The notes under the pieces: model-generated
Told to the model about the DNA's origin: nothing
Seen by the model: the letters and a program-made list of their open reading frames with translations, nothing else
The model's database searches: none
Part shown: positions 1 to 64,000 of the stretch, in pieces
Layout of the letters: each line of letters starts with the position of its first letter
How positions within the stretch are numbered: the stretch's first letter is position 1
Position numbers and translations under genes: made by a program
Virus record (IMG/VR): IMGVR_UViG_3300030518_000005
Coordinates: 1-64,000 of that record
Direction: 5' to 3' (one strand)
From: a virus
Length of the DNA: 64,000 nt

Positions 1-29
1 ACATGTTAATTAATGAGGAGGAAATGCCG

Positions 30-221
30 ATGAGTAAATACAATCCAGCAATTGACGATGAGGATGAAGACGAAATCTATGCTCTCGAGACCGCGGGTAA
101 AATTGATGAAGAAATCGAAGGGGAATGGGACGGAGATGAATTCGTTCCATTAGTATCAACCGACGATGACGATTTACAAGACGGAGAATTGGAAGATTTT
201 CCGGGTGAATTTAACGAATAA
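30..221 (+). CDS. Small acidic protein
   Basis: A protein of about 63 residues, very rich in Asp and Glu (for example DDEDEDE near the N-terminus and DDDD in the middle), with no recognised domain. An in-frame ATG exists at position 3, but GAGGAGG at 15-21 sits 8 bases before the ATG at 30, so I choose 30. The next gene follows after a short gap with an equally strong ribosome site. Very acidic phage proteins are sometimes DNA mimics or binders of basic host proteins. That is inference here. Confidence 0.7.
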   Translation: MSKYNPAIDDEDEDEIYALETAGKIDEEIEGEWDGDEFVPLVSTDDDDLQDGELEDFPGEFNE

Positions 222-275
222 TTTAGTTTCTATTAGATAACAATTATGTTATCTATTTTTATGAGGAGGACTTTT

Positions 276-761
276 ATGTCCAAGATGTCACAGAAGGAAG
301 CGGTCTATAATGCAGTCATCTCTGTTCTGAAGGAGAACAACATTGCCTTTACTGAAGGAACCAATGTTGGAGCTCTTATGAACCGAGAACTACGCAGTCA
401 AGTGAATGCTATCCTGTTTGAGGGATTCACTGCTCGCACCATCGAACTTGATAGTACTCGCGGCGACTCAGACCTTAAAGGATACGTATCTGGTCTCCAG
501 TCTAACTGGTTACGCAAAGACAAACGACTGAATGGTGGGGCTAATTACTCCGCTAAAAACCCTGGTTCACGTATTGGCTCCAGCGATCCTCAGTTGAAGG
601 CTATGCGAGCATTGCTCACTACACTCTCTACTGATACAGACCGCAAAGAAGTTGAAGTAGCTATTAACAATCGTGTTGCTCAGATCCAAGCTTCTAAAGT
701 TAAGACTGTCAACATCGATACAAATGCGTTGCCTCCTGAACTCCGCAATCTCGTTAAGTAA
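276..761 (+). CDS. Conserved phage protein with C-terminal ALPPELR motif
   Basis: A 161-residue protein of unknown function. GAGGAGGA at 263-270 selects the ATG at 276 over the upstream ATG at 246. The N-terminus MSKMSQKEAVYNAV, the central VSGLQSNWLRKDKRLNGG and the C-terminal NALPPELRNLV are its clearest marks. The gene at 19737-20132 has the same order of blocks (QKEAV, RSYARSMVMNHIKKAKELNGG-like centre, LLPQEL end), so I regard the two as distant paralogues. The basic Trp-Leu-Arg-Lys centre could contact nucleic acid, but that is speculation. Confidence 0.8.
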   Translation: MSKMSQKEAVYNAVISVLKENNIAFTEGTNVGALMNRELRSQVNAILFEGFTARTIELDSTRGDSDLKGYVSGLQSNWLRKDKRLNGGANYSAKNPGSRIGSSDPQLKAMRALLTTLSTDTDRKEVEVAINNRVAQIQASKVKTVNIDTNALPPELRNLVK

Positions 762-772
762 TGATTGAACTT

Positions 773-812
773 GCCAGCTATGCTGGCTCACGGGCGGTAG
801 GATAAGCCGCCC
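773..812 (+). terminator. Double hairpin after the gene ending at 761
   Basis: Two hairpins follow the stop codon: GCCAGC/GCTGGC (773-778 with 782-787) and GGGCGG/CCGCCC (792-797 with 807-812), followed by ACTTTCT. The T-run is weak, so termination is plausible but not certain. Confidence 0.4.
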
Positions 813-856
813 ACTTTCTACCCATATCTGATCCTAAATTCTGTTAGGAGAACAAT

Positions 857-1192
857 ATGGACACCAACCAATTCAAAAAGCAAGAGAAGAAGAAACGGGC
901 AGCAAATGTCAGCCGTGGCATTATGTTTACCGTTATCGGTGTGCTATTCGTTATCCCTTGGATCTATGATTCTTGGATCATGGGTCACGAGTACCACTAT
1001 ATTGAGTTCATCCCAATCATGTATCTCATTATGTTTGGTACAGGTATTGCTGGACTGATCGCTGGACTGCTTCTCTTATTCGTTAAAGGAAACAACGCAT
1101 CTGGTTCCACAATGGAATTGGACGTAGCTCGTATCCGGTTCACGACTGAGACTCAGGCTATCATCAACAACAATAAACCACAGGGGAAGTAA
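857..1192 (+). CDS. Small membrane protein, two transmembrane segments
   Basis: A 111-residue protein with a basic N-terminus (KKQEKKKR), a hydrophobic segment at about residues 23-40 (MFTVIGVLFVIPWIY) and a second at about 52-77 (IMYLIMFGTGIAGLIAGLLLLF). TTAGGAGAA precedes the ATG. The stop overlaps the start of the next gene (TAATG). No family recognised; likely inner-membrane. Confidence 0.75.
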   Translation: MDTNQFKKQEKKKRAANVSRGIMFTVIGVLFVIPWIYDSWIMGHEYHYIEFIPIMYLIMFGTGIAGLIAGLLLLFVKGNNASGSTMELDVARIRFTTETQAIINNNKPQGK

Positions 1193-1437
1193 TGAAAGCA
1201 CTGTTGGTAATCATCGCGATGCTATCGACCACAGCTCAAGCCATGGACTACGACGTGGATATGCCTAACTCAGGCGATCCTAAGTTTCAGATGGTTAGAG
1301 TTGTGATCGATGGCTGCGAGACTAAGTTCAAGATTAAGAATGAGGACTTCAATAAGTTCTCCAAGAACGATGAAGCTATGGATCAACTGATCCAGAAAGC
1401 CATACAACACTCCAAATCAGGCTGCGCTAAGAACTAA
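1192..1437 (+). CDS. Small secreted protein
   Basis: An 81-residue protein with an N-terminal signal peptide (MKALLVIIAMLSTTAQA, cleavage probably after the AQA at about residue 17). The mature part is hydrophilic with two cysteines, about residues 42 and 78, which could form a disulfide outside the cytoplasm. It is translationally coupled to the preceding membrane protein through a TAATG overlap, so the two may act together at the envelope. Function unknown. Confidence 0.7.
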   Translation: MKALLVIIAMLSTTAQAMDYDVDMPNSGDPKFQMVRVVIDGCETKFKIKNEDFNKFSKNDEAMDQLIQKAIQHSKSGCAKN

Positions 1438-1474
1438 TCTCTGATCCTAAGAATGTGTAATACTGGGAGGTATT

Positions 1475-1666
1475 ATGAAAACACGTCAACAGATCCGTAA
1501 AGAGTTAGAAGCTGGAATGTCTGTGTTCTTGAGCTTGGGTAACCAAGTAACAAAGCTTGAGCCGCAAAAGCCTAAGGGTAAACGCGCTCCGCCAAAAGAG
1601 AAGTTTGTAGAAATACAAGTGGATGTATTGCCTATGGCTTTACAACTAAAACACTTCGGAGAATAA
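1475..1666 (+). CDS. Small basic hypothetical protein
   Basis: 63 residues with a Lys/Pro-rich middle (KLEPQKPKGKRAPPKEK) and no recognised fold. GGGAGG at 1466-1471 precedes the ATG. One base separates its stop from the next ATG, so it is probably cotranslated with 1668-2204. Confidence 0.65.
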   Translation: MKTRQQIRKELEAGMSVFLSLGNQVTKLEPQKPKGKRAPPKEKFVEIQVDVLPMALQLKHFGE

Positions 1667-1667
1667 G

Positions 1668-2204
1668 ATGGACAACGAGCTTCTTCCACTGGTACGCGAA
1701 CTCTGCGATATAGCTGTTACTCGCAATGATATTAACACTCGCAGACACCGTGCCCGCTTTCGCAAGAACTATTATGCTCATGCGATTGCAGTGGTTGAAG
1801 CACACGCTGAATCTAGTTCAGAACTCAGACATTTAGAGTTACGTAACTACCAAAATAAGCATCAAGCAAAGATTGACTCTATTAAAAGTCACATGGCTTG
1901 GTTGGTTAAGAAACATCCCAAGCCTGTTAAATGGCAGACAATGGGACTTCACAAGCTAAGATCCTTGAAGTTACAAGGTGAAGGCGAATACGCTCTAGCT
2001 AAGCATGAGACCATGGAATTATCTCTCAAGACAACAGACCGGGTAAAAGAGATATTGAAAAGGGTTAATGGTAGTATTCGTTACGATAATGGATCTATAG
2101 TTAACATCAGCGTCAACGGTACTCCTCTGACTCTTAAAGAGATTGCTGACCACGCTGCTCAATACAGACTAGCTCTTGCCATTGGCAAGATGATTGAGGA
2201 GTGA
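1668..2204 (+). CDS. Hypothetical helical protein
   Basis: 178 residues, predicted mostly alpha-helical, with many His, Lys and Arg residues in the first half (NTRRHRARFRKNYYAHA). A stretch at about residues 128-160 (VKEILKRVNGSIRYDNGSIV) looks like a beta-hairpin module. No family recognised. GGAGAATAAG precedes the start. It overlaps the next gene's ribosome site. Confidence 0.65.
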   Translation: MDNELLPLVRELCDIAVTRNDINTRRHRARFRKNYYAHAIAVVEAHAESSSELRHLELRNYQNKHQAKIDSIKSHMAWLVKKHPKPVKWQTMGLHKLRSLKLQGEGEYALAKHETMELSLKTTDRVKEILKRVNGSIRYDNGSIVNISVNGTPLTLKEIADHAAQYRLALAIGKMIEE

Positions 2205-2206
2205 GT

Positions 2207-2473
2207 ATGTTATCTCTAAAGATCCGGACGTTTTATCTGAACCGTATCACTGATATTAGCGGAATGTCTGGAACTGGTATCATTGCTGTTGGTTCCGTGT
2301 ATCCTAATGGCGAAGCACACATGCTATGGGTTTCTTTTAAGTCATCGTTTGAGTTACATAAGAGTGTAGATGCTCTTATGGATATACACGGGCACAATGG
2401 TGCGACTGTATTGGTTTGGGGCGATCCGCCTTGTGAACCAGTAGAGAAACCCAAGAAGAAGAAAAAGGATTAA
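2207..2473 (+). CDS. Hypothetical protein with Lys-rich tail
   Basis: 88 residues when started at the ATG at 2207, which lies 6 bases after GAGGA in the end of the previous gene. A GTG two codons upstream (2201) is a less likely start. The body resembles an alpha/beta fold (GTGIIAVGSVYPNGEAHMLW, then GATVLVWGD), ending in a KPKKKKKD tail. No function can be assigned. Confidence 0.6.
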   Translation: MLSLKIRTFYLNRITDISGMSGTGIIAVGSVYPNGEAHMLWVSFKSSFELHKSVDALMDIHGHNGATVLVWGDPPCEPVEKPKKKKKD

Positions 2474-2474
2474 C

Positions 2475-2672
2475 ATGAGGTTTTTATATGCTGTATTGTT
2501 TCTTGCTGTTGCTGGTTGCGGACGTAGTAATCCAGACAACTATAGCTGCAGTCCTGTTCTACTCGATCAGTTGGATGCAAAAGCGACAGCTTGCGCTAGG
2601 GACTCTAAAGTAATATGTTACGCTGAATGCCTACGTAATCTTAAAACTACATTCTGCAAATACGAGGAATAA
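2475..2672 (+). CDS. Small lipoprotein
   Basis: 65 residues with a classical lipoprotein signal peptide: MRFLYAVLFLAVAGC, where LAVAGC is a good lipobox and the Cys at 15 would be acylated. Four further cysteines in the mature part (SCSP, TACA, ICYAEC, TFC) suggest a small disulfide-bonded domain outside the cytoplasm. It could act in superinfection exclusion, as several short phage lipoproteins do, but nothing in the sequence proves this. Confidence 0.7.
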   Translation: MRFLYAVLFLAVAGCGRSNPDNYSCSPVLLDQLDAKATACARDSKVICYAECLRNLKTTFCKYEE

Positions 2673-2825
2673 GTGGACAAGAAGAAGGCAAAGAAAGCTA
2701 AAGAGAAGATCAAGCGTGGACTATATGGAGTTCGCTTGACTCTACCTTCTAATAAGCGGCATAAGACTAAGAAAGACTATAAGCGTAAAAACAAGGTGAG
2801 CCCAAATGAAGCAGCGGAAGATTGA
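2673..2825 (+). CDS. Small very basic protein, GTG start
   Basis: 50 residues beginning MDKKKAKKAKEKIKRG and containing NKRHKTKKDYKRK. GAGGA at 2663-2668 is well placed for the GTG start that overlaps the previous TAA. Almost a third of residues are Lys or Arg, which points to nucleic-acid or ribosome contact. It overlaps the next gene by 20 bases. Similar short basic proteins are common in tailed phages without a known role. Confidence 0.55.
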   Translation: MDKKKAKKAKEKIKRGLYGVRLTLPSNKRHKTKKDYKRKNKVSPNEAAED

Positions 2826-3096
2826 TCTTGAAGAAGATATGGATTCGTTGGAAGCATGTGAAGGCTTATTAAAGCTATTGCATGGTTGGGTTCGATCTGC
2901 TGAGAAAGAGTTGTTCCACGTTCAAGACATATTAGAAGATGATTGTCACGAAGAGTGCCGGCAGCGCAAAGATAACTGTCCATGCGAGTGGGACAACTAT
3001 GAGCGGGATTACGATGATTATGACTATGATGACAACCCGTTCAATGACCGTACAGAGAGCTCAAGCGATAGCAAAACTACTGAGGATCCTGTATAG
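2806..3096 (+). CDS. Acidic Cys-rich small protein
   Basis: 96 residues. The first half is helical (LEACEGLLKLLHGWVRSAEKEL). The second carries a cysteine cluster (CHEEC, then CPC) that might bind metal, followed by a run of Asp and Tyr (YERDYDDYDYDD). A small basic protein lies immediately upstream, so the acidic/basic pair could interact. No family recognised. Confidence 0.6.
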   Translation: MKQRKIDLEEDMDSLEACEGLLKLLHGWVRSAEKELFHVQDILEDDCHEECRQRKDNCPCEWDNYERDYDDYDYDDNPFNDRTESSSDSKTTEDPV

Positions 3097-3193
3097 AATC
3101 AAAGTCATCTCTCCTTCCCGGTTCGATAAATTGATAGACGAACTGACAGTTATGTCTTTGAAAAACCAGTTAGGAGATAGCGATGAATCTTAA
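3044..3193 (+). CDS. LLxxLxxLkV-motif small protein
   Basis: 49 residues from the ATG at 3044, embedded in a different frame in the end of the previous gene and overlapping the next by 11 bases. The core AKLLRILYRIKVISPSRF is the short helical motif shared by at least fourteen small proteins in this window. A polar second helix (DKLIDELTVMSLKNQL) follows. The motif is what convinces me that this frame is coding. Function unknown. Confidence 0.55.
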   Translation: MTVQRAQAIAKLLRILYRIKVISPSRFDKLIDELTVMSLKNQLGDSDES

Positions 3194-3407
3194 ATTCGAT
3201 GGCTTTCAATGGGTTGTAACATTCGCGGAGAGTGGTAAAGTAACACACCGTAAGTTCCTATCCATTGATCCTGCCTGTGATTTCTTAGTTGACAATCTTA
3301 AAGTAGATGATGGTGAAGTTGATGCAGCAGTTATTAACCTACATGTACTGAACCACAAGACAGCGCATTTCGATAATGGGCAGTTTTCCCATACAGAGGC
3401 AAAGTAA
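3183..3407 (+). CDS. Hypothetical protein
   Basis: 74 residues. TTAGGAGATAGCG precedes the ATG. The N-terminal part (FDGFQWVVTFAESGKVTHRKF) looks like a two- or three-strand beta sheet and the rest like a small alpha/beta unit. It shares an ATG overlap with the gene after it. No family recognised. Confidence 0.6.
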   Translation: MNLKFDGFQWVVTFAESGKVTHRKFLSIDPACDFLVDNLKVDDGEVDAAVINLHVLNHKTAHFDNGQFSHTEAK

Positions 3408-3691
3408 TGTTGTTAGAGGCTTTAGTTGTTGGTACATGTTTGGCTGGAAGAGCTGGATGCGGATCTGCTACTAATGCCTATTACGAACAGAATGTTGAGT
3501 TAAAGCAAACAGTTAAGAACATTGAAAAGTATGGTCAGAAGATAGCGGACAACAATAAGTATATCGTATTCGCATTAACACCAGTCGCTGCTGTTGCTAC
3601 TGGTAAGCCTGTAGCGATTACTCTGGCTAGACATTTAGTATTGAACATTGATATTAAGAAGCAAGCAGCTGGACTGCTGTGGAGTTGGTGA
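3407..3691 (+). CDS. Small putative membrane or exported protein
   Basis: 94 residues with a hydrophobic N-terminus (LLEALVVGTCLAG followed by RAGCGSA) and a second hydrophobic stretch at about 50-66 (YIVFALTPVAAVATG). The AGC could be read as a lipobox, but the Arg before it makes this doubtful. The TGG TGA stop overlaps the start of the following gene. Confidence 0.5.
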   Translation: MLLEALVVGTCLAGRAGCGSATNAYYEQNVELKQTVKNIEKYGQKIADNNKYIVFALTPVAAVATGKPVAITLARHLVLNIDIKKQAAGLLWSW

Positions 3692-3945
3692 TGGAGATCT
3701 ACTATCTAAATGATGAGAAGACGCCGATAACGATACAGGTTAACGGTCAACCAAAGCCGCATCCTGAGATGCCGTATGGTGAAGCCAATAATGAGTTCTT
3801 TACGTTACAACCAGCTGAAGGCCGGTTGTTTTACGTTGACGCTCCTGAAGGATCTATTCCTTATGTGAAGCGCTGGACGAGTCCGCATCTGGTACTTCTG
3901 ACTTATCTACCGGCTGAGTCGATAGATCAGTTCCGTCGTATCTAA
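3691..3945 (+). CDS. Hypothetical beta-rich protein
   Basis: 84 residues beginning MEIYYLNDEKTPITIQVNGQ. The ATG at 3691 overlaps the preceding TGA and has GTGGAG 6 bases upstream; a GTG at 3679 is an alternative. Its 3' part is antisense to the end of the minus-strand zinc-ribbon gene. No family recognised. Confidence 0.55.
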   Translation: MEIYYLNDEKTPITIQVNGQPKPHPEMPYGEANNEFFTLQPAEGRLFYVDAPEGSIPYVKRWTSPHLVLLTYLPAESIDQFRRI

Positions 3946-4084
3946 AGAAGCGGGAGACTTTGGGATATCTCTTGTGCGAGGCTGCATCGTACTGAGTGTA
4001 GCCACAAGATGGACACTTCATCCAGAACACTAGTTCTGGGTGCATTTGCATGTGACTTAGGATACAGATTTTGCAGTTGTTCAT
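3854..4084 (-). CDS. Zinc-ribbon protein
   Basis: 76 residues on the minus strand. Two CxxC knuckles (CKIC at residues 4-7 and CPSCGY at 24-29) spaced by 16 residues make a clear zinc ribbon in the first 35 residues. The C-terminal half is polar and low complexity, and it overlaps the plus-strand gene ending at 3945. No Shine-Dalgarno is visible; instead a TATAAT lies 6 bases before the ATG, so the mRNA may be leaderless. It may be a nucleic-acid-binding regulator. Confidence 0.5.
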   Translation of the reverse strand: MNNCKICILSHMQMHPELVFWMKCPSCGYTQYDAASHKRYPKVSRFFRYDGTDLSTQPVDKSEVPDADSSSASHKE

Positions 4085-4090
4085 AGGTCT

Positions 4091-4096
4091 ATTATA
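4091..4096 (-). promoter_or_regulatory. -10 box of a leaderless promoter
   Basis: TATAAT on the minus strand with only 6 bases to the ATG at 4084, so transcription would begin at or next to the start codon. No convincing -35 is seen. Confidence 0.4.
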
Positions 4097-4111
4097 TAGC
4101 GGAGTTGGGCT

Positions 4112-4672
4112 GTGCGTTACCTATTCTTAATCCTCACCTTAAGTTGTTCACTCAGTTGCACCACAATAAATGCCTCTCCTACTCCAATAGAGTACAAGAC
4201 AGACTACATTGATAAGACCTTTAATCCGATCATAGAATCGTTCATATATGAAGCACGATTGAGAGGGCATCCTGTAAGTCTCGACAAGATGAATATGTCC
4301 TTCGGAGATATTCGTACGAGTTGGACTGACCGAACTGTGGGTTACTGTGCGCGAAACAGGGCAGGTAGAATGGTTATTAAGATCCATTCGAAGTCTTGGA
4401 AAAAGATGGATGAGTATCAAAGGGAAGAATTAGTATTCCACGAGATGGGTCATTGTCTAATACCTCGCGAACACTGCAAAGCAGTCACGAAGGATGGTCC
4501 GGTTTCAATTATGTTCCCGCATATATTGGAATCAACATACTACAAGAAGAATAGAGAGGATCTAGTCGATGAGCTCTTCAACGTCAGTCCTAAGTGTATC
4601 GGCGACCGCGGTAGTGTTGATGAAATCGATGGGGAAGTTCGTATACAAGCGCATCCCGACGCCAAAAGGTAA
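4112..4672 (+). CDS. Lipoprotein zinc metallopeptidase (zincin)
   Basis: 186 residues from a GTG start with GGAG 8 bases upstream. The N-terminus MRYLFLILTLSCSLSC is a lipoprotein signal. HEMGHCLIPREH at about residues 111-122 fits the HExxHx6H zincin signature, with the two early His and the third His as zinc ligands and Glu as the catalytic base. The protein should therefore be an envelope-anchored peptidase facing the periplasm or cell surface. Homologous zincins act on envelope proteins or peptides. The substrate cannot be read from the sequence. Two other exported proteases lie at 14.3-15.8 kb. Confidence 0.75.
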   Translation: MRYLFLILTLSCSLSCTTINASPTPIEYKTDYIDKTFNPIIESFIYEARLRGHPVSLDKMNMSFGDIRTSWTDRTVGYCARNRAGRMVIKIHSKSWKKMDEYQREELVFHEMGHCLIPREHCKAVTKDGPVSIMFPHILESTYYKKNREDLVDELFNVSPKCIGDRGSVDEIDGEVRIQAHPDAKR

Positions 4673-4673
4673 G

Positions 4674-4967
4674 ATGGCTTATCATCATGCTATGAAGCAG
4701 GCTATTCATTTCGTTAGCCAAGGGCTTGAGAGCATGGACATGATTAAGGCTCGTATCGAAGGCATCAGAGATGAGGCAGATACGAAATACCCGAAGCGAT
4801 TCTTTAATAAGCGGGAAGATGAGCGGTCACACCACCATCTTGCTGTCGATCATGCATTAGACTTTATCAACTCACTTGAAGCTCGATTCATTACCGGTTC
4901 ATCTGACGCTGCTCCGCGTGGATATAACGGTAAGGGTATTGTGTACGATGGTGACGAACTATTTTAA
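4674..4967 (+). CDS. Helical hypothetical protein
   Basis: 97 residues from the ATG at 4674, next to the TAA of the previous gene, with AAGG just upstream. In-frame ATGs at 4569, 4620 and 4629 would overlap the zincin and are less likely. The sequence is helical and His-rich (MAYHHAMKQAIHFV, then ERSHHHLAVDHALDFI). No family recognised. Confidence 0.55.
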   Translation: MAYHHAMKQAIHFVSQGLESMDMIKARIEGIRDEADTKYPKRFFNKREDERSHHHLAVDHALDFINSLEARFITGSSDAAPRGYNGKGIVYDGDELF

Positions 4968-4976
4968 GGGAGCAAT

Positions 4977-5261
4977 ATGAAGATCTCTAAGGCACAGCTT
5001 GATATGGTCCTGTCTAAGATTGGATACGAGATGCTTGGCTATGGATCTAACAGTAAAGACCTTACTCTTGATCTCACTATCAGTGAAGAGGATCCAGGCA
5101 CAGGTGCAATGGTTGAATGCCTCACTATCGAGGCAATCAAACCTACTACTGAGCATGATGATGGCGAGACTAGAATGAAAGTAGAGATTTACCCTGAGCA
5201 CGAGAAGCAAGAGCCTCGTGCTAGTAAGATCAATTCGTTTAAGATCACGAAGAACTATTAA
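4977..5261 (+). CDS. Hypothetical protein
   Basis: 94 residues with an AAGGGAG ribosome site. An N-terminal helix (SKAQLDMVLSKIGYEML) is followed by acidic beta strands (LTLDLTISEED; TRMKVEIYPEH). It is the last gene of this plus-strand run, and its stop overlaps the stop of a convergent minus-strand gene. Confidence 0.6.
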   Translation: MKISKAQLDMVLSKIGYEMLGYGSNSKDLTLDLTISEEDPGTGAMVECLTIEAIKPTTEHDDGETRMKVEIYPEHEKQEPRASKINSFKITKNY

Positions 5262-5524
5262 AGGATCTGTCCAGGTCCAACAGTGACTTGAGCTGCAGGT
5301 GATCCAGCAGTTGGAATACCAGGTAATACTGTAGCATTCGTCGTGATCTCCATCACGATGTCGGCTGCAATACCTGAGATTGCTTCAGCCATCGCCTGCC
5401 ATTGAGCATCTGCGATAGGTGTGTAGTTAGCACCTTTGCCAGCTGCTGAACCGAACTGAGCTTTAAGACCGTTGTAGATGGTATCTTTCATCTTAGCTTT
5501 GAGAGCATCTGGTTGCATTGCCAT
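5258..5524 (-). CDS. Small putative structural protein
   Basis: 88 residues on the minus strand from ATG (MAMQPDALKAKMKDTIY), with AGGAG upstream; a TTG three codons earlier is possible. It is rich in Ala, Gly and Thr, with a helix (AQWQAMAEAISGIAADIVMEI) and a hydrophobic C-terminal end (GSPAAQVTVGPGQIL). Composition and orientation match the virion-type genes at the right end of the window, such as 57035-57418. The assignment as structural is inference. Confidence 0.55.
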   Translation of the reverse strand: MAMQPDALKAKMKDTIYNGLKAQFGSAAGKGANYTPIADAQWQAMAEAISGIAADIVMEITTNATVLPGIPTAGSPAAQVTVGPGQIL

Positions 5525-5558
5525 TTCGTACAATCTCCTACGTAAGGTTTATTATACT

Positions 5559-5729
5559 ATGGGAAGACTAAAGACAGGTCATTTAAACCTAGACGATAGA
5601 GCCATTAATGCTTGGATGGCGCTGTACAAATTACTATGGAAATTTGGAGTGGCGCCTCAATACTATGAAACCTCAGTAGGACTTCGTATGTTAACACGAC
5701 TCCAGAATAGGAAAGATAATGAAGGTTGA
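5559..5729 (+). CDS. LLxxLxxLkV-motif small protein
   Basis: 56 residues from ATG. The centre ALYKLLWKFGVAPQYYETS carries the shared helical motif, followed by a second helix (VGLRMLTRLQ). The start codon is divergent from the minus-strand gene at 5524, and only a weak AAGG is seen upstream. It overlaps the RNase H gene by 11 bases. Function unknown. Confidence 0.55.
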   Translation: MGRLKTGHLNLDDRAINAWMALYKLLWKFGVAPQYYETSVGLRMLTRLQNRKDNEG

Positions 5730-6192
5730 ACTATATGCTGACGGATCCGGGAATACATTCGACTCTGATGGTGGCTATGGATGGAGATGCGTCATCGACG
5801 GATCCTTGCATTCAGAGGGGAATGGATACCTCACGAAAGCTACTAACAATGTTGCAGAAATTACAGCTGCGATCGTCGGTCTTGAACACGTCTTCAAGAT
5901 ACTCAACACACAAGATGTACTCGCACAGGGTCCTCATGAAGTTGTGCTCGTCTCTGACTCACAGCTTGTACTCGGATATGCAAGCGGAGCATACCAATGC
6001 AAAGCGCTCCACCTTGCGCCACTCTATATCAAACTTAGAAGCATATACGGAACTACTAAAGCGACTACACGTTGGGTGAAGGGGCATTCCGGTGATGAGC
6101 ATAATGAAGGCTGTGATCGATTGGCTAAAGCAGCTCGCCTTGGAAAAGGAACCACTGGCCTCGTTGAACCAAAACTTCCTTGCAGCCCGTAG
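5719..6192 (+). CDS. rnhA: Ribonuclease HI
   Basis: About 157 residues. RNase HI cleaves the RNA strand of RNA-DNA hybrids, so in a phage it removes primers or R-loops in the cytoplasm. The four acidic catalytic residues are visible: Asp in LYADGSG (residue 8), Glu in NNVAEITAA (about 48), Asp in LVSDSQLV (about 80) and Asp in NEGCDRLAKAA (about 133), with the His loop in VKGHSGDEHN. Length matches bacterial RNase HI. It overlaps genes on both sides, including about 100 bases with the following frame, so the last 20 or so residues may be free of constraint. Confidence 0.9.
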   Translation: MKVELYADGSGNTFDSDGGYGWRCVIDGSLHSEGNGYLTKATNNVAEITAAIVGLEHVFKILNTQDVLAQGPHEVVLVSDSQLVLGYASGAYQCKALHLAPLYIKLRSIYGTTKATTRWVKGHSGDEHNEGCDRLAKAARLGKGTTGLVEPKLPCSP

Positions 6193-6457
6193 AAAAACTC
6201 TCAATGAGATGCAATCACTTGATAAATTATCTCATGTGCTATTTCGTCTGAAGGTAATAGATATAGGACAAGATATTCTGCCGTGGGATTGGCCAGACAA
6301 TAAAGAATTTAACTTTGCGATGTATGCTGCGAGAGTGAGACATGCTGAGGAACGCAAGAGGTCTTTACAAATTGCTAGTGAAGCTGAAGTTAAAGAGTCC
6401 GGATCCGAGCATGGTGCACGGGACATGGATATACTATCTAACAAGAAGAATGGCTAA
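6092..6457 (+). CDS. LLxxLxxLkV-motif protein
   Basis: Up to 121 residues from a GTG at 6092 (AAGGGG upstream); an ATG at 6209 would give a shorter protein that begins just after RNase H. LSHVLFRLKVIDIGQDIL is the shared helical motif, and DILPWDWPDN and a charged helix (AARVRHAEERKRSL) follow. Codon use is good after 6200. The true start is uncertain. No known family. Confidence 0.5.
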   Translation: MMSIMKAVIDWLKQLALEKEPLASLNQNFLAARRKTLNEMQSLDKLSHVLFRLKVIDIGQDILPWDWPDNKEFNFAMYAARVRHAEERKRSLQIASEAEVKESGSEHGARDMDILSNKKNG

Positions 6458-6530
6458 GCGAGACGCAGTAGAGGAGTTAAAGAAACGTGAGCAAGAAATC
6501 AAAGATCGAAAAGCCTCTAAGAGAAAGTGA
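6450..6530 (+). CDS. Possible 26-residue basic peptide
   Basis: MAKRDAVEELKKREQEIKDR, then KASKRK, starting within the last codons of the preceding gene and ending inside the next one. A single charged helix. It is supported only by the ATG-stop overlap, with no clear ribosome site. Confidence 0.25.
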   Translation: MAKRDAVEELKKREQEIKDRKASKRK

Positions 6531-6795
6531 CCACGTATCTAAGCGTGGTGTTCCATACTGGTTTGCTCCTGACTGGATCAGAGCTACTAGTTCTTCTGCT
6601 ACATCGTTTGGCAAGATCGCTGCCATAAAAGAGAAGGATGGATCTGTCAACCTATACATGAAGAACAAAGACGGTGGCATGACCTATATCCAAGGTTCTA
6701 TTCAAGCAGAGTTTCGTCAGTGGCACGAGGATCGCTCAATTGACTACATCTTATTAGGGATGGACATCGATGACATCATCGCCGATCAAGAATAA
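6487..6795 (+). CDS. Hypothetical protein, GTG start
   Basis: 102 residues starting at GTG with GAGGAG at 6471-6476. The sequence reads as a compact alpha/beta protein (GVPYWFAPDWIRATSSSATSF, then GSVNLYMKNKDGGMTYI). It ends in an acidic helix (IDYILLGMDIDDIIADQE) whose coding sequence contains the start of the next gene. No family recognised. Confidence 0.6.
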   Translation: MSKKSKIEKPLRESDHVSKRGVPYWFAPDWIRATSSSATSFGKIAAIKEKDGSVNLYMKNKDGGMTYIQGSIQAEFRQWHEDRSIDYILLGMDIDDIIADQE

Positions 6796-7171
6796 ACCTC
6801 GCCGTCGAGTAGAGAACAAGATTTATGATATCAAAGCTGTTCGCCTGCTCACCAGCTTCCTTGGTAAAGCTACACGCATACCATCTTGTTACAGATCACA
6901 TTATGACCCTGGTGTAACATCTGGACCATTCATTCAGCAAGTGTTTGGTTGGGGACTCAAAGAGTCTAAGGATTATGTTGAGATGAAGTACGACTACTAC
7001 AATCAACAACAAGAAACTCCCCAAGATAGAGATGACGTCAGGCAATTCATCCATAAGGTTAAGCGCACTAGACAGGTCATGTCTATGTTGCGAAAGCTCA
7101 AACTACAGTCTCCAAACGAATCGCTTACCGCAGCGAAAGAATTCGTCGAGCGCATTGCACCGGCCCACTGA
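6770..7171 (+). CDS. LLxxLxxLkV-motif protein
   Basis: 133 residues. The N-terminal part is basic (KNKPRRRVENKIY), the centre is Tyr/Gln-rich (MKYDYYNQQQETPQ), and the C-terminal VMSMLRKLKLQSPNESLTAA carries the shared motif plus a second helix. It overlaps the previous gene by 26 bases. Function unknown. Confidence 0.6.
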   Translation: MTSSPIKNKPRRRVENKIYDIKAVRLLTSFLGKATRIPSCYRSHYDPGVTSGPFIQQVFGWGLKESKDYVEMKYDYYNQQQETPQDRDDVRQFIHKVKRTRQVMSMLRKLKLQSPNESLTAAKEFVERIAPAH

Positions 7172-7232
7172 CACTGCTACGCCGGGCCGCTCGCGTCCCG
7201 ACGCTATAAACCCCTGTAATAAGGGAGTCCCA

Positions 7233-7553
7233 ATGATGATACCATACCTAGTCGGGTTCGTTATCTACATCCTATCCGTGGTTGTATCGTATTCGAATGG
7301 TCTTAAGCAAACACATTGGTTCTTCCCAATAGGTTTGATTCTTGCGGTCATTGTAAATTTCTTATGGCTATATATCGCGAAGGAATCTCCGCTTAAGGAT
7401 CAGCTATACGTGCGTGCTTTGATTTGGGACTCCATGATTGTGGGAGCATACGTGCTCGTGCCACTAGTCCTATACGGAGTCCGGCCAACGGGTTACACGT
7501 TAGCCGGATGTGTCTTCATTGTATTGGGTCTTATCTTAACGAAGCTGGGTTGA
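7233..7553 (+). CDS. Small integral membrane protein
   Basis: 106 residues from ATG at 7233 (AAGGGAG just upstream; an ATG one codon later is equally possible). About four hydrophobic segments: PYLVGFVIYILSVVV, FFPIGLILAVIVNFLWLYI, MIVGAYVLVPLVLY and LAGCVFIVLGLILT. It is similar in size and layout to small inner-membrane transport-type proteins, but no signature residue supports a specific family. The 60 bases before it contain no gene. Confidence 0.6.
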   Translation: MMIPYLVGFVIYILSVVVSYSNGLKQTHWFFPIGLILAVIVNFLWLYIAKESPLKDQLYVRALIWDSMIVGAYVLVPLVLYGVRPTGYTLAGCVFIVLGLILTKLG

Positions 7554-7554
7554 T

Positions 7555-7764
7555 ATGAGAGACGGCAAAAAGATGTGGACCAATAATTCAGATCTATATG
7601 AACTACTCCAACTCCTAGAAAAACTAGGAATATCAAGGAGTAATCACAATTATGAATTTAGATACTGGTCAACGTATTGGGAAAGAGTCCCGAACGCATC
7701 GAACCGGCTTGCAGAGCGGAGTAAGAATTCCCCACAGAAAAACGTGGGGAACGCCGTTGACTAG
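7555..7764 (+). CDS. LLxxLxxLkV-motif small protein
   Basis: 69 residues. LYELLQLLEKLGISRSNHNY is the shared motif; a Trp/Tyr-rich stretch (EFRYWSTYWERV) follows. The C-terminal codons contain a hairpin (7728-7751). The gene ends three bases from the stop of the convergent ribonucleotide reductase gene. Function unknown. Confidence 0.55.
   Translation: MRDGKKMWTNNSDLYELLQLLEKLGISRSNHNYEFRYWSTYWERVPNASNRLAERSKNSPQKNVGNAVD
7728..7751. terminator. Hairpin between convergent genes
   Basis: A perfect TTCCCCAC/GTGGGGAA stem (7728-7735 with 7744-7751), inside the end of the plus-strand gene and just before the convergent reductase stop. There is no T-run, so a terminator role is tentative. Confidence 0.35.
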
Positions 7765-7766
7765 TA

Positions 7767-9656
7767 TCACTTGATTGGGCACACGCCACCTTCGCACTCT
7801 AAACTATCCATAAACTCGAACTCTTCTTCAATACCATGAATAGGTGTAGTGTTAGCACGTAGAGTATTGTACTGATCTTCAGTGATCTCTTCGTACGGAG
7901 CTTGTGTGAACCCATGGTCGTTATGTAGTAAGAAGCTAACAGTCTTATGGGAGTTATTGTAGTTAGCAAGCAACCAAGCTTTGATGTCTTCAAGCTCTTC
8001 CTTGCGGTAGTAGACAGTACAAGAGACAGAGTTGTCAGACCATTCAGTTTGAAGCTTCTTAACCCATTTGAGCTGATCGATAGCTGTAGTATCGTTCGCC
8101 AATACTGTTCCTTTAGGATACGAGCATGGGAACTCCACTACCATGGTGTTCTTATCGTCTGTTCCATCGAAGTTCTTCTGGTACTCTACTTTGTACCCAT
8201 TGGTGCGACAGACGGCGATTAGCGGAGAGTCTGATGCCATGCGGATACGACGGATGAAGTGTTGGTAGATAGCTGGGTGAACGCCTGACGTAACCCCAGC
8301 GAGTGTGCTAAGTGTTCCACTAGGCTTAACAGTAGTAAGCTTAATAGATTTCGGCCAACCCTTCTCAGCAGAGTAGCGAGCGTCATATTGACGTAAATGC
8401 TTATAGCAGTCAGACAGCCACGAGCGTTGTTCATCAGATGCTTGAAGGATACCAGTCATGCCTATGCCCATACGCATGTTGCGGTGAACGACTTCTTCTG
8501 TCTCTGGGTGATGGCACGACAGAGCTAACGAATGCTTGTTGATCCTGTATAGAATTGTAGCAACGTCCATAAGCTCTTCTTTAGAAGCGATGTTAGGCAA
8601 GAAGATCTCAGCGAGACAGCAGGTCTCTTTGTCTTCTAACGATTGCTCTGCGCAAGGATTAAAGCCGATGATCTTTTGATCTGGGTACATGTCGCCATCT
8701 GCTAAGCGACCGACTTCACGGGCGAGCTTAAGATTGATGAGTCCGTAAGGTTCACCGTTACCGATGTAACCTTGCCAGAATGCTTCAGGGAGAAGTGCCA
8801 TGTCATTGCATACAACCGAGTTATTAGACATCGCGCGCCAGTTAGGGATATTGCCTAAGTCCCAACGCTTAGCATTGAGGAACTGAAGGTCATCCATATC
8901 ACCGATAGCGATCTGAGCTGAGCGACGTACGTTACCAGATACAACGATGTATCCGATGATGTTCATGATGTCTAGGCAATCGATAGGACGAACCTGTTTG
9001 CCACGACGAGAGTCAAGCACCTTGCAGATCTGCTCAATACCCCAGCAGAGCTCTTCTGGTCCTGATGCAGTACCACCGAAGCTCTTGATTGGAGCACCTT
9101 TGCCACGGACGAGAACAGTAGAGTACGAGAAAGACTTACCTTCTACGAGATAAGCGGAGAGCGTGTGTTCAAGAAGCTTAACCCATCCTTCACGAGAATC
9201 AGGAATAATGAAGTCAGCATCGTTAGTATCTTTGCGTGTGACCTTGATCTCGCGATCCATTACAGGTGGGATCTTATATACGTACTCGCGTTGGATGTTG
9301 TATCCTACGCCAGATCCAAGCATGAGCATATCAAATGCCCAAGTGAAAGGACGAATTGGATGATCTACGAGAGTGACTGCGCAGTTCTGAAGCGATGCGA
9401 GTCCAAACTTCTCTACTGTCTTTGTTCCAAGTTGCCAGAGGAAACGTCCCGCGACAATTCCTTTTAGTCCGAGCATATAGTCTCGAGCTCGCGCACGCTC
9501 AGCTGCAGTGAATCCAACATTGAGTTGTGTGTCTGCTGCGTTAAGGACTCGTTCAACCGTGTCTGTGAATTCTTCCGTAGTGTCGTTCATCTTGCGAGAG
9601 TAAGTTCTCTTGTACGTAACATAGCCAATCTCGCCCCATGGAGTCTTCACATTCAT
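7767..9656 (-). CDS. nrdJ: Class II (adenosylcobalamin-dependent) ribonucleoside-triphosphate reductase
   Basis: 629 residues on the minus strand, with AAAGGAAA before the ATG. The enzyme reduces ribonucleotides to deoxyribonucleotides for phage DNA synthesis, using coenzyme B12 and no oxygen. Marks of the monomeric NrdJ/RTPR family: an early redox Cys in LASLQNCAVTL (about residue 92), the active-site NPCAEQSLEDKETCCLAEI (about 330-350), KPSGTLSTLAGVTSGVHP, and the C-terminal redox pair in LECEGGVCPIK. It is shorter than the Lactobacillus enzyme (739), which is common in phages. It faces the plus-strand ThyX gene, so precursor synthesis for dNTPs is grouped here. Confidence 0.92.
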   Translation of the reverse strand: MNVKTPWGEIGYVTYKRTYSRKMNDTTEEFTDTVERVLNAADTQLNVGFTAAERARARDYMLGLKGIVAGRFLWQLGTKTVEKFGLASLQNCAVTLVDHPIRPFTWAFDMLMLGSGVGYNIQREYVYKIPPVMDREIKVTRKDTNDADFIIPDSREGWVKLLEHTLSAYLVEGKSFSYSTVLVRGKGAPIKSFGGTASGPEELCWGIEQICKVLDSRRGKQVRPIDCLDIMNIIGYIVVSGNVRRSAQIAIGDMDDLQFLNAKRWDLGNIPNWRAMSNNSVVCNDMALLPEAFWQGYIGNGEPYGLINLKLAREVGRLADGDMYPDQKIIGFNPCAEQSLEDKETCCLAEIFLPNIASKEELMDVATILYRINKHSLALSCHHPETEEVVHRNMRMGIGMTGILQASDEQRSWLSDCYKHLRQYDARYSAEKGWPKSIKLTTVKPSGTLSTLAGVTSGVHPAIYQHFIRRIRMASDSPLIAVCRTNGYKVEYQKNFDGTDDKNTMVVEFPCSYPKGTVLANDTTAIDQLKWVKKLQTEWSDNSVSCTVYYRKEELEDIKAWLLANYNNSHKTVSFLLHNDHGFTQAPYEEITEDQYNTLRANTTPIHGIEEEFEFMDSLECEGGVCPIK

Positions 9657-9681
9657 GTTGTATTTCCTTTTAACTTTTTAT

Positions 9682-9711
9682 TTGAATTGCGGTCGTTCGC
9701 GGTATGATAAT
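9682..9711 (+). promoter_or_regulatory. Putative promoter of thyX
   Basis: TTGAAT at 9682-9687 and GATAAT at 9706-9711 with an 18-base spacer, in the divergent gap between the reductase and ThyX genes. A sigma-70-like layout. Confidence 0.45.
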
Positions 9712-9736
9712 CTTACCAGAAATGAGGAGCCAAATA

Positions 9737-10441
9737 ATGCAGAGTGATGACAAAATTATCGAAGAATTATCGAATGTTTCTTCTTCAGAAAAGCTAGTCG
9801 AATTATTATCTTGTACGCCTGGAGCTCAGGAGTTAATTGTGTATTGTGCGAGAGTTTCTGCGCCACAAAATCAACTTAAGTTCGACACTTCAATTAGGTT
9901 GATAAATTATCTGTTAAAGCATAAACATTGGAGTCCATTTGAGATGGGAACTCTCACCATTCAAGTGAAAACCTCAAGAGGAATTAGTCCTCAACTATTG
10001 AGACATCGTTCTTTTACATTTCAAGAGTTTAGCCAGCGATATGCGGCGGTAGACGCAGGCGGACTTCAGCTATATGCTGCAAGAAGACAAGACGTAAAGA
10101 ACCGCCAGAATTCAATAGACGATCTGTCAGAATTAGTAAAGCAAGAGTGGCTCGATCGCCAAGACCAGAATTGGAAGAGTTCATTTGAACATTATACTTG
10201 GGCGCTTGACAATGGGATTGCTAAGGAATGTGCTAGATTTGTATTGCCTCTCGGTTGCTCAACTACACTCTATATGAGTGGATCTATTAGATCGTGGATG
10301 ACTTATTTTATGACAAGACTTGATAAGTCAACTCAACTAGAACATAGAGAAATTGCAGCAGCAGCGTTTGAAGTTTTTGAAAAAGAGTTGCCTGATATAG
10401 CTCAATCTTTAAGAGAAAACTACACTGAACTTTTTAGTTAA
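9737..10441 (+). CDS. thyX: Flavin-dependent thymidylate synthase ThyX
   Basis: 234 residues from ATG at 9737, with GAGGAG 7 bases upstream; the in-frame ATG at 9704 overlaps the promoter-like sequence. ThyX methylates dUMP to dTMP with FAD, NADPH and methylene-tetrahydrofolate. The signature is LLRHRSFTFQEFSQRY at about residues 91-106 (RHR with the following Ser and Arg-Tyr), and MSGSIRSWMTYFMTRLD is the usual dUMP-contact helix. Length is normal. A degenerate relative appears to lie at 53666-54202. Confidence 0.93.
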   Translation: MQSDDKIIEELSNVSSSEKLVELLSCTPGAQELIVYCARVSAPQNQLKFDTSIRLINYLLKHKHWSPFEMGTLTIQVKTSRGISPQLLRHRSFTFQEFSQRYAAVDAGGLQLYAARRQDVKNRQNSIDDLSELVKQEWLDRQDQNWKSSFEHYTWALDNGIAKECARFVLPLGCSTTLYMSGSIRSWMTYFMTRLDKSTQLEHREIAAAAFEVFEKELPDIAQSLRENYTELFS

Positions 10442-10454
10442 GGTTCGTATGTGG

Positions 10455-10460
10455 TATCAT
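10455..10460 (+). promoter_or_regulatory. -10 box of a leaderless endonuclease gene
   Basis: TATCAT with 6 bases to the ATG at 10467 and no ribosome site. The same spacing is seen before the endonuclease genes at 12351, 17188 and 29623. Confidence 0.4.
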
Positions 10461-10466
10461 TAAACC

Positions 10467-11063
10467 ATGAACAATCCGCATCTAAAAGAAGAAGTATTAA
10501 ATAAGCAATTTGGCCGACTATATGTTGAATCTACTTTTGTAGGCGAGAGAGGTCGACTTTATACTAACTGCATTTGCTCTTGTGGAAATAAGGTTAAGGT
10601 GAATGCCAGCAATTTAAAACGCGGAAGCAAGAAGAGCTGTGGCTGTCTGAAGAAAGAACATCTAAAAAGCTTTATTGGCAACCTAGCAAGAGGTAAACAA
10701 CCAGCTCATACAAAGCCCGTTGGTGAAGCTGCCATGAATTATGTCTATAAGAACTATAAAGGTTCAGCAAAGTTAAGAGATTTAGTCTTTGAGATTTCTA
10801 AAGAGGATTTTAGTCTTCTAACTAAAATGGATTGTCATTATTGCGACATGAAGCCGTCGACTTTAATGAACGATTCTAGACTGAATGGTGCTTATGTCTA
10901 TAATGGTCTTGATAGAAAAGACTCTTCGCTTGGATACATTAAACAAAACGTAGTTACATGTTGTGAAAGCTGCAACAGACTTAAGTCTGATTTAGTTTCT
11001 TACTCAGAATTCTTAGAAATCATCAAAGTCCTCAAGTTACTAAGAGGACCTTTGATTTGGTAA
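10467..11063 (+). CDS. HNH homing endonuclease with N-terminal zinc module
   Basis: 198 residues. The N-terminal part (FGRLYVESTF, CICSCGN, SCGCLKKE) is the DNA-binding zinc module found in many phage homing enzymes. The C-terminal HNH part shows CHYC at about residues 126-129, GLDRKDSSLGYIKQNVVTCC and CNRLKSD. Such enzymes cut DNA lacking the gene and spread by repair. It sits free-standing between ThyX and a convergent gene, with AT-richer codon use than its neighbours, as expected of a mobile gene. The stop of the convergent gene follows directly. Confidence 0.85.
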   Translation: MNNPHLKEEVLNKQFGRLYVESTFVGERGRLYTNCICSCGNKVKVNASNLKRGSKKSCGCLKKEHLKSFIGNLARGKQPAHTKPVGEAAMNYVYKNYKGSAKLRDLVFEISKEDFSLLTKMDCHYCDMKPSTLMNDSRLNGAYVYNGLDRKDSSLGYIKQNVVTCCESCNRLKSDLVSYSEFLEIIKVLKLLRGPLIW

Positions 11064-11864
11064 TCAGCACATCTCTCCGTCGCCCATGTCGCCTTTCTTG
11101 GCTTCGCCGGCTTTAGCTTTCGCTTCCATACCAGCTTTACCGTATTTCTTCTCGCCTACAGAGTAAGCAATAGCGCCGGCTGATTCTTTCGACTTGCCTT
11201 CATGCTCGAGTTTGCTTTCGAGCTCTTTGAATGCAGATTTCTTGAAAGACCATTGGCCGTCTTTAGACATAGCCATAGCTTCCATTCCGCATCCTTCGCC
11301 CATCATCATTGCTTCATCTTTAGCCATTTTGCCGAACTCAGCGTCCATAGCTTCTTTTTCAGTCTCTTTGTCGCTCTTACCAAGCATCTTGTCAGCAATT
11401 TTGGCAGCAGGAATTTTGTAGGTACCTGAGTCGATCTTGCCTTGAAGTTCTTTGATCTTTACTTCTTTGGGTGCAAGCTTAGGGTTAGCTGCATCTTTCT
11501 CTAATTCTTCTTCAGACTTGATCATATGACCTTTGGCTTCATAGTGAGCCTTAGCTGCATCATGAGTGTCGAACTCTTCTGGGTGCATAGCTACTTGGCC
11601 TGCCTTCCAGTTATAAGCTTTAAACTTGCCATTGGAGTGCTTACCGATGCTAACGGCTTGTGGCTTAGGTGCTGCAGGAGCAGATTCAGCCTTGATGATT
11701 ACCTTACCGTAGGGTTTCTGTGGGTCAGCAGGTTTCTGCGACTTCGGAGTATTATCCTTGATTGTAATCTTTCCGTATCCGGTGTCTGGCTTCACGACAT
11801 CAGCTTTAGACAGCTCTTCTTTAGCTTCTTGGAGTTTCTTTATGAGTGCGTCGATTTTATCCAT
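11064..11864 (-). CDS. Phage protein with FlgM-like and AIAYS motifs
   Basis: 266 residues on the minus strand. The N-terminal helix (MDKIDALIKKLQEAKEEL) is followed by a Lys/Pro linker. KIKELQGKIDSGTYKIPAAK plus IADKMLG at about 135-160 resembles the sigma-binding helices of FlgM-type anti-sigma factors. The C-terminal HEGKSKESAGAIAYSVGEKK resembles the AIAYS motif frequent in phage head-region proteins. It could be a virion-associated or transcription-modulating protein; neither can be decided here. Ends at the stop of the convergent HNH gene. Confidence 0.6.
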   Translation of the reverse strand: MDKIDALIKKLQEAKEELSKADVVKPDTGYGKITIKDNTPKSQKPADPQKPYGKVIIKAESAPAAPKPQAVSIGKHSNGKFKAYNWKAGQVAMHPEEFDTHDAAKAHYEAKGHMIKSEEELEKDAANPKLAPKEVKIKELQGKIDSGTYKIPAAKIADKMLGKSDKETEKEAMDAEFGKMAKDEAMMMGEGCGMEAMAMSKDGQWSFKKSAFKELESKLEHEGKSKESAGAIAYSVGEKKYGKAGMEAKAKAGEAKKGDMGDGEMC

Positions 11865-11877
11865 TATGACCTCGTTC

Positions 11878-12351
11878 TCACTCTATTATATCTTTATGTT
11901 CGGTTAGATAATTTGCCGCAGAAATGCAAAACTCTGGATTATCTTTAAAGTAACCAAGTCCTCTATTGCATCTATTACACAATAAGGCCCTTACTTTGCC
12001 CGTTCTATGACTATGATCCACAGAGAGCATTAAAGTTTCTTTGCTTTTTGAATTAACTTTTGTCTCATATTGTTTGCAAATTGCACACTTACCGTCTTGA
12101 TTTTTCAGCATTAACTTATATTGCTCGAGAGTAATTCCATAAACTGACTTAAGATCCCTATCCTTTTGTATTGCCTTAGATACAGACCTTTGATATGCTT
12201 TTCTTTCTTCTGATTTAACCACGTAGTGGCCTTTAACTTTACGAGAATTGCATTCTTTACAATAAGAGTATAGACCATCTTTATTGGTTTTGCATTTTGG
12301 AAAATCACCGACAGATTTTGACTCATTACATCTACGACATTGTTTTACCAT
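11878..12351 (-). CDS. Endonuclease VII-family homing endonuclease
   Basis: 157 residues on the minus strand. CRRCNES and YCKECN make an N-terminal zinc ribbon. YGITLEQYKLMLKNQDGKC, then CKQYE, LSVDHSHRTGKVRALLCNRC and a closing helix are the recombination endonuclease VII / HNH pattern, with His in DHSH as the catalytic residue. It is one of four members in this window (also 16667-17188, 32524-32997, 50742-51228). No ribosome site; TAAAAT lies 7 bases before the ATG. Confidence 0.88.
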   Translation of the reverse strand: MVKQCRRCNESKSVGDFPKCKTNKDGLYSYCKECNSRKVKGHYVVKSEERKAYQRSVSKAIQKDRDLKSVYGITLEQYKLMLKNQDGKCAICKQYETKVNSKSKETLMLSVDHSHRTGKVRALLCNRCNRGLGYFKDNPEFCISAANYLTEHKDIIE

Positions 12352-12358
12352 ATTAGCT

Positions 12359-12364
12359 ATTTTA
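12359..12364 (-). promoter_or_regulatory. -10 box of a leaderless endonuclease gene
   Basis: TAAAAT on the minus strand, 7 bases before the ATG at 12351. No -35 at standard distance. Confidence 0.35.
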
Positions 12365-12391
12365 CTATGTCAACTCTATTAGTTATGAATT

Positions 12392-13108
12392 ATGGCCAAG
12401 TACAATTCTTTTACTGGAAAGGTGGTTCTAATGGAAGACGATACTCTTAAGCTCCCAGAAATCTGGGTTACCAAATTCGACGAGGAACACGCGCAAAAGT
12501 TCAGAGCATCAGTTATAGCTATCGCTGCAACTGACCCCAGCCGACCTATTACTATTCACATCGACTCTTATGGTGGCTATGTAGACGCCTTGGCCAAGAT
12601 GATTGAGACCATTGATGAAGTCCCGAACCCCATTGTTACTGTCTGTATGGGTAAGGCAATGAGCTGCGGAGCTGTCCTATTGTCACACGGGGACGTCCGT
12701 TTCTTGGGCCGACACTCACGTGTCATGGTCCACGAAGTCTCATCTGGGACCGGCGGGAACGTACACGACATGAAGGCAGACGTTAATGAGACTACTCGCT
12801 TAAACGAGTATTTCATGGGTCTGTTGGCACGCAACTGCGGCTTCAAGAACTATGATGAATTCCGCTCAGTTATCAAGCAACAAGACGGAACTGATCGTTA
12901 CTTAGTCGGCCAAGAAGCTGTTAAGTTCGGCATCGTAGACACTATCGGTACACCTAAGGTCTTTGGTAAAGTTCAATACGAAGTTACTAAACAACCCATT
13001 AAGGCTCCGTTTGCTTCACGTCAGAAGCAGTCAATTACGACAGGTAAAAAGACTGCTGGAAAACGCAAATCGTCTCCTAAAAAGAAAACCGATACTAAGA
13101 AACGTTAA
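12392..13108 (+). CDS. ClpP-like serine protease with basic tail
   Basis: 238 residues. The ClpP fold is marked by IDSYGGYVDALAKMIETI, the nucleophile region GKAMSCGAVLLSHG (Ser about residue 88, where ClpP has AASMGA) and the His region RVMVHEVSSGTGG (His about 112). The last 35 residues are a Lys-rich extension not found in ClpP. Such proteins may process phage proteins or act with a host unfoldase. No clear ribosome site precedes the ATG at 12392, which is divergent from the endonuclease gene at 12351. Two further ClpP-like genes lie at 15109 and 24826. Confidence 0.82.
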   Translation: MAKYNSFTGKVVLMEDDTLKLPEIWVTKFDEEHAQKFRASVIAIAATDPSRPITIHIDSYGGYVDALAKMIETIDEVPNPIVTVCMGKAMSCGAVLLSHGDVRFLGRHSRVMVHEVSSGTGGNVHDMKADVNETTRLNEYFMGLLARNCGFKNYDEFRSVIKQQDGTDRYLVGQEAVKFGIVDTIGTPKVFGKVQYEVTKQPIKAPFASRQKQSITTGKKTAGKRKSSPKKKTDTKKR

Positions 13109-13119
13109 TGGGAGGTCCT

Positions 13120-13455
13120 ATGTCGGATCAAAACGAGCAAAAAGCAACAAACGAAGTAGATCAAAAGGTCGCAATCTCCCCTGAAGATTGCAATGCCGCT
13201 CTTGATTTTTGGAGACACTTTAATATCCCAATTCCTGCTAACTTACAGGCTGCCATGGATGTATTCGCTAAGGATCCAACTTGGCAGAACCAAGAAGTAG
13301 TGAAGTTGGAGATCTGCAAAGCTATCTCTGAGACTGATCATCAGGCCTTCAAGGATGAGATGTTCAATAAGATTGTTGAAGAGACTGCAGCTGTATCATT
13401 CGACTTACAATTCGACCAAGACTTGGAGAAGACGCTCGACGTTAATAACAAGTAA
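13120..13455 (+). CDS. Acidic hypothetical protein
   Basis: 111 residues from ATG with GGGAGGT upstream. Mostly helical and acidic (PEDCNAALDFWRHFNIPIP; ETDHQAFKDEMFNKIVEET). It directly follows the ClpP-like gene and may be cotranscribed with it. A GC-rich imperfect hairpin follows its stop. No family recognised. Confidence 0.6.
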   Translation: MSDQNEQKATNEVDQKVAISPEDCNAALDFWRHFNIPIPANLQAAMDVFAKDPTWQNQEVVKLEICKAISETDHQAFKDEMFNKIVEETAAVSFDLQFDQDLEKTLDVNNK

Positions 13456-13505
13456 GAGTGCCCGTTAGTTAGACACCGTCATCTGGGTCCTAGTGGCCCG
13501 GGTGA

Positions 13506-13511
13506 TATAAT
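13506..13511 (+). promoter_or_regulatory. -10 box before gene 13532
   Basis: TATAAT 20 bases before the TTG start at 13532, between the GC-rich hairpin and the GAGGAG ribosome site. No clear -35. Confidence 0.35.
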
Positions 13512-13531
13512 GTTCTTAACGAGGAGTCTTC

Positions 13532-14128
13532 TTGAGTAAAAAATTGAAGCGTCGAATTCAGCAGCTCTGTGGCCTTGATAAACTAAGTCGCGAGGAAAAA
13601 GTACTCCGCGCTAACGAGATTCTCAACTCTGTTGAACTTAAACAGGCTATTTGCCATGAGATACTTGGAACTAAGTTCAAAGATATCGAAAAGGCTATGC
13701 TCGATGCTCTCAAAGAAAGACAGCTTACCCCTGAGCAAGAAGAAGAGTTTGAACTCCGCGAGTCTCATCCTGAGAAGTATGAAGAACCTGAGTTTGATCC
13801 TGAGTTAGAGTTTAAGATCAATAAGAAAGCCGCCGACAAGCCTAAGAACGGCCCAAGCGCTTATGGAACTTATACTCGTGAGCAGGTTGCAGAGCTTCTT
13901 GCTGCTTCTAATGCTCCGTATGAACAGCCTCCAATGATGACGATGCCTAAGAACTATCCGACCTATTCACGCGAACAGGTAGAAGAATTAATGCGTGAGC
14001 ATTACGCGTATGAGATCGAAGAGAAGAAACGGAAAGAAGAGCGTGACAAATGGGATTCTCAGAAGACGACAGGATTAGGGCCAAAAACCGGACATCGAAC
14101 GAAGCCTACGAACTCTTCGAAGGATTAA
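13532..14128 (+). CDS. Coiled-coil-rich protein with internal repeat, TTG start
   Basis: 198 residues. GAGGAG is placed 7 bases before a TTG start. The N-terminal half is helical and charged; YGTYTREQVAELLAAS and YPTYSREQVEELMREH (about residues 110 and 148) are two copies of a TYxREQVxEL repeat. The C-terminus is a charged helix plus a Lys/Thr-rich tail. No family recognised; the repeat suggests a protein-protein contact. Confidence 0.6.
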   Translation: MSKKLKRRIQQLCGLDKLSREEKVLRANEILNSVELKQAICHEILGTKFKDIEKAMLDALKERQLTPEQEEEFELRESHPEKYEEPEFDPELEFKINKKAADKPKNGPSAYGTYTREQVAELLAASNAPYEQPPMMTMPKNYPTYSREQVEELMREHYAYEIEEKKRKEERDKWDSQKTTGLGPKTGHRTKPTNSSKD

Positions 14129-14133
14129 AGTCG

Positions 14134-14280
14134 ATGAACTATGATTCGGCATATATCAAACGATATGCCGAATTTGCTAGGCACGAGACTAAATGTAGTT
14201 TCCGAAATGAGATACTTACACGAGTAATAAGACTTGCGGAAGGTGTTTCGAATGAAAAGCCTAAAGGTTCTAATACCTAG
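14134..14280 (+). CDS. Small basic hypothetical protein
   Basis: 48 residues from ATG at 14134, with AAGGA upstream overlapping the end of the previous gene. Helical (YIKRYAEFARHETKCSFRNE, ILTRVIRLAEG). The end overlaps the first codons of the subtilase gene. Confidence 0.5.
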   Translation: MNYDSAYIKRYAEFARHETKCSFRNEILTRVIRLAEGVSNEKPKGSNT

Positions 14281-15058
14281 TATAGCTATAATCGCTGGCT
14301 GTTCGGCCAGTGAGGCAAATACCACGCCTCCGGCTAAAGAAGTGGTTACTCAGGCTAGCAAGCTACATCATCTTATTAAGATCGCAGTTATCGACACAGG
14401 TATCGCCGATTCTTTACGCTATTCCCCAATGATCTGCGAGACCGGAAGCAAGGACTTCACTGATACTGGTCTGACAGATCATCATGGCCATGGCACTCAT
14501 ATCGCTGGTCTCATCGATCAATATGCCAAGAACAAATTCCTAGGTTATGGCGTCTATCCTAAGACAATTGCAAACATGAAAGCTAATTTCTGCATCGTGG
14601 TTCTGAAGTATTATGACCCCACTAAACCTTACAATAATAACCTCGAATCAATGAAAAAGGCTATTAGGGCTGCTATAGACGAGAAGGTAGACTTTATCAA
14701 CATCTCTGGTGGCGGTACTGACTCAAGTTCAGAAGAGAAAGCTCTTGTTGAGGAAGCCTTGAACAAGGGTATCACTCTGGTATTTGCTGCAGGCAATGAG
14801 AAGTCTGACATCGATCAGGCTGGCAAGCATTACTATCCTGCTTACTACGACAAGCGCATCGTTGTTGTCGGCAATAAGGAAGAGAGTGGCAAGAGAGCAC
14901 CAACTTCTAACTATGGTTCGACTGTAAAAGTGTGGGAGTTTGGTACAAACGCACGCTCGTATTCATCTGCTGAAGGTCAAGCATTCATGACTGGAACATC
15001 GCAAGCAACAGCGATTAAGACTGGCAAAATGGTGCGAGAACTACTCGGTAACCAATAG
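14252..15058 (+). CDS. Lipoprotein subtilisin-like serine protease
   Basis: 268 residues from ATG at 14252 (GGAAGG upstream). The N-terminus MKSLKVLIPSIAIIAGC is a lipoprotein signal with lipobox IAGC. The catalytic triad is intact: Asp in AVIDTGIA (about residue 47), His in HGHGTHIAG (about 80), Asn in FAAGNEKS and Ser in GTSQATAI (about 246). It should be an active, lipid-anchored protease outside the cytoplasm. A subtilase in a phage is unusual, and the next gene is a membrane-anchored ClpP-like protease, so the pair may work together on envelope proteins. Confidence 0.88.
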   Translation: MKSLKVLIPSIAIIAGCSASEANTTPPAKEVVTQASKLHHLIKIAVIDTGIADSLRYSPMICETGSKDFTDTGLTDHHGHGTHIAGLIDQYAKNKFLGYGVYPKTIANMKANFCIVVLKYYDPTKPYNNNLESMKKAIRAAIDEKVDFINISGGGTDSSSEEKALVEEALNKGITLVFAAGNEKSDIDQAGKHYYPAYYDKRIVVVGNKEESGKRAPTSNYGSTVKVWEFGTNARSYSSAEGQAFMTGTSQATAIKTGKMVRELLGNQ

Positions 15059-15108
15059 TGTCTAATCCTTATCCAGGGTATCATTAGAAGATGAACCTGG
15101 AGTTAATT

Positions 15109-15783
15109 ATGATCGTCAGACAGATCCTTAAAAGAATGTCAATTCTTTTCTTGTCATTGTTCTTCACCCTAGTGGTTGTCGCAGCCGTAACTCCTAATAA
15201 GCCAATTGAAACAGTCACCATGACAGCTCAAAATACGATGGTGCTCGAGGGTGAGTTCACCGCGGTATCCGTCAACACTTGGTTCAATGCCATCATTGGT
15301 AAGCGCGTGATGGTTCCACAAGACCAGAATATCTACCTTATTATTAACTCTGGTGGCGGACAATACGACCAAGCAGTCGTACTCAGAAAGCTAATAGCTC
15401 AACTCCCCAATGTCGTAGTTATCTGTAAGTACTGTGGCTCTGCTGCAGGATACATCCAAGCAACCAGTCTACATCGCCTTGTCGTAGCAAACTCTAGAAT
15501 GATTATGCACGAGATGTTCTGGCAACACGCAACTGCTAAACTAGTTCACAATACTCGTGCCATCGAGGGCTTACAGAGATCATCTGATGAGTTCGACGAA
15601 GCCATCTACTCTGTGATTGGTATGTCTAAGGCTGATTACGAAAAAAAGATCACCGATACCGAATGGTCTGTTGACTCTGAAGAGATGGTGAAGTTACACC
15701 TCGCTCAGAAGATCGTTAAGCTCGATTGCGACGTGTATATCTCTTACCTTGCTCCTCATACATGCTCGGGCACTGACGAATAA
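15109..15783 (+). CDS. Membrane-anchored ClpP/S49-like protease
   Basis: 224 residues. The ATG at 15109 follows CTGGAG. A signal anchor (ILFLSLFFTLVVVAAV, about residues 11-26) would place the domain outside the cytoplasm. IINSGGGQYDQAVVLRKLI, the nucleophile region CKYCGSAAGYIQAT (Ser about 115) and MIMHEMFWQHA (His about 138) fit the ClpP/crotonase-type protease fold. An extracytoplasmic ClpP-like protease cannot use a cytoplasmic ATPase, so it probably acts like SppA-type signal peptide peptidases. It follows the lipoprotein subtilase. Confidence 0.72.
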   Translation: MIVRQILKRMSILFLSLFFTLVVVAAVTPNKPIETVTMTAQNTMVLEGEFTAVSVNTWFNAIIGKRVMVPQDQNIYLIINSGGGQYDQAVVLRKLIAQLPNVVVICKYCGSAAGYIQATSLHRLVVANSRMIMHEMFWQHATAKLVHNTRAIEGLQRSSDEFDEAIYSVIGMSKADYEKKITDTEWSVDSEEMVKLHLAQKIVKLDCDVYISYLAPHTCSGTDE

Positions 15784-15797
15784 TCTGATCGTATAAT
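15781..15797 (+). promoter_or_regulatory. Promoter with TAATCTGAT upstream element
   Basis: TAATCTGATCGTATAAT, with TATAAT as the -10. A near-identical element (TAATCTGATTGTAGAAT) lies at 34196-34212 before another gene, suggesting a phage-specific promoter class. Confidence 0.5.
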
Positions 15798-15815
15798 CCT
15801 CTATAAGGAGGGTCT

Positions 15816-16247
15816 ATGATCATCGCATACATGTTTATTCTGCATTTTGTGGCAGATTTTATATTTCAATCGCGTGAGATGGGTCAAAAGAAGAGTTCAG
15901 AGTTTATCTGGCTCGCAAAGCACCTGGCTATTCAAACCGCATTCTTCTTATTTGGACTTATGATCGTTGTCAATCCGTTGATAGCACTTAAGATTGCCCT
16001 ACTAAATTCCCTTATTCATGGCGTGATTGATTGGAACATCTGGCGCTTATATAAGGCAAGCGCCTACTATCGAATCAAGAAAGAAGCTGATGCCTTCACA
16101 ATTTCTCAAGAAGAGAAAAATAAGTGGATGGCTGAGAGTGGTAAGAACTGGCAGTACTGGAATGATCACCTGTTTTACACCACAATCGGGTTTGATCAGC
16201 TCTTGCATGGTCTAACCATTCTTGCTATGGCTGGGCTGTTCTTATGA
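15816..16247 (+). CDS. DUF3307-like membrane protein
   Basis: 143 residues with AAGGAGGG before the ATG. The N-terminal HFVADFIFQSREMGQKKSS and a later WLAKHLAIQTA match the pattern of DUF3307 membrane proteins (His, Asp-Phe, Gln, and a conserved His before a membrane helix). About four hydrophobic segments. The function of DUF3307 is unknown. The stop overlaps the next ATG. Confidence 0.62.
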   Translation: MIIAYMFILHFVADFIFQSREMGQKKSSEFIWLAKHLAIQTAFFLFGLMIVVNPLIALKIALLNSLIHGVIDWNIWRLYKASAYYRIKKEADAFTISQEEKNKWMAESGKNWQYWNDHLFYTTIGFDQLLHGLTILAMAGLFL

Positions 16248-16666
16248 GAGTAGCAATATATCCAGGAAGCTTTAACCCGTGGCATAAAGGTCACGAAGAA
16301 ATACTAAATAAGTCATTGCTCTTGTTCGATAAGGTTATTATTGGCATTGGTAATAACCCAGAAAAGAACTTCAATAACCCTCACAATAACAATCCAATCT
16401 TTAGGATTCCAGAACACGTTAGATATAACGATCAGTATGTTGATGTGCAAACTTATGACGGACTACTTCCTGACTTTGCAAAACATGTTGACGCAGTAGC
16501 AATCATTCGTGGCCTACGTGACGGCAAAGATCTAGATGCAGAGAAGACTCAGCAGTACTGGTGTGAGGACCTTGGACTTACGATTCCGATCGTATATTTC
16601 ATCTGTGATCGCACTTTGGTTCATATTTCTAGCTCTGCAATCAGAGCAGTGGAGAAGTTTAAATGA
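16244..16666 (+). CDS. coaD: CoaD-like phosphopantetheine adenylyltransferase
   Basis: 140 residues. The nucleotidyltransferase signature is AIYPGSFNPWHKGHEEI (HKGH at about residues 14-17). FDKVIIGIGNNPEK, YDGLLPDFAK, AVAIIRGLRDGKDLDAEK and HISSSAIRAV match CoaD throughout, more closely than NadD or NadM. CoaD transfers AMP from ATP to phosphopantetheine in coenzyme A synthesis. A change of acceptor to nicotinamide mononucleotide is conceivable because the phage has other NAD genes at 41.5-44.5 kb, but IIRGLR favours CoaD. Slightly shorter than host CoaD (about 160). Confidence 0.82.
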   Translation: MRVAIYPGSFNPWHKGHEEILNKSLLLFDKVIIGIGNNPEKNFNNPHNNNPIFRIPEHVRYNDQYVDVQTYDGLLPDFAKHVDAVAIIRGLRDGKDLDAEKTQQYWCEDLGLTIPIVYFICDRTLVHISSSAIRAVEKFK

Positions 16667-17188
16667 TTATTTATTTTTACTAACGTAATCTGCAGCTGCC
16701 AACAGTATATGTTGTTCATCGTTTGCAAGACCAAGCATTCTATTATGTTTTTGACACAATAGGCCTCTAATTTTACCTGTTTTATGACAGTGATCGACTG
16801 CTAAATATCTCAACTTCCCTCTATGATCTTTAGAAGTTTCTGGCTGTTTACATATAGCACAAGTGTGATTCTGACTTGCAGACATTTTCCTATATTGTTC
16901 TAATGTTATGCCAAAACTAGTTCGCAACTTATAGTCTTTAACTTTATCTGGATTATTGTCATAATATTCTTTGCATTTCTTGTTGGTTTTTTCTTTATTG
17001 CGTCTACACCACTCTCTTGCAGTTTTGTTGACACTTTCTCTATTTTGTACTTGATATTCAGCTTGTCGCCTTTTACAACATAATTTGCACCATGGTTGTA
17101 GTTTATCTTTGCTCTTTTGATTTTTAGCAAAGTTAATTAATGGTTGAGGATTTACTTGTGTACAACTAGAATTGGAACAATTTTTCAT
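16667..17188 (-). CDS. Endonuclease VII-family homing endonuclease
   Basis: 173 residues on the minus strand. The N-terminal zinc ribbon uses CKLCCKRR and nearby cysteines. FGITLEQYRKMSASQNHTC, CKQPETS, LAVDHCHKTGKIRGLLC and HNRMLG complete the endonuclease VII pattern, with DHCH as catalytic core. It lies between CoaD and DNA ligase. A perfect TATAAT lies 6 bases before its ATG and there is no ribosome site, so it is probably translated from a leaderless mRNA. Confidence 0.88.
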   Translation of the reverse strand: MKNCSNSSCTQVNPQPLINFAKNQKSKDKLQPWCKLCCKRRQAEYQVQNRESVNKTAREWCRRNKEKTNKKCKEYYDNNPDKVKDYKLRTSFGITLEQYRKMSASQNHTCAICKQPETSKDHRGKLRYLAVDHCHKTGKIRGLLCQKHNRMLGLANDEQHILLAAADYVSKNK

Positions 17189-17194
17189 ATTCTG

Positions 17195-17200
17195 ATTATA
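17195..17200 (-). promoter_or_regulatory. -10 box of a leaderless endonuclease gene
   Basis: TATAAT on the minus strand with a 6-base gap (CAGAAT) to the ATG at 17188. Confidence 0.5.
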
Positions 17201-17241
17201 TCATATAACTGGATAAATTTGATCTTATGGTGGTGAAATAC

Positions 17242-18375
17242 ATGAAAACTTTGCCGGTTTTGTATAAAAAAGCTAGTTCTGGTAAGACTCAAATGTGGTC
17301 AATTGGTGTTGATGGCAATAACATTATTGTTAACTTTGGGCAACAAGACGGTAAGATTCAACGCACTGAAGAAGTAATCAAAGAGGGCAAGAATGCCGGT
17401 CGTGCGAACGCTACTACTCCTGAACAACAAGCATTAGCCGAAGCCACTGCAAAGTGGGAAGGCAAGATCAAGAAGGGATACGTTGAAGACGTTTCCCGTG
17501 CTGAAGCTGGCGAAAAAGACATCGACGGTGGATATGACTGCATGCTTGCTCACAAGTTCGCAGACCACGGCCATAAGATCAAGTATCCAGCGTACACTCA
17601 ACCTAAGTTGAACGGTCACCGTTGTCTTGCTACCATTAAAGACGGTGTTGCTAAGCTCTGGTCTCGTACTCGCAAGCCCATCACAAGCTGTCCTCATATC
17701 GTAGAGGAGCTTCAAAAGATCTTCACTACTGGATACCACGAGATCGACGGAGAGCTTTACAATCACGCCTACAAAGATAACTTCGAAGAGCTTGCTTCAT
17801 TGATTCGTCAAGAAGTGCCTGCGAAGAACTGTACTGAGGTTCAATACCACGTGTACGACAAGCCATCTAAGGATGGTTTTGCTACTAGATTTGAAAACCT
17901 TCGCACTAGCGTTCATTGCTACGAGATGGTCAACGGTATGTGCAACTACATATTCGTTACTGAGACTGTATCTGTTAAGACTGAAGACGACATGATGAAT
18001 GCGTTTGAGTCTTTCTTGAAGCGTGGATATGAAGGCGGAATGGCTCGCAATATCGAGGGCGAGTACCAAGGTAAGCGTAGCTATGGACTACAGAAGATTA
18101 AAGAGTTTCAAGACGCAGACTTCCAAATCGTCGGTATTAAAGAGGGTCGTGGCGGCTATGCTGGCTGCGCCATCTTCGTATGTCATTCGCCTACTGCACC
18201 CAAAGGTGAGGACACGTTTGATGTTAAGATGCGCGGTCCTAAAGAACGCCTAATGGACTTCTTCAACGACCATTCATTGTGGCAGGGTAAAACCCTTGTT
18301 GTTAAGTACCAGTATATCTCTAAGTACGGTATCCCAATCTTCCCCGTCGGCGAGCGGTTTAAGGATGAGTTATGA
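17242..18375 (+). CDS. ATP-dependent DNA ligase with N-terminal WGR domain
   Basis: About 377 residues from ATG at 17242; a start at 17227 is also possible. The first 85 residues (MWSIGVDGNNIIVNFGQQDG and the KNAGRANATTP loop) are a WGR domain, a DNA-break-sensing module. The ligase core follows: motif I PKLNGHRCLA with the adenylated Lys, motif III HEIDGELY, motif IV YEGGMAR and motif V LQKIKEF. Motif I has Asn where most ligases have Asp (KxDG), a variant seen in phage ligases. It seals nicks during phage replication or repair. Confidence 0.88.
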   Translation: MKTLPVLYKKASSGKTQMWSIGVDGNNIIVNFGQQDGKIQRTEEVIKEGKNAGRANATTPEQQALAEATAKWEGKIKKGYVEDVSRAEAGEKDIDGGYDCMLAHKFADHGHKIKYPAYTQPKLNGHRCLATIKDGVAKLWSRTRKPITSCPHIVEELQKIFTTGYHEIDGELYNHAYKDNFEELASLIRQEVPAKNCTEVQYHVYDKPSKDGFATRFENLRTSVHCYEMVNGMCNYIFVTETVSVKTEDDMMNAFESFLKRGYEGGMARNIEGEYQGKRSYGLQKIKEFQDADFQIVGIKEGRGGYAGCAIFVCHSPTAPKGEDTFDVKMRGPKERLMDFFNDHSLWQGKTLVVKYQYISKYGIPIFPVGERFKDEL

Positions 18376-18446
18376 TGTTTGCAACCTACTTCCTGTATCT
18401 TTACCTTGAACCAACTCTATTGGTACTCTTTGTATTGGTGAACTAA
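18372..18446 (+). CDS. 24-residue membrane peptide
   Basis: MMFATYFLYLYLEPTLLVLF plus VLVN: a single hydrophobic segment. AAGGA lies 6 bases before the ATG, which overlaps the ligase stop; the TAA overlaps the ATG of the next gene. The double overlap and good ribosome site make translation likely despite the size. Confidence 0.45.
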   Translation: MMFATYFLYLYLEPTLLVLFVLVN

Positions 18447-18760
18447 TGATCTCAATCGCAGAGTTAGAGAAGCTTAAAGCAATCGCTGCTGCGTCCACTA
18501 AAGTTAATGAGTGGTATGCCAATGGCGGTACAGTACGTGGACCATTCAATAGATGGTTCAATGTTACAGATGTGCCAGAACAGTATAAGCAACATGTTGC
18601 ATGGTGCGGCGATGACGCTCAGTTTGCTGCAGCTGCAATGAACAACATGGTAAAGCTTATCGAGTGCATTGAGGACCTACGCAAGCAGAGAGACGAGCTA
18701 GAGCTGCAGCTAGGTATCGAGAATATGGTTATTGACGGCAAAGAGCCTGGGGAGATCTAA
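18446..18760 (+). CDS. Ead/Ea22-like phage protein
   Basis: 104 residues. The central WCGDDAQFAAAAMNNMVKLI, followed by a coiled coil (ECIEDLRKQRDELELQL), resembles the Ea22/Ead-type phage proteins. Their biochemical role is unknown. It overlaps the genes on both sides by one to four bases. Confidence 0.55.
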   Translation: MISIAELEKLKAIAAASTKVNEWYANGGTVRGPFNRWFNVTDVPEQYKQHVAWCGDDAQFAAAAMNNMVKLIECIEDLRKQRDELELQLGIENMVIDGKEPGEI

Positions 18761-19326
18761 TGGAGTTCTTATTCTTACCGATGGACAATGAGACAGGTGG
18801 ATTGAGCAAGGGTGTTTCCCTGCTCTCTACCTATCTTGAAGTAGTGAACACTAAGCTGGAAGTAGTAGACTGTCTGTCTATGTTCGTCAAGCCTAACGAT
18901 GGAGTCTACCACGTTGAAGCTGGTGGTCTTGAGATCAACAAGATCAATCTTGTGAACCACGACAAAGTCTCTATCACTTACTCTGAGGCAGGACAGAAGT
19001 TGTTCCGGTTCTTACAGAAGAACTCTAATGACGGCAAGATCCAGTTAATTCCTGTCGGTAAGCAGGTCCATCGCGATGTAGCCTGGTTGCAGGAGCATTT
19101 GCTGGGCAAGAAAACGATGGATAAGTTCGTGTCTTATCGCACAGTTGATATCACTGGCATTGCATTCAGTCTTCTGATTAAGGGTAAGCTTCCGCCAGAC
19201 CTTGGTCTGTCTTTAGGCTCATTGGTAGAATACTTCAAGATCGTAATACCTGGTGAAGTACACGAGGCGAAGTACGACACGCAAGCCACTATGGCTGTGT
19301 GGATGAAGCTGATGGAGATGATGTGA
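18760..19326 (+). CDS. DEDDh 3'-5' exonuclease (RNase T / DnaQ family)
   Basis: 188 residues. Exo I is FLPMDNETGG, giving Asp 9 and Glu 11; exo II is near GKQVHRDVAWLQEH (Asp about 108); exo III is VHEAKYDTQATM, with His and Asp of the DEDDh type. Such enzymes trim single-stranded DNA or RNA ends or proofread. As there is no polymerase domain it is a stand-alone nuclease. It lies two genes after the DNA ligase. Confidence 0.78.
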   Translation: MEFLFLPMDNETGGLSKGVSLLSTYLEVVNTKLEVVDCLSMFVKPNDGVYHVEAGGLEINKINLVNHDKVSITYSEAGQKLFRFLQKNSNDGKIQLIPVGKQVHRDVAWLQEHLLGKKTMDKFVSYRTVDITGIAFSLLIKGKLPPDLGLSLGSLVEYFKIVIPGEVHEAKYDTQATMAVWMKLMEMM

Positions 19327-19625
19327 GCGTACACGGGAAAGTATCTAGAGAGATTCAGTGCTTACAGAGGTTGCAGGAAACGACTCAGCAGCTAGATGAA
19401 ATCATTTACTTTCTGAAACAAGAACTTCTCATCGATGATGGTGTTATTCGTACAGTAAAGCAGCAGCCAGACCATGCTAAAGAGGTGCAGAAGCTACTCT
19501 CTGGTCTCAAAGCTGCAGGTAAACTTCAGCTCTGTCAATACGAGTGGACAGTGCTTCCTGTAGAGAACATTAGAGTCTTTATTATTACTGATAGGAATCA
19601 AAAAGAATTTACGTTTGGAGGCTGA
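19323..19625 (+). CDS. Helical hypothetical protein, GTG start
   Basis: 100 residues from GTG at 19323, overlapping the exonuclease stop, with GGAG 6 bases upstream. The first half is coiled-coil-like (EIQCLQRLQETTQQLDEIIY) and the second is basic and mixed. A GGAGG in its last codons serves the next gene. Confidence 0.55.
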   Translation: MSVHGKVSREIQCLQRLQETTQQLDEIIYFLKQELLIDDGVIRTVKQQPDHAKEVQKLLSGLKAAGKLQLCQYEWTVLPVENIRVFIITDRNQKEFTFGG

Positions 19626-19626
19626 T

Positions 19627-19740
19627 ATGCTGAGACTTTTATTTCTTGCTTTTGTTATTTACATTTGCCTAGTGGGCTTTTCATTTAATACGCTCGGAAT
19701 CCACGTACACTTGAACGGGTTCATTGGGAGTTTAAAATGA
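19627..19740 (+). CDS. 37-residue membrane peptide
   Basis: MLRLLFLAFVIYICLVGFSF followed by a polar tail. A strong GGAGG lies 6 bases before the ATG and the stop overlaps the next ATG. A single N-terminal membrane segment; it could be a small inner-membrane effector. Confidence 0.55.
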   Translation: MLRLLFLAFVIYICLVGFSFNTLGIHVHLNGFIGSLK

Positions 19741-20132
19741 GCTTAGGTCAAAAAGAAGCGGTTATTGCTGAGATTTTACTTCAGGTGCCGCAGTTTAATA
19801 AGTATGTTGATAACGCTCTTATTGCTCTTAGTTCTGCTCAACTTGAGACGGTGAAAGCTAACGTGATGAATGGTATCATCAATGGTCTCATCGACTACTC
19901 TAAAGATAGAAACAACCACGGCGAAGTCCGTAGCTATGCACGAAGCATGGTGATGAACCACATTAAGAAAGCCAAGGAATTAAACGGTGGAAACAGCTTT
20001 ACTAGTACTCCTGTTAGCATCAGCGATCCAGTTCCTCGCACGATCCGAGTCAAAGCGAAAATCGTGCCCAAAGGTGTGAACCCTGACCTATTGCCACAAG
20101 AGTTAGCTGACTACGCTAGGACTCTAGTGTGA
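19737..20132 (+). CDS. Conserved phage protein, paralogue of 276-761
   Basis: 131 residues. MSLGQKEAVIAEIL at the start, RSYARSMVMNHIKKAKELNG in the middle and PDLLPQELADYARTLV at the end match, block by block, the protein at 276-761. The middle block is basic. Function unknown; the shared ends suggest a common partner. Confidence 0.7.
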   Translation: MSLGQKEAVIAEILLQVPQFNKYVDNALIALSSAQLETVKANVMNGIINGLIDYSKDRNNHGEVRSYARSMVMNHIKKAKELNGGNSFTSTPVSISDPVPRTIRVKAKIVPKGVNPDLLPQELADYARTLV

Positions 20133-20326
20133 CAGGATCAGAGTATCTTAAGTCTATTCGAATGCAAGCCGTGGATGAGAAGCTAGAAGAGATAAAGGCA
20201 CATATAATGAACCTGCGTCTATTCCTTCACAAGCTAAATGCTGTCAACTTAGGTGACTCAGTTTTTAGTTCGCACAGTTTCATAATGAAACATTCCCCTT
20301 TGGGGAAACCACCAACACGTGTATAA
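20129..20326 (+). CDS. LLxxLxxLkV-motif small protein
   Basis: 65 residues from GTG at 20129, overlapping the previous TGA. NLRLFLHKLNAVNLGDSVFS is a variant of the shared helical motif. A hairpin (TTCCCC/GGGGAA) lies in its last codons, just before the tRNA promoter. Confidence 0.5.
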   Translation: MTGSEYLKSIRMQAVDEKLEEIKAHIMNLRLFLHKLNAVNLGDSVFSSHSFIMKHSPLGKPPTRV

Positions 20327-20327
20327 T
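20322..20327 (+). promoter_or_regulatory. -10 box of the initiator tRNA
   Basis: TATAAT (inside GTGTATAATATG) 7 bases before the first base of the tRNA at 20335, so transcription would start at the mature 5' end. Confidence 0.5.
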
Positions 20328-20334
20328 ATGTCTT

Positions 20335-20412
20335 CGCGGGGTGACTGGAAGAAGTGCCAGCTTGGCCTCATAAGCCAAAATGATGTGAGTGCAAGTCTCA
20401 CCCCCGCAACCA
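20335..20412 (+). tRNA. tRNA-fMet-like (CAU), initiator type
   Basis: A full cloverleaf with encoded CCA. The acceptor 5' strand CGCGGGG faces CCCCGCA, leaving the unpaired C1:A72 that marks bacterial initiator tRNA. The acceptor stem and discriminator match E. coli tRNA-fMet closely. The anticodon stem TTGGC/GCCAA encloses CTCATAA (CAU). It lacks the three G:C pairs typical of initiator anticodon stems, so it is a hybrid. T arm GTGAG/CTCAC with loop TGCAAGT. Confidence 0.9.
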
Positions 20413-20419
20413 TCTTTCT

Positions 20420-20572
20420 ATGAAACCTATTCATCCTGCAGAATATCTTAAGAAAGAAAATGCCACTAGCGCTATGATGCCTCTACTCCGCCAACTCAAA
20501 GTTATTAAAGGCGATCGCTACCTAACAATGGATAATGTCAGACTTTTCATTTACAGACAAAAGTATAAGTAA
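20420..20572 (+). CDS. LLxxLxxLkV-motif small protein
   Basis: 50 residues starting 7 bases after the tRNA. MMPLLRQLKVIKGDRYLTMD is a near-perfect copy of the shared motif, followed by NVRLFIYRQKYK. No ribosome site is obvious because the tRNA end lies directly upstream; translation would depend on the unprocessed transcript. Supported mainly by the motif. Confidence 0.5.
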   Translation: MKPIHPAEYLKKENATSAMMPLLRQLKVIKGDRYLTMDNVRLFIYRQKYK

Positions 20573-20601
20573 TCTGAATATATAAACATTCAGAGGTGCT
20601 A

Positions 20602-20838
20602 ATGGGATTTTTAACTGTTGCTGTTCTGGTCTGTACTATGACCCAGCATGGAAACAAACAAGTTCTTTCATGCACTGATCACGGTACATCTAATCTTCGT
20701 ACCGAGCAGATCGTATCTAAGAAAGATATTAAATACACTAAGTGTTCTAATGTTACCTGCGATCTAACTGAGTGGGATGGATGCAAGTACACTCTTAATG
20801 ACAAGACTGTAGTTTACTCCAGCGAAACATGCGAATAG
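20602..20838 (+). CDS. Small exported Cys-rich protein
   Basis: 78 residues from ATG with AGAGGTG upstream. The hydrophobic N-terminus MGFLTVAVLVCTM is a possible signal; five more cysteines (VLSC, KCSN, VTCD, DGCK, ETC) suggest disulfides. The lipobox is poor (Val before Cys), so lipidation is doubtful. Confidence 0.55.
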   Translation: MGFLTVAVLVCTMTQHGNKQVLSCTDHGTSNLRTEQIVSKKDIKYTKCSNVTCDLTEWDGCKYTLNDKTVVYSSETCE

Positions 20839-20850
20839 AGGAGACTAGAC

Positions 20851-21267
20851 ATGAAGCAGTTTTTAGTAAGACTTAATTCATTACTTTTAATTATGTTCTT
20901 TATTGGTGGCCTATTCCTGTTTTTAACAGATGGATACAAAGCTGTTACTATAGATGATACGCATTACGTTACTGGCGACTTTGGTAAAGATATGATTGAA
21001 CAGTTCGCAAAATACTCTGACTGGGAATGTCGCTACTATCCTGACAAAGGTGAACCTCAGTACAACATTGAGAAAAATTGCATAGATTCAGCCTATAAAG
21101 GAGCGATGAGATCGAAAGCTGATGCAGAGGTTGGCGTAATCTGCTCCATCTTGTATCACACTCTCGGTGTGAGCGGAACAACTATGGCTCTAGGCACTGC
21201 TGTCGGCATGGCAGTAGTTGGATTCATCCTGATGTGGATCACTGAGTACGAAAGAGAGATCGACTAA
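20851..21267 (+). CDS. Membrane protein with extracytoplasmic loop
   Basis: 138 residues with GAGGAGA upstream. Two membrane segments, residues 10-26 (SLLLIMFFIGGLFLFL) and 108-128 (TMALGTAVGMAVVGFILMW), flank a roughly 80-residue polar loop with three cysteines (WEC, KNC, GVIC). Positive charge at the N-terminus would place the loop outside. Function unknown. Confidence 0.6.
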   Translation: MKQFLVRLNSLLLIMFFIGGLFLFLTDGYKAVTIDDTHYVTGDFGKDMIEQFAKYSDWECRYYPDKGEPQYNIEKNCIDSAYKGAMRSKADAEVGVICSILYHTLGVSGTTMALGTAVGMAVVGFILMWITEYEREID

Positions 21268-22082
21268 TGTTTAATAATGAAGTTACTTACCACGATAAGT
21301 GGAAGACACCTGAGAACGAGAAGGCTCTTGCAGAGCTAGAGCGTAAGTACTTCAGTAAATCTGAGTGCTCACCTGATTGTCCACTAGCTTGGGCACCAGA
21401 AGTACTTGAGATGATGGATCTGCTCCAGAAGGAATTAGGCTTCAAGCGCAATGAATCTACTATGCGCGGTTACTATATCCGAAGCGGAGCCGGAGCTTGG
21501 TTTATCGTTGAACCCTGGAAGAACATGTTCCACGCTATTAAGACTCAATTGGGTTTTGGTAAGCACGGCAAGTACCGAGAGAAAAACCCCATTAAGGCGA
21601 TTGGCAAAGTTATCAGTAGCTTCTTCCATAGCTATTTCTATGGCGCAAAAGCTCTTAAGATTAAGTATGTTAACCCTATACTCAATAAGATTGATAAGCC
21701 CAAGATCACTCTTGGTCAGCTGAAAGAGAAGTACGGAACGCTTCACTGCTACTTTCATACTCCTGATGCATACGAGGAATATGTAGAGAAGCAGGTTCGC
21801 ATCTGTGAGATCAAGATTGCTATGAAAGGTGCTTACACACCCCTTGAGTCATTCTGGGATGCAGGTGTCTCTTATAACATTGAGAATGAATACAATCCCG
21901 ACTCTGTTTCAGTTACGTATGGTGAGTATAACGGTAAGAGAACAGTAACTCTAAAGAAAACGACTTACCGCAAGGTCATGAAAGAGATGGGGATTGATCT
22001 ACAAGCTCTGCAACAAAAGATCTTCGAAGATACAGTTCTAAAGAATAAGGATCAAGATGAAAATGGCAAATCGGGTAGTTGA
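21267..22082 (+). CDS. Hypothetical protein with FEDTVLK C-terminus
   Basis: 271 residues. A Cys cluster (SECSPDCPLAW) lies near residue 35, and ITLGQLKEKYGTLHCYFH, at about 151, recalls a motif found in other phage proteins of unknown role. The C-terminal KIFEDTVLKNKD matches the C-terminal ends of the proteins at 35546, 45874 and 47748. No known fold. Confidence 0.6.
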   Translation: MFNNEVTYHDKWKTPENEKALAELERKYFSKSECSPDCPLAWAPEVLEMMDLLQKELGFKRNESTMRGYYIRSGAGAWFIVEPWKNMFHAIKTQLGFGKHGKYREKNPIKAIGKVISSFFHSYFYGAKALKIKYVNPILNKIDKPKITLGQLKEKYGTLHCYFHTPDAYEEYVEKQVRICEIKIAMKGAYTPLESFWDAGVSYNIENEYNPDSVSVTYGEYNGKRTVTLKKTTYRKVMKEMGIDLQALQQKIFEDTVLKNKDQDENGKSGS

Positions 22083-22317
22083 TTACAAGCGTAGATATGG
22101 CGACAAGTGGGAAGGACATCGTCCTAATAAAGCTAATTGGATGTCTAATGACTATAGTGTGTCACCTAACTCGTTAATGTTTCATTCTGATCATGCTTAT
22201 GTAGGATATGTTGATGGAACTTCTGGTAGCTATGGCATCAATAAGAAAACATGGTTAATATCTTCGCAAGGGATTAACTTTGATGGTAACCATGTAGGTA
22301 AGAATGAAGAAGCATGA
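22057..22317 (+). CDS. Hypothetical protein
   Basis: 86 residues, overlapping the previous gene by 26 bases, with AAGGA 5 bases before the ATG. Rich in Tyr, Gly, Asn and Trp (MSNDYSVSPNSLMFHSD; YVGYVDGTSGSYGINKK), probably beta-structured. Its stop overlaps the next ATG. Confidence 0.55.
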   Translation: MKMANRVVDYKRRYGDKWEGHRPNKANWMSNDYSVSPNSLMFHSDHAYVGYVDGTSGSYGINKKTWLISSQGINFDGNHVGKNEEA

Positions 22318-22610
22318 GCAGTTTACTTGGGCTACTCAATAAGTTTAAGAAGGCTCTAGCTGAGGGCAAGAGAGTGTTCCGCTGGGGTGACCCAGGATAT
22401 GGATTAGAGTATAACACATTAAAGGAAACACATAAGGTATCGAGAAGATTATGGAATGCAGACATCGCGAGAAACCCTCGAGTTGTTGGTTCCGGTCCTA
22501 ACGATGAGTTTCTTCGTAAAGATGTAATGAAAAAGAAGAACAGAGCCCACGGCAAGAGTGGTTATGTTCACTACAAACAAGAAAAAGTGAATGGCAGAGG
22601 GAGCTCATAA
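22314..22610 (+). CDS. Basic hypothetical protein
   Basis: 98 residues. An N-terminal helix (LLGLLNKFKKALAEGKRVF) is followed by a very basic body (KKKNRAHGKSGYVHYKQEK). It may bind nucleic acid. It overlaps the AAA ATPase gene by one base (TAATG), so it may be made together with it. Confidence 0.55.
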   Translation: MSSLLGLLNKFKKALAEGKRVFRWGDPGYGLEYNTLKETHKVSRRLWNADIARNPRVVGSGPNDEFLRKDVMKKKNRAHGKSGYVHYKQEKVNGRGSS

Positions 22611-23617
22611 TGATTGACGAAGGCAAGTTCGTACTGAAGAAGAAAACATCCTTTAACGACATGAACGCTGGTCTAGAGAACGAGCTCCCTGAGTCGGATC
22701 TCTGCTTCCAGGATGGTCAGTTCATCTATCAGTATAAGTTTGAGAAGCCTGAAGACGAGCGCCAGTACGAGATCAAGCCTGGCACTTTCGTCTTCACTAA
22801 GACGATGGCTGGTCTTGGACTTCGTCCAATCGAGTTTAAGAAGCGTAACCTCCTTGAGACGGTTACGAACACCACTAAGATCATGGCTGAAGCCAACAAG
22901 TTCTTCTCGCGTCTCCACGTGTACGAGAAGCTTGGTCGCCTTAAGAAGCGTGGCGTATTGCTCTACTCTGCCCCAGGTATGGGTAAGAGCTCTGCTATCG
23001 AGAAGTTCTGTTCTGACCTCATCGCTGAAGATCCAGGTACAGTAGTTATCATGTGGCCGACCTCAGAGATCGAGGCTGATGATATCGCCAAGCTCCTGTC
23101 TACTAACAGCAAGTACACTGCGGATTGCACCCGCATGATCCTCGTCATCGAGGACATCGGTGGAGGCGACAGCGAGCGTCATCGCTCTAACTCGGGTGTT
23201 GACTCGGGAATGTTGAACCTCCTTGATGGCGTTGGGGTTGTATTCAGCCTCCCTACGTTCATTGTAGCTACTACTAACCATCCACAGAGCCTGTTGGCAT
23301 CTCTCGCAGATCGCCCAGGTCGCTTTGACCTCATGTTGAAGCTCGCTCCTCCGAGTCATGACGAGAAGATCAGCCTGATGACATTCATCAGCAAGCGTGA
23401 TCTCACTGAAGACGAGAAGGAATGCCTTGGCACAAAGGGAACTGAAGAGTTCTCGGTTGCCCACTTGGAAGAGATCGCTGTCCGTGCAGAGCTCGATGAC
23501 AAGACCTATATGCAGGTTGTGAAAGAGATCGTCGAACACTCTAAGCTCTTCAAGCGTGACTTCGAAGAGAAAGCAAAAGGCCGCTTGGGTCTTGGCTTCG
23601 GCGGAGACGATGACTAG
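22610..23617 (+). CDS. AAA+ ATPase
   Basis: 335 residues. After a 110-residue N-terminal domain the AAA module shows Walker A SAPGMGKSS (about residue 124), Walker B MILVIEDIGGG (about 176-186), sensor 1 VATTNH and arginine finger DRPGRFD. The order and the RPGRFD box fit classic AAA remodelling ATPases (FtsH/BCS1 type) rather than a helicase. Its substrate is unknown. A C-terminal Gly/Asp tail overlaps the next gene. Confidence 0.82.
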   Translation: MIDEGKFVLKKKTSFNDMNAGLENELPESDLCFQDGQFIYQYKFEKPEDERQYEIKPGTFVFTKTMAGLGLRPIEFKKRNLLETVTNTTKIMAEANKFFSRLHVYEKLGRLKKRGVLLYSAPGMGKSSAIEKFCSDLIAEDPGTVVIMWPTSEIEADDIAKLLSTNSKYTADCTRMILVIEDIGGGDSERHRSNSGVDSGMLNLLDGVGVVFSLPTFIVATTNHPQSLLASLADRPGRFDLMLKLAPPSHDEKISLMTFISKRDLTEDEKECLGTKGTEEFSVAHLEEIAVRAELDDKTYMQVVKEIVEHSKLFKRDFEEKAKGRLGLGFGGDDD

Positions 23618-23822
23618 AAATTTCTGGCACTACGGTCCTAACAATGACTTCTGGGCGGAGCATAACCCTCCGCAGGGAAGTACTTGGATGTATACGTTTG
23701 ATGACCATGAAATTATTAGAGAGACTCGAAACCTTCTATATCTGCTACACCTTTTAAAGGTTGTTGAGTGCGACTATGTATATGAAGGTCTGGATGGAAT
23801 AAGGATATGTGGCAACCGATAG
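23610..23822 (+). CDS. LLxxLxxLkV-motif small protein
   Basis: 70 residues from ATG at 23610, overlapping the ATPase stop. It begins MTRNFWHYGPNNDFWAEHNP and carries NLLYLLHLLKVVECDYVYEG, the clearest form of the shared motif. The next gene has the same motif, and the two overlap by 16 bases. Function unknown. Confidence 0.6.
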   Translation: MTRNFWHYGPNNDFWAEHNPPQGSTWMYTFDDHEIIRETRNLLYLLHLLKVVECDYVYEGLDGIRICGNR

Positions 23823-24010
23823 AAGGCTTTGACGGTAACCTTTATTATCGTTACTTCCATCATTTAGGCGACCTCGATCCGTCAGATAAAGTCTTAGAGG
23901 ATGTATTTAAGCGACATCTTCTTTTAGAGATGCTTGATTACCTTAAAGTCCTGACCTATGTTAAAGACTACGACGGTTGTTACGAGATCATTCTCAAGGC
24001 GAGACTATGA
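23807..24010 (+). CDS. LLxxLxxLkV-motif small protein
   Basis: 67 residues. HLLLEMLDYLKVLTYVKDYD is the shared motif, followed by a short CYEIILKARL end. It sits in a tight chain of overlapping genes after the AAA ATPase. Function unknown. Confidence 0.6.
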   Translation: MWQPIEGFDGNLYYRYFHHLGDLDPSDKVLEDVFKRHLLLEMLDYLKVLTYVKDYDGCYEIILKARL

Positions 24011-24228
24011 AGTGGTCAGACTACTACAAGATAGTTCAGATAGATATTCCACAAGAAGAGTGGAATGATGATATATTCAGTGATGACTATGCTTGGTGGA
24101 AGTTTGAGCTACATGATCCAGATGGAAGAGTAGTCGGCACATACAGAGACTATAAATACGCTAAGAAACAAGCAAAGTATAAATTCAAGACAATTATGGC
24201 AAAAGTTGAAAGACTTTTATTAGCCTAA
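24007..24228 (+). CDS. Hypothetical protein
   Basis: 73 residues from ATG at 24007 overlapping the previous stop. Aromatic-rich N-terminus (MKWSDYYKIVQIDIPQEEWN) and a C-terminal basic helix (YAKKQAKYKFKTIMAKVERL). Last gene before a 290-base region with RNA-like structure. Confidence 0.55.
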   Translation: MKWSDYYKIVQIDIPQEEWNDDIFSDDYAWWKFELHDPDGRVVGTYRDYKYAKKQAKYKFKTIMAKVERLLLA

Positions 24229-24233
24229 AATAC

Positions 24234-24380
24234 AGGGATGAAGCGCGTCCACCCGCTTCCTGTACTAAATTTACGGTGGAATGGCCTACACGAGTAGCAT
24301 GCTGTAGAGTAGGACCAAACCATATAGGCATGTCGGGAAACCACCGGTAAACTAGCTGGAGCAGTCTGAACGGCTGGGGA
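24234..24380 (+). ncRNA. Candidate structured RNA or leader
   Basis: No long gene occupies 24229-24519. Self-complementary blocks stand out: TACAG-GAAGCG/CGCTTC-CTGTA (24234-24267), TTTAC-GGTGG/CCACC-GGTAAA closing a multibranch, and inside it GGCCTAC/GTAGG-CC around a GCATGC palindrome. This fits a branched RNA of 140-150 bases directly before a mini-gene. It does not match tRNA, tmRNA, SRP RNA or a self-cleaving ribozyme core that I know. It could be a regulatory leader or a stand-alone RNA. Confidence 0.4.
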
Positions 24381-24383
24381 ATT

Positions 24384-24455
24384 ATGGCGTACTTGTTAAA
24401 AGATGAATGGGTTGACTGGTGCGGGGGCGATGACATCAAACCCGCTATTCCTTAA
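24384..24455 (+). CDS. Possible 23-residue peptide
   Basis: MAYLLKDEWVDWCGGDDIKP plus AIP, starting 4 bases after the structured region, with GGGGA upstream. Codon use is like real genes here, and GCGGG/CCCGC near the end could form a hairpin. Plausible but unproven. Confidence 0.35.
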   Translation: MAYLLKDEWVDWCGGDDIKPAIP

Positions 24456-24473
24456 CCCTCTAAAGATGATTCG

Positions 24474-24479
24474 TATAAT
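24474..24479 (+). promoter_or_regulatory. -10 box before gene 24520
   Basis: TATAAT about 40 bases before the ATG at 24520, leaving a normal leader with an AGGAG ribosome site. No strong -35. Confidence 0.35.
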
Positions 24480-24519
24480 GATATTTCAAATGTCCGCTAA
24501 ATTAAAACAGGAGTAATGA

Positions 24520-24768
24520 ATGGCTAATTTCTCGACTAAAAAGTACACTCGTCCGGTGCTTGCTAAAGAACTTCGCAAATTGGGTGCGAACAACTTCTCT
24601 AGCTTTAACACACTGGCAACTGCACTTAGCCCGCGCGTAGGATTGCGCAGTGCTAAAGTTGCTGCATTGAAGTCCGTGGTTGGTGTTAGCAATCTTCGTG
24701 ACGTATTCAAATACGCTGAAGGTTCGGATGCAAAAAGCATCCTCATCTCTCTGGTTCGTAACGCTTAA
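24520..24768 (+). CDS. Small basic protein
   Basis: 82 residues with AGGAG upstream. Strongly basic and helical (TKKYTRPVLAKELRKLGANN; RVGLRSAKVAALKSVVGV). It has its own promoter-like element and a likely terminator, so it may be highly expressed, perhaps as a DNA-binding protein. No family recognised. Confidence 0.65.
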   Translation: MANFSTKKYTRPVLAKELRKLGANNFSSFNTLATALSPRVGLRSAKVAALKSVVGVSNLRDVFKYAEGSDAKSILISLVRNA

Positions 24769-24775
24769 TCAATTT

Positions 24776-24829
24776 TTAGACAGAAGCTTAATAATGGCGG
24801 CAAAAGCTTTGGAGGACCGCACTGTCTAA
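24776..24829. terminator. Inverted repeat between convergent genes
   Basis: TTAGACAG (24776-24783) pairs with CTGTCTAA (24822-24829), with an inner AAGCTT/AAGCTTT repeat, between the stop at 24768 and the convergent stop at 24826. T-rich sequence lies on both sides, so it could end transcription in both directions. Confidence 0.4.
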
Positions 24830-25656
24830 TCTTTCTTTACATCTAGCTGAACGATGGGCGCCTGAGCATCCAAGACGGATTTCTCAGGCGTTTTGCTTTC
24901 ATCTACGAACAGATGTGGATCAGCTACTTCTTTCTTGATCTCGTTGAATTCTAGCTTAGGAATACGAGTGCGGCTCGTACGCTCATACAAGCTCTTCACT
25001 AAGTCCTTCATCTCTTTAACATCTACTTCTTTACGCATAGCTACTTGGCGAGCCTTACGTAAGTTACCACGTTTCTTAGGTTCTAAGATGCGATCGGCGA
25101 GACCTAATGACACTGCTTCGCCGGCCGTCAGGTACACGTCCCGTTGACAGATGTCTAACCAGAACTCCTTGGGCATACGAGAGTTGGCTTCATAGATACC
25201 ACAGAGTTGGTCCATGAGTCGCATGTTCTCAGCAGCGTCGATCTTAATGTCAGTGTGTTTTCCACCGCCACCAGAAGTAAGTTCATGAACCATTACAACG
25301 GTGTTAGCATGCAGATTACGCTCGTCACAGACAGACATTATAAAAGTGGCCGAGGACATGATAGGACCGCTTCCGAAGAAGCGAACCTGACAAGGGCATG
25401 CCAAGATCTCGTCGTGCAACCGGAGCATCGCGTACGTGTCTCCACCATACGAAGACATGTGTAGTTCAATAGGTTTATTAGGTGCATCCGAAGCCATTCT
25501 ATGCATGGCTCTAACAGCCATCTCTACCGAGGCTAAAGTAAAGTCGGTGGCTTCAGTGGACTCTGCTGTATCTAAGTTAACACCAAAGTAGATTCGGCGA
25601 TTTTTTACATCGACTCCGTATGCCAGATTATCTGTTAGCTCAGTGATTGCAGCCAT
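24826..25656 (-). CDS. ClpP-like protease
   Basis: 276 residues on the minus strand. ELHMSSYGGDTYAMLRLHDE, the nucleophile region SGPIMSSATFIMSV (Ser about residue 100) and VVMVHELTSGGGGKHTD (His about 122) are the ClpP pattern; YLTAGEAVSLGLADRIL closes the domain. A 75-residue C-terminal extension is unlike cellular ClpP. Phage ClpP-family enzymes often mature head proteins, but no capsid genes are near, so the target is open. Confidence 0.82.
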   Translation of the reverse strand: MAAITELTDNLAYGVDVKNRRIYFGVNLDTAESTEATDFTLASVEMAVRAMHRMASDAPNKPIELHMSSYGGDTYAMLRLHDEILACPCQVRFFGSGPIMSSATFIMSVCDERNLHANTVVMVHELTSGGGGKHTDIKIDAAENMRLMDQLCGIYEANSRMPKEFWLDICQRDVYLTAGEAVSLGLADRILEPKKRGNLRKARQVAMRKEVDVKEMKDLVKSLYERTSRTRIPKLEFNEIKKEVADPHLFVDESKTPEKSVLDAQAPIVQLDVKKD

Positions 25657-25719
25657 AAATAACTAGTTCCTCTGATAAGATAGACTTAGGTATTTACATT
25701 ATACCTGACAAGGGATTGC

Positions 25720-26187
25720 ATGACAAAAGAGGAATTGGTCCATATCACACTGAAGTCACTCTGCGAGTCACTCAAGACTACTCCAGAGAACTTTCGTCTT
25801 GAGGATCCTAGCACTGGCAGTAACGGATTTCCCGGACCAACTGTGATCTGGCAATTCAAGGTCGAAGTCGAAGCGAATAAGTTCATATCTGATCCGCTTA
25901 ATTCAACTAAGACTATCATAGTGAGCTATAACTCTATTGCGCGACAGCTAACCTGTCAGATTTATAATAAAGAAATCAACACTATGAGCTACTCCGGCCA
26001 CGCTGATACGTCTGCCGTCGTACAATATCACCAGCATCTTCCCCTGTCTTTCAATAGATCCTATCGCATGTTCATGCGCTTGCGAAGAGATTTAATCGCT
26101 CGCAAGAACGAAAAAGAATACCTCGACTACATGAAGAAGCTAAACGCTATCTTCCCCACGACTGGTACCGACGAACTGTTCAAATAG
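25720..26187 (+). CDS. Hypothetical protein
   Basis: 155 residues, GGG-rich leader before the ATG. A central beta-rich part (VIWQFKVEVEANKF; TIIVSYNSIARQLTCQIYNK) and a C-terminal helical part (EYLDYMKKLNAIFPTTGTDE). The layout of a beta sheet followed by a helix-Phe-Pro-helix end is similar to 45874-46248. No family recognised. Confidence 0.6.
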   Translation: MTKEELVHITLKSLCESLKTTPENFRLEDPSTGSNGFPGPTVIWQFKVEVEANKFISDPLNSTKTIIVSYNSIARQLTCQIYNKEINTMSYSGHADTSAVVQYHQHLPLSFNRSYRMFMRLRRDLIARKNEKEYLDYMKKLNAIFPTTGTDELFK

Positions 26188-26205
26188 AGCTACAGTTTTG
26201 GTACG

Positions 26206-26211
26206 TATAAT
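26206..26211 (+). promoter_or_regulatory. -10 box before gene 26247
   Basis: TATAAT 35 bases before the ATG at 26247, with a GGAGG ribosome site between. Confidence 0.35.
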
Positions 26212-26246
26212 CCGATATTAGATGGTCCTGTAAACGGAGGATTTAG

Positions 26247-26627
26247 ATGTCGGATAACACCAAAGTGAAATCTCGTAAGAAGGTAGAAACCGTAGCAGAA
26301 TATCTTGCTCGCGGCGGATCTATCCAGTTTGTTCCGGCGTCCTCTAAAGAGAAGCAACCAGATGTTACACGTAAGACAACCAATGGTGGTCCTGCTGTAT
26401 TTCTGACTCTTGAGGAAGCAGATCTGTTCTTCGGTGAAACGAAGAAGCTGAAAACGAAGAAAGCCAAGTCGTCGTTCAGCATTGATCTCAATGCGCTTCC
26501 TCCTGCTTTACGGGAGAAGATACTGGCGAAAATTAGAGAGGAAACTGATGGCGAAGATTACGAAGAAGAACTTGAAGAAACCGAAGACGAATCCACCAGC
26601 GGCGGAGGTTCCACCCGCAAAGGTTGA
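26247..26627 (+). CDS. Protein with ALPPALR motif and acidic tail
   Basis: 126 residues. A basic N-terminus, a middle FLTLEEADLFFGETKKLKTK, then FSIDLNALPPALREKILAKI (about 77-97), closely like the C-terminal end of the protein at 276-761, and finally an acidic Glu/Asp tail. The shared peptide suggests a common binding partner. It overlaps the next gene by 80 bases. Confidence 0.6.
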   Translation: MSDNTKVKSRKKVETVAEYLARGGSIQFVPASSKEKQPDVTRKTTNGGPAVFLTLEEADLFFGETKKLKTKKAKSSFSIDLNALPPALREKILAKIREETDGEDYEEELEETEDESTSGGGSTRKG

Positions 26628-26889
26628 GGAAGTCCTTCCCAAGCCGCGGCAACAACTTGATCCTGGCATGGTGAGTATCGCTATTAGCGAGTCTGACCTG
26701 CTTACGTTTGCTAACCTTATGTCGATCGTGACTAAGACATTTGAGAGTCTTGCTATGGAAGCTGCAACTAAAGATGATGCACCGACATTCAAGATCTTGC
26801 AAGCACGCTGGCAACTTAGTAATGCTTTTGCGACTAAGCTAGCGGATTGTGTAAAAATGCCTGAACCGCTGTCGAGAGACGTGCACTAA
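26548..26889 (+). CDS. Hypothetical protein with Lys/Pro-rich N-terminus
   Basis: 113 residues from ATG at 26548, with GAGGA 6 bases upstream. The first 45 residues are Lys/Pro-rich (KKNLKKPKTNPPAAEVPPAK). The rest is helical (DLLTFANLMSIVTKTFESLA; ILQARWQLSNAFATKLADC). It ends 48 bases before the MoxR ATPase gene. Confidence 0.6.
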   Translation: MAKITKKNLKKPKTNPPAAEVPPAKVEEVLPKPRQQLDPGMVSIAISESDLLTFANLMSIVTKTFESLAMEAATKDDAPTFKILQARWQLSNAFATKLADCVKMPEPLSRDVH

Positions 26890-26937
26890 TTCTGAAATTA
26901 TATTAAAATAACGAAACATCTCTTTGGAGGAGATTAG

Positions 26938-28077
26938 ATGAAACCTAGTAACATTTTCGCAGTATTGGATCTGGCATATAAGTCACGCCTTATGGGCAAA
27001 ACAATCAACCCTATCTTCACCGGCGAAGCTGGTCTCGGTAAATCTGAGATCACCCAAGCATGGGTGAAAAAAGAGCAGAAGCGTAATCCGAACTTCGGAT
27101 TCATCGATCTTCGTATCGCATACATGGAGGCACCGGATTTGATCGGGTTCCCTTCAGAAGGCGTTGACGTGAACGGTCTTGCTCGTACGAAGCATTTGCT
27201 CCCTGAATTCTGGCCAACTGAAGGTGAAGGCTTGATCCTTCTTGAAGAACCGAATCGTGGAACAACTGGCGTCATGAATTGTTTAATGCAGCTGTTGACC
27301 GATTTCAAAGTCCACAACTACACAGTTCCCGCAGGTTGGATGATTGCTTCATGTATCAACCCTGACTCGTCTGAGTACGATGTCAACACAATGGATGCTG
27401 CTCTTAAAGATCGTTTCGTTGAGTTCGAAGTTGAATTCGACCACGTTGCGTTCATCGATTTCATGGACGCTGCCAACTGGCATGATTCTGTCCAAATGTT
27501 CGTGTCTTCTGGTATCTGGACTTACAAGTCCACGAAAGAGATCGGTAAAGACGGCAAGTACATCTCTTCACGTACTTGGTCGAAAGTTAACGCTGCTGAG
27601 CTTGCTGGTGTCAATCAGAACCGCGCTCTTCACCGTTTGACTGTCTGCTCGATCCTCGGTAAAGACATCGGTAACGAATACCACAAGTTCTGCTACGACT
27701 CGGCTCCGGTTACTGCTCAGGATTTGTTGAAAGATCGTTCTGCAGCAATGAAGCGTCTCGTCTCTATGTCGGATCCACAGACATACCAAGGCGATATGAT
27801 CGCTGCAACTGTTGAGTCCATCGAGAAATACTACGGTGGTTTGAAGAAAGATTGTAAGGCTGACCAGATCGACGAGGATATAATGGCAGAAGTTGCCAAG
27901 ATCATCCCTGCCGATCACGCTGTAAACCTCATCAAACAATGTGGTTACAAGCAGTCGAAAGGTCAGATCACGAACTTCTTCAAAGAGTTCACTGGCCGCC
28001 ATCCTGAACTGGTTAAAGTCCTTAAAGACAATATCAAAATCAGTCGTGCTACTGGCGTCGATAAAAAGACTAAGTAA
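26938..28077 (+). CDS. MoxR-family AAA+ ATPase
   Basis: 379 residues with GGAGGAG before the ATG. Walker A GEAGLGKSE (about residues 30-38), Walker B GLILLEEPNRG (about 99-109), sensor 1 IASCINPDSSEYDVNTMD and ALKDRFVEFEVE follow MoxR order. MoxR ATPases act as cha­perones with a partner that has a VWA domain. The next gene is exactly such a protein, so the two are very likely a functional pair. A strong terminator separates them. Confidence 0.87.
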   Translation: MKPSNIFAVLDLAYKSRLMGKTINPIFTGEAGLGKSEITQAWVKKEQKRNPNFGFIDLRIAYMEAPDLIGFPSEGVDVNGLARTKHLLPEFWPTEGEGLILLEEPNRGTTGVMNCLMQLLTDFKVHNYTVPAGWMIASCINPDSSEYDVNTMDAALKDRFVEFEVEFDHVAFIDFMDAANWHDSVQMFVSSGIWTYKSTKEIGKDGKYISSRTWSKVNAAELAGVNQNRALHRLTVCSILGKDIGNEYHKFCYDSAPVTAQDLLKDRSAAMKRLVSMSDPQTYQGDMIAATVESIEKYYGGLKKDCKADQIDEDIMAEVAKIIPADHAVNLIKQCGYKQSKGQITNFFKEFTGRHPELVKVLKDNIKISRATGVDKKTK

Positions 28078-28087
28078 TAGCGACTAT

Positions 28088-28138
28088 ACCAACCTGGGTG
28101 TGACTCCTCCCTAGCACCCAGGTTGGTTCCTTTTCTTT
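28088..28138 (+). terminator. Rho-independent terminator after the MoxR gene
   Basis: ACCAACCTGGGTG (28088-28100) pairs perfectly with CACCCAGGTTGGT (28115-28127), followed by TCCTTTTCTTT. A 13-base stem, the strongest terminator in the window. Confidence 0.88.
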
Positions 28139-28160
28139 AACCGGGGGCGACTCGTGCTGA

Positions 28161-28166
28161 TACAAT
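28161..28166 (+). promoter_or_regulatory. -10 box before gene 28193
   Basis: TACAAT 26 bases before the ATG at 28193 and just after the terminator, with a GAGGGAG ribosome site between. Confidence 0.35.
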
Positions 28167-28192
28167 AGTAGTGTAACGAGGGAGACAATTAT

Positions 28193-29584
28193 ATGTCATC
28201 AAGAATTAGAGATCCTAAAGAGATTAAAAAGCAGATGGACAAAGAGTTCGTGCCAGTTGAGGAGAAATCCCAATGCTTGGCCACTACCATCTATGAGACT
28301 TCAAAAACGCACCCGTTCTTAGGATCGGTTCTGCAGTGCTTGACAATCTCCTATTCCCACCAACTTCCTACAGCCGGTATCATGTTCAATACAGATGCTA
28401 AGCGCTGGGATATGTTGGTAAATCCGTACTTCTTCTGTAAGAAATTGAACGCAGCTCAGCGTAAAGCCGTGTTTATTCATGAACTTTCTCACATCACACA
28501 TAAGCATCCATTGCGCGTTCCGTTCATGAAGATCAGCGCTCGTAAGCGCATGCTCATGAACATCGCAGCTGATATGGCGATCAATCAATTCATTAAGGAT
28601 CTTCCTGCTGGTTGCCCACAGTGTACTAAAGACGGTCAGCCTTGCCCCAATGAGCTTTGCCCAGGCCAGTGTATCGATGTAGCTCATTACCATGACGTAG
28701 ATGAAAAGACTGGCACCAAGACTCCTTGGCAGACTGTTCAGACCATGGAACATTACTACGAGAAATTGATCAAGCGCTTTGAAGATCCAGAAGATGGCGA
28801 TGGCGATGGCGAAGGTCAGGGCAATGCTGGTGGCGGAGCTGAGACTGGTGACCTTCCACAGACGATCGACGAACACATGTGGGATGGCGCTGGCGACGAA
28901 AAAGAGATGCTCGATGCTACTGAAGAGCTCGTAAAACGTGCAATGGTTAAAGCTCGTCTGTCATACGACGATCTCCCTGGTCACGTCAAAGATCTTCTTG
29001 AGGACATCAAGACTCGCCGTGCTGAGTTGAACTACAAAGCGTTGATCTTGATGGCGATGAAGAAACACGCCAACGGTCACAACCGCAAAGGCACGTGGAT
29101 GCGCAAGAACAAGCGTCTGGGCTTCAAAGCTCCAGGCACTAAAGTAGGCGATCTGCCTAAGCTTGAGCTTCACCTCGATACGTCTGGTTCTATCAGCACT
29201 GAGGAGTTGAATGAATTCCTTGAGATCGTGGATCAGTTCTTGAAGGTTGGCGCACGAAAGTGTAACCTCTCGTTCTTCCACACTGATCTCTACGGACGTC
29301 AGCAGTACAAGATGGGCACGAAGATTGACAAATCTATGATTCAGTCTGGTGGTACAGATCTCACTAAGTCGCTTGAGGATGTATTTAAGCGCAAAGGTGA
29401 TCTTAATATTTTTATTACCGATGGATGTTACAGTAAGGTTGACTGGGAGTCATGGCTTAGACCAGGTCAAAATCCTCCTCAAATACTATGGATTATCTCT
29501 AAGGGCGGAACAGAAGACCACCCAATGAAAAATTTGGGTGACACAGTAAAATGTCCTGATGGTAGTACAAGCCATAGAAAATAA
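28193..29584 (+). CDS. VWA-domain protein with metallopeptidase-like N-domain
   Basis: 463 residues. The N-terminal part has AVFIHELSHITHKH (about residues 95-108), an HExxH-type site as in DUF2201 proteins; a Cys cluster (GCPQCTKDGQPC, CPGQC) follows. A Gly/Asp linker at about 200-222 leads to a C-terminal VWA domain with the MIDAS motif LHLDTSGSIS (about 328). Partner of the MoxR ATPase upstream; such pairs remodel or load metal into target proteins. A homing endonuclease gene follows directly. Confidence 0.85.
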   Translation: MSSRIRDPKEIKKQMDKEFVPVEEKSQCLATTIYETSKTHPFLGSVLQCLTISYSHQLPTAGIMFNTDAKRWDMLVNPYFFCKKLNAAQRKAVFIHELSHITHKHPLRVPFMKISARKRMLMNIAADMAINQFIKDLPAGCPQCTKDGQPCPNELCPGQCIDVAHYHDVDEKTGTKTPWQTVQTMEHYYEKLIKRFEDPEDGDGDGEGQGNAGGGAETGDLPQTIDEHMWDGAGDEKEMLDATEELVKRAMVKARLSYDDLPGHVKDLLEDIKTRRAELNYKALILMAMKKHANGHNRKGTWMRKNKRLGFKAPGTKVGDLPKLELHLDTSGSISTEELNEFLEIVDQFLKVGARKCNLSFFHTDLYGRQQYKMGTKIDKSMIQSGGTDLTKSLEDVFKRKGDLNIFITDGCYSKVDWESWLRPGQNPPQILWIISKGGTEDHPMKNLGDTVKCPDGSTSHRK

Positions 29585-29610
29585 ACTGTTAATTTAATCG
29601 CCATATCTAG

Positions 29611-29616
29611 TATAAT
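29611..29616 (+). promoter_or_regulatory. -10 box of a leaderless endonuclease gene
   Basis: TATAAT with 6 bases (AGTTAT) to the ATG at 29623 and no ribosome site. Confidence 0.5.
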
Positions 29617-29622
29617 AGTTAT

Positions 29623-30384
29623 ATGAAAAATGGAGCTAAAGATCATACAGGTAAAAGATTTGGGCGTTTACTTACAATTAAGCGTCTTACAGGAAAAGAA
29701 AGTGGTTTGGACAAAACTGCTTATGAATGTAAATGCGATTGTGGTAATTCTCTTATTGTAAGAAGTTATGGACTAGTAACCGGTAATACCAAATCTTGTG
29801 GTTGTCTAAACTTAGAGAAGATACGTATAACACGCAATAAAAATCTCACTGGTCAAAAGCTTAATAGGCTTTTAGCATTAGAACGAATTCAACTCCCTAA
29901 AAGGGGAGTTGTTTATAGATGTTTGTGTGACTGTGGCAAAGAAACCACAATCAGAGCAGGTTCACTTACTTCAGGTAATGCTAAATCCTGTGGTTGTCTC
30001 AACTTAGAAAAAATCATAGCTCGTAACCATGACCCAGAACTTATCTTAAAAAGGGTCACTAACTGTTCTAATATCTATGAAGTTGAACATTGGAAGACAC
30101 TAGATATTCTTAAATGTAAAGGAAAATGGGAGCGCAATGTAGTTAACTACTTAAATACTAATAAGGTAGATTTTGACTGGCAAGTTCCTTTTAATCTTTC
30201 TGATGGTCGAACTTATATAATTGACTTCTATGATAGAAGTAGAGACCACTACGTTGAGATAAAAGGTTGGTGGCAAGATGACGCCAAAGTTAAGTATGAA
30301 TTACTTAAGCAAGACTATCCTTCTATCAATGTAGAAGTTTGGAGTTTAGAAGAACTAAAGGGTCGCAATATACCGATTCGATAA
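29623..30384 (+). CDS. Homing endonuclease with PD-(D/E)XK-type nuclease domain
   Basis: 253 residues. Two tandem zinc DNA-binding modules: FGRLLTIKRL, CKCDCGN, SCGCLNLEK, then LNRLLALERI, CLCDCGK, SCGCLNLEK. The C-terminal nuclease domain has WERNVVNYL, TYIIDFYDR and HYVEIKGWWQ, the E...D...ExK layout of very-short-patch-repair-like homing enzymes. It lies between the VWA gene and a pair of paralogues and is AT-rich, as expected for a mobile gene. Confidence 0.85.
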   Translation: MKNGAKDHTGKRFGRLLTIKRLTGKESGLDKTAYECKCDCGNSLIVRSYGLVTGNTKSCGCLNLEKIRITRNKNLTGQKLNRLLALERIQLPKRGVVYRCLCDCGKETTIRAGSLTSGNAKSCGCLNLEKIIARNHDPELILKRVTNCSNIYEVEHWKTLDILKCKGKWERNVVNYLNTNKVDFDWQVPFNLSDGRTYIIDFYDRSRDHYVEIKGWWQDDAKVKYELLKQDYPSINVEVWSLEELKGRNIPIR

Positions 30385-30406
30385 TTTTCTAATCTTGGGA
30401 GTGAAT

Positions 30407-30865
30407 ATGCTGAAAATACAGGAATTCAAAGTTAATAAGAGTCTAGCATATCTTATTCAACAGGTTACAAAAGATTCAACTCAAGAGATTCTTGGGTACT
30501 TCTACGGCATATCATCTTTTGTTATCGATGATGTCTACAAGAAATCTAAAGCTAACTACGTCAACAAAGATATAGTTCTGTTCTATAAAGATACTGCAAT
30601 CTCATTTAGGTTGAGAATCTACTGTGGTGGTATTCCGGCTGGTGCCTCACACGAGAGAAAGCGGCAGACAATAGCTGTTAGCTTCCCTAACTCTGAAGAG
30701 AACCAAAACATCACAGACCTTATGACTAAGGTAGTAGAGAGTGGTCTTGGGTTAATTGAAGAAGAAATGCCTCTCTTTCAAAAACCAGAATTAAAAACCC
30801 CGGCATGTTTACGTAAGATAAGGATCGCACAAAATGAGCAGCGAGACAAAAAGTCCAGCACTTAA
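30407..30865 (+). CDS. Hypothetical protein, paralogue of 31355-31837
   Basis: 152 residues from ATG at 30407 with GGGAG upstream. AYLIQQVTKDSTQEILGYFY near the N-terminus is almost repeated in the protein at 31355-31837 (MYLIQQVTKQPTDEIIGFFY). Both continue with beta strands and a C-terminal helical region. A local gene duplication, with two genes between. Function unknown. Confidence 0.65.
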   Translation: MLKIQEFKVNKSLAYLIQQVTKDSTQEILGYFYGISSFVIDDVYKKSKANYVNKDIVLFYKDTAISFRLRIYCGGIPAGASHERKRQTIAVSFPNSEENQNITDLMTKVVESGLGLIEEEMPLFQKPELKTPACLRKIRIAQNEQRDKKSST

Positions 30866-31118
30866 TCTATATGGAATCCTTGACAACGAGCTGGAGCGCA
30901 TGCACGCGCTGATGCATGTCTATATGCAGAAGCCTAAAGAAGATCACTATGCTCGTAGCTCTACTATGTCTCCATACAAGCCTACTGGAGAGATGAGTAC
31001 TATATTCGCCCGCATCGTTGAGATGCAAGATGTCCTGATCGCTGCACTGAAAGCTCATGATACACTGATTCAAGAGAAGGTCGCTGAACTAGCTCTAACT
31101 GGTACAAAAGAGAACTAA
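30834..31118 (+). CDS. Helical hypothetical protein
   Basis: 94 residues overlapping the previous gene by 32 bases. Two helices (NELERMHALMHVYMQK; FARIVEMQDVLIAALKAHD) around a loop. No family recognised. Confidence 0.6.
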   Translation: MSSETKSPALNLYGILDNELERMHALMHVYMQKPKEDHYARSSTMSPYKPTGEMSTIFARIVEMQDVLIAALKAHDTLIQEKVAELALTGTKEN

Positions 31119-31119
31119 G

Positions 31120-31440
31120 ATGGCTATCGGTGACCGAGATTTACGCAAACTTGTAGAAGGTCTTAGAGATGCTGCCGATGAGTTTACCTCAGAGATAGAA
31201 AATCTAGAAGACCAAGTCACTAAGCTTGAAGCTGAAAACAAAGAGCTTACTGACGAATGCGATGGACTCATTGACCAAGTTAAGGTCTATGAAGATCGCA
31301 TTAAAGAACTAGAAGAAGCTTTAGCCGAAGCCTATTTGACAAGCGAGCGCGTAGATGAATTTCAACGAGAAACAACTGTCATTCCGACCGGACACCGGCC
31401 TGATGTACTTGATACAACAGGTAACAAAGCAGCCGACTGA
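31120..31440 (+). CDS. Coiled-coil protein
   Basis: 106 residues, of which about residues 10-75 form an acidic coiled coil (IENLEDQVTKLEAENKELTD). Its last 86 bases overlap the next gene in another frame. Function unknown. Confidence 0.6.
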   Translation: MAIGDRDLRKLVEGLRDAADEFTSEIENLEDQVTKLEAENKELTDECDGLIDQVKVYEDRIKELEEALAEAYLTSERVDEFQRETTVIPTGHRPDVLDTTGNKAAD

Positions 31441-31837
31441 CGAGATCATCGGTTTCTTCTATGACTTCTGTAAGGAAGTATTCTTAGTTGGTGCTAAGAA
31501 TATGATTGGGCAGAGCATGCGGAAAGAGATTAAGTTTCTTTACCCAGGTACAGCTATTCCCGTTAAGATCCTAGTGAAGGGTCAGAAGACTCAGCACACC
31601 TGGAATCCACAGACACGTCAGTATGTTACTGCGCCCTCTATCTCAGGTATCGCTGAAGCCACATTCCCTGAGAACTCCTCGTTCATGGACACAGACAAGA
31701 TCGTAGAGATGATCGTTGAGAAGCAGCTTCTCGGTGGATCCACTTTGCCTGACTTTGAAGCTCCACCAACTCGCACACCTAAGATGTATAAAGACCTCAT
31801 CAAACAAGTTTTGAAAGGTCCAAAGAAAGATGAATAG
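31355..31837 (+). CDS. Hypothetical protein, paralogue of 30407-30865
   Basis: 160 residues. MYLIQQVTKQPTDEIIGFFY and FLYPGTAIPVKILVKG parallel AYLIQQVTKDSTQEILGYFY and FYKDTAISFRLRIY in the paralogue. The C-terminus is basic (KQVLKGPKKDE). It overlaps the phosphatase gene start by 8 bases. Confidence 0.65.
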   Translation: MNFNEKQLSFRPDTGLMYLIQQVTKQPTDEIIGFFYDFCKEVFLVGAKNMIGQSMRKEIKFLYPGTAIPVKILVKGQKTQHTWNPQTRQYVTAPSISGIAEATFPENSSFMDTDKIVEMIVEKQLLGGSTLPDFEAPPTRTPKMYKDLIKQVLKGPKKDE

Positions 31838-32537
31838 ACTATTCGCTATTGCAGACATCCATGGACGCCTAGATCTCCTGAAGAAACTCTGGAACGATCT
31901 TCTTACTAACCACGCATTAGACCTCACATCGGATAAGGTCATCTTCACTGGTGACTATGTTGACCGAGGACCTGAGTCTTATGGAGTTGTAGCTTTCCTT
32001 AAAGACTTACAAGAGACACATCCAAACAACGTTATCTGCTTGGCGGGCAACCACGAGTGGATCGCCATCATGTACTATGCTAGAGGTAAGAATGCTAGCG
32101 ATACTGACCTGTGGTTTAGGAATGGTGGGATTCAGACTATCGAGTCTTATCAGTACATGGGCTACAGCGACATGATCAACGACCATGTAGTGTGGCTCTC
32201 TAAGCTCCCACTAAAACATGAAGAGCGAAACTACTTTATAAGTCATGCACCAGCACCAGCTGAGTGGGCTCGCAACATCTTAGATAGAGGTCAGCCAGAA
32301 TTTAGCCCAGATGAACTTATGTGGACCTATCACTCAGATGAAAAAGGTGTTGCACGCAACCATGGCAACGGAATCATAGGTGTATCAGGACACATACACC
32401 AACTACGTAAAGGCATTATGGCACCTAGATTCTACGATCATCATTACTATTTGGACTCAGGATGCGGATGCTCACCTAAGGCGCCACTTTGTGCTGTCAA
32501 TTTAGATACAAAAGAAGTTATTTATGCTTGGCCATAA
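31830..32537 (+). CDS. Lambda-type Ser/Thr protein phosphatase
   Basis: 235 residues. All metallophosphatase motifs are present: ADIHGRLD (residues 8-15), GDYVDRGPE (about 41), GNHEWI (about 70) and SGHIHQ (about 185). Two metal ions (Mn or Fe/Zn) are bound by these Asp, His and Asn residues. Members remove phosphate from proteins or dinucleotide polyphosphates; substrate unknown. The 3' end overlaps an endonuclease gene. Confidence 0.88.
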   Translation: MNRLFAIADIHGRLDLLKKLWNDLLTNHALDLTSDKVIFTGDYVDRGPESYGVVAFLKDLQETHPNNVICLAGNHEWIAIMYYARGKNASDTDLWFRNGGIQTIESYQYMGYSDMINDHVVWLSKLPLKHEERNYFISHAPAPAEWARNILDRGQPEFSPDELMWTYHSDEKGVARNHGNGIIGVSGHIHQLRKGIMAPRFYDHHYYLDSGCGCSPKAPLCAVNLDTKEVIYAWP

Positions 32538-32997
32538 AATTTGTAATAAATGCAAGTTAAGCAAACCAAACAACGAATTCTCTAAAAGAGGTAAGAATTC
32601 AAATTTGCTGCAATCTTCATGTAAAATCTGTGTTGCAGCTAGAGTGAGAAAAAACTATAAAGACTATTATTCTGTAAGAGCAAAAGAGTTATATAAGCAG
32701 AATCCGAGAAAAGGAGATAACGCTCGATTCAAGAGATTGTATGGGATCTCTTTATCTCAATATAATGAAATGCTAATAAAGCAAAATTATGTATGCGCTG
32801 TGTGTTTAAGACCAGAGACTTCTACTCATAAAAATGGAACCGTTAAACAATTAGCCGTTGACCATTGCCATAAGACTAATAAAATTAGAGGCTTACTGTG
32901 TGATGCGTGTAATAGGGCAGAAGGTTATCTTAGAAGTGATCCTGAAGTTATTAGACGCCTAGCCGAATATGTTGAGAAGCATAGTGCGGTAGAATAG
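32524..32997 (+). CDS. Endonuclease VII-family homing endonuclease
   Basis: 157 residues. Zinc ribbon CNKCKLSK ... SCKIC, then LYGISLSQYNEMLIKQNYVC, CLRPETS, LAVDHCHKTNKIRGLLC and CNRAEGYLRSD. DHCH holds the catalytic His. It overlaps the end of the phosphatase gene by 14 bases, so insertion has been precise. Fourth copy of the family, with 11878, 16667 and 50742. Confidence 0.87.
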   Translation: MLGHKICNKCKLSKPNNEFSKRGKNSNLLQSSCKICVAARVRKNYKDYYSVRAKELYKQNPRKGDNARFKRLYGISLSQYNEMLIKQNYVCAVCLRPETSTHKNGTVKQLAVDHCHKTNKIRGLLCDACNRAEGYLRSDPEVIRRLAEYVEKHSAVE

Positions 32998-33001
32998 TAT
33001 C

Positions 33002-34192
33002 ATGAGTGAATTCACTGAAGTTCTCGAAAAGAAATGTCCTCGCTGTGGTGGCGCCTCTGCCTCTAAGGGAAACCCTAGTGGCCGCTGCTCAGCTTGCTTA
33101 AAGAAACTTGCCGCTGCTAAGAAGAAGCCAGGTTCTTCACAACGTGCTCAGACTAAAGCTGATGACGCTCTTCGCCGCCAAAAGGGCAAGAACGGTACGG
33201 CTTCTAAGAAGTCATCAGGACTTGGTTCACGTAAGAGCATCGTGAAGCAGATTCAAACTGCTGAGAAGAAGACCGGCGAGAAACTCTCTCCAGATCGTAA
33301 AGATAACAGCAAGGGCTACGCAGCATCTAACACCCGTGCAGTCCCTGAGAAGCTTAACCGTGGTCGTCATCATGTTGACCCTAAGAAGCTTCGCGCCTGG
33401 AAGAAACGCCTCAAGAAGAACGACATCACTGTAGATGAACTCTACACTCTGATGAAGGCGAAGTTCCAAGATGACGCTCAGCTCTCTGACCTCATCAAGT
33501 CCCTATCTCCTCAAGGTCTCTCTGACTTTATTGAGCTGTTTGATCGCGACCAGGAGAGTGAAGACCCAAAGTCTGATGGCTTGGAAAAAGGTGCTATGCG
33601 TCGCCTTGCCCCCAAGCCTGTAAACCCAATCAAGAATGAAGATGACTTTTTTCCTAGAAGTGCTAGTACATTAGAGCATAATCCTCGTACTAATGATCCA
33701 TCAGAGGAAAAGCGAACACAGTTAGCGGCAGTTAAATATTTTAATGGCCAACCAGACGCTAAGAGCCATTTTCAGACACGCACCAACTCTGCTACTGGTA
33801 AGCCAGAGCTTCATTTGAAGCTTCATCGCGGCATGAACTATGATGAAGCGGCCTCTGAAGAAAACTACGGTCCTGACTGGAAAGATTCTCTCTTTGAAGT
33901 TAAAGATGGAAAAGTAGGTCACAAAGGCGAAGGCTGGTGGACTAACGAGGATGCAGCTAAGACGTACGGCGATCTTCACTCTGCATGGGTTCCAGTATCT
34001 CACATTCAGACTATAGGATCTAGACTCCCAGGTCAGAGTAATAATTCAGGCTCAAATAAACAAATGCGCGAACTGGCTTCGCACCACGCAGCACCTGATC
34101 ACATGCATTTTACTGTTAAGCCTGGAATGTATGATTACGCAAACCCAGTTAAGCCTCAAGAAGCACCTAAAATAGAACCAGAAGAGACATAG
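33002..34192 (+). CDS. Zinc-ribbon phage protein of unknown function
   Basis: 396 residues. CPRCGG ... CSACL (residues 12-34) is a zinc ribbon. A long Lys/Ser/Arg-rich region follows (up to about residue 160). The C-terminal domain has LHLKLHRGMNYDEAASEENY and EGWWTNEDAAKTYGDLHSAW, vaguely like an ADP-ribosyltransferase (Arg-Gly in strand 1), but I see no clear STS or ExE motif. It may be a nucleic-acid-associated or virion protein. Confidence 0.6.
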   Translation: MSEFTEVLEKKCPRCGGASASKGNPSGRCSACLKKLAAAKKKPGSSQRAQTKADDALRRQKGKNGTASKKSSGLGSRKSIVKQIQTAEKKTGEKLSPDRKDNSKGYAASNTRAVPEKLNRGRHHVDPKKLRAWKKRLKKNDITVDELYTLMKAKFQDDAQLSDLIKSLSPQGLSDFIELFDRDQESEDPKSDGLEKGAMRRLAPKPVNPIKNEDDFFPRSASTLEHNPRTNDPSEEKRTQLAAVKYFNGQPDAKSHFQTRTNSATGKPELHLKLHRGMNYDEAASEENYGPDWKDSLFEVKDGKVGHKGEGWWTNEDAAKTYGDLHSAWVPVSHIQTIGSRLPGQSNNSGSNKQMRELASHHAAPDHMHFTVKPGMYDYANPVKPQEAPKIEPEET

Positions 34193-34195
34193 AAT

Positions 34196-34212
34196 AATCT
34201 GATTGTAGAATG
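34196..34212 (+). promoter_or_regulatory. Promoter with TAATCTGAT upstream element
   Basis: TAATCTGATTGTAGAAT, matching TAATCTGATCGTATAAT at 15781-15797 in 15 of 17 positions, and placed 34-37 bases before the ATG at 34233. Confidence 0.45.
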
Positions 34213-34232
34213 CCTTCAACAGGAGGCATTCA

Positions 34233-34775
34233 ATGGAATTAGTACTTATTTTGGCCGGTGCATTCGGCTTTATTTCGATCGTCGCTTACTTCAAAGAACG
34301 TGCAGTTAAGATTCAGAATGCTCGCGAAGCAGAATTTCAAGCTCAGCAGCAAGCTCAGCAGCAAGCTCAGCAGCCTTTAACGACTCCTGTACTTCCAGTC
34401 GGCGCAGACGTATATCAGATCCGTAAAGACGCATCAGTCAATAACGCAAACAACCAACAAGAACTTCACGACCACGATAGTGGTGGAAGCTTCGCTACAT
34501 CAGCTGTTATCGGTGCTCTTACCGGTTCTCCTGTAGCAGGCGGACTTATCGGTGGAGACTTTTTAGGCGCTCTTGTAGGTTCTGAGCTTGCTGAGTCAAG
34601 CCACACAGAACACAACATCGACCCTACTCCAGATACAACTGATTCAAACGACAGCGACGATTCATCGGATGATAGCTCTGACGACAGCTCTTCTAGCGAT
34701 GATTCATCTTCATCAGACGATAGTTCGAGCTATGACAGTGGATCGTCTGACTCTTCTGGTGGGAGTGACTGGTAA
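34233..34775 (+). CDS. Membrane protein with Ser/Asp-rich tail
   Basis: 180 residues. An N-terminal membrane helix (LVLILAGAFGFISIVAYF), a QAQQ repeat, a Gly/Ala-rich hydrophobic centre (AVIGALTGSPVAGGLIGGDF) and a C-terminal tail of about 45 residues made almost only of Ser, Asp and Gly. The tail's DNA is repetitive. AGGAGG precedes the ATG. Similar Ser/Asp tails occur in phage membrane proteins of unknown role. Confidence 0.65.
   Translation: MELVLILAGAFGFISIVAYFKERAVKIQNAREAEFQAQQQAQQQAQQPLTTPVLPVGADVYQIRKDASVNNANNQQELHDHDSGGSFATSAVIGALTGSPVAGGLIGGDFLGALVGSELAESSHTEHNIDPTPDTTDSNDSDDSSDDSSDDSSSSDDSSSSDDSSSYDSGSSDSSGGSDW
34338..34373 (+). repeat. Tandem 12-base repeat inside a coding region
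   Basis: Three exact copies of CAAGCTCAGCAG in a row, encoding the repeated Gln-Ala-Gln-Gln of the membrane protein. Such repeats change copy number by slippage. Confidence 0.85.
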
Positions 34776-35113
34776 TGTTAACCCTAATCATCCTCGGATT
34801 CGTACTGTTTATCGTAGGTGTCGCAGTAACGATGTTTCACGACGCCTTGAAGGTAGCAAAACAGAAACAGGCTGATCAGCGTGCGGCATTGAGAAACTCA
34901 CGTCCGCCTAAGTCTGTACCAGCTCCTCCGCAAACGGCTCGTCAGAAGGCTCAGTCTCTTGCTGAGTTATTCGAACAGTCGAAAACGACCACTAAAACTA
35001 CAACAAAGAAAGCTAATTCAAAAGCAACCTTTAAAATCGACGCTAATGATGCAGTCGATATGTCCCTTGAAGATCTGATCAAGCAGGTCGAGAGTATGAA
35101 GAAGAACAGATGA
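34775..35113 (+). CDS. Single-span membrane protein
   Basis: 112 residues. An N-terminal membrane segment (LTLIILGFVLFIVGVAVTMF), a basic linker, a Thr/Lys run and a C-terminal helix (NDAVDMSLEDLIKQVESMKK). One base overlap with the preceding membrane protein, so the two are probably made together. Confidence 0.6.
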   Translation: MLTLIILGFVLFIVGVAVTMFHDALKVAKQKQADQRAALRNSRPPKSVPAPPQTARQKAQSLAELFEQSKTTTKTTTKKANSKATFKIDANDAVDMSLEDLIKQVESMKKNR

Positions 35114-35529
35114 AAGTAATCAGAGCTACACGATCAGTATTCTTTGACGTTGACGACACACTAGTGATCTGGGACTGGAAAGCAGTAAACCCAAGCGGTG
35201 TCGGTCTTATATCAATAGTCAACCCTGATGGCGCCTGCTCTGAGCTCGTTCTTCCTCACCTTAGACACATAGAGTTGATGAGACGGTTTAAAGCCCGCGG
35301 ACATACGGTTGTAGTCTGGAGTCAGGGTGGACACGAGTGGGCTGAGTCTGTAGTTAAGACGCTCGGCATTGAGAATCTGGTTGATCTAGTTATGGATAAG
35401 CCTAATTGGTATGTTGACGACTTACATGCAACGGCCTGGATGAAAGCTCCTATCTTTCTAGACATCAATGATCCTGCTAAAGATAGCAGATGGGGTATTC
35501 CAAGTGATATCAAACCTGAAGGTAAGTGA
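35110..35529 (+). CDS. HAD-like phosphatase
   Basis: 139 residues. Motif I SVFFDVDDTLVIWD (nucleophile Asp about residue 13), motif II WSQGGHEW, a Lys in DKPNWYVDDLH and a final Asp pair in FLDIND. This is the minimal HAD fold, of phage deoxynucleotidase or polynucleotide-3'-phosphatase type. A small cap means large substrates are possible. Substrate unknown. Confidence 0.75.
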   Translation: MKVIRATRSVFFDVDDTLVIWDWKAVNPSGVGLISIVNPDGACSELVLPHLRHIELMRRFKARGHTVVVWSQGGHEWAESVVKTLGIENLVDLVMDKPNWYVDDLHATAWMKAPIFLDINDPAKDSRWGIPSDIKPEGK

Positions 35530-35545
35530 CGGAGATTTCTTAGTG

Positions 35546-35749
35546 ATGACGCTTACTGCACCAGAAGGCGGAGCAGTAAGTCAAAGCTATATAGAGAACA
35601 TGCGCCGTAAATTAGAAATATGGCTTAAGACTAAGGGTTTACAAAATGTCGAGATCATGATTACTTCTGGTGTTGATATAAACATTACGAAGATGACAGT
35701 AAACGACGTGTTTGAAGAAACCGTATTAAAAGGAGATAACAATGGATAA
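35546..35749 (+). CDS. Hypothetical protein with FEETVLK C-terminus
   Basis: 67 residues from ATG at 35546 (GGAG upstream; GTG at 35543 also possible). The C-terminal NDVFEETVLKGDNNG matches the ends of the proteins at 21267, 45874 and 47748. A longer frame opening at 35468 lies over the HAD gene and is unlikely. Confidence 0.5.
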   Translation: MTLTAPEGGAVSQSYIENMRRKLEIWLKTKGLQNVEIMITSGVDINITKMTVNDVFEETVLKGDNNG

Positions 35750-35948
35750 GTTAATAGCTGCAATGTTCGCGATTCTTGGTATCATGGTGGTATTCACCCT
35801 TATCAGCCTCATCATGATTAAGATTGGCTGGGCACTATTTATGGTTCCAGTGTTTCACCTTGCAGACCTTAGCTGGTTGGAAGCATTTGGGTTTGCATTG
35901 TTAGCTTCTGCATTTAGGGGCACTGGTTCTGTAAGTAAGAAGGATTAA
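35742..35948 (+). CDS. Small membrane protein
   Basis: 68 residues with AGGAGA upstream. Two hydrophobic segments (AMFAILGIMVVFTLISLIMI; WALFMVPVFHLADLSWLEAF). It overlaps the previous stop by 8 bases. Confidence 0.6.
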   Translation: MDKLIAAMFAILGIMVVFTLISLIMIKIGWALFMVPVFHLADLSWLEAFGFALLASAFRGTGSVSKKD

Positions 35949-36239
35949 ATGAAAACAGTTCAAGAAGTACAAGCGATGCTTGACGAGAGTGTAAATACTC
36001 TACTTGGTCAACATCGTGGTCGTGTTGAGATCACAGAGATAAATCGTGGCGACAATGCTGAACATTACTTCGTTATCGCTTATGTAAAGATGATCGGCGG
36101 ATGTCGAGGTTGTGCTGGCGCTAAGTACACGCTCAACATGCTGGTGAAGAACCACATCATGAACTTTGATCCATCTATCAATCATGTGGTTGATATCACG
36201 GATCACACAGATAAGACGAACGCTTACTATAAGGAATAA
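35949..36239 (+). CDS. NifU-like iron-sulfur scaffold domain protein
   Basis: 96 residues. KMIGGCRGCAGAKYTLNMLV (about residues 48-67) matches the CxxC core of the NifU/NfuA C-terminal domain, where a [4Fe-4S] cluster is bound between two subunits; HRGRVEITEINRGD before it and VVDITDHT after it fit the same fold. Length equals the isolated domain. In a phage it might supply clusters to a phage or host enzyme. Next to peptidyl-tRNA hydrolase. Confidence 0.7.
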   Translation: MKTVQEVQAMLDESVNTLLGQHRGRVEITEINRGDNAEHYFVIAYVKMIGGCRGCAGAKYTLNMLVKNHIMNFDPSINHVVDITDHTDKTNAYYKE

Positions 36240-36240
36240 T

Positions 36241-36672
36241 ATGTCGGCACCAAAGCAGGTCATCATCTTACGTAAAGATCTAAACATGCGCAAGGGCAAG
36301 ATGGTTGCTCAAGGTGCTCATGCATCAATGGCAGTTATTGTTAATCTTTTGGAGTCGCGTTCTATTCCTAGTGATCCAGATACAGATTTCGCAGATGAGG
36401 GTGGCTTATTCCTAAGTGCAGATACTCTTGGTTTCAAGCGCATTCAAGAGTGGCTTGACGGCAAGTTCACAAAGATCTGCGTATCAGTAGATTCTGAAGA
36501 AGAGCTTCGCGACATCTTTAATAAGGCGCAAGCTGCTGGGATTCTCTGCTCTCTAATTCAAGATGCAGGACTTACAGAGTTCGATGGTGTTCCAACATAT
36601 ACTGCTGTAGCTATTGGACCTGACTATCCCGAAGTCATCGATCCTCTTACAAAACACTTAAAGTTGTTATGA
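36241..36672 (+). CDS. pth2: Peptidyl-tRNA hydrolase 2
   Basis: 143 residues from ATG at 36241 with AGGAA upstream. VIILRKDLNMRKGKMVAQGA at the N-terminus, KICVSVDSEEEL in the middle and SLIQDAGLTEF ... TAVAIGPD at the end are the archaeal/eukaryotic type PTH2 pattern (Lys, Gln-Gly-Ala-His-Ala, Asp-Ala-Gly-x-Thr). It frees stalled peptides from tRNA. With the tRNAs, RNase P RNA and deformylase it belongs to the translation-support set. Confidence 0.86.
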   Translation: MSAPKQVIILRKDLNMRKGKMVAQGAHASMAVIVNLLESRSIPSDPDTDFADEGGLFLSADTLGFKRIQEWLDGKFTKICVSVDSEEELRDIFNKAQAAGILCSLIQDAGLTEFDGVPTYTAVAIGPDYPEVIDPLTKHLKLL

Positions 36673-36836
36673 GCTTCGGTCCTCGTAATGACGACGCGTT
36701 TCGTGATTTCTTTATGAAGAAACAACTGTTACATTTCTTAATGCGGTCTGGATTCTTAAAGGGTGACACTGCTTGGCGGACACTCAAAGCAATCAATCGC
36801 GCTAATCCTGAATTGAGAGCAAGACAGAAATACTAG
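36669..36836 (+). CDS. LLxxLxxLkV-motif small protein
   Basis: 55 residues overlapping the previous stop. KKQLLHFLMRSGFLKGDTAW is the shared motif in a slightly diverged form, followed by a basic helix (RTLKAINRANPELRARQKY). Function unknown. Confidence 0.55.
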   Translation: MSFGPRNDDAFRDFFMKKQLLHFLMRSGFLKGDTAWRTLKAINRANPELRARQKY

Positions 36837-36844
36837 GGAGTTTT

Positions 36845-37312
36845 ATGAACATCTTTGTTGTAAGTGAAGACACAATGGAATGTGCAAAAGCACTTGACGA
36901 TCTACGTCTCAACAAGATGATTATCGAGACCGCACAGTTGCTTAGCACAGCGATGCGTGTTCAAGGATACACTGGAAATGATATCTATAAGTCTACGCAT
37001 GTAAATCATCCTTGCGCTGTGTGGGTTCGCGAGTCTAGTGAGAATTATCGATGGACACTTCTCTACATGTCTGATCTCGTAGAGGAACGTCATAATCGTA
37101 CTGGCAAAGGACATAAATCATACGACATCTTCAACACTCTCTGTGGTGGTACAAAGCTCATGCCTCCAGGTCAAATTACCCCGTTTGCAAACTGCAGTAC
37201 CTACAAAAACACAGGTATATTCGATGCTTATAAGCTAACTCTTCGAGACAAGTGGAACCACGACAAGCGTCCTCCCAAGTGGACTAACCGGCAGAAACCG
37301 AGCTGGGCATGA
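36845..37312 (+). CDS. Conserved phage protein (NHPC family)
   Basis: 155 residues. ALDDLRLNKMIIETAQLLST, STHVNHPCAVWVRESSENYR and KGHKS are the conserved blocks of a protein family widespread in tailed phages and of unknown function. His, Asn and Cys residues in NHPC look catalytic or metal-binding. The C-terminal KRPPKWTNRQKPSW is also family-typical. Length normal. Confidence 0.72.
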   Translation: MNIFVVSEDTMECAKALDDLRLNKMIIETAQLLSTAMRVQGYTGNDIYKSTHVNHPCAVWVRESSENYRWTLLYMSDLVEERHNRTGKGHKSYDIFNTLCGGTKLMPPGQITPFANCSTYKNTGIFDAYKLTLRDKWNHDKRPPKWTNRQKPSWA

Positions 37313-37485
37313 GGGGTGGAATAGTTAACTCTCAAAAAATTATTGCCTATAAAGCCCTCATGTACACACTGTTCAAACTCAAGGTTATATCCTGGGATGA
37401 CTTTGTGACCTATTGCGACATTACCGTCCATATAAATCCACTAATAAGCGCAAACAAATTATTTGTTGATAAATTCACTTCTTAA
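37309..37485 (+). CDS. LLxxLxxLkV-motif small protein
   Basis: 58 residues overlapping the previous TGA. KALMYTLFKLKVISWDDFVT is a strong copy of the shared motif. It is the last gene before the tRNA island; 37486-37657 holds no gene, only a TATAAT just before the first tRNA. Confidence 0.55.
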   Translation: MRGGIVNSQKIIAYKALMYTLFKLKVISWDDFVTYCDITVHINPLISANKLFVDKFTS

Positions 37486-37647
37486 TCTAAATCTTGTGGT
37501 ATGCTAGACCTTATGAAAGCATTCGCTCATACATCATATTTGAGATCAAATTTATCGCGTTCTGCGATTAATGATTTTTCGTATTTTAGTTGCTTTAATA
37601 GCTAAACTAATACGTAAGTCCGCGAGACGTTAAATCCAAACATTCAT

Positions 37648-37653
37648 TATAAT
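37648..37653 (+). promoter_or_regulatory. -10 box of the tRNA island
   Basis: TATAAT four bases before the first base of tRNA-Asn. Transcription would start inside or at the tRNA 5' end, so the placement is slightly tight. Confidence 0.35.
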
Positions 37654-37657
37654 TCAT

Positions 37658-37733
37658 TGACGTGTAGCTCAGTTGGTAGAGCAAACCGCTGTTAACGGTT
37701 AGGTCACAGGTTCGAACCCTGTCTCGTCAGCCA
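37658..37733 (+). tRNA. tRNA-Asn (GUU)
   Basis: Full cloverleaf with encoded CCA. Acceptor TGACGTG/TGTCTCGTCA region, D arm AGCTC/GAGC, anticodon stem AACCG/CGGTT around CTGTTAA, T arm ACAGG-TTCGAAC-CCTGT. Reads AAC and AAU. Confidence 0.95.
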
Positions 37734-37734
37734 T

Positions 37735-37810
37735 CCCATTTAAGCCAATCTAGTGAAAGTGTCGCTCTGAAGAAGCGAAGAGGTCCGGGCGGAACGGACA
37801 GGTGGGACCA
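37735..37810 (+). tRNA. Aberrant tRNA-Phe-like (GAA)
   Basis: One base after tRNA-Asn. Acceptor CCCATTT pairs with AGGTGGG (two G:U), then discriminator A and encoded CCA. Anticodon stem TCGCT/AGCGA encloses CTGAAGA (GAA). T stem GTCCG/CGGAC is perfect, but its loop is GGCGGAA rather than TTCRANY, and no D stem can be drawn in 37742-37761. It is a tRNA by architecture, but the usual D-loop/T-loop contact is missing. Confidence 0.65.
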
Positions 37811-37813
37811 AAC

Positions 37814-37841
37814 TTTACTTAGGGGATTCTGAAACTAAAAT
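37814..37841 (+). promoter_or_regulatory. Putative promoter of the RNase P RNA
   Basis: TTTACT (37814-37819), a 16-base spacer, and TAAAAT (37836-37841). Transcription would start at about 37847-37848, exactly where the P1 helix begins. Confidence 0.55.
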
Positions 37842-37846
37842 TTTAT

Positions 37847-38159
37847 GATCTAAAGAGGAGCGACAGGTTATCGCTCGACCAATGCAATGTTGGAGAGAAG
37901 AACGTCGGAGCTACATAGAGTAACATAGTGGTTAACGGCCACCTACCGTAAGGTAAGTCACGGCATCAGAGACGAGTCGTTGGGTAAATCTAACGGGTGA
38001 AACGGGCGACAGGGTATGTGTAGCAACTATAAATAGGACTGCGATGAGGCTACTCGCTTAGCAGTCGGGTTATGGGCAAAGAATGTTATGGCAACATAAC
38101 ATCAAGACAGATGATAACACAAAGATAGAACTCCGCGTATAGTCGCTCCTCTTTAGATC
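37847..38159 (+). ncRNA. rnpB: RNase P RNA (phage-encoded)
   Basis: 313 nucleotides closed by a perfect 18-base-pair P1 (37847-37864 with 38142-38159). P4 can be drawn as ACG-U-CGGAG (37902-37910) with CTCCG-CGT (38131-38138), keeping the universal bulged U. Around it GTCGGAGCTACATAG resembles CR-I, and AGATAGAACTCCGCGTATA resembles CR-V. CAGAGACGA (CR-II), GGGTGAAA (CR-III), AGCAACTATAAATAGG (CR-IV) and AGATGATAAC near 38109 all occur in the right order. A 7-bp stem with a GCAA tetraloop (38084-38101) matches P18. RNase P RNA matures tRNA 5' ends; the gene lies within the tRNA array. No rnpA is visible in the window, so the host protein is probably used. Confidence 0.88.
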
Positions 38160-38174
38160 GCTTTATGGGAATTT

Positions 38175-38702
38175 ATGAAGAAGTGTAGTATTGAAGGCTG
38201 TGAGAGAAAACATAAGGGTAAAGGGTTTTGTCAAAACCATTATATTAAGTGGAAGTATGACTCAGATCCTGTTTATAGACAAAAGAGAATTTTGAGTTCA
38301 GCCAAACGCAAAACTGAATCTTTAAAAGATCCGAATGTTAAAGCTAGACATAATGCTCAAAATCTAAAAAACATGAAAAAGCGTTATAACAATAACGAAG
38401 AATATAGAGCAGCAGAGCAAGAAAGAACTAAACTCTTCAGAAGAGAGAAATACAGAACCAACGAAGAATTTAGACAGAAAGAGTCCATCGATGCTACACA
38501 GAGAAGAAAGTTGATTAAGTTGCAAACTCCAAAATGGGTCAATATGGACGACATTAAGCAGATTTATAAAGATCGTCCTGAAGGGCACCATGTGGACCAT
38601 ATAGTCCCATTACAGGGTGATAACGTAAGTGGACTACATGTGCCCTGGAATTTACAACATTTACCTAGGGAAGAGAACTTAAAGAAGTCGAATAAATTTT
38701 AA
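38175..38702 (+). CDS. HNH homing endonuclease
   Basis: 175 residues. An N-terminal zinc module ([20 protein letters not shown]), a long basic helical linker (about 30-120) and a C-terminal HNH part with [20 protein letters not shown] and [15 protein letters not shown]. It begins 16 bases after the RNase P RNA and ends two bases before tRNA-Ser, so it looks inserted between two RNA genes. GGGA lies before the ATG. Confidence 0.85.
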
Positions 38703-38703
38703 C

Positions 38704-38799
38704 GGAAGGTTGGCAGAGATAGATTATTGCGCCAGGCTTGAACCCTGGTAAACCCACTAACACTGGGTTTCATCCGTGCGAATCGGATACCTTCCTCCA
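38704..38799 (+). tRNA. tRNA-Ser (UGA)
   Basis: Class II cloverleaf with long variable arm and encoded CCA. Acceptor GGAAGGT/ACCTTCC, anticodon stem CCAGG/CCTGG around CTTGAAC. Reads UCA. Confidence 0.92.
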
Positions 38800-38800
38800 A

Positions 38801-38889
38801 GAGTGATGTCCCCGCAAGCTGTCTGTAAAACAGTTGTCATAAAACATGTGGGAAGGCGACGAATGGTGCGATTCCTTCATCACTCACCA
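38801..38889 (+). tRNA. tRNA-Tyr (GUA)
   Basis: Class II cloverleaf. Acceptor GAGTGAT/ATCACTC, discriminator A, CCA encoded. The anticodon loop CTGTAAA reads UAC and UAU. One base after tRNA-Ser. Confidence 0.9.
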
Positions 38890-38890
38890 T

Positions 38891-38967
38891 GCTTGACTAC
38901 CCCAACTGGCAGAGGCAGCAGACTTAAACCCTGCACAGTGTGAGTTCAAGTCTCACCTCGAGTACCA
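38891..38967 (+). tRNA. tRNA-Leu-like (UAA), class I variable loop
   Basis: Acceptor GCTTGAC/CTCGAGT (two G:U, one C:C), CCA encoded, T arm GTGAG-TTCAAGT-CTCAC. The anticodon loop CTTAAAC gives UAA, a leucine anticodon, but the variable loop is only five bases, while tRNA-Leu normally has a long arm. Amino-acid identity is therefore uncertain. Confidence 0.8.
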
Positions 38968-38974
38968 GTTTTAT

Positions 38975-39044
38975 GGACCTACCAAAGGAAGGTCGCTGGA
39001 CTTCTAATCTAGCTAACGAGGTTCGACTCCTCATAGGTCTACCA
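38975..39044 (+). tRNA. tRNA-Arg (UCU)
   Basis: Acceptor GGACCTA/TAGGTCT, CCA encoded, anticodon stem CTGGA/TCTAG around CTTCTAA (UCU), T loop TTCGACT. The D loop is short, giving 70 bases in all. Reads AGA and AGG. Confidence 0.88.
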
Positions 39045-39045
39045 T

Positions 39046-39133
39046 GGAGAGTAAACCGGCGAAGCGCTGGGTTTGCCTGCTAAGCAACACGGACCTTTCG
39101 AGGTTTACGGTGCAAGTCCGTTGCTCTCCTCCA
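39046..39133 (+). tRNA. tRNA-Ser (GCU)
   Basis: Class II. Acceptor GGAGAGT/GCTCTCC, CCA encoded, anticodon loop CTGCTAA (GCU), long variable arm. Reads AGC and AGU. One base after tRNA-Arg. Confidence 0.9.
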
Positions 39134-39138
39134 CTCTT

Positions 39139-39212
39139 GTCCCTCTAACATAAAATTAATGTTCTGGCTTGCAAACCCAGATAACGCGGAGAATTACCGC
39201 GGTGGGACTCCA
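39139..39212 (+). tRNA. Aberrant tRNA-Cys-like (GCA)
   Basis: Acceptor GTCCCTC/GTGGGAC with one T:T mismatch, CCA encoded, D stem ACAT/ATGT, anticodon loop TTGCAAA (GCA). The T stem CGCGG/CCGCG is strong but its loop is AGAATTA and the D loop has no GG, so the standard tertiary contact is absent, as in the Phe-like gene. Confidence 0.7.
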
Positions 39213-39263
39213 TTCTTTTAATCTGTAAAATCCAATCACACAACTCATCACAAAGGATTTTAT

Positions 39264-39521
39264 ATGGCTATCTGTCAAGTAAAAGTTAATATCGTTCAGG
39301 CCTACCTTAAAGGCATCATTAGTAAGCACGGGAAAGCTAAACCAGGAATGAACAAGATTGCATCTTCTTGCAACATGACTATTCAAGAGGCGTCTGATTG
39401 CTGTGACTATATTGCCGCTCAAGGTCTATTATCTAGAACATACGAATCTATGGTCGCCTTCTATACTGAACATCTTCCACCTGCTGAACAGAAGCGAGTG
39501 ACATGGACTGTTTGGAGATAG
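39264..39521 (+). CDS. Small winged-helix-like protein
   Basis: 85 residues with AAAGGA upstream. MNKIASSCNMTIQEASDCCD, then YIAAQGLLSR, fits a winged helix-turn-helix (recognition helix, then wing). It could be a DNA-binding regulator of the tRNA island or the next operon; that is inference. Confidence 0.55.
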   Translation: MAICQVKVNIVQAYLKGIISKHGKAKPGMNKIASSCNMTIQEASDCCDYIAAQGLLSRTYESMVAFYTEHLPPAEQKRVTWTVWR

Positions 39522-39587
39522 TAGAACCTGTCCTGATTGTAATTAAATTTGAACGCTAACGCCTTTTCATACAAAGGAGTTTTATAG

Positions 39588-40841
39588 ATGGACGCACGAG
39601 TTAAATTGATTGGTCTCGCCGTAGGCGGATTGGTCGCAGTTCTTATCCTGGCAACGGTCGGACGTGAAGTGTTCACGACGAATGACCAAGGCTATTATCA
39701 GATTAAACAGGCAGCTGTTACTGGTGATGTAACTGTTCACAATGAGTCAGGTACGTATCTGAAGCTCTTCGGTAACGTAACAACTTACCACGTGTCGGAC
39801 ATGTACTACTTCTCGAAGTCAGATCTTGACGGCGGCAAAGGTGCTGAGTCAGACACGATCGACATTCGCTTCAACGACGGCGGTACTGCGAAGGTGTCTG
39901 GCGGCATCAAATTCCGTCTACCTTCTGACCCTGAGACTCAGAAGCTCCTGCATAAAGACTTCAAGTCTTACGAGCGCGTCAAGCACGATCTGATTCGTCA
40001 GACTGTTGCTGAAGCCTTGATGCAGACGGCTACTCTGATGCGCGCTGAAGAGTCGTACTCTACTCGTCGCTCTGAGTTCACTTCACTTGTGGAAGATCAA
40101 GTAAAGAACGGGATCTACGAGACTGAAGCTAAGGAATTCAAAGAGAAAGATGCAGACGGCAATGAGTTCGTGACTCGTGAAGTCAACATCAAGCTTGACA
40201 AAGCTGGACAGCCAGTTGTTCGCAAGATCTCTCCGCTCAAAGCTTATAACGTAACCATCATCCAGTTCGTTATCAAAGACATCGACTTCGACCAGACTAT
40301 CGATGCTCTGATCCAGAAGAAAAAAGAAGCTGAGCAGATGAAAGTTGTCGCTAAAGCTAACGCTGAAAAAGCTAAGCAAGATGCGATCACTGCACGCGAA
40401 CAAGGTAATGCTCAGATCGCGATTGAGAAAGCTAAGCAAGAAGTTGAGAAGATCAAAGAAGTCACTATCGCTCAGAAAGAGTTCGAAGTATCTCAGCTGA
40501 AACGCAAACAAGCTGAACAAGATGCTGCGGCTGAAGTAACGAACGGTAAAGCTCTTGCTGAAGTTAACCGCCTCAAAGTTCAAGCAGGTCTTACTCCCCT
40601 TGAGCGTGCGACGATCGACAAAGAGACTCGCATCGGTGTAGCACATGAGCTTGCTGGTGTTCAGTTCCCAGGCATGATGGTAATCGGCGGTGGATCTAAC
40701 GGTCAATCGGCAATGAACCCCTTCGACGCAATCGGTCTTAAGTCCTTCATGGATTTGAACGATCGCATGAACAAAGATCAACCTGCTAAAGCTCCACGCA
40801 CTAAAGTGCCTGCTGCAGCAAACAAGTCTGAAGACAACTAA
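39588..40841 (+). CDS. SPFH/band 7 (prohibitin-like) membrane protein
   Basis: 417 residues with AAGGAG upstream. An N-terminal membrane anchor (LIGLAVGGLVAVLILATVG), an SPFH domain up to about residue 230 (VSGGIKFRLPSDPETQ; NVTIIQFVIKDIDFDQTIDA), then a long Ala/Lys/Gln-rich coiled coil (about 240-330) and a flexible C-terminus. Such proteins form ring-like membrane cages that organise lipid domains or hold proteases. Phage copies may protect from host FtsH-type turnover. It heads the run that contains the NAD genes and has its own terminator. Confidence 0.85.
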   Translation: MDARVKLIGLAVGGLVAVLILATVGREVFTTNDQGYYQIKQAAVTGDVTVHNESGTYLKLFGNVTTYHVSDMYYFSKSDLDGGKGAESDTIDIRFNDGGTAKVSGGIKFRLPSDPETQKLLHKDFKSYERVKHDLIRQTVAEALMQTATLMRAEESYSTRRSEFTSLVEDQVKNGIYETEAKEFKEKDADGNEFVTREVNIKLDKAGQPVVRKISPLKAYNVTIIQFVIKDIDFDQTIDALIQKKKEAEQMKVVAKANAEKAKQDAITAREQGNAQIAIEKAKQEVEKIKEVTIAQKEFEVSQLKRKQAEQDAAAEVTNGKALAEVNRLKVQAGLTPLERATIDKETRIGVAHELAGVQFPGMMVIGGGSNGQSAMNPFDAIGLKSFMDLNDRMNKDQPAKAPRTKVPAAANKSEDN

Positions 40842-40854
40842 GTATATCTTTGAA

Positions 40855-40882
40855 GGCATCACCTCCGGGTGGTGCCTTTTCT
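40855..40882 (+). terminator. Rho-independent terminator after the SPFH gene
   Basis: GGCATCACC/GGTGGTGCC with a TCCG tetraloop, followed by TTTTCT. A nine-base stem with one G:U. Confidence 0.88.
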
Positions 40883-40907
40883 AGATAGACTTATTTAAGG
40901 AGAAAAT

Positions 40908-41021
40908 ATGATCGCATTAGTTGATATCGGTATCGGAGTATTGATCCTTGGCGTAGCTTCTCTCGTACTATACGTTGGTATCAAGTTGATTAAAGAAGCG
41001 GCAACACAGAAGAAAGACTAA
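40908..41021 (+). CDS. 37-residue membrane peptide
   Basis: MIALVDIGIGVLILGVASLV and a short basic tail: one membrane segment. AAGGAGA precedes the ATG, and the next gene starts two bases after the stop. Probably translated and part of the following operon. Confidence 0.6.
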   Translation: MIALVDIGIGVLILGVASLVLYVGIKLIKEAATQKKD

Positions 41022-41022
41022 T

Positions 41023-41523
41023 ATGAGCCTCGCTATTCAAGCAGCAGCGGCATTTGCAGCAGCAAAGCACAAAGACCAGAAATACGGGGAGAATTCTCCC
41101 TACACAGAGCATCTCGCTGCCGTAGCTGAAGTCTTGCGCCGCTTCAAGTTTGATAGCGAGGACCTTCAGGTCGCAGCCTGGTTGCATGATGTAGTCGAAG
41201 ACACAGATGCAACAGTGTTCCAGATCGAGATTACATTCGGTAGGCATGTAGCAGATCTAGTTCACCGAGTAACAAACGAGCCTGGTAAGAACCGCAAAGA
41301 GCGTCACGAAAAGACCTACCCTAAGATTCAAGCCTCTAGAGAGGCTACGACCCTGAAGCTGGCTGACCGTATAGCAAACGTAGAACGGTCTGTACTAGAT
41401 CAAGCGAAACAGCTTGACATGTACAAGAAAGAGTATCCGCACTTCAAGCTGATGCTCAAGAAAGACGGCGAGCACGATGCTATGTGGCGCCACTTAGATT
41501 TCTTACTGGGAGAGAACACATGA
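41023..41523 (+). CDS. MESH1-like HD-domain hydrolase
   Basis: 166 residues. The HD-domain metal ligands are His in YTEHLAAVAEV (about residue 29), His-Asp in AAWLHDVVEDT (about 53-54) and Asp in TLKLADRIANVE (about 113). The order and VEDT are those of the hydrolase half of RelA/SpoT and of small alarmone hydrolases (MESH1), which remove pyrophosphate from (p)ppGpp. Human MESH1 also dephosphorylates NADPH. It overlaps the PRPP-synthetase-like gene, so it is part of the NAD cassette operon. Confidence 0.82.
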   Translation: MSLAIQAAAAFAAAKHKDQKYGENSPYTEHLAAVAEVLRRFKFDSEDLQVAAWLHDVVEDTDATVFQIEITFGRHVADLVHRVTNEPGKNRKERHEKTYPKIQASREATTLKLADRIANVERSVLDQAKQLDMYKKEYPHFKLMLKKDGEHDAMWRHLDFLLGENT

Positions 41524-42308
41524 TTAAGCTCATCAGCGACGGCGAAGAAGTAAGTTTTACGATAACCATCTTTCCAGATGGAACTTCCCAGGTCTGGAAG
41601 ATTGATGAGTCAAAGATGGATCCGAACAGCGTCACATATATACTATGGCTGTTTGAGAATGAAGCTGAGTTAATCCAAGTATGCCAAGTGGCGCAGTTAT
41701 GCTATGACGTTTTCGATACCAGTGTTGATCTTGTATGTCCTTATCTTCCTTACGCTCGTCAAGATAAGGAAGTAAACAATAAGTTGAGCTTCGCGCTCAA
41801 GACATTCACAGAGATCCTATATAACGCAGGTATCACGCGCATCGAGGCTTTTGACCCACACTCCAAGTCTGATCTCGTCTTTCCAATGGAGTCTACAACT
41901 CCCAAAGAGTTTCATCAGACTCTGTTTAACACCATCGGTTATGACTTTGTATGTTACCCAGACAAAGGCGCAGCTGAGCGCTACGCTAAGACCACTGGTA
42001 AGCAGTTCATCTGGTGCGAGAAGGTTCGCAACCAGCAGACGGGCGAGATCACTGGACTTAAAGTTAATACATCTCACCAGGATCTCTACGGCAAGAGTGT
42101 CCTAATCATCGACGACATCTGCGACGGCGGGATGACCTTCATCAAAGTAGCTGAAGCACTTAAAGAATATAAGACAGGACCAATCGACCTAGCAGTCTCA
42201 CACGGACTATTCTCAAAAGGGAAGCAGGTATTATTTGATGCAGGGATCCGTGATATTCACACCACGAACTCTCTGCTCAGGAACCCGGAAGGATATAAAG
42301 TATGGTAA
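41520..42308 (+). CDS. PRPP-synthetase-like enzyme (ribose-phosphate or ADP-ribose pyrophosphokinase)
   Basis: 262 residues from ATG at 41520. DLVCPYLPYARQDKE (about residues 78-92) is the ATP-binding flexible loop; AFDPHS follows; VLIIDDICDGGMTF (about 195-208) is the phosphoribose-binding loop, in a variant form (cellular enzymes have DDxxDTGGT). Family enzymes move pyrophosphate from ATP to a ribose. Two readings fit: PRPP for the NAMPT-like enzyme downstream, or ADP-ribose as acceptor, as in the phage NARP1 pathway (Adps). The sequence alone does not decide. Shorter than cellular Prs (about 315). Confidence 0.85.
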   Translation: MIKLISDGEEVSFTITIFPDGTSQVWKIDESKMDPNSVTYILWLFENEAELIQVCQVAQLCYDVFDTSVDLVCPYLPYARQDKEVNNKLSFALKTFTEILYNAGITRIEAFDPHSKSDLVFPMESTTPKEFHQTLFNTIGYDFVCYPDKGAAERYAKTTGKQFIWCEKVRNQQTGEITGLKVNTSHQDLYGKSVLIIDDICDGGMTFIKVAEALKEYKTGPIDLAVSHGLFSKGKQVLFDAGIRDIHTTNSLLRNPEGYKVW

Positions 42309-42811
42309 CCCACAAGAAGATGAGTCTCTTTGACGCTCCTCGTGAGAGTGTAATCATTCATGCCTGCAACTCGCAGGGTGTCTGGGGTTCTGGCATTGCC
42401 AAGCCTTTCAAAGAGAAGTATCTTCAGAGCTTTCTCGACTACAAGATGTTCTGCGAGTCTGCTAACATGCAGCGTGGAACGGCTGTAGGTCTTGCTGGTC
42501 TATCATCGTTCCCTGAATCCGAAGCTCACTGGGTCGGCTGGATCGTTACATCTCATGACTACGGACCTAAGAAAGACGGCGTAGAAGAGATCAAGATCAA
42601 TACAACTCTAGCTCTCCGTGATCTCTTACGTAAGATCTATCTCGCCCACCCAAGCGACACGTACCCACAGATCGACGTCTACTCTAATAAGTTTAACTCT
42701 GGTCTGTTCGCTGTACCTTGGAAAGACTCAGAACTTATCCTTGAAATCCTCTTAAAAGATTATCCAAGAATCAATTGGATCGTCTGCGATCCAGATATGG
42801 TGGAAGCGTGA
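42302..42811 (+). CDS. Macro-domain protein (ADP-ribose-1''-phosphatase type)
   Basis: 169 residues. VIIHACNSQGVWGSGIAKPF (about residues 17-36) is the macro-domain ADP-ribose pocket (Asn and Gly-rich loop), and FNSGLFAVPWKDSELILEIL is the second conserved loop as in Poa1p-like enzymes. These bind ADP-ribose or remove phosphate from ADP-ribose-1''-phosphate. It lies between the PRPP-synthetase-like and NAMPT-like genes, which links it to ADP-ribose or NAD turnover. It overlaps both neighbouring frames by a few bases. Confidence 0.85.
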   Translation: MVTHKKMSLFDAPRESVIIHACNSQGVWGSGIAKPFKEKYLQSFLDYKMFCESANMQRGTAVGLAGLSSFPESEAHWVGWIVTSHDYGPKKDGVEEIKINTTLALRDLLRKIYLAHPSDTYPQIDVYSNKFNSGLFAVPWKDSELILEILLKDYPRINWIVCDPDMVEA

Positions 42812-43017
42812 GCGATACCATCGACCCTAAGAAGAAGAAACCAATTCACGTTGTGAAGAAGATCCCAGGGGTTGATATGTCTGTGGAGCACACTCTTGCG
42901 CAGGCTAAGGTTGATGCTCTCGCAGAACATTTTGATGATGGTACAACGTTCGACTACTCAGTAGAAGAAGACGAGGGCGAAGTCCGCTTCTACGTAACAG
43001 CTACATTTAACTTTTAA
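42808..43017 (+). CDS. Hypothetical protein, GTG start
   Basis: 69 residues from GTG at 42808, overlapping the macro-domain stop, with GGTGGAAG upstream. A basic start (DPKKKKPIHVVKKIPG) and an acidic C-terminal sheet (FDYSVEEDEGEVRFYVTATF). It is inside the NAD cassette; role unknown. Confidence 0.55.
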   Translation: MSDTIDPKKKKPIHVVKKIPGVDMSVEHTLAQAKVDALAEHFDDGTTFDYSVEEDEGEVRFYVTATFNF

Positions 43018-43025
43018 GGAGAAAC

Positions 43026-44453
43026 ATGATTAACGATAACGTATTACTTTGCACTGACGTATATAAGATGGGGCACATGGAGCAGTTCCCAGAGGGGATC
43101 ACTAAGGCCTACGCCTATCTCGTTGCTCGCTCCGACAAGAAGATTCCGTTCACGCTCTTCAATGGGCTTCAGCCTATCTTGAAGAACTACTTGGCACAGA
43201 AGATCACTCACCCAATGGTGAACGAGTTCTTGCAGGTACGTGAATCGATTCTCGGACCTACCCCGCGCCACATCTTTGAAAAGATGCACGCATTGGCAGA
43301 CCTTGGTTATATCCCCTTGGAGATCAAAGCTGTTCCAGAAGGAACTGTTCTGCCCGTTAAGAACGTTCTTCTCACGATGACCAATACTCATCCTGACTTC
43401 GCTTGGACAGTTGGCTTCTTTGAGTCGCTCGTTCTTAAAGTATGGAACCCGACAACTGTTGGTTCGTACTCTATGAAGTTGCGTAACCTTGTAGACACAT
43501 ACGCGGATGAAACTGTAGGCAACCGTCTCCACTGCGATTGGGCTGTCCATGACTTCGGATACCGTGGTTGCTCGTCTGAGGAGACTGCGGCTATCTCTGG
43601 TGCTGCTCACTTGATCAACTTCCGTGGAACAGATACCGTTCCGGCTGTTAAGTTCTTGATGGAGAACTACGCTGCGACTGGCCTTATCGGTGCTTCTGTC
43701 CCTGCATCTGAGCACTCAGTTATGTGTTCGTACGGTCAGGAACATGAGTTGAAGGCGTTTGAGCACATGCTCAACACTTACCCTACCGGCATCGTCTCTA
43801 TCGTGTCTGATACCTATAACCTGTGGAATGTTCTTGAGAACTTCACTCAGGTACTTTACAAGCGCATCATGGCTCGTGACGGCAAAGTGGTATTCCGCCC
43901 GGACTCTGGTGACCCAGAGCTCATCATCTGTGGAAACCCGTCTGCTCCTGCTGGTTCTGCTGAGAACCTCGGTGCTATGCGTCTGTTGGCTCGCCAGTTC
44001 GGTACGACAACGAACGCATTAGGCTTCCAAGAATTGAATCCTAAAGTAGGCCTGATCTACGGCGACGGAATGTATTTTGACCGTTACGAGTGCATCCTCG
44101 CGCGTCTAAAGGGCATGGGATTTGCGTCTTCTAATCTCGTTATCGGTGTTGGTGGATTGCTGTTGCAATCGCACAGCCGTGACGACCAAGGCTTCGCTGT
44201 TAAGACCACTTACGTAGAAGTTAATGGAGAAGAGCGCGACATCGTTAAGGACCCTATTACTGACTCGGGCAAGAAATCGCACAAGGGTAGAATGCGTCTT
44301 GATTTCATCAACGGTCGTTACGTCACAACAGATCAAGTATCTGCTGCTGACGAAAAAGGTGGACTGCTTGAGCAGGTCTTCTTGAACGGTGTGTTGACTA
44401 ACCAATCAACTCTGGATCAAGTGCGTGCTCGTGCTTATCCTGTAAAGGTGTAA
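43026..44453 (+). CDS. nadV: Nicotinamide phosphoribosyltransferase-like enzyme (NadV/NAMPT)
   Basis: 475 residues, typical length. Family blocks: LLCTDVYKMGHMEQFPEG, HDFGYRGCSSEETAAISGAA, SVPASEHSVMCSYG, VVFRPDSGDPELI, YGDGMYFDRYE and the C-terminal DPITDSGKKSHKGRM. NAMPT joins nicotinamide and PRPP to make NMN, the first salvage step to NAD+. In the phage NARP1 pathway a homologue (Namat) instead joins nicotinamide to ADP-ribose pyrophosphate and yields NAD+ directly. The adjacent PRPP-synthetase-like and macro-domain genes make either pathway possible. AAGGAG precedes the ATG. Confidence 0.92.
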   Translation: MINDNVLLCTDVYKMGHMEQFPEGITKAYAYLVARSDKKIPFTLFNGLQPILKNYLAQKITHPMVNEFLQVRESILGPTPRHIFEKMHALADLGYIPLEIKAVPEGTVLPVKNVLLTMTNTHPDFAWTVGFFESLVLKVWNPTTVGSYSMKLRNLVDTYADETVGNRLHCDWAVHDFGYRGCSSEETAAISGAAHLINFRGTDTVPAVKFLMENYAATGLIGASVPASEHSVMCSYGQEHELKAFEHMLNTYPTGIVSIVSDTYNLWNVLENFTQVLYKRIMARDGKVVFRPDSGDPELIICGNPSAPAGSAENLGAMRLLARQFGTTTNALGFQELNPKVGLIYGDGMYFDRYECILARLKGMGFASSNLVIGVGGLLLQSHSRDDQGFAVKTTYVEVNGEERDIVKDPITDSGKKSHKGRMRLDFINGRYVTTDQVSAADEKGGLLEQVFLNGVLTNQSTLDQVRARAYPVKV

Positions 44454-44454
44454 T

Positions 44455-44688
44455 ATGGCGACCATCGTATATAAGACCCGTTCAAGCTCTCGTTATCTGG
44501 CAACCCGCACTGTCTGTTTGCCGGTGCCCTTGGTTGAGAACCTAGCTAAAGCAGATCTTGTTGATATTGAGATCGTTGCAAAGGAAGGGTACAGCATTCA
44601 CATTACAGCTGAAGCCCCCATGATCACACAGTATGCCGTTAAAAAGACAGCAGCAAGCGATAACGAGTTCTACGTATTCAAGTACTAA
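44455..44688 (+). CDS. Small hypothetical protein
   Basis: 77 residues, starting one base after the NAMPT-like stop. Beta-rich with a two-strand start (ATIVYKTRSSSRYLATRTVC) and an even mix after it. It ends the NAD cassette and is followed by a terminator, so it is probably cotranscribed with it. Confidence 0.6.
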   Translation: MATIVYKTRSSSRYLATRTVCLPVPLVENLAKADLVDIEIVAKEGYSIHITAEAPMITQYAVKKTAASDNEFYVFKY

Positions 44689-44696
44689 GTTCCCGA

Positions 44697-44723
44697 CCCC
44701 GGTTCCAAGCCGGGGCCTTTCTC
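44697..44723 (+). terminator. Terminator after the NAD cassette
   Basis: CCCCGG (44697-44702) pairs with CCGGGG (44710-44715), followed by CCTTTCTC. Confidence 0.75.
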
Positions 44724-44727
44724 ACTG

Positions 44728-44733
44728 TATAAT
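44728..44733 (+). promoter_or_regulatory. -10 box, leaderless type
   Basis: TATAAT with 6 bases (GCTTAG) to the ATG at 44740, and no ribosome site. Same geometry as at the endonuclease genes. Confidence 0.45.
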
Positions 44734-44739
44734 GCTTAG

Positions 44740-45000
44740 ATGAGCTGGCGCAGTGATCGAACAGATAAATACAATAGATCAGAGCACAATGAGTACTGGC
44801 TACAGATTGTAGAGCAGGAGACTGATTGTTGGTATCCCTATTACTGGGATGACGAAGATCATAGTTGGTGGTCTTACTACGGTGAGCGCCCAGGCTATGT
44901 CGGTTCTATGGACGAATACCATCAAATGAAAGTGTTGACACTGCTTCGCAAGCTTAACATCAGAACAGCAAGTGGTCTTGCATACGAAAGAGGCTGGTAA
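44740..45000 (+). CDS. LLxxLxxLkV-motif protein, aromatic-rich
   Basis: 86 residues. Trp/Tyr/Asp-rich N-terminal two thirds (WYPYYWDDEDHSWWSYYGER), then MKVLTLLRKLNIRTASGLAY, a good copy of the shared motif. The likely mRNA is leaderless. Function unknown. Confidence 0.6.
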   Translation: MSWRSDRTDKYNRSEHNEYWLQIVEQETDCWYPYYWDDEDHSWWSYYGERPGYVGSMDEYHQMKVLTLLRKLNIRTASGLAYERGW

Positions 45001-45563
45001 TGAAGAAACTACTTCTAGATCTAAAACCTACCCAGTTCTCTCTAGGATTCAAAGATGTTGATGACAAGATCGCCAAGGTAAAACGCGGAGAACATAACTC
45101 TGAGAAGAAAGTTCCAGTCATCGTAGGACCTGGTGGATTGATGTATCTAATCGACCACCATCACTATGTTAGAGCTATGTGGGAATGTGGCCACCGTCAT
45201 GTAGTGGTTGAAGTAAAAGCCGACTACTCTAAGATGGGCAAGAAGAAATTCTGGGCAAAGATGAAGAAGATGAAGTATGTCTTCTTATATGACGCCTTCG
45301 GTAAAGGTCCCCATAGTCCGTATGATCTGCCTGCTGACATCCGCTGTATGTCTGATAACCCTTACCGTTCACTCGCTTGGATGGTACGTGAGTTGGGTGG
45401 CTTCGACAAGTCTACTATTCCTTTCGCAGAGTTCTACTGGGCACAGATGCTCAGGAAGAACATGAAATCCGTCGCTAATCCATTCTCTAGTGCCAGCATC
45501 GAAAAGGCACTCAAACTCTGCCGTGTAAAAGGCAAGAAACTTCCGGGATACAAGAAAGTATAA
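45000..45563 (+). CDS. ParB-like nuclease-fold protein
   Basis: 187 residues. LKPTQFSLGFKDV, VIVGPGGLMYLIDHHHYVRA and NPYRSLAWMVRELGGF are blocks of the ParB-like (ParBc_2) family. These proteins carry a ParB/sulfiredoxin fold, and the DHHH motif suggests nuclease or nucleotide binding. They occur in bacteria and phages without a fixed role. One base overlap with the preceding gene. Confidence 0.78.
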   Translation: MKKLLLDLKPTQFSLGFKDVDDKIAKVKRGEHNSEKKVPVIVGPGGLMYLIDHHHYVRAMWECGHRHVVVEVKADYSKMGKKKFWAKMKKMKYVFLYDAFGKGPHSPYDLPADIRCMSDNPYRSLAWMVRELGGFDKSTIPFAEFYWAQMLRKNMKSVANPFSSASIEKALKLCRVKGKKLPGYKKV

Positions 45564-45570
45564 ACACCCC

Positions 45571-45720
45571 ATGAGCGATGCAATGTCTGACTACTGGAAA
45601 GAGAAGCGAGCTTACGAGAAGCAGAATCGCATCAAAATTCAACTATTGCGCTTACTATATAAACTCAACGTGCGCACTCGTGAAACCGACATGCGCATAG
45701 CTCTTGAGGAACTAAGATGA
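45571..45720 (+). CDS. LLxxLxxLkV-motif small protein
   Basis: 49 residues. IQLLRLLYKLNVRTRETDMR is the shared motif with the second helix. It starts 7 bases after the ParB-like stop and ends 47 bases before tRNA-Trp. A 21-codon frame (45717-45782) that overlaps its stop and runs into the tRNA is probably not a gene. Confidence 0.55.
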   Translation: MSDAMSDYWKEKRAYEKQNRIKIQLLRLLYKLNVRTRETDMRIALEELR

Positions 45721-45767
45721 TTATGGTCGATGAAGTATTTAACATTGTTGAAGAGAAAGATAACCAC

Positions 45768-45841
45768 ATTCCGCTGGTGTAACGGTAGCACAAGAGATTC
45801 CAAACCTCTTAGACCGGGTTCGATTCCTGGGCGGTTTGCCA
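45768..45841 (+). tRNA. tRNA-Trp (CCA)
   Basis: D arm GGTGTAACGGTAGCA, anticodon loop TTCCAAA (CCA), T arm CCGGG-TTCGATT-CCTGG, CCA encoded. The acceptor ATTCCGC/GCGGTTT has two T:T mismatches near its end, so folding of the acceptor is weak. Reads UGG. Confidence 0.8.
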
Positions 45842-45847
45842 CACAAG

Positions 45848-45853
45848 TATAAT
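45848..45853 (+). promoter_or_regulatory. -10 box before gene 45874
   Basis: TATAAT 20 bases before the ATG at 45874, with GAGAGG between, just after tRNA-Trp. Confidence 0.35.
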
Positions 45854-45873
45854 CTCATTTTAAGAGAGGTTCC

Positions 45874-46248
45874 ATGGTGTGGGCAGAAGATAAAATCATT
45901 ATTGTTCTAGGTGAAGTGTTATCTGACTTAGCTAAAGGAGCAGATAACTTAGGTTTCTACGGAGGATATCGCGAATATAAGGTCCGCAAAGGTTCTTACT
46001 ATGACGTGAAGATAGACTTTGAGCGTAACTCCATTGCTATGGAAATAGCTAACCTTAGTGGCGACAACTTTCACACCTCCATCTTCCCGTGGAAACACCG
46101 AAAAATCAAAAGATTAAGAAATGCTATTCGCTACTTAATAGACAACGCTGAAGCGATCACAATAGAACGAAAACAGAATGAGGCCATCATGAAGGCTTTT
46201 CCTAATAGAGTCAATGAGGCTTTCGAGGACGCTTTGTTAAAGAAATAA
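45874..46248 (+). CDS. Hypothetical protein with FEDALLK C-terminus
   Basis: 124 residues. A beta-rich middle (YYDVKIDFERNSIAMEIA) and a helical end: NEAIMKAFPNRVNEAFEDAL, then LKK. The C-terminal FEDALLK is one of four similar ends in the window (21267, 35546, 47748). No family recognised. Confidence 0.6.
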   Translation: MVWAEDKIIIVLGEVLSDLAKGADNLGFYGGYREYKVRKGSYYDVKIDFERNSIAMEIANLSGDNFHTSIFPWKHRKIKRLRNAIRYLIDNAEAITIERKQNEAIMKAFPNRVNEAFEDALLKK

Positions 46249-46275
46249 GTATAAGTTTCTATATTGGAGAAAAGC

Positions 46276-46482
46276 ATGGCAAAGAAAAGCAAGAAAGAAT
46301 CCGTTGCTCCCGCACAAGCTGCAGAGCAAGAAAATATCCCTACATCCCCAAAATCTGGACTCTCAGTCTCTGTTAACCTAGAGAAGGTTAAAGAGCACGG
46401 CTCAGATCGTCTTCGTGTAACTGTTAAGCTGTTGCAAGATGGCGAAGTTATCTCTGAAGATAGCAGCTACGTGAGGGTCTAA
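46276..46482 (+). CDS. Small hypothetical protein
   Basis: 68 residues from ATG at 46276 (GGAGA upstream). Lys-rich start (MAKKSKKESV) and a C-terminal beta hairpin (DRLRVTVKLLQDGEVISE). It shares its last base with the next ATG. Confidence 0.55.
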   Translation: MAKKSKKESVAPAQAAEQENIPTSPKSGLSVSVNLEKVKEHGSDRLRVTVKLLQDGEVISEDSSYVRV

Positions 46483-46739
46483 TGCCCAAGAAAAAGAAGC
46501 TTCGTCCAATGGGTGACATCACCCTAGACCTTGAAGACATCATCATGGAGATGTGCTGCGACCACGATTTACAGTGGGGTGAAGTTCTTAACATTGTCCG
46601 CGGATACATGGAGATCCATCTTCCTGGAGCTCAGGAGAAGTATATTGCTGGTGGAAGCCCGATCTTCTACTATGGTCCTGCCCTGCCTGATGATAAACAT
46701 AAACAGGAGGCTTGCGATGAAGATAGCAATGATGACTGA
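46482..46739 (+). CDS. Small hypothetical protein
   Basis: 85 residues. MPKKKKLRPMGDITLDLEDI begins it; a Cys pair (MCCDHD) and an acidic end follow. It overlaps the deformylase gene by 23 bases and supplies that gene's AGGAGG ribosome site. Confidence 0.55.
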   Translation: MPKKKKLRPMGDITLDLEDIIMEMCCDHDLQWGEVLNIVRGYMEIHLPGAQEKYIAGGSPIFYYGPALPDDKHKQEACDEDSNDD

Positions 46740-47220
46740 CCCTGTTCTACGCAAGGTCACAGAGCCTGTTACTCGTGAAGAGTTAGATTACGTTAAGTCC
46801 CTAGTCCCAGAAATGATCACCACAATGAATGAGGCTGAAGGCGCAGGTCTTGCAGCAAATCAAGTAGGCATCTCTAAGCGATTCTTTATCTTGAAGAACT
46901 TAGAGACTGATGAATCTAAACTCTATATCAACCCTGAGATAACTGCGATAGGTGAGATGCTTCCATTCCAAGAAGGTTGCCTATCTATTCCTGGAACCTT
47001 CTCTGATACAGAGCGAGCTCAAGTCCTCACACTCAAGTATCTTGATGAGAACTTTGAAGAGCAAACGCAGGAGTATAAAGGGTTTACGGCTGCAGCGGTT
47101 CAACACGAGGTCGATCACCTCAACGGTAAACTATACATCGACCAACTGGGACCGGTGAAGAAGAACCTAGTTGTCAGCAAGCATAAGAAGTATCTAAAAT
47201 TGCGCGGGAGAAGCAAATGA
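46717..47220 (+). CDS. def: Peptide deformylase
   Basis: 167 residues from ATG at 46717 with CAGGAGG upstream. Motif I GAGLAANQVGI (about residues 47-57), motif II EGCLSIPG (about 88-95, Cys metal ligand) and motif III QHEVDHLNGKLY (about 129-140, His-Glu-His) are all intact. It removes the formyl group from new proteins. Phage deformylases support synthesis of specific phage or photosystem proteins. Here it belongs with the translation-support genes. Length normal. Confidence 0.94.
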   Translation: MKIAMMTDPVLRKVTEPVTREELDYVKSLVPEMITTMNEAEGAGLAANQVGISKRFFILKNLETDESKLYINPEITAIGEMLPFQEGCLSIPGTFSDTERAQVLTLKYLDENFEEQTQEYKGFTAAAVQHEVDHLNGKLYIDQLGPVKKNLVVSKHKKYLKLRGRSK

Positions 47221-47738
47221 CTATGGTGACTGCATTAACTTTCTATTTCCTTGGATTATTAACTGGTGCAGCTGGCGTAGTTGCGGCCATCATGTATATC
47301 GGCAGTCGCCCAGTTAAAAATAAGAGCGGTAAGCCAGCTGAGCCAAAGAAAGTTACTCGCTCTGAGATCGAGAAACGAATGAAGCGTGTCAAAGATTTGA
47401 CCAATGAGCAGTTAGACCTTATCGGTCAACTGGATCAACCGCAGAAGAACGGTCTTGACGGTAAATACAAGAACTCTCTTAATTCTGCGATAAAAGAGAT
47501 CGAACAAGAGAAGAGCGATCTTCTCAAAAGCATTCTTGCAGACGGACATGATCCTAAGATTACCACTATGGATCCAGCTGGCGTAGTCACTGAGATGTTC
47601 CTGTCTGACTTCATGGCTGAAATGGTACTTGTTGCACCTAAGCCTTCAGTACCTACTCCGCCTTCTAAATCTAGCGTCGTGGGTAAGTTTACTGTTCATA
47701 AGGGTGGCAAAGACGACGGTAGCGGAACCACTCACTAA
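47217..47738 (+). CDS. Membrane-anchored helical protein
   Basis: 173 residues overlapping the deformylase stop. An N-terminal membrane segment (ALTFYFLGLLTGAAGVVAAI), then a helical coiled region (RSEIEKRMKRVKDLTNEQLD) and a low-complexity C-terminus. A topology like small phage spanin-type or secretion-type proteins, but no lipobox partner is adjacent. Confidence 0.6.
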   Translation: MTMVTALTFYFLGLLTGAAGVVAAIMYIGSRPVKNKSGKPAEPKKVTRSEIEKRMKRVKDLTNEQLDLIGQLDQPQKNGLDGKYKNSLNSAIKEIEQEKSDLLKSILADGHDPKITTMDPAGVVTEMFLSDFMAEMVLVAPKPSVPTPPSKSSVVGKFTVHKGGKDDGSGTTH

Positions 47739-47747
47739 GGAGTAAGC

Positions 47748-48077
47748 ATGACAATTGTCATCAACGAGACCACCATGCTCCAGATGGACAAGATGCAATC
47801 TTGCATGATCATTACAGCTACAGAGAAAGAAAAGGTCCTAAAGACTTCTGACTTTCTTGGCTTATTTCCTCAGTACAAGACTATAGAAAAGCCTTACTAC
47901 GAATTACAAATTAAGTATAGGACTACTGAGGATCGCGGGGCTCGGCTATGGAAATGTAGCCACAGTGATCACGCTACACTCGCCAAGCTTGCAAAGTCTG
48001 TGATCGCTCAGGTACAAAAGTATGACGATAAATATATCGATACTGCATTCGAAGATGTAGTCTTGAAAGGTAAGTAA
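47748..48077 (+). CDS. Hypothetical protein with FEDVVLK C-terminus
   Basis: 109 residues with AAGGAG upstream. The C-terminal KYIDTAFEDVVLKGK matches the LYLDTALERMLAG of its neighbour 48078-48560 and the FEDxxLK ends of 21267, 35546 and 45874. Both neighbours share an all-beta middle. Possibly a small family. Function unknown. Confidence 0.6.
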   Translation: MTIVINETTMLQMDKMQSCMIITATEKEKVLKTSDFLGLFPQYKTIEKPYYELQIKYRTTEDRGARLWKCSHSDHATLAKLAKSVIAQVQKYDDKYIDTAFEDVVLKGK

Positions 48078-48560
48078 ATGGTAATCGTTACTCAGAACCA
48101 ATATATCCTGGCCCACAAGATCAGCCATATCACTATGGATGAACAAGTTCAACACCATGAAGTACGTTCGACTAGCGGTCGCTATCGCACCGTCGTTGAT
48201 AAGTACTTCCAGATCACTGTTATCTATATCCCTGAGCAGACTCAGGCTAACTCGTCAAATGGACGTGAGCCTGAACAAAAAGAATGCTCAGTTATTATCC
48301 GTGGCGCGGCTAGCGCACACAAAGTCTTTGCAAATCTGATTCAACAGATTCGTGAACAAATGCCCGATCAGTTGTATCTGGATACAGCACTCGAGCGTAT
48401 GCTCGCTGGCGTTAACATGGAAGAACTTGTTGAGAAGCAAGAAAAAGACGAAGACTGCTGGGAAGAAGACATTAAGGCAGTTCAGTTGAAAGCTACTTCG
48501 GTCGGCAAGGCCAAGAAGAAGCGCCTGCCGATTAAGAAAGTAAAACGTTTGCGTAAGTAA
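48078..48560 (+). CDS. Hypothetical protein, relative of 47748-48077
   Basis: 160 residues. A beta-rich N-terminal two thirds (QITVIYIPEQTQ; ECSVIIRGAASAHKVFANLI), the LYLDTALERMLAG block, then an acidic and a Lys-rich tail (KKKRLPIKKVKRLRK). The basic tail could bind nucleic acid. Confidence 0.6.
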   Translation: MVIVTQNQYILAHKISHITMDEQVQHHEVRSTSGRYRTVVDKYFQITVIYIPEQTQANSSNGREPEQKECSVIIRGAASAHKVFANLIQQIREQMPDQLYLDTALERMLAGVNMEELVEKQEKDEDCWEEDIKAVQLKATSVGKAKKKRLPIKKVKRLRK

Positions 48561-48577
48561 CATTTAGTGGAGGCACT

Positions 48578-48865
48578 ATGACCGAAGCACAAAAGAAGTT
48601 CGTTGCTCTTGAGAAACAAAAGGCTGAAGTTAAGAAGTTCTATGAGAACTTAAAGTTGGCTATTGAAGAAGTCAAAGCTGAAGTTGGCATTGACGGATTC
48701 TTCCAAGACGAAGAAGGAACAGTTTACAAGATCGTCGTTCCTGACGGCAAGTTTGTTACCTTCGACCATATCTCTTACGTTCGCACTCGTCGCACAGACG
48801 AGGCGCGCGGCGATCTATCCATTAAAGCCGCTGAAGCGGCTGGCTTCAATGTCCCAACTAAGTGA
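48578..48865 (+). CDS. Hypothetical protein
   Basis: 95 residues with TGGAGGC upstream. An N-terminal coiled helix (KKFVALEKQKAEVKKFYENL) and a small beta domain (DEEGTVYKIVVPDGKFVTFD). Its end overlaps the next gene. Confidence 0.6.
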   Translation: MTEAQKKFVALEKQKAEVKKFYENLKLAIEEVKAEVGIDGFFQDEEGTVYKIVVPDGKFVTFDHISYVRTRRTDEARGDLSIKAAEAAGFNVPTK

Positions 48866-49031
48866 TAGATACCCTCCCGGGTACGCCGAAGATGACGGCG
48901 TTCAGTATGAAGAAGCACTCGACGAGGCAGCGTTTATGCTACTCGTCGAGTTTCTATTTGATCTAGGTTGCATCTCCTCTAAAACTTGGGGTGCAGCAGA
49001 ATACACGGACGATCCCAACTACTGTAAGTAA
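48849..49031 (+). CDS. LLxxLxxLkV-motif small protein
   Basis: 60 residues from ATG at 48849, overlapping the previous gene. FMLLVEFLFDLGCISSKTWG is a form of the shared motif; the rest is acidic (YAEDDGVQYEEALDEAA). Function unknown. Confidence 0.5.
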   Translation: MSQLSDRYPPGYAEDDGVQYEEALDEAAFMLLVEFLFDLGCISSKTWGAAEYTDDPNYCK

Positions 49032-49066
49032 ATCCGATCCAATAATTGATTGTAGGGAGAACTTAT

Positions 49067-49783
49067 ATGGGTGTATTTGACGATAAGAAGTTCGAAGAGT
49101 TAGATTGGATCTCGCAAGCGACCGAGCCAATGGATTCGCAGCTTAACGATGTTCTAGCTGCTTTACCAGATCAAGTAGAGATTACATTCGATCTCTTTTG
49201 TAAGTTCCTGGAAAGCTCATGCAGCCTCAATCTTACTGTTGACCGTGTAGTTAACATTCTCGCACACGAAGCTAAGATCTACATGAGCTATAGCAATCGT
49301 TCTGCGATAACCAACCTATTCAATTTCGAAATAGAAACTTACGGCGAAGGAATTGAGTTGGATTTCGAGAAAAAAGAGATCCGTGGCGGTAAGATCACAC
49401 TCGTTAAGTTGGCAACAACTATGGACGAGAAGGTGCTCGAGGGTCTGCTGGGGAAAGAGGGATGCGACATGGTCTCCAACATGAGCCTATATACTGACAG
49501 CATTAACCGCTGCAACGACATCATGGAGTTGCTCGGCAACTGTAAAGACGGAATGAAGACTCGCTCTACATATAAGAAGCGCACATATTTATCTCGCCGT
49601 CTGAAACAACTCTTCAAAGACAATGAGTGGAAGATCAAGGATACAGAGTTAGCAAATAAAGTGGGTAGCTGGATCCGCGGTTACATCCAAGACGGAGACG
49701 CACGTGCCTATGCAAACTTCTGCCGCCTTAAAGTTATGACTCACAAAGGTGACCCAATCTATTCTATGGAGGAGATTAAGTGA
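49067..49783 (+). CDS. Hypothetical helical protein
   Basis: 238 residues from ATG at 49067, with AGGGAG upstream. An N-terminal acidic half and a basic C-terminal third (RSTYKKRTYLSRRLKQLFKD). No known family. Its GGAGGAG end serves the next gene. Confidence 0.6.
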   Translation: MGVFDDKKFEELDWISQATEPMDSQLNDVLAALPDQVEITFDLFCKFLESSCSLNLTVDRVVNILAHEAKIYMSYSNRSAITNLFNFEIETYGEGIELDFEKKEIRGGKITLVKLATTMDEKVLEGLLGKEGCDMVSNMSLYTDSINRCNDIMELLGNCKDGMKTRSTYKKRTYLSRRLKQLFKDNEWKIKDTELANKVGSWIRGYIQDGDARAYANFCRLKVMTHKGDPIYSMEEIK

Positions 49784-50283
49784 AAGAGTTATTAGAAGTT
49801 GCAGAAACATTTGATCGTTCTCGTCCAGTATTTAGATTGACATTCTCATCGGATGGAGATAGTATTGATCTTAACGTCCATGAACCTGTTCATCCGTGGC
49901 GTCCGGTTGCCGAAGAAGGCAATGTAATCAATGAGATAGTCACGGACCGTTTCGCAGAGGTATTCGATCTGGGCACGAAAGAATTTCTCGTAGATGCCGA
50001 CAAAATCGCTCAAGAGGCCATGGAAGTCGTCCGATCTTCTATCGGTCGGTTCATTGAGAAGAACATTGGAATGAAGAACCCGCGTCAATCTAAACTATAC
50101 CGCTGGACCTACAGAGGTATGCCAAACACAACAGAGTTCAACGATACTCTGGTACTTGTGTATAAATACTTGCGTTCGTTCTCAGACGACGACATGCGTG
50201 CCGATATCGGTAGCAAAGCACACGTGGACAATGCAATCGCGCTACTAACAGCTATGGAGGAGAAATATAGTGAACAACGATAA
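49780..50283 (+). CDS. Hypothetical protein, GTG start
   Basis: 167 residues from GTG, with GGAGGAG upstream. A beta-rich start (VFRLTFSSDGDSIDLNVHEP) and a helical C-terminal half (LVLVYKYLRSFSDDDMRADI). It overlaps the next gene by 14 bases. No family recognised. Confidence 0.6.
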   Translation: MKELLEVAETFDRSRPVFRLTFSSDGDSIDLNVHEPVHPWRPVAEEGNVINEIVTDRFAEVFDLGTKEFLVDADKIAQEAMEVVRSSIGRFIEKNIGMKNPRQSKLYRWTYRGMPNTTEFNDTLVLVYKYLRSFSDDDMRADIGSKAHVDNAIALLTAMEEKYSEQR

Positions 50284-50758
50284 TTCTGATACCGAAGAGA
50301 CGCTCATTGACCTCGGGGTAGAAGTCGAAGAGTCTGAAGAAGAAAATGACGAGAAGCCGGTTAAGAACTTTAACAAGTATGACCGCACCTTGACAAACGA
50401 AGACATTCTTAAGTACGAGCCTATGGTCGAAAAGTATATCCGCGATAACGTTGCTAAGAACTGGAACGAGGCGAACACCAAGAAAGGTCAAGGGGATAAT
50501 TCCCTTGGAAACACTGGTATGTCCTTGAATGATATTCGCCAGCATCTTCGCACGGAAGTTTGTATTGCACTCTACAATTACAATCCTAACTACCGTACTA
50601 AAGAAGGTCGCTCTGTCAAGGAATCCACGTTTGTGTTCCAACACTTGTTTAATCGCACTGGTCAGATGATGAAGCGTCTCACCAAGAAGCGTTATGGATA
50701 CGGTGTGTGGCACGCGAACATTGAGGAGACTTTGTGGGAGCATGATAGTGAAAAATAA
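50270..50758 (+). CDS. Possible sigma factor, region-2-like
   Basis: 162 residues from GTG. An acidic N-terminus, then NEDILKYEPMVEKYIRDNVA and DIRQHLRTEVCIALYNYNPN ... STFVFQHLFNRTGQMMKRLT. The helices and the NYNPNY ... STFVF ... RLTKKRYG order recall sigma-70 region 2 as in T4-type late sigma factors, and the size fits. Region 4 is absent. This is pattern-based; I would not rely on it without a profile search. It could direct host RNA polymerase to phage promoters. Confidence 0.45.
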   Translation: MNNDNSDTEETLIDLGVEVEESEEENDEKPVKNFNKYDRTLTNEDILKYEPMVEKYIRDNVAKNWNEANTKKGQGDNSLGNTGMSLNDIRQHLRTEVCIALYNYNPNYRTKEGRSVKESTFVFQHLFNRTGQMMKRLTKKRYGYGVWHANIEETLWEHDSEK

Positions 50759-51228
50759 AGTTTGTACAAAGTGCAAAACACCTAAACCTTTAAAGCTTTT
50801 TAATAAAAAGAAAAAAGCAAAAGATGGTTTAGAGCCTTCATGTCGCGAATGCACTTGTCAAACTTCGAAAAACTATCGTGAAAATAATCCAGAGTTTATT
50901 TCTAAGTTAAAAGCAAATTGGAAATCTTTAAATACCGTACAAGAAAAAAAGAAACAATAAAGGTCACCACTTAACTAAGTATTGGCCAGAATTATCTCCT
51001 AAAGAAGCTATCATGGCCTATGAACTATTGCTTCATTCTCAAGACAACAAATGCGGAGTCTGTGAAAGATATGCATCAGAGTTTAGTTCTAGGTTCCATG
51101 TTGATCATTGTCATACGACAGGTAAAGTGAGAGGGCTTTTATGTTTCAATTGCAACGTGATGATTGGCAACTCTAAAGAGAATATAAACACTCTTATCAG
51201 AGCTATTCAATATCTGGAGAAAGCATGA
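50742..51228 (+). pseudogene. Frameshifted endonuclease VII-family gene
   Basis: Two frames make one enzyme. The first (from ATG at 50742) has the zinc ribbon CTKCKTPK ... SCRECTC and stops at 50960. The second continues with YWPELSPKEAIMAYELLLHS, CGVCERY, FHVDHCHTTGKVRGLLC and a closing helix to 51228. The break lies in an A7 tract at 50944-50950; with one A less the frames join and the whole protein aligns with 32524-32997. Decay of the mobile gene or a sequencing error. Confidence 0.75.
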
Positions 51229-51911
51229 GCGATTTCTTAATCAACCCTAAGTTCTTTATTCCTCTTGTTCAAGATATCAAAAAGGGTGAAGCTCTATATA
51301 AAGAGCAACTGTCACATCTCGGCAGCGCTCTTCTGATGGATGACTACGATGCTAACGTAGAAGTGCGCAAAGGTTCTATAAACATAAACACCGGAGTTAA
51401 GTTTCCGTTTGGCACACTTATCTCTGGTTCATACGTAATGAGCATCGTTGCTAAACAGCTAGCTGGACTCATACTCACGTACGACGATATCGATCTATAC
51501 TTCCAGACCAAAGAACTTGCTCAGGAGTTTGCTAAACTTAATGCCGCACACTTTGACTTTACTAATCCTATGTGCGCATACGGTCATCTAGGTTCACAGA
51601 AAGTAAACTTGATCTACGGAGTAGAGCACACTTCGCCTGCCCACCTTATCTCTCGTTTTGACATTCGCGCTTGCTCCATGGCGATCGATCCCAATCTAGG
51701 TGTTCTTTATGTAGTTGCAGGCTCTATGGAAGACTGCACTCAGAAGAAGATCTGCTTCAATCCCGTTCCACGTGGGGTTAGCATTCGTCGCCTCACTAAA
51801 TACATCAAGAAGGGTTTTGAGATTGAGTCACACCAGAGTGTATTCTTCGTCGAGCTTCTTCGCTCAAACATTTACTCGGCTGAATTAGAACTAATGACCA
51901 AAGAGTATTAG
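51225..51911 (+). CDS. Nucleotidyltransferase-fold protein
   Basis: 228 residues. FPFGTLISGSYVMSIVAKQL followed by TYDDIDLYFQ (about residues 58-90) shows the helix-turn and the Asp-x-Asp metal pair of polymerase-beta-like nucleotidyltransferases. LISRFDIRACSMAID later could hold the third Asp. Phage relatives are largely uncharacterised; possible roles are nucleotide or tRNA modification. It follows the broken homing gene. Confidence 0.62.
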   Translation: MSDFLINPKFFIPLVQDIKKGEALYKEQLSHLGSALLMDDYDANVEVRKGSININTGVKFPFGTLISGSYVMSIVAKQLAGLILTYDDIDLYFQTKELAQEFAKLNAAHFDFTNPMCAYGHLGSQKVNLIYGVEHTSPAHLISRFDIRACSMAIDPNLGVLYVVAGSMEDCTQKKICFNPVPRGVSIRRLTKYIKKGFEIESHQSVFFVELLRSNIYSAELELMTKEY

Positions 51912-51937
51912 TACAATCGCCTCCGTAAGGAGATCGC

Positions 51938-52735
51938 ATGAAAGTATATAAAAATGTCTCGGAAGCCTATCTCGGTACCCTCGCGGATGTCTACTACAAC
52001 CCTGACGTCAAGAGCGCGCCACGCGGGCAACCTTGCAGAGAAGTACTCGACTACTCATTCCGGGTTTTGGGACCTACTGATGATCCTATCGTTACTCGAG
52101 ATCCAAAGCGCAACGAAACTATTGCTTCATACACCCGGAAAGAAGTGGAGCTATATGATTCCTGCACGAATTCTGCAGAGGATTTCGGACGAGCCTCAAA
52201 ATTTTGGCTCAGTCTCGCTAACCCTGACGGCACTGTTAACAGCGCGTACGGCCATCTTATCTGGTCTAAAAAGTCAAGCGGATCTCATTTTGAGCGCCAA
52301 ACAGTTGTCCACGAAGGTGTCTACGAAAACGGAGAAACTGCGCACTTCCTAGTAGAAGAAAACGTTATGCGCACTCCTTGGGAGTGGGCGAAGCAGTCTC
52401 TTCTTGCTGATAAAGATACTCGTCAGGCTATCCTACGTTTCTCTCTTCCAGAACATCAGTGGGTCGGCAATAAGGATCAGACTTGCACGATGCATGGCAA
52501 CTTCTTGATCCGCAACGACCAGTTACATCTATCTGTCGTCATGCGCTCGAACGATCTCACTCTGGGTCTTGTATACGACCTTCCGTGGTTCTGCGGTCTC
52601 ATGGATAAGATGGTTGCAGAACTTAAAGATGTGTATCCTAACCTCACTAAAGGACATTACACTCACACTGTGCACAGCTTACACATCTATGAGAAGAACG
52701 AAGAGATGGTAAAAAAGATGCTCGGTGAGGTGTGA
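51938..52735 (+). CDS. Thymidylate-synthase-family enzyme, dCMP hydroxymethylase type
   Basis: 265 residues. QPCREVLDYSFRVLGP starts the fold; DQTCTMHGNFLIRND holds the catalytic Cys (about 187); MRSNDLTLGLVYDLPWFCGL is the conserved RSxD-LG block. The last block in thymidylate synthase reads LGLPFN, and the Asn contacts uracil; here it is Asp (VYD). The same Asn-to-Asp change defines T4 dCMP hydroxymethylase, so I infer a dCMP substrate. ThyX (9737) already covers dTMP. A single AAGGAG ribosome site and the SLHIYEKNEE end complete the family. Confidence 0.78.
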   Translation: MKVYKNVSEAYLGTLADVYYNPDVKSAPRGQPCREVLDYSFRVLGPTDDPIVTRDPKRNETIASYTRKEVELYDSCTNSAEDFGRASKFWLSLANPDGTVNSAYGHLIWSKKSSGSHFERQTVVHEGVYENGETAHFLVEENVMRTPWEWAKQSLLADKDTRQAILRFSLPEHQWVGNKDQTCTMHGNFLIRNDQLHLSVVMRSNDLTLGLVYDLPWFCGLMDKMVAELKDVYPNLTKGHYTHTVHSLHIYEKNEEMVKKMLGEV

Positions 52736-52737
52736 GT

Positions 52738-52992
52738 ATGTGGCCATTCGATAAAAAAGACGATCCAATAGATCAGCTTACAAAAGATCTAAACGATATG
52801 TTGAACCAGAATCAGCCGATTCCTGGCGGCAACAACAATAATATCGGTGGCCTTGGTATGCCGCAGCTTACAACTGGTACGAGTACTCTAACTGTGTCAC
52901 AAATTACGACACTGCTTGGCCAGCTCATGCAGCCGTTGACTCCAGCAGAACAAGCTGAACTGGTTCAGCTAAGAGCCACTTCACTGTTTTAG
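52738..52992 (+). CDS. Small hypothetical protein, possibly frameshifted extension
   Basis: 84 residues from ATG at 52738. Asn/Gly-rich (GGNNNNIGGLGMPQLTTGTS), then a helical end (LTPAEQAELVQLRATSLF). It stops at a TTTTAG, and an open frame without start codon continues at 52989-53165 in the -1 frame. Confidence 0.55.
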   Translation: MWPFDKKDDPIDQLTKDLNDMLNQNQPIPGGNNNNIGGLGMPQLTTGTSTLTVSQITTLLGQLMQPLTPAEQAELVQLRATSLF

Positions 52993-53165
52993 AGATTAAG
53001 CCTGCACCTAGAGATAGAGCTAATCGACTTCAAGCTACAGATCCTTTCATTAAGATTCAAGACTCTAAGGGCAAGATCAAGACTTTATCGGTAGATAGCT
53101 TTCGCTATACTGCCCTGTATACTGTGCGTCCACGTACATACGGTGAGTTAAAAGATCCGAAATAA
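52989..53165 (+). other. Open reading frame without usual start
   Basis: 59 codons in good codon use (LEIKPAPRDRANRLQATDPF ... TYGELKDPK), but with no ATG, GTG or TTG in front. It overlaps the end of the previous gene in the -1 frame at CTG TTT TAG. Either it is reached by -1 frameshifting, or by starting at the ATT at 52995, or one T has been lost in sequence or evolution. Confidence 0.45.
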
Positions 53166-53167
53166 TA

Positions 53168-53173
53168 TATAAT
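53168..53173 (+). promoter_or_regulatory. -10 box before gene 53187
   Basis: TATAAT 13 bases before the ATG at 53187, with CAGAGG between. Confidence 0.35.
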
Positions 53174-53186
53174 CCAGAGGTGATAA

Positions 53187-53666
53187 ATGTCTGATCCAAA
53201 TATGAACTTGCCAGTTAAGACCGGAGATGATTTCATTGGTGAATTAGAGACGATGGATCTCTCTTCCCTTAAATCAGAATCATTCCTCGTGGCTGTTAGC
53301 TCAGGCGATCGCTCTAAAGCTAAGTTCTTACCCTCTACGATCCGCGGCGTCTTCACATTTGAAGAGATGTGTGAGACTGTCGGCATCATGTGGAAAGATC
53401 ACCAGCATCATGCTAAAGTTGTTATCTTGCAAAAAGATCTGGCTGCTGCTATGAAGATCTTGGACGAGAACACGGTTGATTATATCGAAGCTCACTTCCA
53501 AGACATCATTACTGAGTCGATGCTCGATGGCGTGTTTGACGACGTTAAGGATTACACTTGTCGTGCAGGTATTGCTGAAGACGACAACGAGAATAATCCT
53601 TTTGCTCAGAAAAAAGAAGAAGAAGAAGAAGAAGCTAAGGTCGAAGAGGAAGACGAGGACCTGTAA
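53187..53666 (+). CDS. Hypothetical protein with acidic tail
   Basis: 159 residues. A structured part (FLVAVSSGDRSKAKFLPSTI; VVILQKDLAAAMKILDENTV) and a tail of Glu, Asp and Lys encoded by GAA repeats (53617-53635). One-base overlap with the next gene. No family recognised. Confidence 0.6.
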   Translation: MSDPNMNLPVKTGDDFIGELETMDLSSLKSESFLVAVSSGDRSKAKFLPSTIRGVFTFEEMCETVGIMWKDHQHHAKVVILQKDLAAAMKILDENTVDYIEAHFQDIITESMLDGVFDDVKDYTCRAGIAEDDNENNPFAQKKEEEEEEAKVEEEDEDL

Positions 53667-54202
53667 TGCTACTCAATAAGATACCAGTTCTCGATAAGGG
53701 CTTCGTTGCCCTTATCGATAGCTGCAATACCACTCAGAAACTAAGAGATATAGATCAAGAGTTCTTCTTTGGTAAATACCCTACTGTTCTTGAAGACTTG
53801 GGGTCACTCACTGTAGTTATGAAGTGTCCACTGTTTGTTCAGCTAGACCTATCTAAGTTTGCATTTAAGATCATCAACACGGAGAATGCAGATGTCGAGT
53901 CAGAAGCATATATCCCTTCGGCAGCTCAGCTTGGAGGAAGCGACGTCGTTACAGCACAAGCGATCTCTAATGATATTTCTCGCACAACTGCTGCCCTTCT
54001 TATCAATCCCAGAGCCTATCAAGCAGATGGCGCAGATGCGTTTGTATCACAGGTCCTTACCCCCATTAACATATATACAACCTTGATTATTCAAGGATCG
54101 TACAAAGAATGGTGTTCGTACGCGTATACGCGCAAAGTACCAGGGCCCATCAAGGCATACACAATGGCATTGCAACAGATTATTGATACGGAGTGGAAAT
54201 AA
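53666..54202 (+). CDS. Degenerate ThyX-like protein
   Basis: 178 residues. CPLFVQLDLSKFAFKIINTE occupies the place where ThyX has FxxQxxRHRxxSxNE, with SKF instead of RHR. LIIQGSYKEWCSYAYTRKVP, then a helix, corresponds to the ThyX dUMP helix (LxxSGSxRxWxxFxxLR). The fold thus looks like ThyX but the RHR signature is gone, so catalysis of dTMP synthesis is unlikely. The true ThyX is at 9737-10441. It may regulate or have a new substrate. Confidence 0.45.
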   Translation: MLLNKIPVLDKGFVALIDSCNTTQKLRDIDQEFFFGKYPTVLEDLGSLTVVMKCPLFVQLDLSKFAFKIINTENADVESEAYIPSAAQLGGSDVVTAQAISNDISRTTAALLINPRAYQADGADAFVSQVLTPINIYTTLIIQGSYKEWCSYAYTRKVPGPIKAYTMALQQIIDTEWK

Positions 54203-54456
54203 TGGCTAGACCCAAGGGTGCTAAAAACAAAAAGAAGCATGTATTCGAAGACCCGACAATTGAAGAGATCGTGGAAGTTGAAGTAGAGTTTAATTGTCCT
54301 ATCCGTGGAAAGATCAAGCAAAAAGTTAAAATGAAACGCCTTAAGAAGGTGACTCACGATCCACATCGTGTATTTGTTGGTGCACAGAGCATCATCGATG
54401 ACTTAGAAGCTAAAGAAGATAGTATCTCGTCAACTGAACTCGATCCGGAGGAATAA
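54202..54456 (+). CDS. Small basic AT-hook-like protein
   Basis: 84 residues from ATG at 54202, overlapping the previous stop. MARPKGAKNKKKHVF resembles an AT-hook. FNCPIRGKIKQKVKMKRLKK continues the basic character, and the C-terminus is acidic. A likely nucleic-acid binder. Confidence 0.55.
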   Translation: MARPKGAKNKKKHVFEDPTIEEIVEVEVEFNCPIRGKIKQKVKMKRLKKVTHDPHRVFVGAQSIIDDLEAKEDSISSTELDPEE

Positions 54457-54698
54457 TGGACTTTGTATTTGTCTTAATCGTCATTTTTGCACTAGTAGTC
54501 ATTGTTCCACGTCTAGCAGCATCTGCCGCTAAGCCTACAGATGGATCTGCTCATGGTAACCAGATTATCGTGGAGAAGAAAGAATGTCCTCCTCACCAGT
54601 GATTCTGGCAAGAAGTAGTTGACCAGCACGGCAATTCTCAGGGCACTCGTATTGTCTGCAAAGTTTGCGGACCTATGAAATCGGACACAGGAAGATAG
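54456..54698 (+). pseudogene. Membrane-anchored zinc-ribbon protein interrupted by TGA
   Basis: The frame runs from an N-terminal membrane segment (MDFVFVLIVIFALVVIVP) to ECPPHQ, then an in-frame TGA at 54600-54602, and continues FWQEVVDQHGNSQGTRIVC, then KVCG, to TAG at 54696. CPPH ... CKVCG is a zinc ribbon common in phage proteins, usually with Trp after it. One TGG-to-TGA change, read-through or sequence error would explain the stop. Without read-through the product is a 48-residue membrane peptide. Confidence 0.65.
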
Positions 54699-54699
54699 T

Positions 54700-55506
54700 A
54701 TGAAAGTTGAGCTTGACGATAAACAGAAACAGCAACTCGAAGGCGAGATGAATAGTAATCCTATCCGCAAGTGGATGGTGATTAAAGAATTCATGAAGTT
54801 CGAGATCGGCGACGTTCTCATTCGTAAACAGGCTCGATATAAGCCTCGTGATGAGACTGAGTGGATTACGGAAAATATAAATTCCGACAATAAGATGGCT
54901 CAGCGTTACGTCTACATCCATGAAGACGAGTTTGGTATCGGCTATATTAAGCAGCTTCGCGTTGCTAACGGCACTCTTGGTCAAGAGATCTGGTCGATGA
55001 CTGATTTTGACTACAAATCCACAAGATTTGAAGTTGATCCTGAGTTTGCAGAAGCAACGTTCTTGGGTGGCGACTTTGACATCAAGAAGATCCACTCGCA
55101 GGCGTTAGAGCAACGCAAGATCATCACTAAGGTCAACCGCAAGAAGGGTCAGAAGTTTAAAACACTTCAGGGGTTTAATGACTTCTTCGATAAGCTTAAA
55201 GTTGGAGATAAATACTGGACCACTCAGGATTTCACAGGTAGATATAAAACAGAAGTTGTTATTAACGAGATCGTTAAGGTTCCTATGAGTGCCCAAGACA
55301 TTCAGTCTGACTACATGGTTAGATGTATCATGGAATGCGAACGCGAGATGACTCGCAAAGGCGAAGCTTTCACTCCGTTCTTTAACTCTTCATATACCTA
55401 TAAGGTTTCAACGTCAAGTCGTCATCGGGATAATAGATATGTCTTTGAATACAGAGATTACATATTATATACGCAAGAACCCGCAATCGAAGAGAAGAAA
55501 AAGTAA
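54700..55506 (+). CDS. Hypothetical protein
   Basis: 268 residues, starting one base after the previous stop. Mixed alpha/beta with a repeated small-barrel feel (FEIGDVLIRKQARYKPRD; VGDKYWTTQDFTGRYKTEVV). No known family. Its last base overlaps the next ATG. Confidence 0.6.
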   Translation: MKVELDDKQKQQLEGEMNSNPIRKWMVIKEFMKFEIGDVLIRKQARYKPRDETEWITENINSDNKMAQRYVYIHEDEFGIGYIKQLRVANGTLGQEIWSMTDFDYKSTRFEVDPEFAEATFLGGDFDIKKIHSQALEQRKIITKVNRKKGQKFKTLQGFNDFFDKLKVGDKYWTTQDFTGRYKTEVVINEIVKVPMSAQDIQSDYMVRCIMECEREMTRKGEAFTPFFNSSYTYKVSTSSRHRDNRYVFEYRDYILYTQEPAIEEKKK

Positions 55507-56606
55507 TGCGTCGGTGTATCTATCCTACGTGTGAATCAAAGATAGAGAAATGCCTTTGTAGGCAGAGGTTAAATAAGAGTATGAAACGTCCATCTAAGAC
55601 AGAGAATATTGCCTTAAATTCTGTCATAAATAAATGGACAATAATGTCTCTTCCTTACATTAAGATAAACTTAAAATCAAAAAAAACACGATATGTAGAT
55701 GTAAAGTGTAAATGTGGTGTTCTTAAGTCAATAAAAGTTGCAAGTTTAATTAATGGCACCTCAAGTGGATGTGGCCACTGTGGCAATAGATATGCTCGAA
55801 CAGACGAACAGCTAAAAACGACATCTATCAATAATATTTTTCTAGATTATAAGGGCAATGCTAAGGCTAGAAATTATGATTTTAATCTAACCTTAGATGA
55901 GTTTAAGGGGCTTATTTTTCAAAATTGTTTCTACTGTGACGCTTCCCCTGCCAACATTCAAAAAAATAAACACACAATAGTTAAATACAATGGAATCGAT
56001 AGATTGGATAACTCTATTGGGTACCAAACATCAAACTGTGTCACAAGTTGTGCTACTTGCAACACTATGAAATTAGATTACTCTGCAACACATTTTTTAG
56101 AACAAATACAGAGAATAGTTAAAAATAACAAGTTTAACCAAACCAATAACCCGATCTCAGAGAAAAAACTTAAAATCTATCACGATAGAGCTGTAGTTAT
56201 AGCGTCACAGTCACACGACATACATACTAAAGTTGCAGCCCTATTAATAGACCCTAAAACATTAGCGGTTACGGCAGAAGGTTTTAATGGGTTCGTTAGG
56301 GGTGGACCAGACAGTTCTCTACCCACATCTCGTCCAGAAAAATATAATTATATAATACACGCAGAAACAAACTTATTATGTAACGCAGTGCGATCAGGAG
56401 TTAAGACTGGTGATTGTATACTTTATTGCACCCTATCTCCTTGCACTAAGTGTATCAGAATGTTGTGGCAGGCAGGCATAAGTGAGTTTTATTTTAAAGA
56501 AAAATATAGTGACTTTGAAGATAGTTCAGCCATGCTAGACTTAGAAATCAATTGCTCTACGGTTGGTGATTTTTATCATTTACAGATTAAACCGAGGACA
56601 TCGTGA
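55506..56606 (+). CDS. HNH homing endonuclease fused to dCMP deaminase
   Basis: 366 residues. Residues 1-215: zinc modules (CIYPTC, CKCGVLKSI, CGHCGN), then the HNH part CFYCDASPANIQ, NGIDRLDNSIGYQTSNC, CATCNTMKLD, as in 10467-11063. Residues 225-366: cytidine/dCMP deaminase with RAVVIASQSHDIHTKVAALL, HAETNLLCNAV (His zinc ligand and catalytic Glu) and LSPCTKCIRM (zinc Cys pair). The deaminase turns dCMP to dUMP. A homing gene appears to have been fused in frame to the 5' end. Both active sites look intact. Confidence 0.85.
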   Translation: MRRCIYPTCESKIEKCLCRQRLNKSMKRPSKTENIALNSVINKWTIMSLPYIKINLKSKKTRYVDVKCKCGVLKSIKVASLINGTSSGCGHCGNRYARTDEQLKTTSINNIFLDYKGNAKARNYDFNLTLDEFKGLIFQNCFYCDASPANIQKNKHTIVKYNGIDRLDNSIGYQTSNCVTSCATCNTMKLDYSATHFLEQIQRIVKNNKFNQTNNPISEKKLKIYHDRAVVIASQSHDIHTKVAALLIDPKTLAVTAEGFNGFVRGGPDSSLPTSRPEKYNYIIHAETNLLCNAVRSGVKTGDCILYCTLSPCTKCIRMLWQAGISEFYFKEKYSDFEDSSAMLDLEINCSTVGDFYHLQIKPRTS

Positions 56607-57019
56607 AACCGCGCACAGCTTTATTCATTGGATCTAATCCATCGCAAGCGTCTAAGGGCAATGGAGCATTCGATATGTCCACCGGTAGTGGTAAAACGTT
56701 GCACGAATGGATTGAAAAGGCAGGGATAAACATATCTATTATGCACAATCTGGTCAATACACCAACACCAGGCAATAGACAACTGACGATGAAAGAGATC
56801 AAGGGTAGACTTAACCATCTTGCAATGATCATTGCACACCACAAAGATGTACCAATTATAGCTGTAGGAAAAACTGCCGCTACCGCATTGAAGATGCTAG
56901 GTGTGAACTTTTATGAATTGCCCCACCCCTCCGGATTGAATCGATTACTTAACGATCCGGAATACGTGGCTGAAAAAATAAAGGGTCTGGTGGAACACAC
57001 CAGACCCAATAAGAGCTAG
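56603..57019 (+). CDS. Uracil-DNA-glycosylase superfamily protein
   Basis: 138 residues from GTG, overlapping the deaminase stop. FIGSNPSQASKGNGAFD holds the first motif (GSNPS), and IIAVGKTAATALK and LPHPSGLNRLL the second (HPSGxNR). Family enzymes remove uracil from DNA; the short length and GSNPS variant fit phage members. The deaminase directly upstream makes dUMP, so control of uracil in DNA is a sensible link. Confidence 0.75.
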   Translation: MKPRTALFIGSNPSQASKGNGAFDMSTGSGKTLHEWIEKAGINISIMHNLVNTPTPGNRQLTMKEIKGRLNHLAMIIAHHKDVPIIAVGKTAATALKMLGVNFYELPHPSGLNRLLNDPEYVAEKIKGLVEHTRPNKS

Positions 57020-57034
57020 TTTAACGAGTTGAAA

Positions 57035-57418
57035 TTAAACGAGCGCGGGAGCTGTACCGATGTTGCTGTCCAAGTTTACTGGACGGTGCACAAGGTACAA
57101 GTCACCAACAACTGCAGCTGCAGGAGCAGTTCCAGCAGTAGCAACAACGCCGAAAGACGTGTTACCAGCTGTCGCAGGAATATGGAGGACGATGTCGCCG
57201 ACCATAAGAGCTGCGAAGTCAGTAGTAGCATCAGCATGGGTAGCGATGATAGCTGCTGGAGTTGAAAGACCGCTAAGAGCGGCGACAACTTGGTTAGCAA
57301 CGCGAGTGTTTGCCAAAGCTTTTTGAATAACTTTAGCAGCAGGTGCACGGTTAGGAGCTGAAGAGCTGCCACCCATGTTGCCAGACTGATTGTCCGGAAT
57401 TGGAGGAAGTAGGGCCAT
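57035..57418 (-). CDS. Putative virion protein
   Basis: 127 residues on the minus strand. Ala/Gly/Val-rich with a proline N-terminus (MALLPPIPDNQSGNMGG) and beta-rich C-terminus (VGDIVLHIPATAGNTSFGVV). Composition fits a small structural or decoration protein. GGAGATAA precedes the ATG. No signature allows a firmer call. Confidence 0.55.
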   Translation of the reverse strand: MALLPPIPDNQSGNMGGSSSAPNRAPAAKVIQKALANTRVANQVVAALSGLSTPAAIIATHADATTDFAALMVGDIVLHIPATAGNTSFGVVATAGTAPAAAVVGDLYLVHRPVNLDSNIGTAPALV

Positions 57419-57487
57419 ATTTATCTCCTTTGAAGATAATTGGGCGTGAGGTAAGTCTCACGGCCTATTTATAACATTATACCAGAG

Positions 57488-57892
57488 TTATGGGAGAAGC
57501 AACTTAAGCAGTAAAGGCTTAGCCCACATTAGAAGACCGCTAAATGCAACAAGTGCAGCAAGTATCTTGCCCCAACGGACTAAGGTCTCATGCTTGTGCT
57601 TGCGAACAGCGTCTTCTTCAATTTGTCTTTTTTCGATAGGTGATAGACGTCCGTCCATCTTGTTAGCCAGATCCTCGAGTAGTTCGGTTCTGTGCATGTG
57701 CTCTCTGAGAGAGTCTGTATTAGCTTTTAGGATATCGTTTGAGCGTTTAAGTTCTTGATATAGCAGCTCATGGTGGCGCGACAGTTCTACGAATGCAGCC
57801 TGTTGAAGTGCTAAATCCTTGTCCATCTTGTGGAGCTGTTCGCTAATAGCGTCTACTTTGTCTTCAAGCGACTTGCCGGTTTTCTTTTCCAT
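57488..57892 (-). CDS. Coiled-coil protein with C-terminal membrane anchor
   Basis: 134 residues. A long coiled coil (about 5-85; DKVDAISEQLHKMDKDLALQ) and a C-terminal membrane segment (ILAALVAFSGLLMWAKPLLL). This tail-anchored layout is seen in phage lysis-region proteins such as i-spanin or antiholin types, but the evidence is only topological. Confidence 0.6.
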   Translation of the reverse strand: MEKKTGKSLEDKVDAISEQLHKMDKDLALQQAAFVELSRHHELLYQELKRSNDILKANTDSLREHMHRTELLEDLANKMDGRLSPIEKRQIEEDAVRKHKHETLVRWGKILAALVAFSGLLMWAKPLLLKLLLP

Positions 57893-58127
57893 CTCGACTC
57901 CACCCTATAGATACCTAGCCTTATCTTAACATGAACAGTAGTTAGTCAGTAGTCTATTGGAGGGGGCTGGTAACAATTCAATCTAATGGCCCTAGGACGT
58001 CCAAGAACACACGACAAGAACGAATGATATCTTTATCATTTGAACGATTTAAACGCGATAGGATTGAAATCTGAATCAAGGGATATGTATCGATGGCAAT
58101 CATCGGTTACTCTCCCGAGGAGTAGAT

Positions 58128-58163
58128 CGGGCCTATCCGATTAGGGTAGGTCCGGTCGTTTTT
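58128..58163 (+). terminator. Rho-independent terminator on the plus strand
   Basis: CGGGCCTATCC (58128-58138) pairs with GGGTAGGTCCG (58144-58154) with two G:U pairs, followed by GTCGTTTTT. The T-run is on the plus strand, but no plus-strand gene lies between 57019 and here, so it should end an unannotated RNA. The rest of 57893-58127 holds no gene that I can support. Confidence 0.65.
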
Positions 58164-58482
58164 AGTCTGGATTATCGACCTTAACGTCGATCTTTGTGAC
58201 AGTCTTCTCAGAGACCGGGGCCATAGCCTCATTAGGGCGTGTGGTCATCTCGGTATCAGACTTAGCACCGTTAGCTTCGATGCGTTTCTGCATAACCTTA
58301 CCACCGAAGGCAGCACTCAAGAATACACCTGTCAACATAGTGATTCCACTATAATCGACTGGGAGTTTTGTCATTCCGTAGAATCCAATTCCGATTGCCG
58401 CAAATAGTGCTAGGAGAGACATGACTCGCATCATGCTCACACCTGAGTTTTCACTAAAAAGTTGGCGGAAGAAATTGCCCAT
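58162..58482 (-). CDS. Holin-like membrane protein
   Basis: 106 residues on the minus strand. Two membrane segments, about 18-36 (MMRVMSLLALFAAIGIGFYG) and 43-62 (YSGITMLTGVFLSAAFGGKV), with a charged C-terminal tail. Size, two helices and a basic loop fit class II holins, which open the inner membrane for endolysin. The NlpC/P60-like gene at 59405 and the anchored coiled coil at 57488 are nearby. Not proven. Confidence 0.55.
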   Translation of the reverse strand: MGNFFRQLFSENSGVSMMRVMSLLALFAAIGIGFYGMTKLPVDYSGITMLTGVFLSAAFGGKVMQKRIEANGAKSDTEMTTRPNEAMAPVSEKTVTKIDVKVDNPD

Positions 58483-58490
58483 AGTATAAT
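58462..58490 (+). promoter_or_regulatory. Sigma-70-like promoter before gene 58513
   Basis: TTGGCG (58462-58467), a 17-base spacer and TATAAT (58485-58490). It overlaps the start of the divergent holin-like gene. Confidence 0.6.
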
Positions 58491-58512
58491 CCTATCAGAA
58501 AAAGGAGCCTAA

Positions 58513-58887
58513 ATGAAGTTATCTAGGTTGATCGACCCTAAATTTAAAGCGACTCTAACTCAGCTTAATTCGCAGAAACTGCCGCTTAAAGCTGCATTTA
58601 AACTCAAGACCATCATCAAAAAGATCGACGAAGAGTACAGCAAGTATGATGAAGTTCGTCTTGCGTCTTTGAACCGTTACGGCAAGAAGAAAGATGACGG
58701 TAGCCTAGATACCGACGATCAAGGCAATGTCCCTTTGGAAGGCGATAACGGTCAGTTGTTTGTTAACGAGTTGAACGAACTCTTAGATCTAGACATCGCT
58801 ATCCCTACGCTTTCTGTCAGCGAGCTTGGTAACGATATCTCGATCTCGTCTGAGGAGCTTATGCTCTTAGACTTTCTTGTTGAGTGA
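58513..58887 (+). CDS. DUF1617-like phage protein, paralogue of 59036-59419
   Basis: 124 residues with AAGGAG upstream. LPLKAAFKLKTIIKKIDEEY, VRLASLNRYGKKKDDG, ELNELLDLDIAIPTLSVSEL and a helical end repeat the plan of 59036-59419. The pattern (helix, NRYG-like turn, ELxxLL, acidic end) recalls DUF1617 phage proteins, whose role is unknown. A tandem duplication with separate promoters. Confidence 0.65.
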   Translation: MKLSRLIDPKFKATLTQLNSQKLPLKAAFKLKTIIKKIDEEYSKYDEVRLASLNRYGKKKDDGSLDTDDQGNVPLEGDNGQLFVNELNELLDLDIAIPTLSVSELGNDISISSEELMLLDFLVE

Positions 58888-58976
58888 TTGCATTAAGTTC
58901 CATACATACTCCAAAGATTAAGATTTACCTTTAACTATATGATTTCACTAAAGAATGGGTACGTAATAAAATAATC

Positions 58977-59005
58977 TTGACTTATTATAAGACGTATGGT
59001 ACGAT
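58977..59005 (+). promoter_or_regulatory. Sigma-70-like promoter before gene 59036
   Basis: TTGACT (58977-58982), a 17-base spacer and TACGAT (59000-59005), about 30 bases before the ATG. Confidence 0.6.
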
Positions 59006-59035
59006 ATTTGAAACCTACATTCTCAAGGAGAGTCC

Positions 59036-59419
59036 ATGAAATTATTGACTGTATCTACGACTGCTGCGAAAGAAGTTTTAGAAAAGATTGTCCAGTCGCC
59101 GCACATTCCCATCGCGACTGTATGGAAGCTTAAAAAGCTCGTATTGAAGTTTAATGAGCATGCTATCATGTATGAGCAGATGCGCAATGAATTGGTGAGG
59201 AAATACGCCGCGAAAGATGCAGAGGGTAATTTCGTTGAAGATGCAAATAAGAAAATCAACGTTGATCCGGTAAATTTAGAAGCTTATGCTGCTGAGCTTT
59301 CTGAGCTTCTTCAGATTGATGCTCCAGTTCCAGCCATTAGCGTTGCAGAACTTGGCACCAAAGTCGAAGGCATCACAGTGAGTGATGTTATGGCTTTGGG
59401 CGATTTACTTGTCGATTGA
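59036..59419 (+). CDS. DUF1617-like phage protein, paralogue of 58513-58887
   Basis: 127 residues with AAGGAG upstream. IPIATVWKLKKLVLKFNEHA, MRNELVRKYAAKDAEGNF, ELSELLQIDAPVPAISVAEL and the helical end (VSDVMALGDLLVD) align with the paralogue. Its stop region overlaps the convergent NlpC/P60-like gene. Confidence 0.65.
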   Translation: MKLLTVSTTAAKEVLEKIVQSPHIPIATVWKLKKLVLKFNEHAIMYEQMRNELVRKYAAKDAEGNFVEDANKKINVDPVNLEAYAAELSELLQIDAPVPAISVAELGTKVEGITVSDVMALGDLLVD

Positions 59420-59929
59420 TAATGTAGCGGGTAGAGTTGATACCAAAGCAAATACATCCTTTGGTATCATATTATTAATGTTTGTTGGCAACACAACATT
59501 TTCACATTCATTCAATATGGCCGCAACTAATTGATCGCAGATGTAGGTCTGGCCAGAATCCTTCACTGGATTCTGGATCTTTATTCCGATCAGGGCACAT
59601 AGTTCAACTAGTGCAAGTCCACATATCTCAAGCACTCCATACGGCTTTCCAGCCTGATTTGCCGCAAACTGCATAGTTTTTAGAAAAGTGACATCTGAAA
59701 CATTGAATGTGAATTCTTTAACCACAGTTTCTTGTGCTAAAAACACTGGCAAACTCATAGAATTTACAACACTATGCGATGCTTGAAAAATCATATCTTG
59801 CCCTAAATATTCATCGTGATATTTCAAATAGACATGCGAATAGTTAGTCTTTTGAACTAATTGGATCAGCCAACTGAAAATAGGAAAAGTTGTACAAGCC
59901 CGAGAAAAACCTATAGTAATTTGTTTCAT
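59405..59929 (-). CDS. NlpC/P60-like (YiiX-type) cysteine hydrolase
   Basis: 174 residues on the minus strand. His in NYSHVYLKYHDEY (about residue 32) and Cys in GQTYICDQLVAAIL (about 131) are in the circularly permuted NlpC/P60 order, as in YiiX/YebB proteins. Such enzymes cut amide bonds in peptidoglycan peptides or in lipids. At this place, beside tail genes, it could be a virion or lysis enzyme. A hydrophobic helix (EICGLALVELCALIGIKI) is unusual. Confidence 0.65.
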   Translation of the reverse strand: MKQITIGFSRACTTFPIFSWLIQLVQKTNYSHVYLKYHDEYLGQDMIFQASHSVVNSMSLPVFLAQETVVKEFTFNVSDVTFLKTMQFAANQAGKPYGVLEICGLALVELCALIGIKIQNPVKDSGQTYICDQLVAAILNECENVVLPTNINNMIPKDVFALVSTLPATLSIDK

Positions 59930-60465
59930 TACGATCCTGGGTTTATGGTTAAGGGAAGGTTGAGATATCCCTGAATCTGATTCATATAAGAATATAGTAT
60001 GCTATTTGTGATAAAAGGGGCAAGAGCAGTTTTTGCATCGCTTGTATCGGCAATCATTGTTTGAATTTCTGTGATGGCTACATAGAGTGATCCAGTAGAA
60101 AGGTAAGTATAAAGGTCTGAAGCGTAATCTAATACTGCTTGTGTTTTACCCGATTGAGTAATTCCTGACATAATATTTTGAGTTGCAAATTGAATTGTTA
60201 GATTTTGTCCAAAAATAATAGCATTTTGAACAAGTGTTGTATAAATTTGAACTGCACTTTGTGGTGGAGTAGTTGAGTTGGGAGGATTCCAACCAATATT
60301 ATCAAAAATCCATCCAATCCCAGGTTGAGGAGACAAAGCGTCTATCTGTTGAACCGAGTCATAAGGAACTCCATTGGAGTCATTTTGGAATAAAGATACA
60401 AGACTTGAATCCTCAAGTTCTAATGTATTTACAATTGTATTATTTCTTATCTGCGCGTAAATCAA
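59929..60465 (-). CDS. Tail-fibre-associated protein
   Basis: 178 residues on the minus strand. The start MIYAQIRNNTIVNTLELEDS and the phrase GWIFDNIGWNPP are typical of small phage tail-fibre assembly or tail-tip proteins. The rest is helical (TLVQNAIIFGQNLTIQFAT). It lies between the NlpC/P60-like gene and the glycine-rich fibres. Confidence 0.6.
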   Translation of the reverse strand: MIYAQIRNNTIVNTLELEDSSLVSLFQNDSNGVPYDSVQQIDALSPQPGIGWIFDNIGWNPPNSTTPPQSAVQIYTTLVQNAIIFGQNLTIQFATQNIMSGITQSGKTQAVLDYASDLYTYLSTGSLYVAITEIQTMIADTSDAKTALAPFITNSILYSYMNQIQGYLNLPLTINPGS

Positions 60466-60516
60466 GATCCACCTCTCTGTAAAACTACATCACACAATAG
60501 GGGATTGTGCTCCATA

Positions 60517-61407
60517 TTACTCTACCCACAATACGACAATTTGTCCAGAACTTCCCGCACTACCATTGCCACCCTTCCCTCCAGCGGCACCTGATCCGCC
60601 ACCGCCTCCTCCTCCACCACCTAGTCCACCAGATCCAGCGGTGGAAGGTAAAGCATTTGCTCCCGCACTACCAGCAACTCCAGAGGTACCACCATTGCCA
60701 CCAGCTGCTCCAATATTGGATGGTGCATCTCCAGCGCCGCCACTCGCACCAGCTCCACCACCTCCGCCTCCGTTAACACCACCGGCAGTTCCTCCCAACG
60801 CACCACTTCCAGCCAAGAAGAAAGGAGAAAGTGCTCCTACTAATGTTGTTGTATCAGTCGCATTGCCACCTGCAGTAGATGCTGCTCCTCCTGTACCACC
60901 TTCTCCACATGCATATAGTAAAGATAGACCAGATGATTGAAATGTTCCAAATGCTTTTGGAGAGGTGCTGTCATAATAAATAGCTCCCACTCCAGCAGCA
61001 GTTCCTCCTCCACCTACAGTAGAACCATCATATGCAGATCCTAAAAATGAAACCAAAGACCCAAAAGAACTACTGCCACCTGGTCCACCTTGACCTCCTG
61101 TACCACCTTGACCTGTTATTGTTCCAGCAGCGCCTCCGCTGCCTGCAGTTCCTGCTGCCCCGATAGTGATCGTATAAGTAGTTCCGGGAACGACAGTGAC
61201 GGGATACGGTAAAGATATATTAGCGGGTCCAGAAGAACCAGCAGATCCACCACCACCTCCATTAGAACTTCCACCACCACCACCGCCTCCTCCTCCACCA
61301 CTACCTCCGGCAGTGCCACCTCTCCCGATAACAGTTATATTCGTAATGCCAGCAGGGCAAGTCCAGGTTCCAGAAGACGTGAAAATTCGTTTTACATATT
61401 TAGACAT
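60517..61407 (-). CDS. Glycine-rich tail-fibre protein 1
   Basis: 296 residues from ATG at 61407. The start KYVKRIFTSSGTWTCPAGIT leads into a Gly/Ala-rich body with poly-Gly strings (about residue 35 on) and ends with GQIVVLWVE. Glycine-rich lattices of this type form receptor-binding tips. It is the left member of three tandem paralogues, with a divergent central part, consistent with receptor specificity. Confidence 0.8.
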   Translation of the reverse strand: MSKYVKRIFTSSGTWTCPAGITNITVIGRGGTAGGSGGGGGGGGGGSSNGGGGGSAGSSGPANISLPYPVTVVPGTTYTITIGAAGTAGSGGAAGTITGQGGTGGQGGPGGSSSFGSLVSFLGSAYDGSTVGGGGTAAGVGAIYYDSTSPKAFGTFQSSGLSLLYACGEGGTGGAASTAGGNATDTTTLVGALSPFFLAGSGALGGTAGGVNGGGGGGAGASGGAGDAPSNIGAAGGNGGTSGVAGSAGANALPSTAGSGGLGGGGGGGGGSGAAGGKGGNGSAGSSGQIVVLWVE

Positions 61408-61497
61408 TGACAACCGCCATTAATGTATATAATGTGTGAATTATGGATAGATTCTGGCCTACAGTCAAAGGTAAAACTTGAAAGTAATTGTATTTTT

Positions 61498-62370
61498 TCA
61501 TTCAACCCACTGAACAATAATTTGACCGTTACTTCCAGCTGCTCCATTTGCTCCGATGCCGCCAGTGGATCCAGTCGTTGCAAGTGTACCACCACCTCCG
61601 CCACCTCCGCCACCTCCACCACCAGAGCCTGATATAGCAGATGAAGCTGCACCACCATTTCCTCCATTAGAACCAGAGGCACCACCATTTCCTCCAGCAG
61701 CGCTGCTGCTTGGGCCAGTCGCATCTCCTGCTGGAGCAGCTGAACTTCCACCACCGCCACCGCCTCCACCTGCACCACCTGAAGCCCCGCCCGCTCCTCC
61801 AGCTCCACTAACAAAAAATGGAGATTGAGAACCATATATAGTGCGACCAGCATTACCCGCCGTTCCTGCACCACCGCCACCGCCAACACCATACGGTTGA
61901 AACGGTAAGATGCCATAAGTTCCAAAACCACCAGCACCAGCAGTAGCACTAAGTCCACCACTTCCTCCGCCTCCACCGCCAGTTCCACCGCGACCTGGTT
62001 GGAAGGATAAAAGGACGTCAAAGGTAGTTGCAGTACCAGATGAACCTGCGCCACCAGCAGTTCCAATTGATCCACCAGCAGTTGCTACACCACCTGCACC
62101 ACCTGCACCACCTGCACCACCAGTACCTATGGTTATAGTATAAGAGGTCCCTGGAACGACGATAAGTTCAAATGGAAGAGTTACCATACTTCCGCCTGGT
62201 CCACCAGAAGATCCACCGCCAGCTCCAGCAGTAGTAGATCCTCCGCCACCTCCTCCGCCACCGCCTCCGCCACCAGAGCCACCTCGCCCCCAGACAATAA
62301 TATTCGTAATGCCAGCAGGACAAGTCCAGGTTCCAGATGTAGTGAATAATTCTCTAACCATTTTTGCCAT
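61498..62370 (-). CDS. Glycine-rich tail-fibre protein 2
   Basis: 290 residues from ATG at 62370, overlapping the stop of the next gene upstream (TAATG). VRELFTTSGTWTCPAGITNI start, Gly/Ala-rich body, GQIIVQWVE end. Second paralogue. Confidence 0.8.
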   Translation of the reverse strand: MAKMVRELFTTSGTWTCPAGITNIIVWGRGGSGGGGGGGGGGGGSTTAGAGGGSSGGPGGSMVTLPFELIVVPGTSYTITIGTGGAGGAGGAGGVATAGGSIGTAGGAGSSGTATTFDVLLSFQPGRGGTGGGGGGSGGLSATAGAGGFGTYGILPFQPYGVGGGGGAGTAGNAGRTIYGSQSPFFVSGAGGAGGASGGAGGGGGGGGSSAAPAGDATGPSSSAAGGNGGASGSNGGNGGAASSAISGSGGGGGGGGGGGGTLATTGSTGGIGANGAAGSNGQIIVQWVE

Positions 62371-63233
62371 TATTCCACCCACGTAACAATAATCTGACCG
62401 TTACTTCCAGTTGCTCCAGTTGCGCCGTTACCGCCAGTTGTTCCAGTAGTTGCTTTTAATCCACCTGCACCACCACCACCTCCACCGGGTCCACCTGATC
62501 CAGCAATTGCTGAAGAAGCTGTTGGAGCATTTCCGCCATTAGAACCAGAGGCACCACCATTTCCTCCAGTAGAGCCGTTTGGACCAGTCGCATCTCCTGC
62601 AACTGGTGCTGAACCACCGCCTCCACCGCCTCCACTCCCAATTCCCGAAGTGGCACTTCCGCCAGCGCCAGCAGTGCCGTAGGTAAAAAATGGATTCCAT
62701 GCTCCAACTGGTACGTAACCAGCATAGCCCGCCGAACCACGGCCTCCACCATTGCCACTAGCAAAAGACAAAGATGGAGTTCCTTGAAATTCTCCAGGAC
62801 CATATGTGCCTGCAACTCCATTCGCACCGCCTGTTACTCCTCCAGTACCACCAAAACCAGGAGCACTAGGTTGAAAAGATAAAATACCATCAAAAGATGA
62901 TGGAGTTCCTACGATTCCATTACTTCCAGTGCCCCCAGCACCGCCTGCTACACCACCTGCACCACCGGCACCACCGGCTCCACCTTGTCCGATAGTTATT
63001 GTGTAAGCGGTTCCAGGAACAACTGTTAGTTGAAAAGATAGAGAAGTTAGAGATCCACCTGGTCCACCACTTCCACCGCCAGTTCCACCGCTAGTTGTGG
63101 AGCCGCCAGATCCGCCACCTCCGCCACCGCCTCCGCCAGTTCCACCGCGACCCCAAACTACTATGTTTGTAATACCGGCAGGACAAGTCCAGGTTCCAGA
63201 TGTAGTGAATAATTGTTTTACATATTTAGACAT
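62370..63233 (-). CDS. Glycine-rich tail-fibre protein 3
   Basis: 287 residues. KYVKQLFTTSGTWTCPAGIT start, Gly/Ala-rich body, GQIIVTWVE end. Third paralogue; with protein 2 it shares long identical Gly-rich segments, which favours recombination between them. It starts three bases after the fibre gene upstream. Confidence 0.8.
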   Translation of the reverse strand: MSKYVKQLFTTSGTWTCPAGITNIVVWGRGGTGGGGGGGGGSGGSTTSGGTGGGSGGPGGSLTSLSFQLTVVPGTAYTITIGQGGAGGAGGAGGVAGGAGGTGSNGIVGTPSSFDGILSFQPSAPGFGGTGGVTGGANGVAGTYGPGEFQGTPSLSFASGNGGGRGSAGYAGYVPVGAWNPFFTYGTAGAGGSATSGIGSGGGGGGGSAPVAGDATGPNGSTGGNGGASGSNGGNAPTASSAIAGSGGPGGGGGGAGGLKATTGTTGGNGATGATGSNGQIIVTWVE

Positions 63234-63236
63234 AAA

Positions 63237-64000
63237 TTAACCTACAAACCACGAAACGCCATCAGTTACCACATTGAACCAACCCCATGGTGTTTGAAGA
63301 ACTTTACTTGCTGCCAACCCCTCAATTTTCTCTGAACCATTAGGAGCCAGAGTTAAGTTGTTAGCCTGAAAGAATCCAGTTGAATCAATGATTTTGAATG
63401 TTTTACCAGATAGACCAGTGGGAGAAGGTAGAGTGAGAGTAAACGCTCCTCCCGAAGTATCACAAAGAATTGCTCCATCGGTAGATAAAATATTGTAGTT
63501 TGCGGTTTTGGTCACGAGAGGGGTGATGCCATTGTTTACAATCGTGATCGCACCAGCAGTATTGGTAATGGAAATACCAGTACCTTGGGTCAATGTAGCT
63601 AGAGTATATCCAGTACCATTGCCTACCAATAATTGACCGTTGGTTGGCGCAGTCGAAAGGTCAGTGCCGCCGTTAGCAATGTTAACTATTCCTGTCACAT
63701 TGGCAGCATTACCAGAGATGTTGCCTGTGATAGCGGTACCTGGGATAGTTGTTGAAGCAGTAACCTGACTAGCACCATTACCATATAGATAACCAGTCAA
63801 GCTAGAAGTAATAGGAGCAACGCTTAAAGTTGCAATACCAGCGAAGAGAGCACTTCCATTAACTTGTAATAGCTGACTTCCATCCGTAGTTGTTCCGAGT
63901 AGAAGATGTCCTGTTGGTGCGATCCTCATGGCTTCTGCGGAAGTTACTGAACCAACCGGCGTTACGCTAAAGCCGATGTACGTAGGCATAGATGTATCAG
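63237..64000 (-). CDS. Tail-fibre protein, cut by the window edge
   Basis: The C-terminal 254 or so residues of a fibre on the minus strand; the frame stays open to the window end (DTSMPTYIGFSV), so the gene starts outside. RIAPTGHLLLGTTTDGSQLL, NGTGYTLATLTQGTGISITN and the C-terminal LQTPWGWFNVVTDGVSWFV are phage tail-fibre features. It should be the long fibre to which the glycine-rich tips attach. Confidence 0.78.
   Translation of the reverse strand, partial: DTSMPTYIGFSVTPVGSVTSAEAMRIAPTGHLLLGTTTDGSQLLQVNGSALFAGIATLSVAPITSSLTGYLYGNGASQVTASTTIPGTAITGNISGNAANVTGIVNIANGGTDLSTAPTNGQLLVGNGTGYTLATLTQGTGISITNTAGAITIVNNGITPLVTKTANYNILSTDGAILCDTSGGAFTLTLPSPTGLSGKTFKIIDSTGFFQANNLTLAPNGSEKIEGLAASKVLQTPWGWFNVVTDGVSWFVG

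Follow-up and report, generated by a model that had tools for sequence, protein, structure and literature searches.

To our knowledge, RNase P has so far been thought of as a machine found only in cells. Its RNA, which belongs to the small number of RNAs whose history reaches back to the last common ancestor, is treated as cellular and vertically inherited (PMC3486863), serves as a marker of genome completeness (PMC8172020), and contains a helix, P4, described as universally conserved (PMC12974513). The diverged RNase P RNAs of CPR bacteria have, like the RNA described below, lost P13/P14 and reduced their helices, but they are cellular, and some of them are without the UGG/L15 motif that the phage RNAs keep (PMC8172020). 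Theta ribozymes, which lie beside phage tRNAs, are likewise phage-encoded catalytic RNAs tied to tRNA maturation; however, they are small, self-cleaving and HDV-like, and act at the 3′ ends of tRNAs that mostly have no encoded CCA, whereas a phage RNase P would be a trans-acting enzyme of 5′ ends (PMC10879173). Huge phages with arrays of tRNA and tmRNA genes are a further case of translation-related RNAs on large phages, from a survey whose main text is silent on RNase P (PMC7162821). No account of a phage-encoded RNase P RNA was found in the open-access literature searched; an earlier report may exist elsewhere.

The DNA analyzed here (the window) consists of bases 1–64,000 of a virus record in IMG/VR that is 174,974 bases long. 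We consider it probable (about 70%) that the window contains a gene of the phage whose product is a functional RNase P RNA of class A, which would use the RnpA protein of the host and mature phage tRNAs.

Identification and fold of the RNA

An earlier note, made from the letters of the window, had placed an RNase P RNA inside a tRNA array. The Rfam model of bacterial class A RNase P RNA, RF00010, matched positions 37,855–38,155 of the plus strand with 149.5 bits (E = 3.7e-46), at a gathering score (curated cut-off) of 100 bits, and the remaining matches around the RNA, between 37,600 and 39,300, were tRNAs only. The match spanned the full model (positions 1–367), and this full-length alignment contained the conserved regions in the order in which the earlier note had read them. 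The perfect 18-bp P1, the P4 with a bulged U, and the GCAA-capped P18 of that reading were recovered as well (Table 1). P4 consists of eight pairs around U37905, which join the 5′ and 3′ conserved regions: A37902–U38138, C37903–G38137 and G37904–C38136 precede the bulge, and C37906–G38135, G37907–C38134, G37908–C38133, A37909–U38132 and G37910–C38131 follow it. P2 is formed by GTTATC and GATAAC, and P16/P17 and P18 are of the ancestral type. The predicted fold has an energy of −101.5 kcal/mol (z = −5.1), a value that none of 100 shuffled sequences equaled.

Table 1. Features of the RNase P RNA locus (window coordinates).
Feature	Position	Strand	Basis or remark
Peptidyl-tRNA hydrolase, PTH2 type, upstream of array	36166..36672	+	PF01981, 107.3 bits
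tRNA-Asn(GTT), CCA encoded	37658..37733	+	ARAGORN; RF00005, 67.9 bits
tRNA-Phe(GAA)-like, atypical T loop, CCA encoded	37735..37810	+	Read from sequence
Promoter-like TTTACT-N16-TAAAAT	37814..37841	+	Pattern match
RNase P RNA gene, class A, compact, without P13/P14	37847..38159	+	RF00010; limits from 18-bp P1
P1, 5′ strand, GATCTAAAGAGGAGCGAC	37847..37864	+	Perfect complement of 38142–38159
P4, 5′ strand, ACG-U-CGGAG, bulged U37905	37902..37910	+	RF00010 alignment, covariation counts
AAAUAGG, conserved start of P15–P17 domain	38031..38037	+	RF00010 alignment
CGGGU of L15, pairs with tRNA 3′ CCA	38066..38070	+	RF00010 alignment; in 21/21 distinct phage RNAs
P18 hairpin, 8 bp, GCAA loop	38083..38102	+	Helix search and fold
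P4, 3′ strand, CUCCGCGU	38131..38138	+	RF00010 alignment, covariation counts
P1, 3′ strand, GTCGCTCCTCTTTAGATC	38142..38159	+	Pairs with 37847–37864
HNH/endonuclease VII-like ORF (homing-endonuclease type), directly 3′ of RNA	38175..38702	+	PHROGs 26577, 1035, 5351, 1271
tRNA-Ser(TGA), CCA encoded	38704..38799	+	ARAGORN
tRNA-Leu(TAA), CCA encoded	38891..38967	+	ARAGORN and Rfam
tRNA-Arg(TCT)-like, CCA encoded	38975..39044	+	RF00005, 32.1 bits at 38967–39041; limits and anticodon read from sequence

With bacterial class A RNA (rnpB; RF00010) the phage RNA shares P1, P2, the bulged U of P4, a GNRA-type loop on P9, P15–P17, the CGGGU of L15 and the GNRA loop of P18. It differs in its location inside phage tRNA arrays, in base-pair replacements within P4, in its short P3 and P12, and in the absence of P13/P14, which appears in the RF00010 alignment of the window RNA as 43 deleted model positions. 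P13/P14 are a usual but not a defining part of the specificity domain and are missing in several bacteria. Their absence, together with the short P12 and P3, accounts for the reduced length of the window RNA. At J18/2, the window RNA has AGACAGAUG, while other phage RNAs have AGANGAAUG or similar. Because of this divergent junction and of the few, partly degenerate tRNAs nearby, the window copy could be altered or decaying.

Genomic context and the protein subunit

Elsewhere on the record, genes for portal, tail sheath, baseplate, head maturation protease, GroEL and replication proteins are found, and the window also encodes ribonucleotide reductase, DNA ligase and NAMPT. The possibility that the contig is bacterial contamination was rejected, since phage structural genes lie on the same record and the locus is repeated in several assemblies. 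The nearest named, cultured relative is Myxococcus phage Mx1 (34% identity in the tail sheath and 30% in the portal).

The tRNA array described in the earlier note is real, with Asn, Ser and Leu genes called by ARAGORN and one more by Rfam; its other members were read by eye and are partly degenerate. The Phe-like gene received no call from ARAGORN or Rfam, and it is supported by tRNA-Phe(GAA) at the equivalent place in L016 and L038. Its T loop is without the usual TTC, and several tRNAs of the window array are atypical. The promoter proposed in the earlier note fared less well: the sequence is present, but such matches occur at near-chance frequency (6 found vs. 4.0 expected), and the call is weak. 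The PTH2 gene lies 1.2 kb upstream. PTH2, a hydrolase of archaeal/eukaryotic type, was also found in four further records with RNase P RNA (G003, G007, G022 and G030) and in Mx1, whereas the bacterial control genomes gave no match.

The absence of rnpA from the window, already remarked in the earlier note, extends to the whole record and to 37 others: PF00825 had no match in any of these 38 viral records, while 10 control genomes were positive. An RNase P holoenzyme would thus need the RnpA of the host.

Recurrence in large phages

An exact pattern taken from the 3′ conserved region retrieved two near-identical contigs and a divergent relative, L003, whose RNA scored 188 bits and shares the unusual P4 of the window RNA. 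Two other patterns, one for the generic core and one for a junction, yielded further RNAs, and one more was obtained through tail-sheath relatives. In total, RNase P RNA was present in 27 viral records, corresponding to 21 distinct RNAs (139–269 bits, all above the gathering score); the window RNA is no isolated case, and at least twenty further large phages have such a gene. The contigs reach 463 and 456 kb, and a large-terminase, portal or tail-sheath gene is found on 12 of the RNase P RNA records. Eleven other IMG/VR contigs, which are short or come from isolates and have a canonical P4 (L005–L007, L011–L013, L015, L017, L018, L021, L022), resemble bacterial DNA or the flanks of prophages; they were set aside and are not counted.

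RNase P RNA was absent from two relatives whose tail sheaths are similar (G042 and G059) and from cultured Mx1, which has ~36 predicted tRNAs; thus, a phage can be rich in tRNAs and do without the RNA. The tRNA array of Mx1 contains a tmRNA match (L220:46646–47023, 117.7 bits), which overlaps an annotated small CDS and is not listed as tmRNA; Mx1 also has a weak Y-RNA-like match (45169–45297) and a gene for a TROVE-domain protein.

When six of the phage RNAs were compared by BLAST with 50,697 records of named phages, no confirmed phage-borne RNase P RNA was obtained. The matches were an Acinetobacter prophage flank, a Salmonella contig, and unverified faecal scaffolds, the one examined of which looks bacterial. 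CAKLQF020000022.1, MT835553.1 and similar entries are bacterial chromosome segments deposited as phage, with ordinary bacterial RNase P RNA. In a tree built from phage RNAs together with bacterial ones, the phage RNAs formed three pure groups (of 13, 3 and 5), with poor alignment and bacterial sampling, and no claim of origin is made from it.

Linkage to tRNA arrays

The RNA lies among tRNA genes in 20 of the 21 cases, the exception being L024, where the nearest tRNA is 3.1 kb away. In these 20 loci, 204 tRNAs are on the ribozyme strand and none on the opposite one. The RNA occupies two recurrent positions in the arrays: one set of loci has Cys-[RNase P]-Gly(TCC), and another, to which the window, L016 and L038 belong, has Asn/Phe-[RNase P]-Ser(TGA)-Leu(TAA). 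Spacing can be very tight. In L008 and L010, the RNA starts 3 nt after tRNA-Cys and ends 7 nt before tRNA-Gly(TCC); in L038, it is 2 nt from the upstream tRNA-Asn and 9 nt from the downstream tRNA-Ser. Gaps of 2–9 nt imply co-transcription of the RNA with the tRNAs, and we infer that the ribozyme receives its 3′ end when the next tRNA is cut.

Large records that have RNase P RNA contain 26–69 tRNAs, except for the window record and the near-identical G003, in which 6 and 5, respectively, are above threshold; two relatives without RNase P RNA have 4 and 1. Mx1, which is rich in tRNAs, departs from this pattern. CCA is encoded in 196 of 208 tRNAs. There was no support for CCA encoding as a trait peculiar to phages with RNase P RNA, since PA5oct, which has no known RNase P RNA, encodes it in 11 of 12 tRNAs. 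In two loci, a tmRNA shares the array with the RNase P RNA (L023:6297–6630 and L037:4423–4727), and the RNase P RNA may belong, with PTH2 and tmRNA, to a phage translation-support package. The L029 locus has a tRNA with a CUA anticodon (9386–9460; record 113386–113460, minus strand), which ARAGORN labels Pyl and which may be an amber suppressor. Since the long late ORFs stay open under code 11, wholesale TAG recoding is not evident.

Selection on the structure and P4 variants

Covariation among the homologues was found for both P1 and P4; with this and with the RF00010 score above the cut-off, the RNA passed the two refuting checks set in the earlier note. Double changes occur at 7 of 9 P4 pairs (14 distinct P4 sequences). 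The P4 covariation score of 0.514, obtained with strands hand-aligned from anchors before counting, which favors the structure somewhat, compares with 0.159 for shuffled data (none of 500 as high) and with at most 0.074 for slid pairings. These compensatory changes indicate that the RNA is under selection to fold. P1 is 7–19 bp long in 20 RNAs and differs in sequence nearly everywhere, with complementarity kept; in L043, the automatically picked P1 is not the true one. The GNRA-type loop of P18 is kept in phage RNAs where it is resolved.

The CCA-reading CGGGU and the catalytic P4 with its bulged U are retained in all 21 phage RNAs, and encoded CCA together with a kept CGGGU fits normal substrate docking. 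This bears on the possibility, raised in the earlier note, that the phage RNA is a competitor: it would tie up host RnpA or replace the host RNA, so that host tRNA processing falls and trimming of phage tRNAs is secondary. We regard this as unlikely. The phage RNAs are divergent and compact, and with rnpA missing from all 38 records any protein used would be that of the host, as a decoy would have it; but a decoy needs neither the catalytic P4, which covaries, nor CGGGU, and tRNA linkage, at times at 2–9 nt, better fits processing. Maturation of the phage's own tRNAs, the other option offered in the earlier note, is now the better supported of the two, because the RNA is embedded between tRNAs, their CCA is encoded, and the CCA-binding motif is kept.

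The sequence of P4 varies among the phages: GUCGG/GUCUG is found in 9 of 21 RNAs and GUUCG or GUUCA in 10. In bacteria, the two positions after the bulged U (n4n5) are CC in nearly all of ~100 parsed RNAs, a sample picked by junction motif. Those RNAs of Burkholderiales, Rickettsiales and Omnitrophota that were found by this motif and lack P13/P14 share the GGUGAAACGGGCAA junction and that absence with the phage RNAs; unlike these, they have GUCCG in P4 nearly always. The sole clear bacterial GUCGG exception is L137. This is a Burkholderiales MAG contig, with no tRNA near its RNase P RNA. Phage P4 changes that are rarely seen in the (motif-chosen) bacterial sample, together with the atypical phage tRNAs of the window, could be taken to mean a specialized viral RNase P, in which the altered P4 and the reduced specificity domain confer another substrate preference or resistance to host defense, so that only phage pre-tRNAs or other phage RNAs are processed. 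This appears improbable, as compensatory changes preserve the same helix and its function may be unchanged.

The least probable explanation, that of a captured host gene without lasting use which drifts as a passenger of recombining tRNA arrays, would fit the patchy presence among relatives, the small and partly degenerate window array, and the mobile traffic implied by nearby HNH endonuclease genes, but the compensatory changes in P4 and P1 across 21 divergent RNAs and the two conserved array positions imply long selection for structure.

Discussion

By sequence and fold, the RNA belongs to the known class A family; what appears to be new is its viral home, its place inside putative tRNA transcripts, and its P4 variants. 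According to the reading that we prefer, a functional RNase P RNA that matures phage tRNAs, the RNA would be transcribed together with the phage tRNA array or next to it, and would assemble with host RnpA, the phage encoding none, or act weakly alone. The ribozyme would then cut the 5′ leaders of phage pre-tRNAs, whose encoded CCA would dock in the CGGGU loop of L15. In relatives where only a few bases separate the RNA from tRNAs, the cut that RNase P makes at the tRNA that follows would, in addition, release the 3′ end of the ribozyme. The benefit to the phage may be tRNA maturation that continues past the shutdown of host transcription, and more processing capacity for arrays of 20–70 tRNAs. 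We suggest, tentatively, that the phage RNAs may even form a distinct viral branch with P4 variants of its own, embedded in polycistronic tRNA transcripts, freeing its own 3′ end by the cut at the next tRNA, and working with host RnpA under phage control with an altered substrate preference.

The finding carries a caution, in that the presence of RNase P RNA is unsafe as grounds for calling a contig cellular. The naturally evolved P4 variants provide data of a rare kind on the helix of the active site. A recurrent viral form of this RNA implies that the catalytic core of cellular tRNA maturation can be carried by phages, and it makes testable the questions of why phages hold large tRNA arrays and how these are matured after host shutdown.
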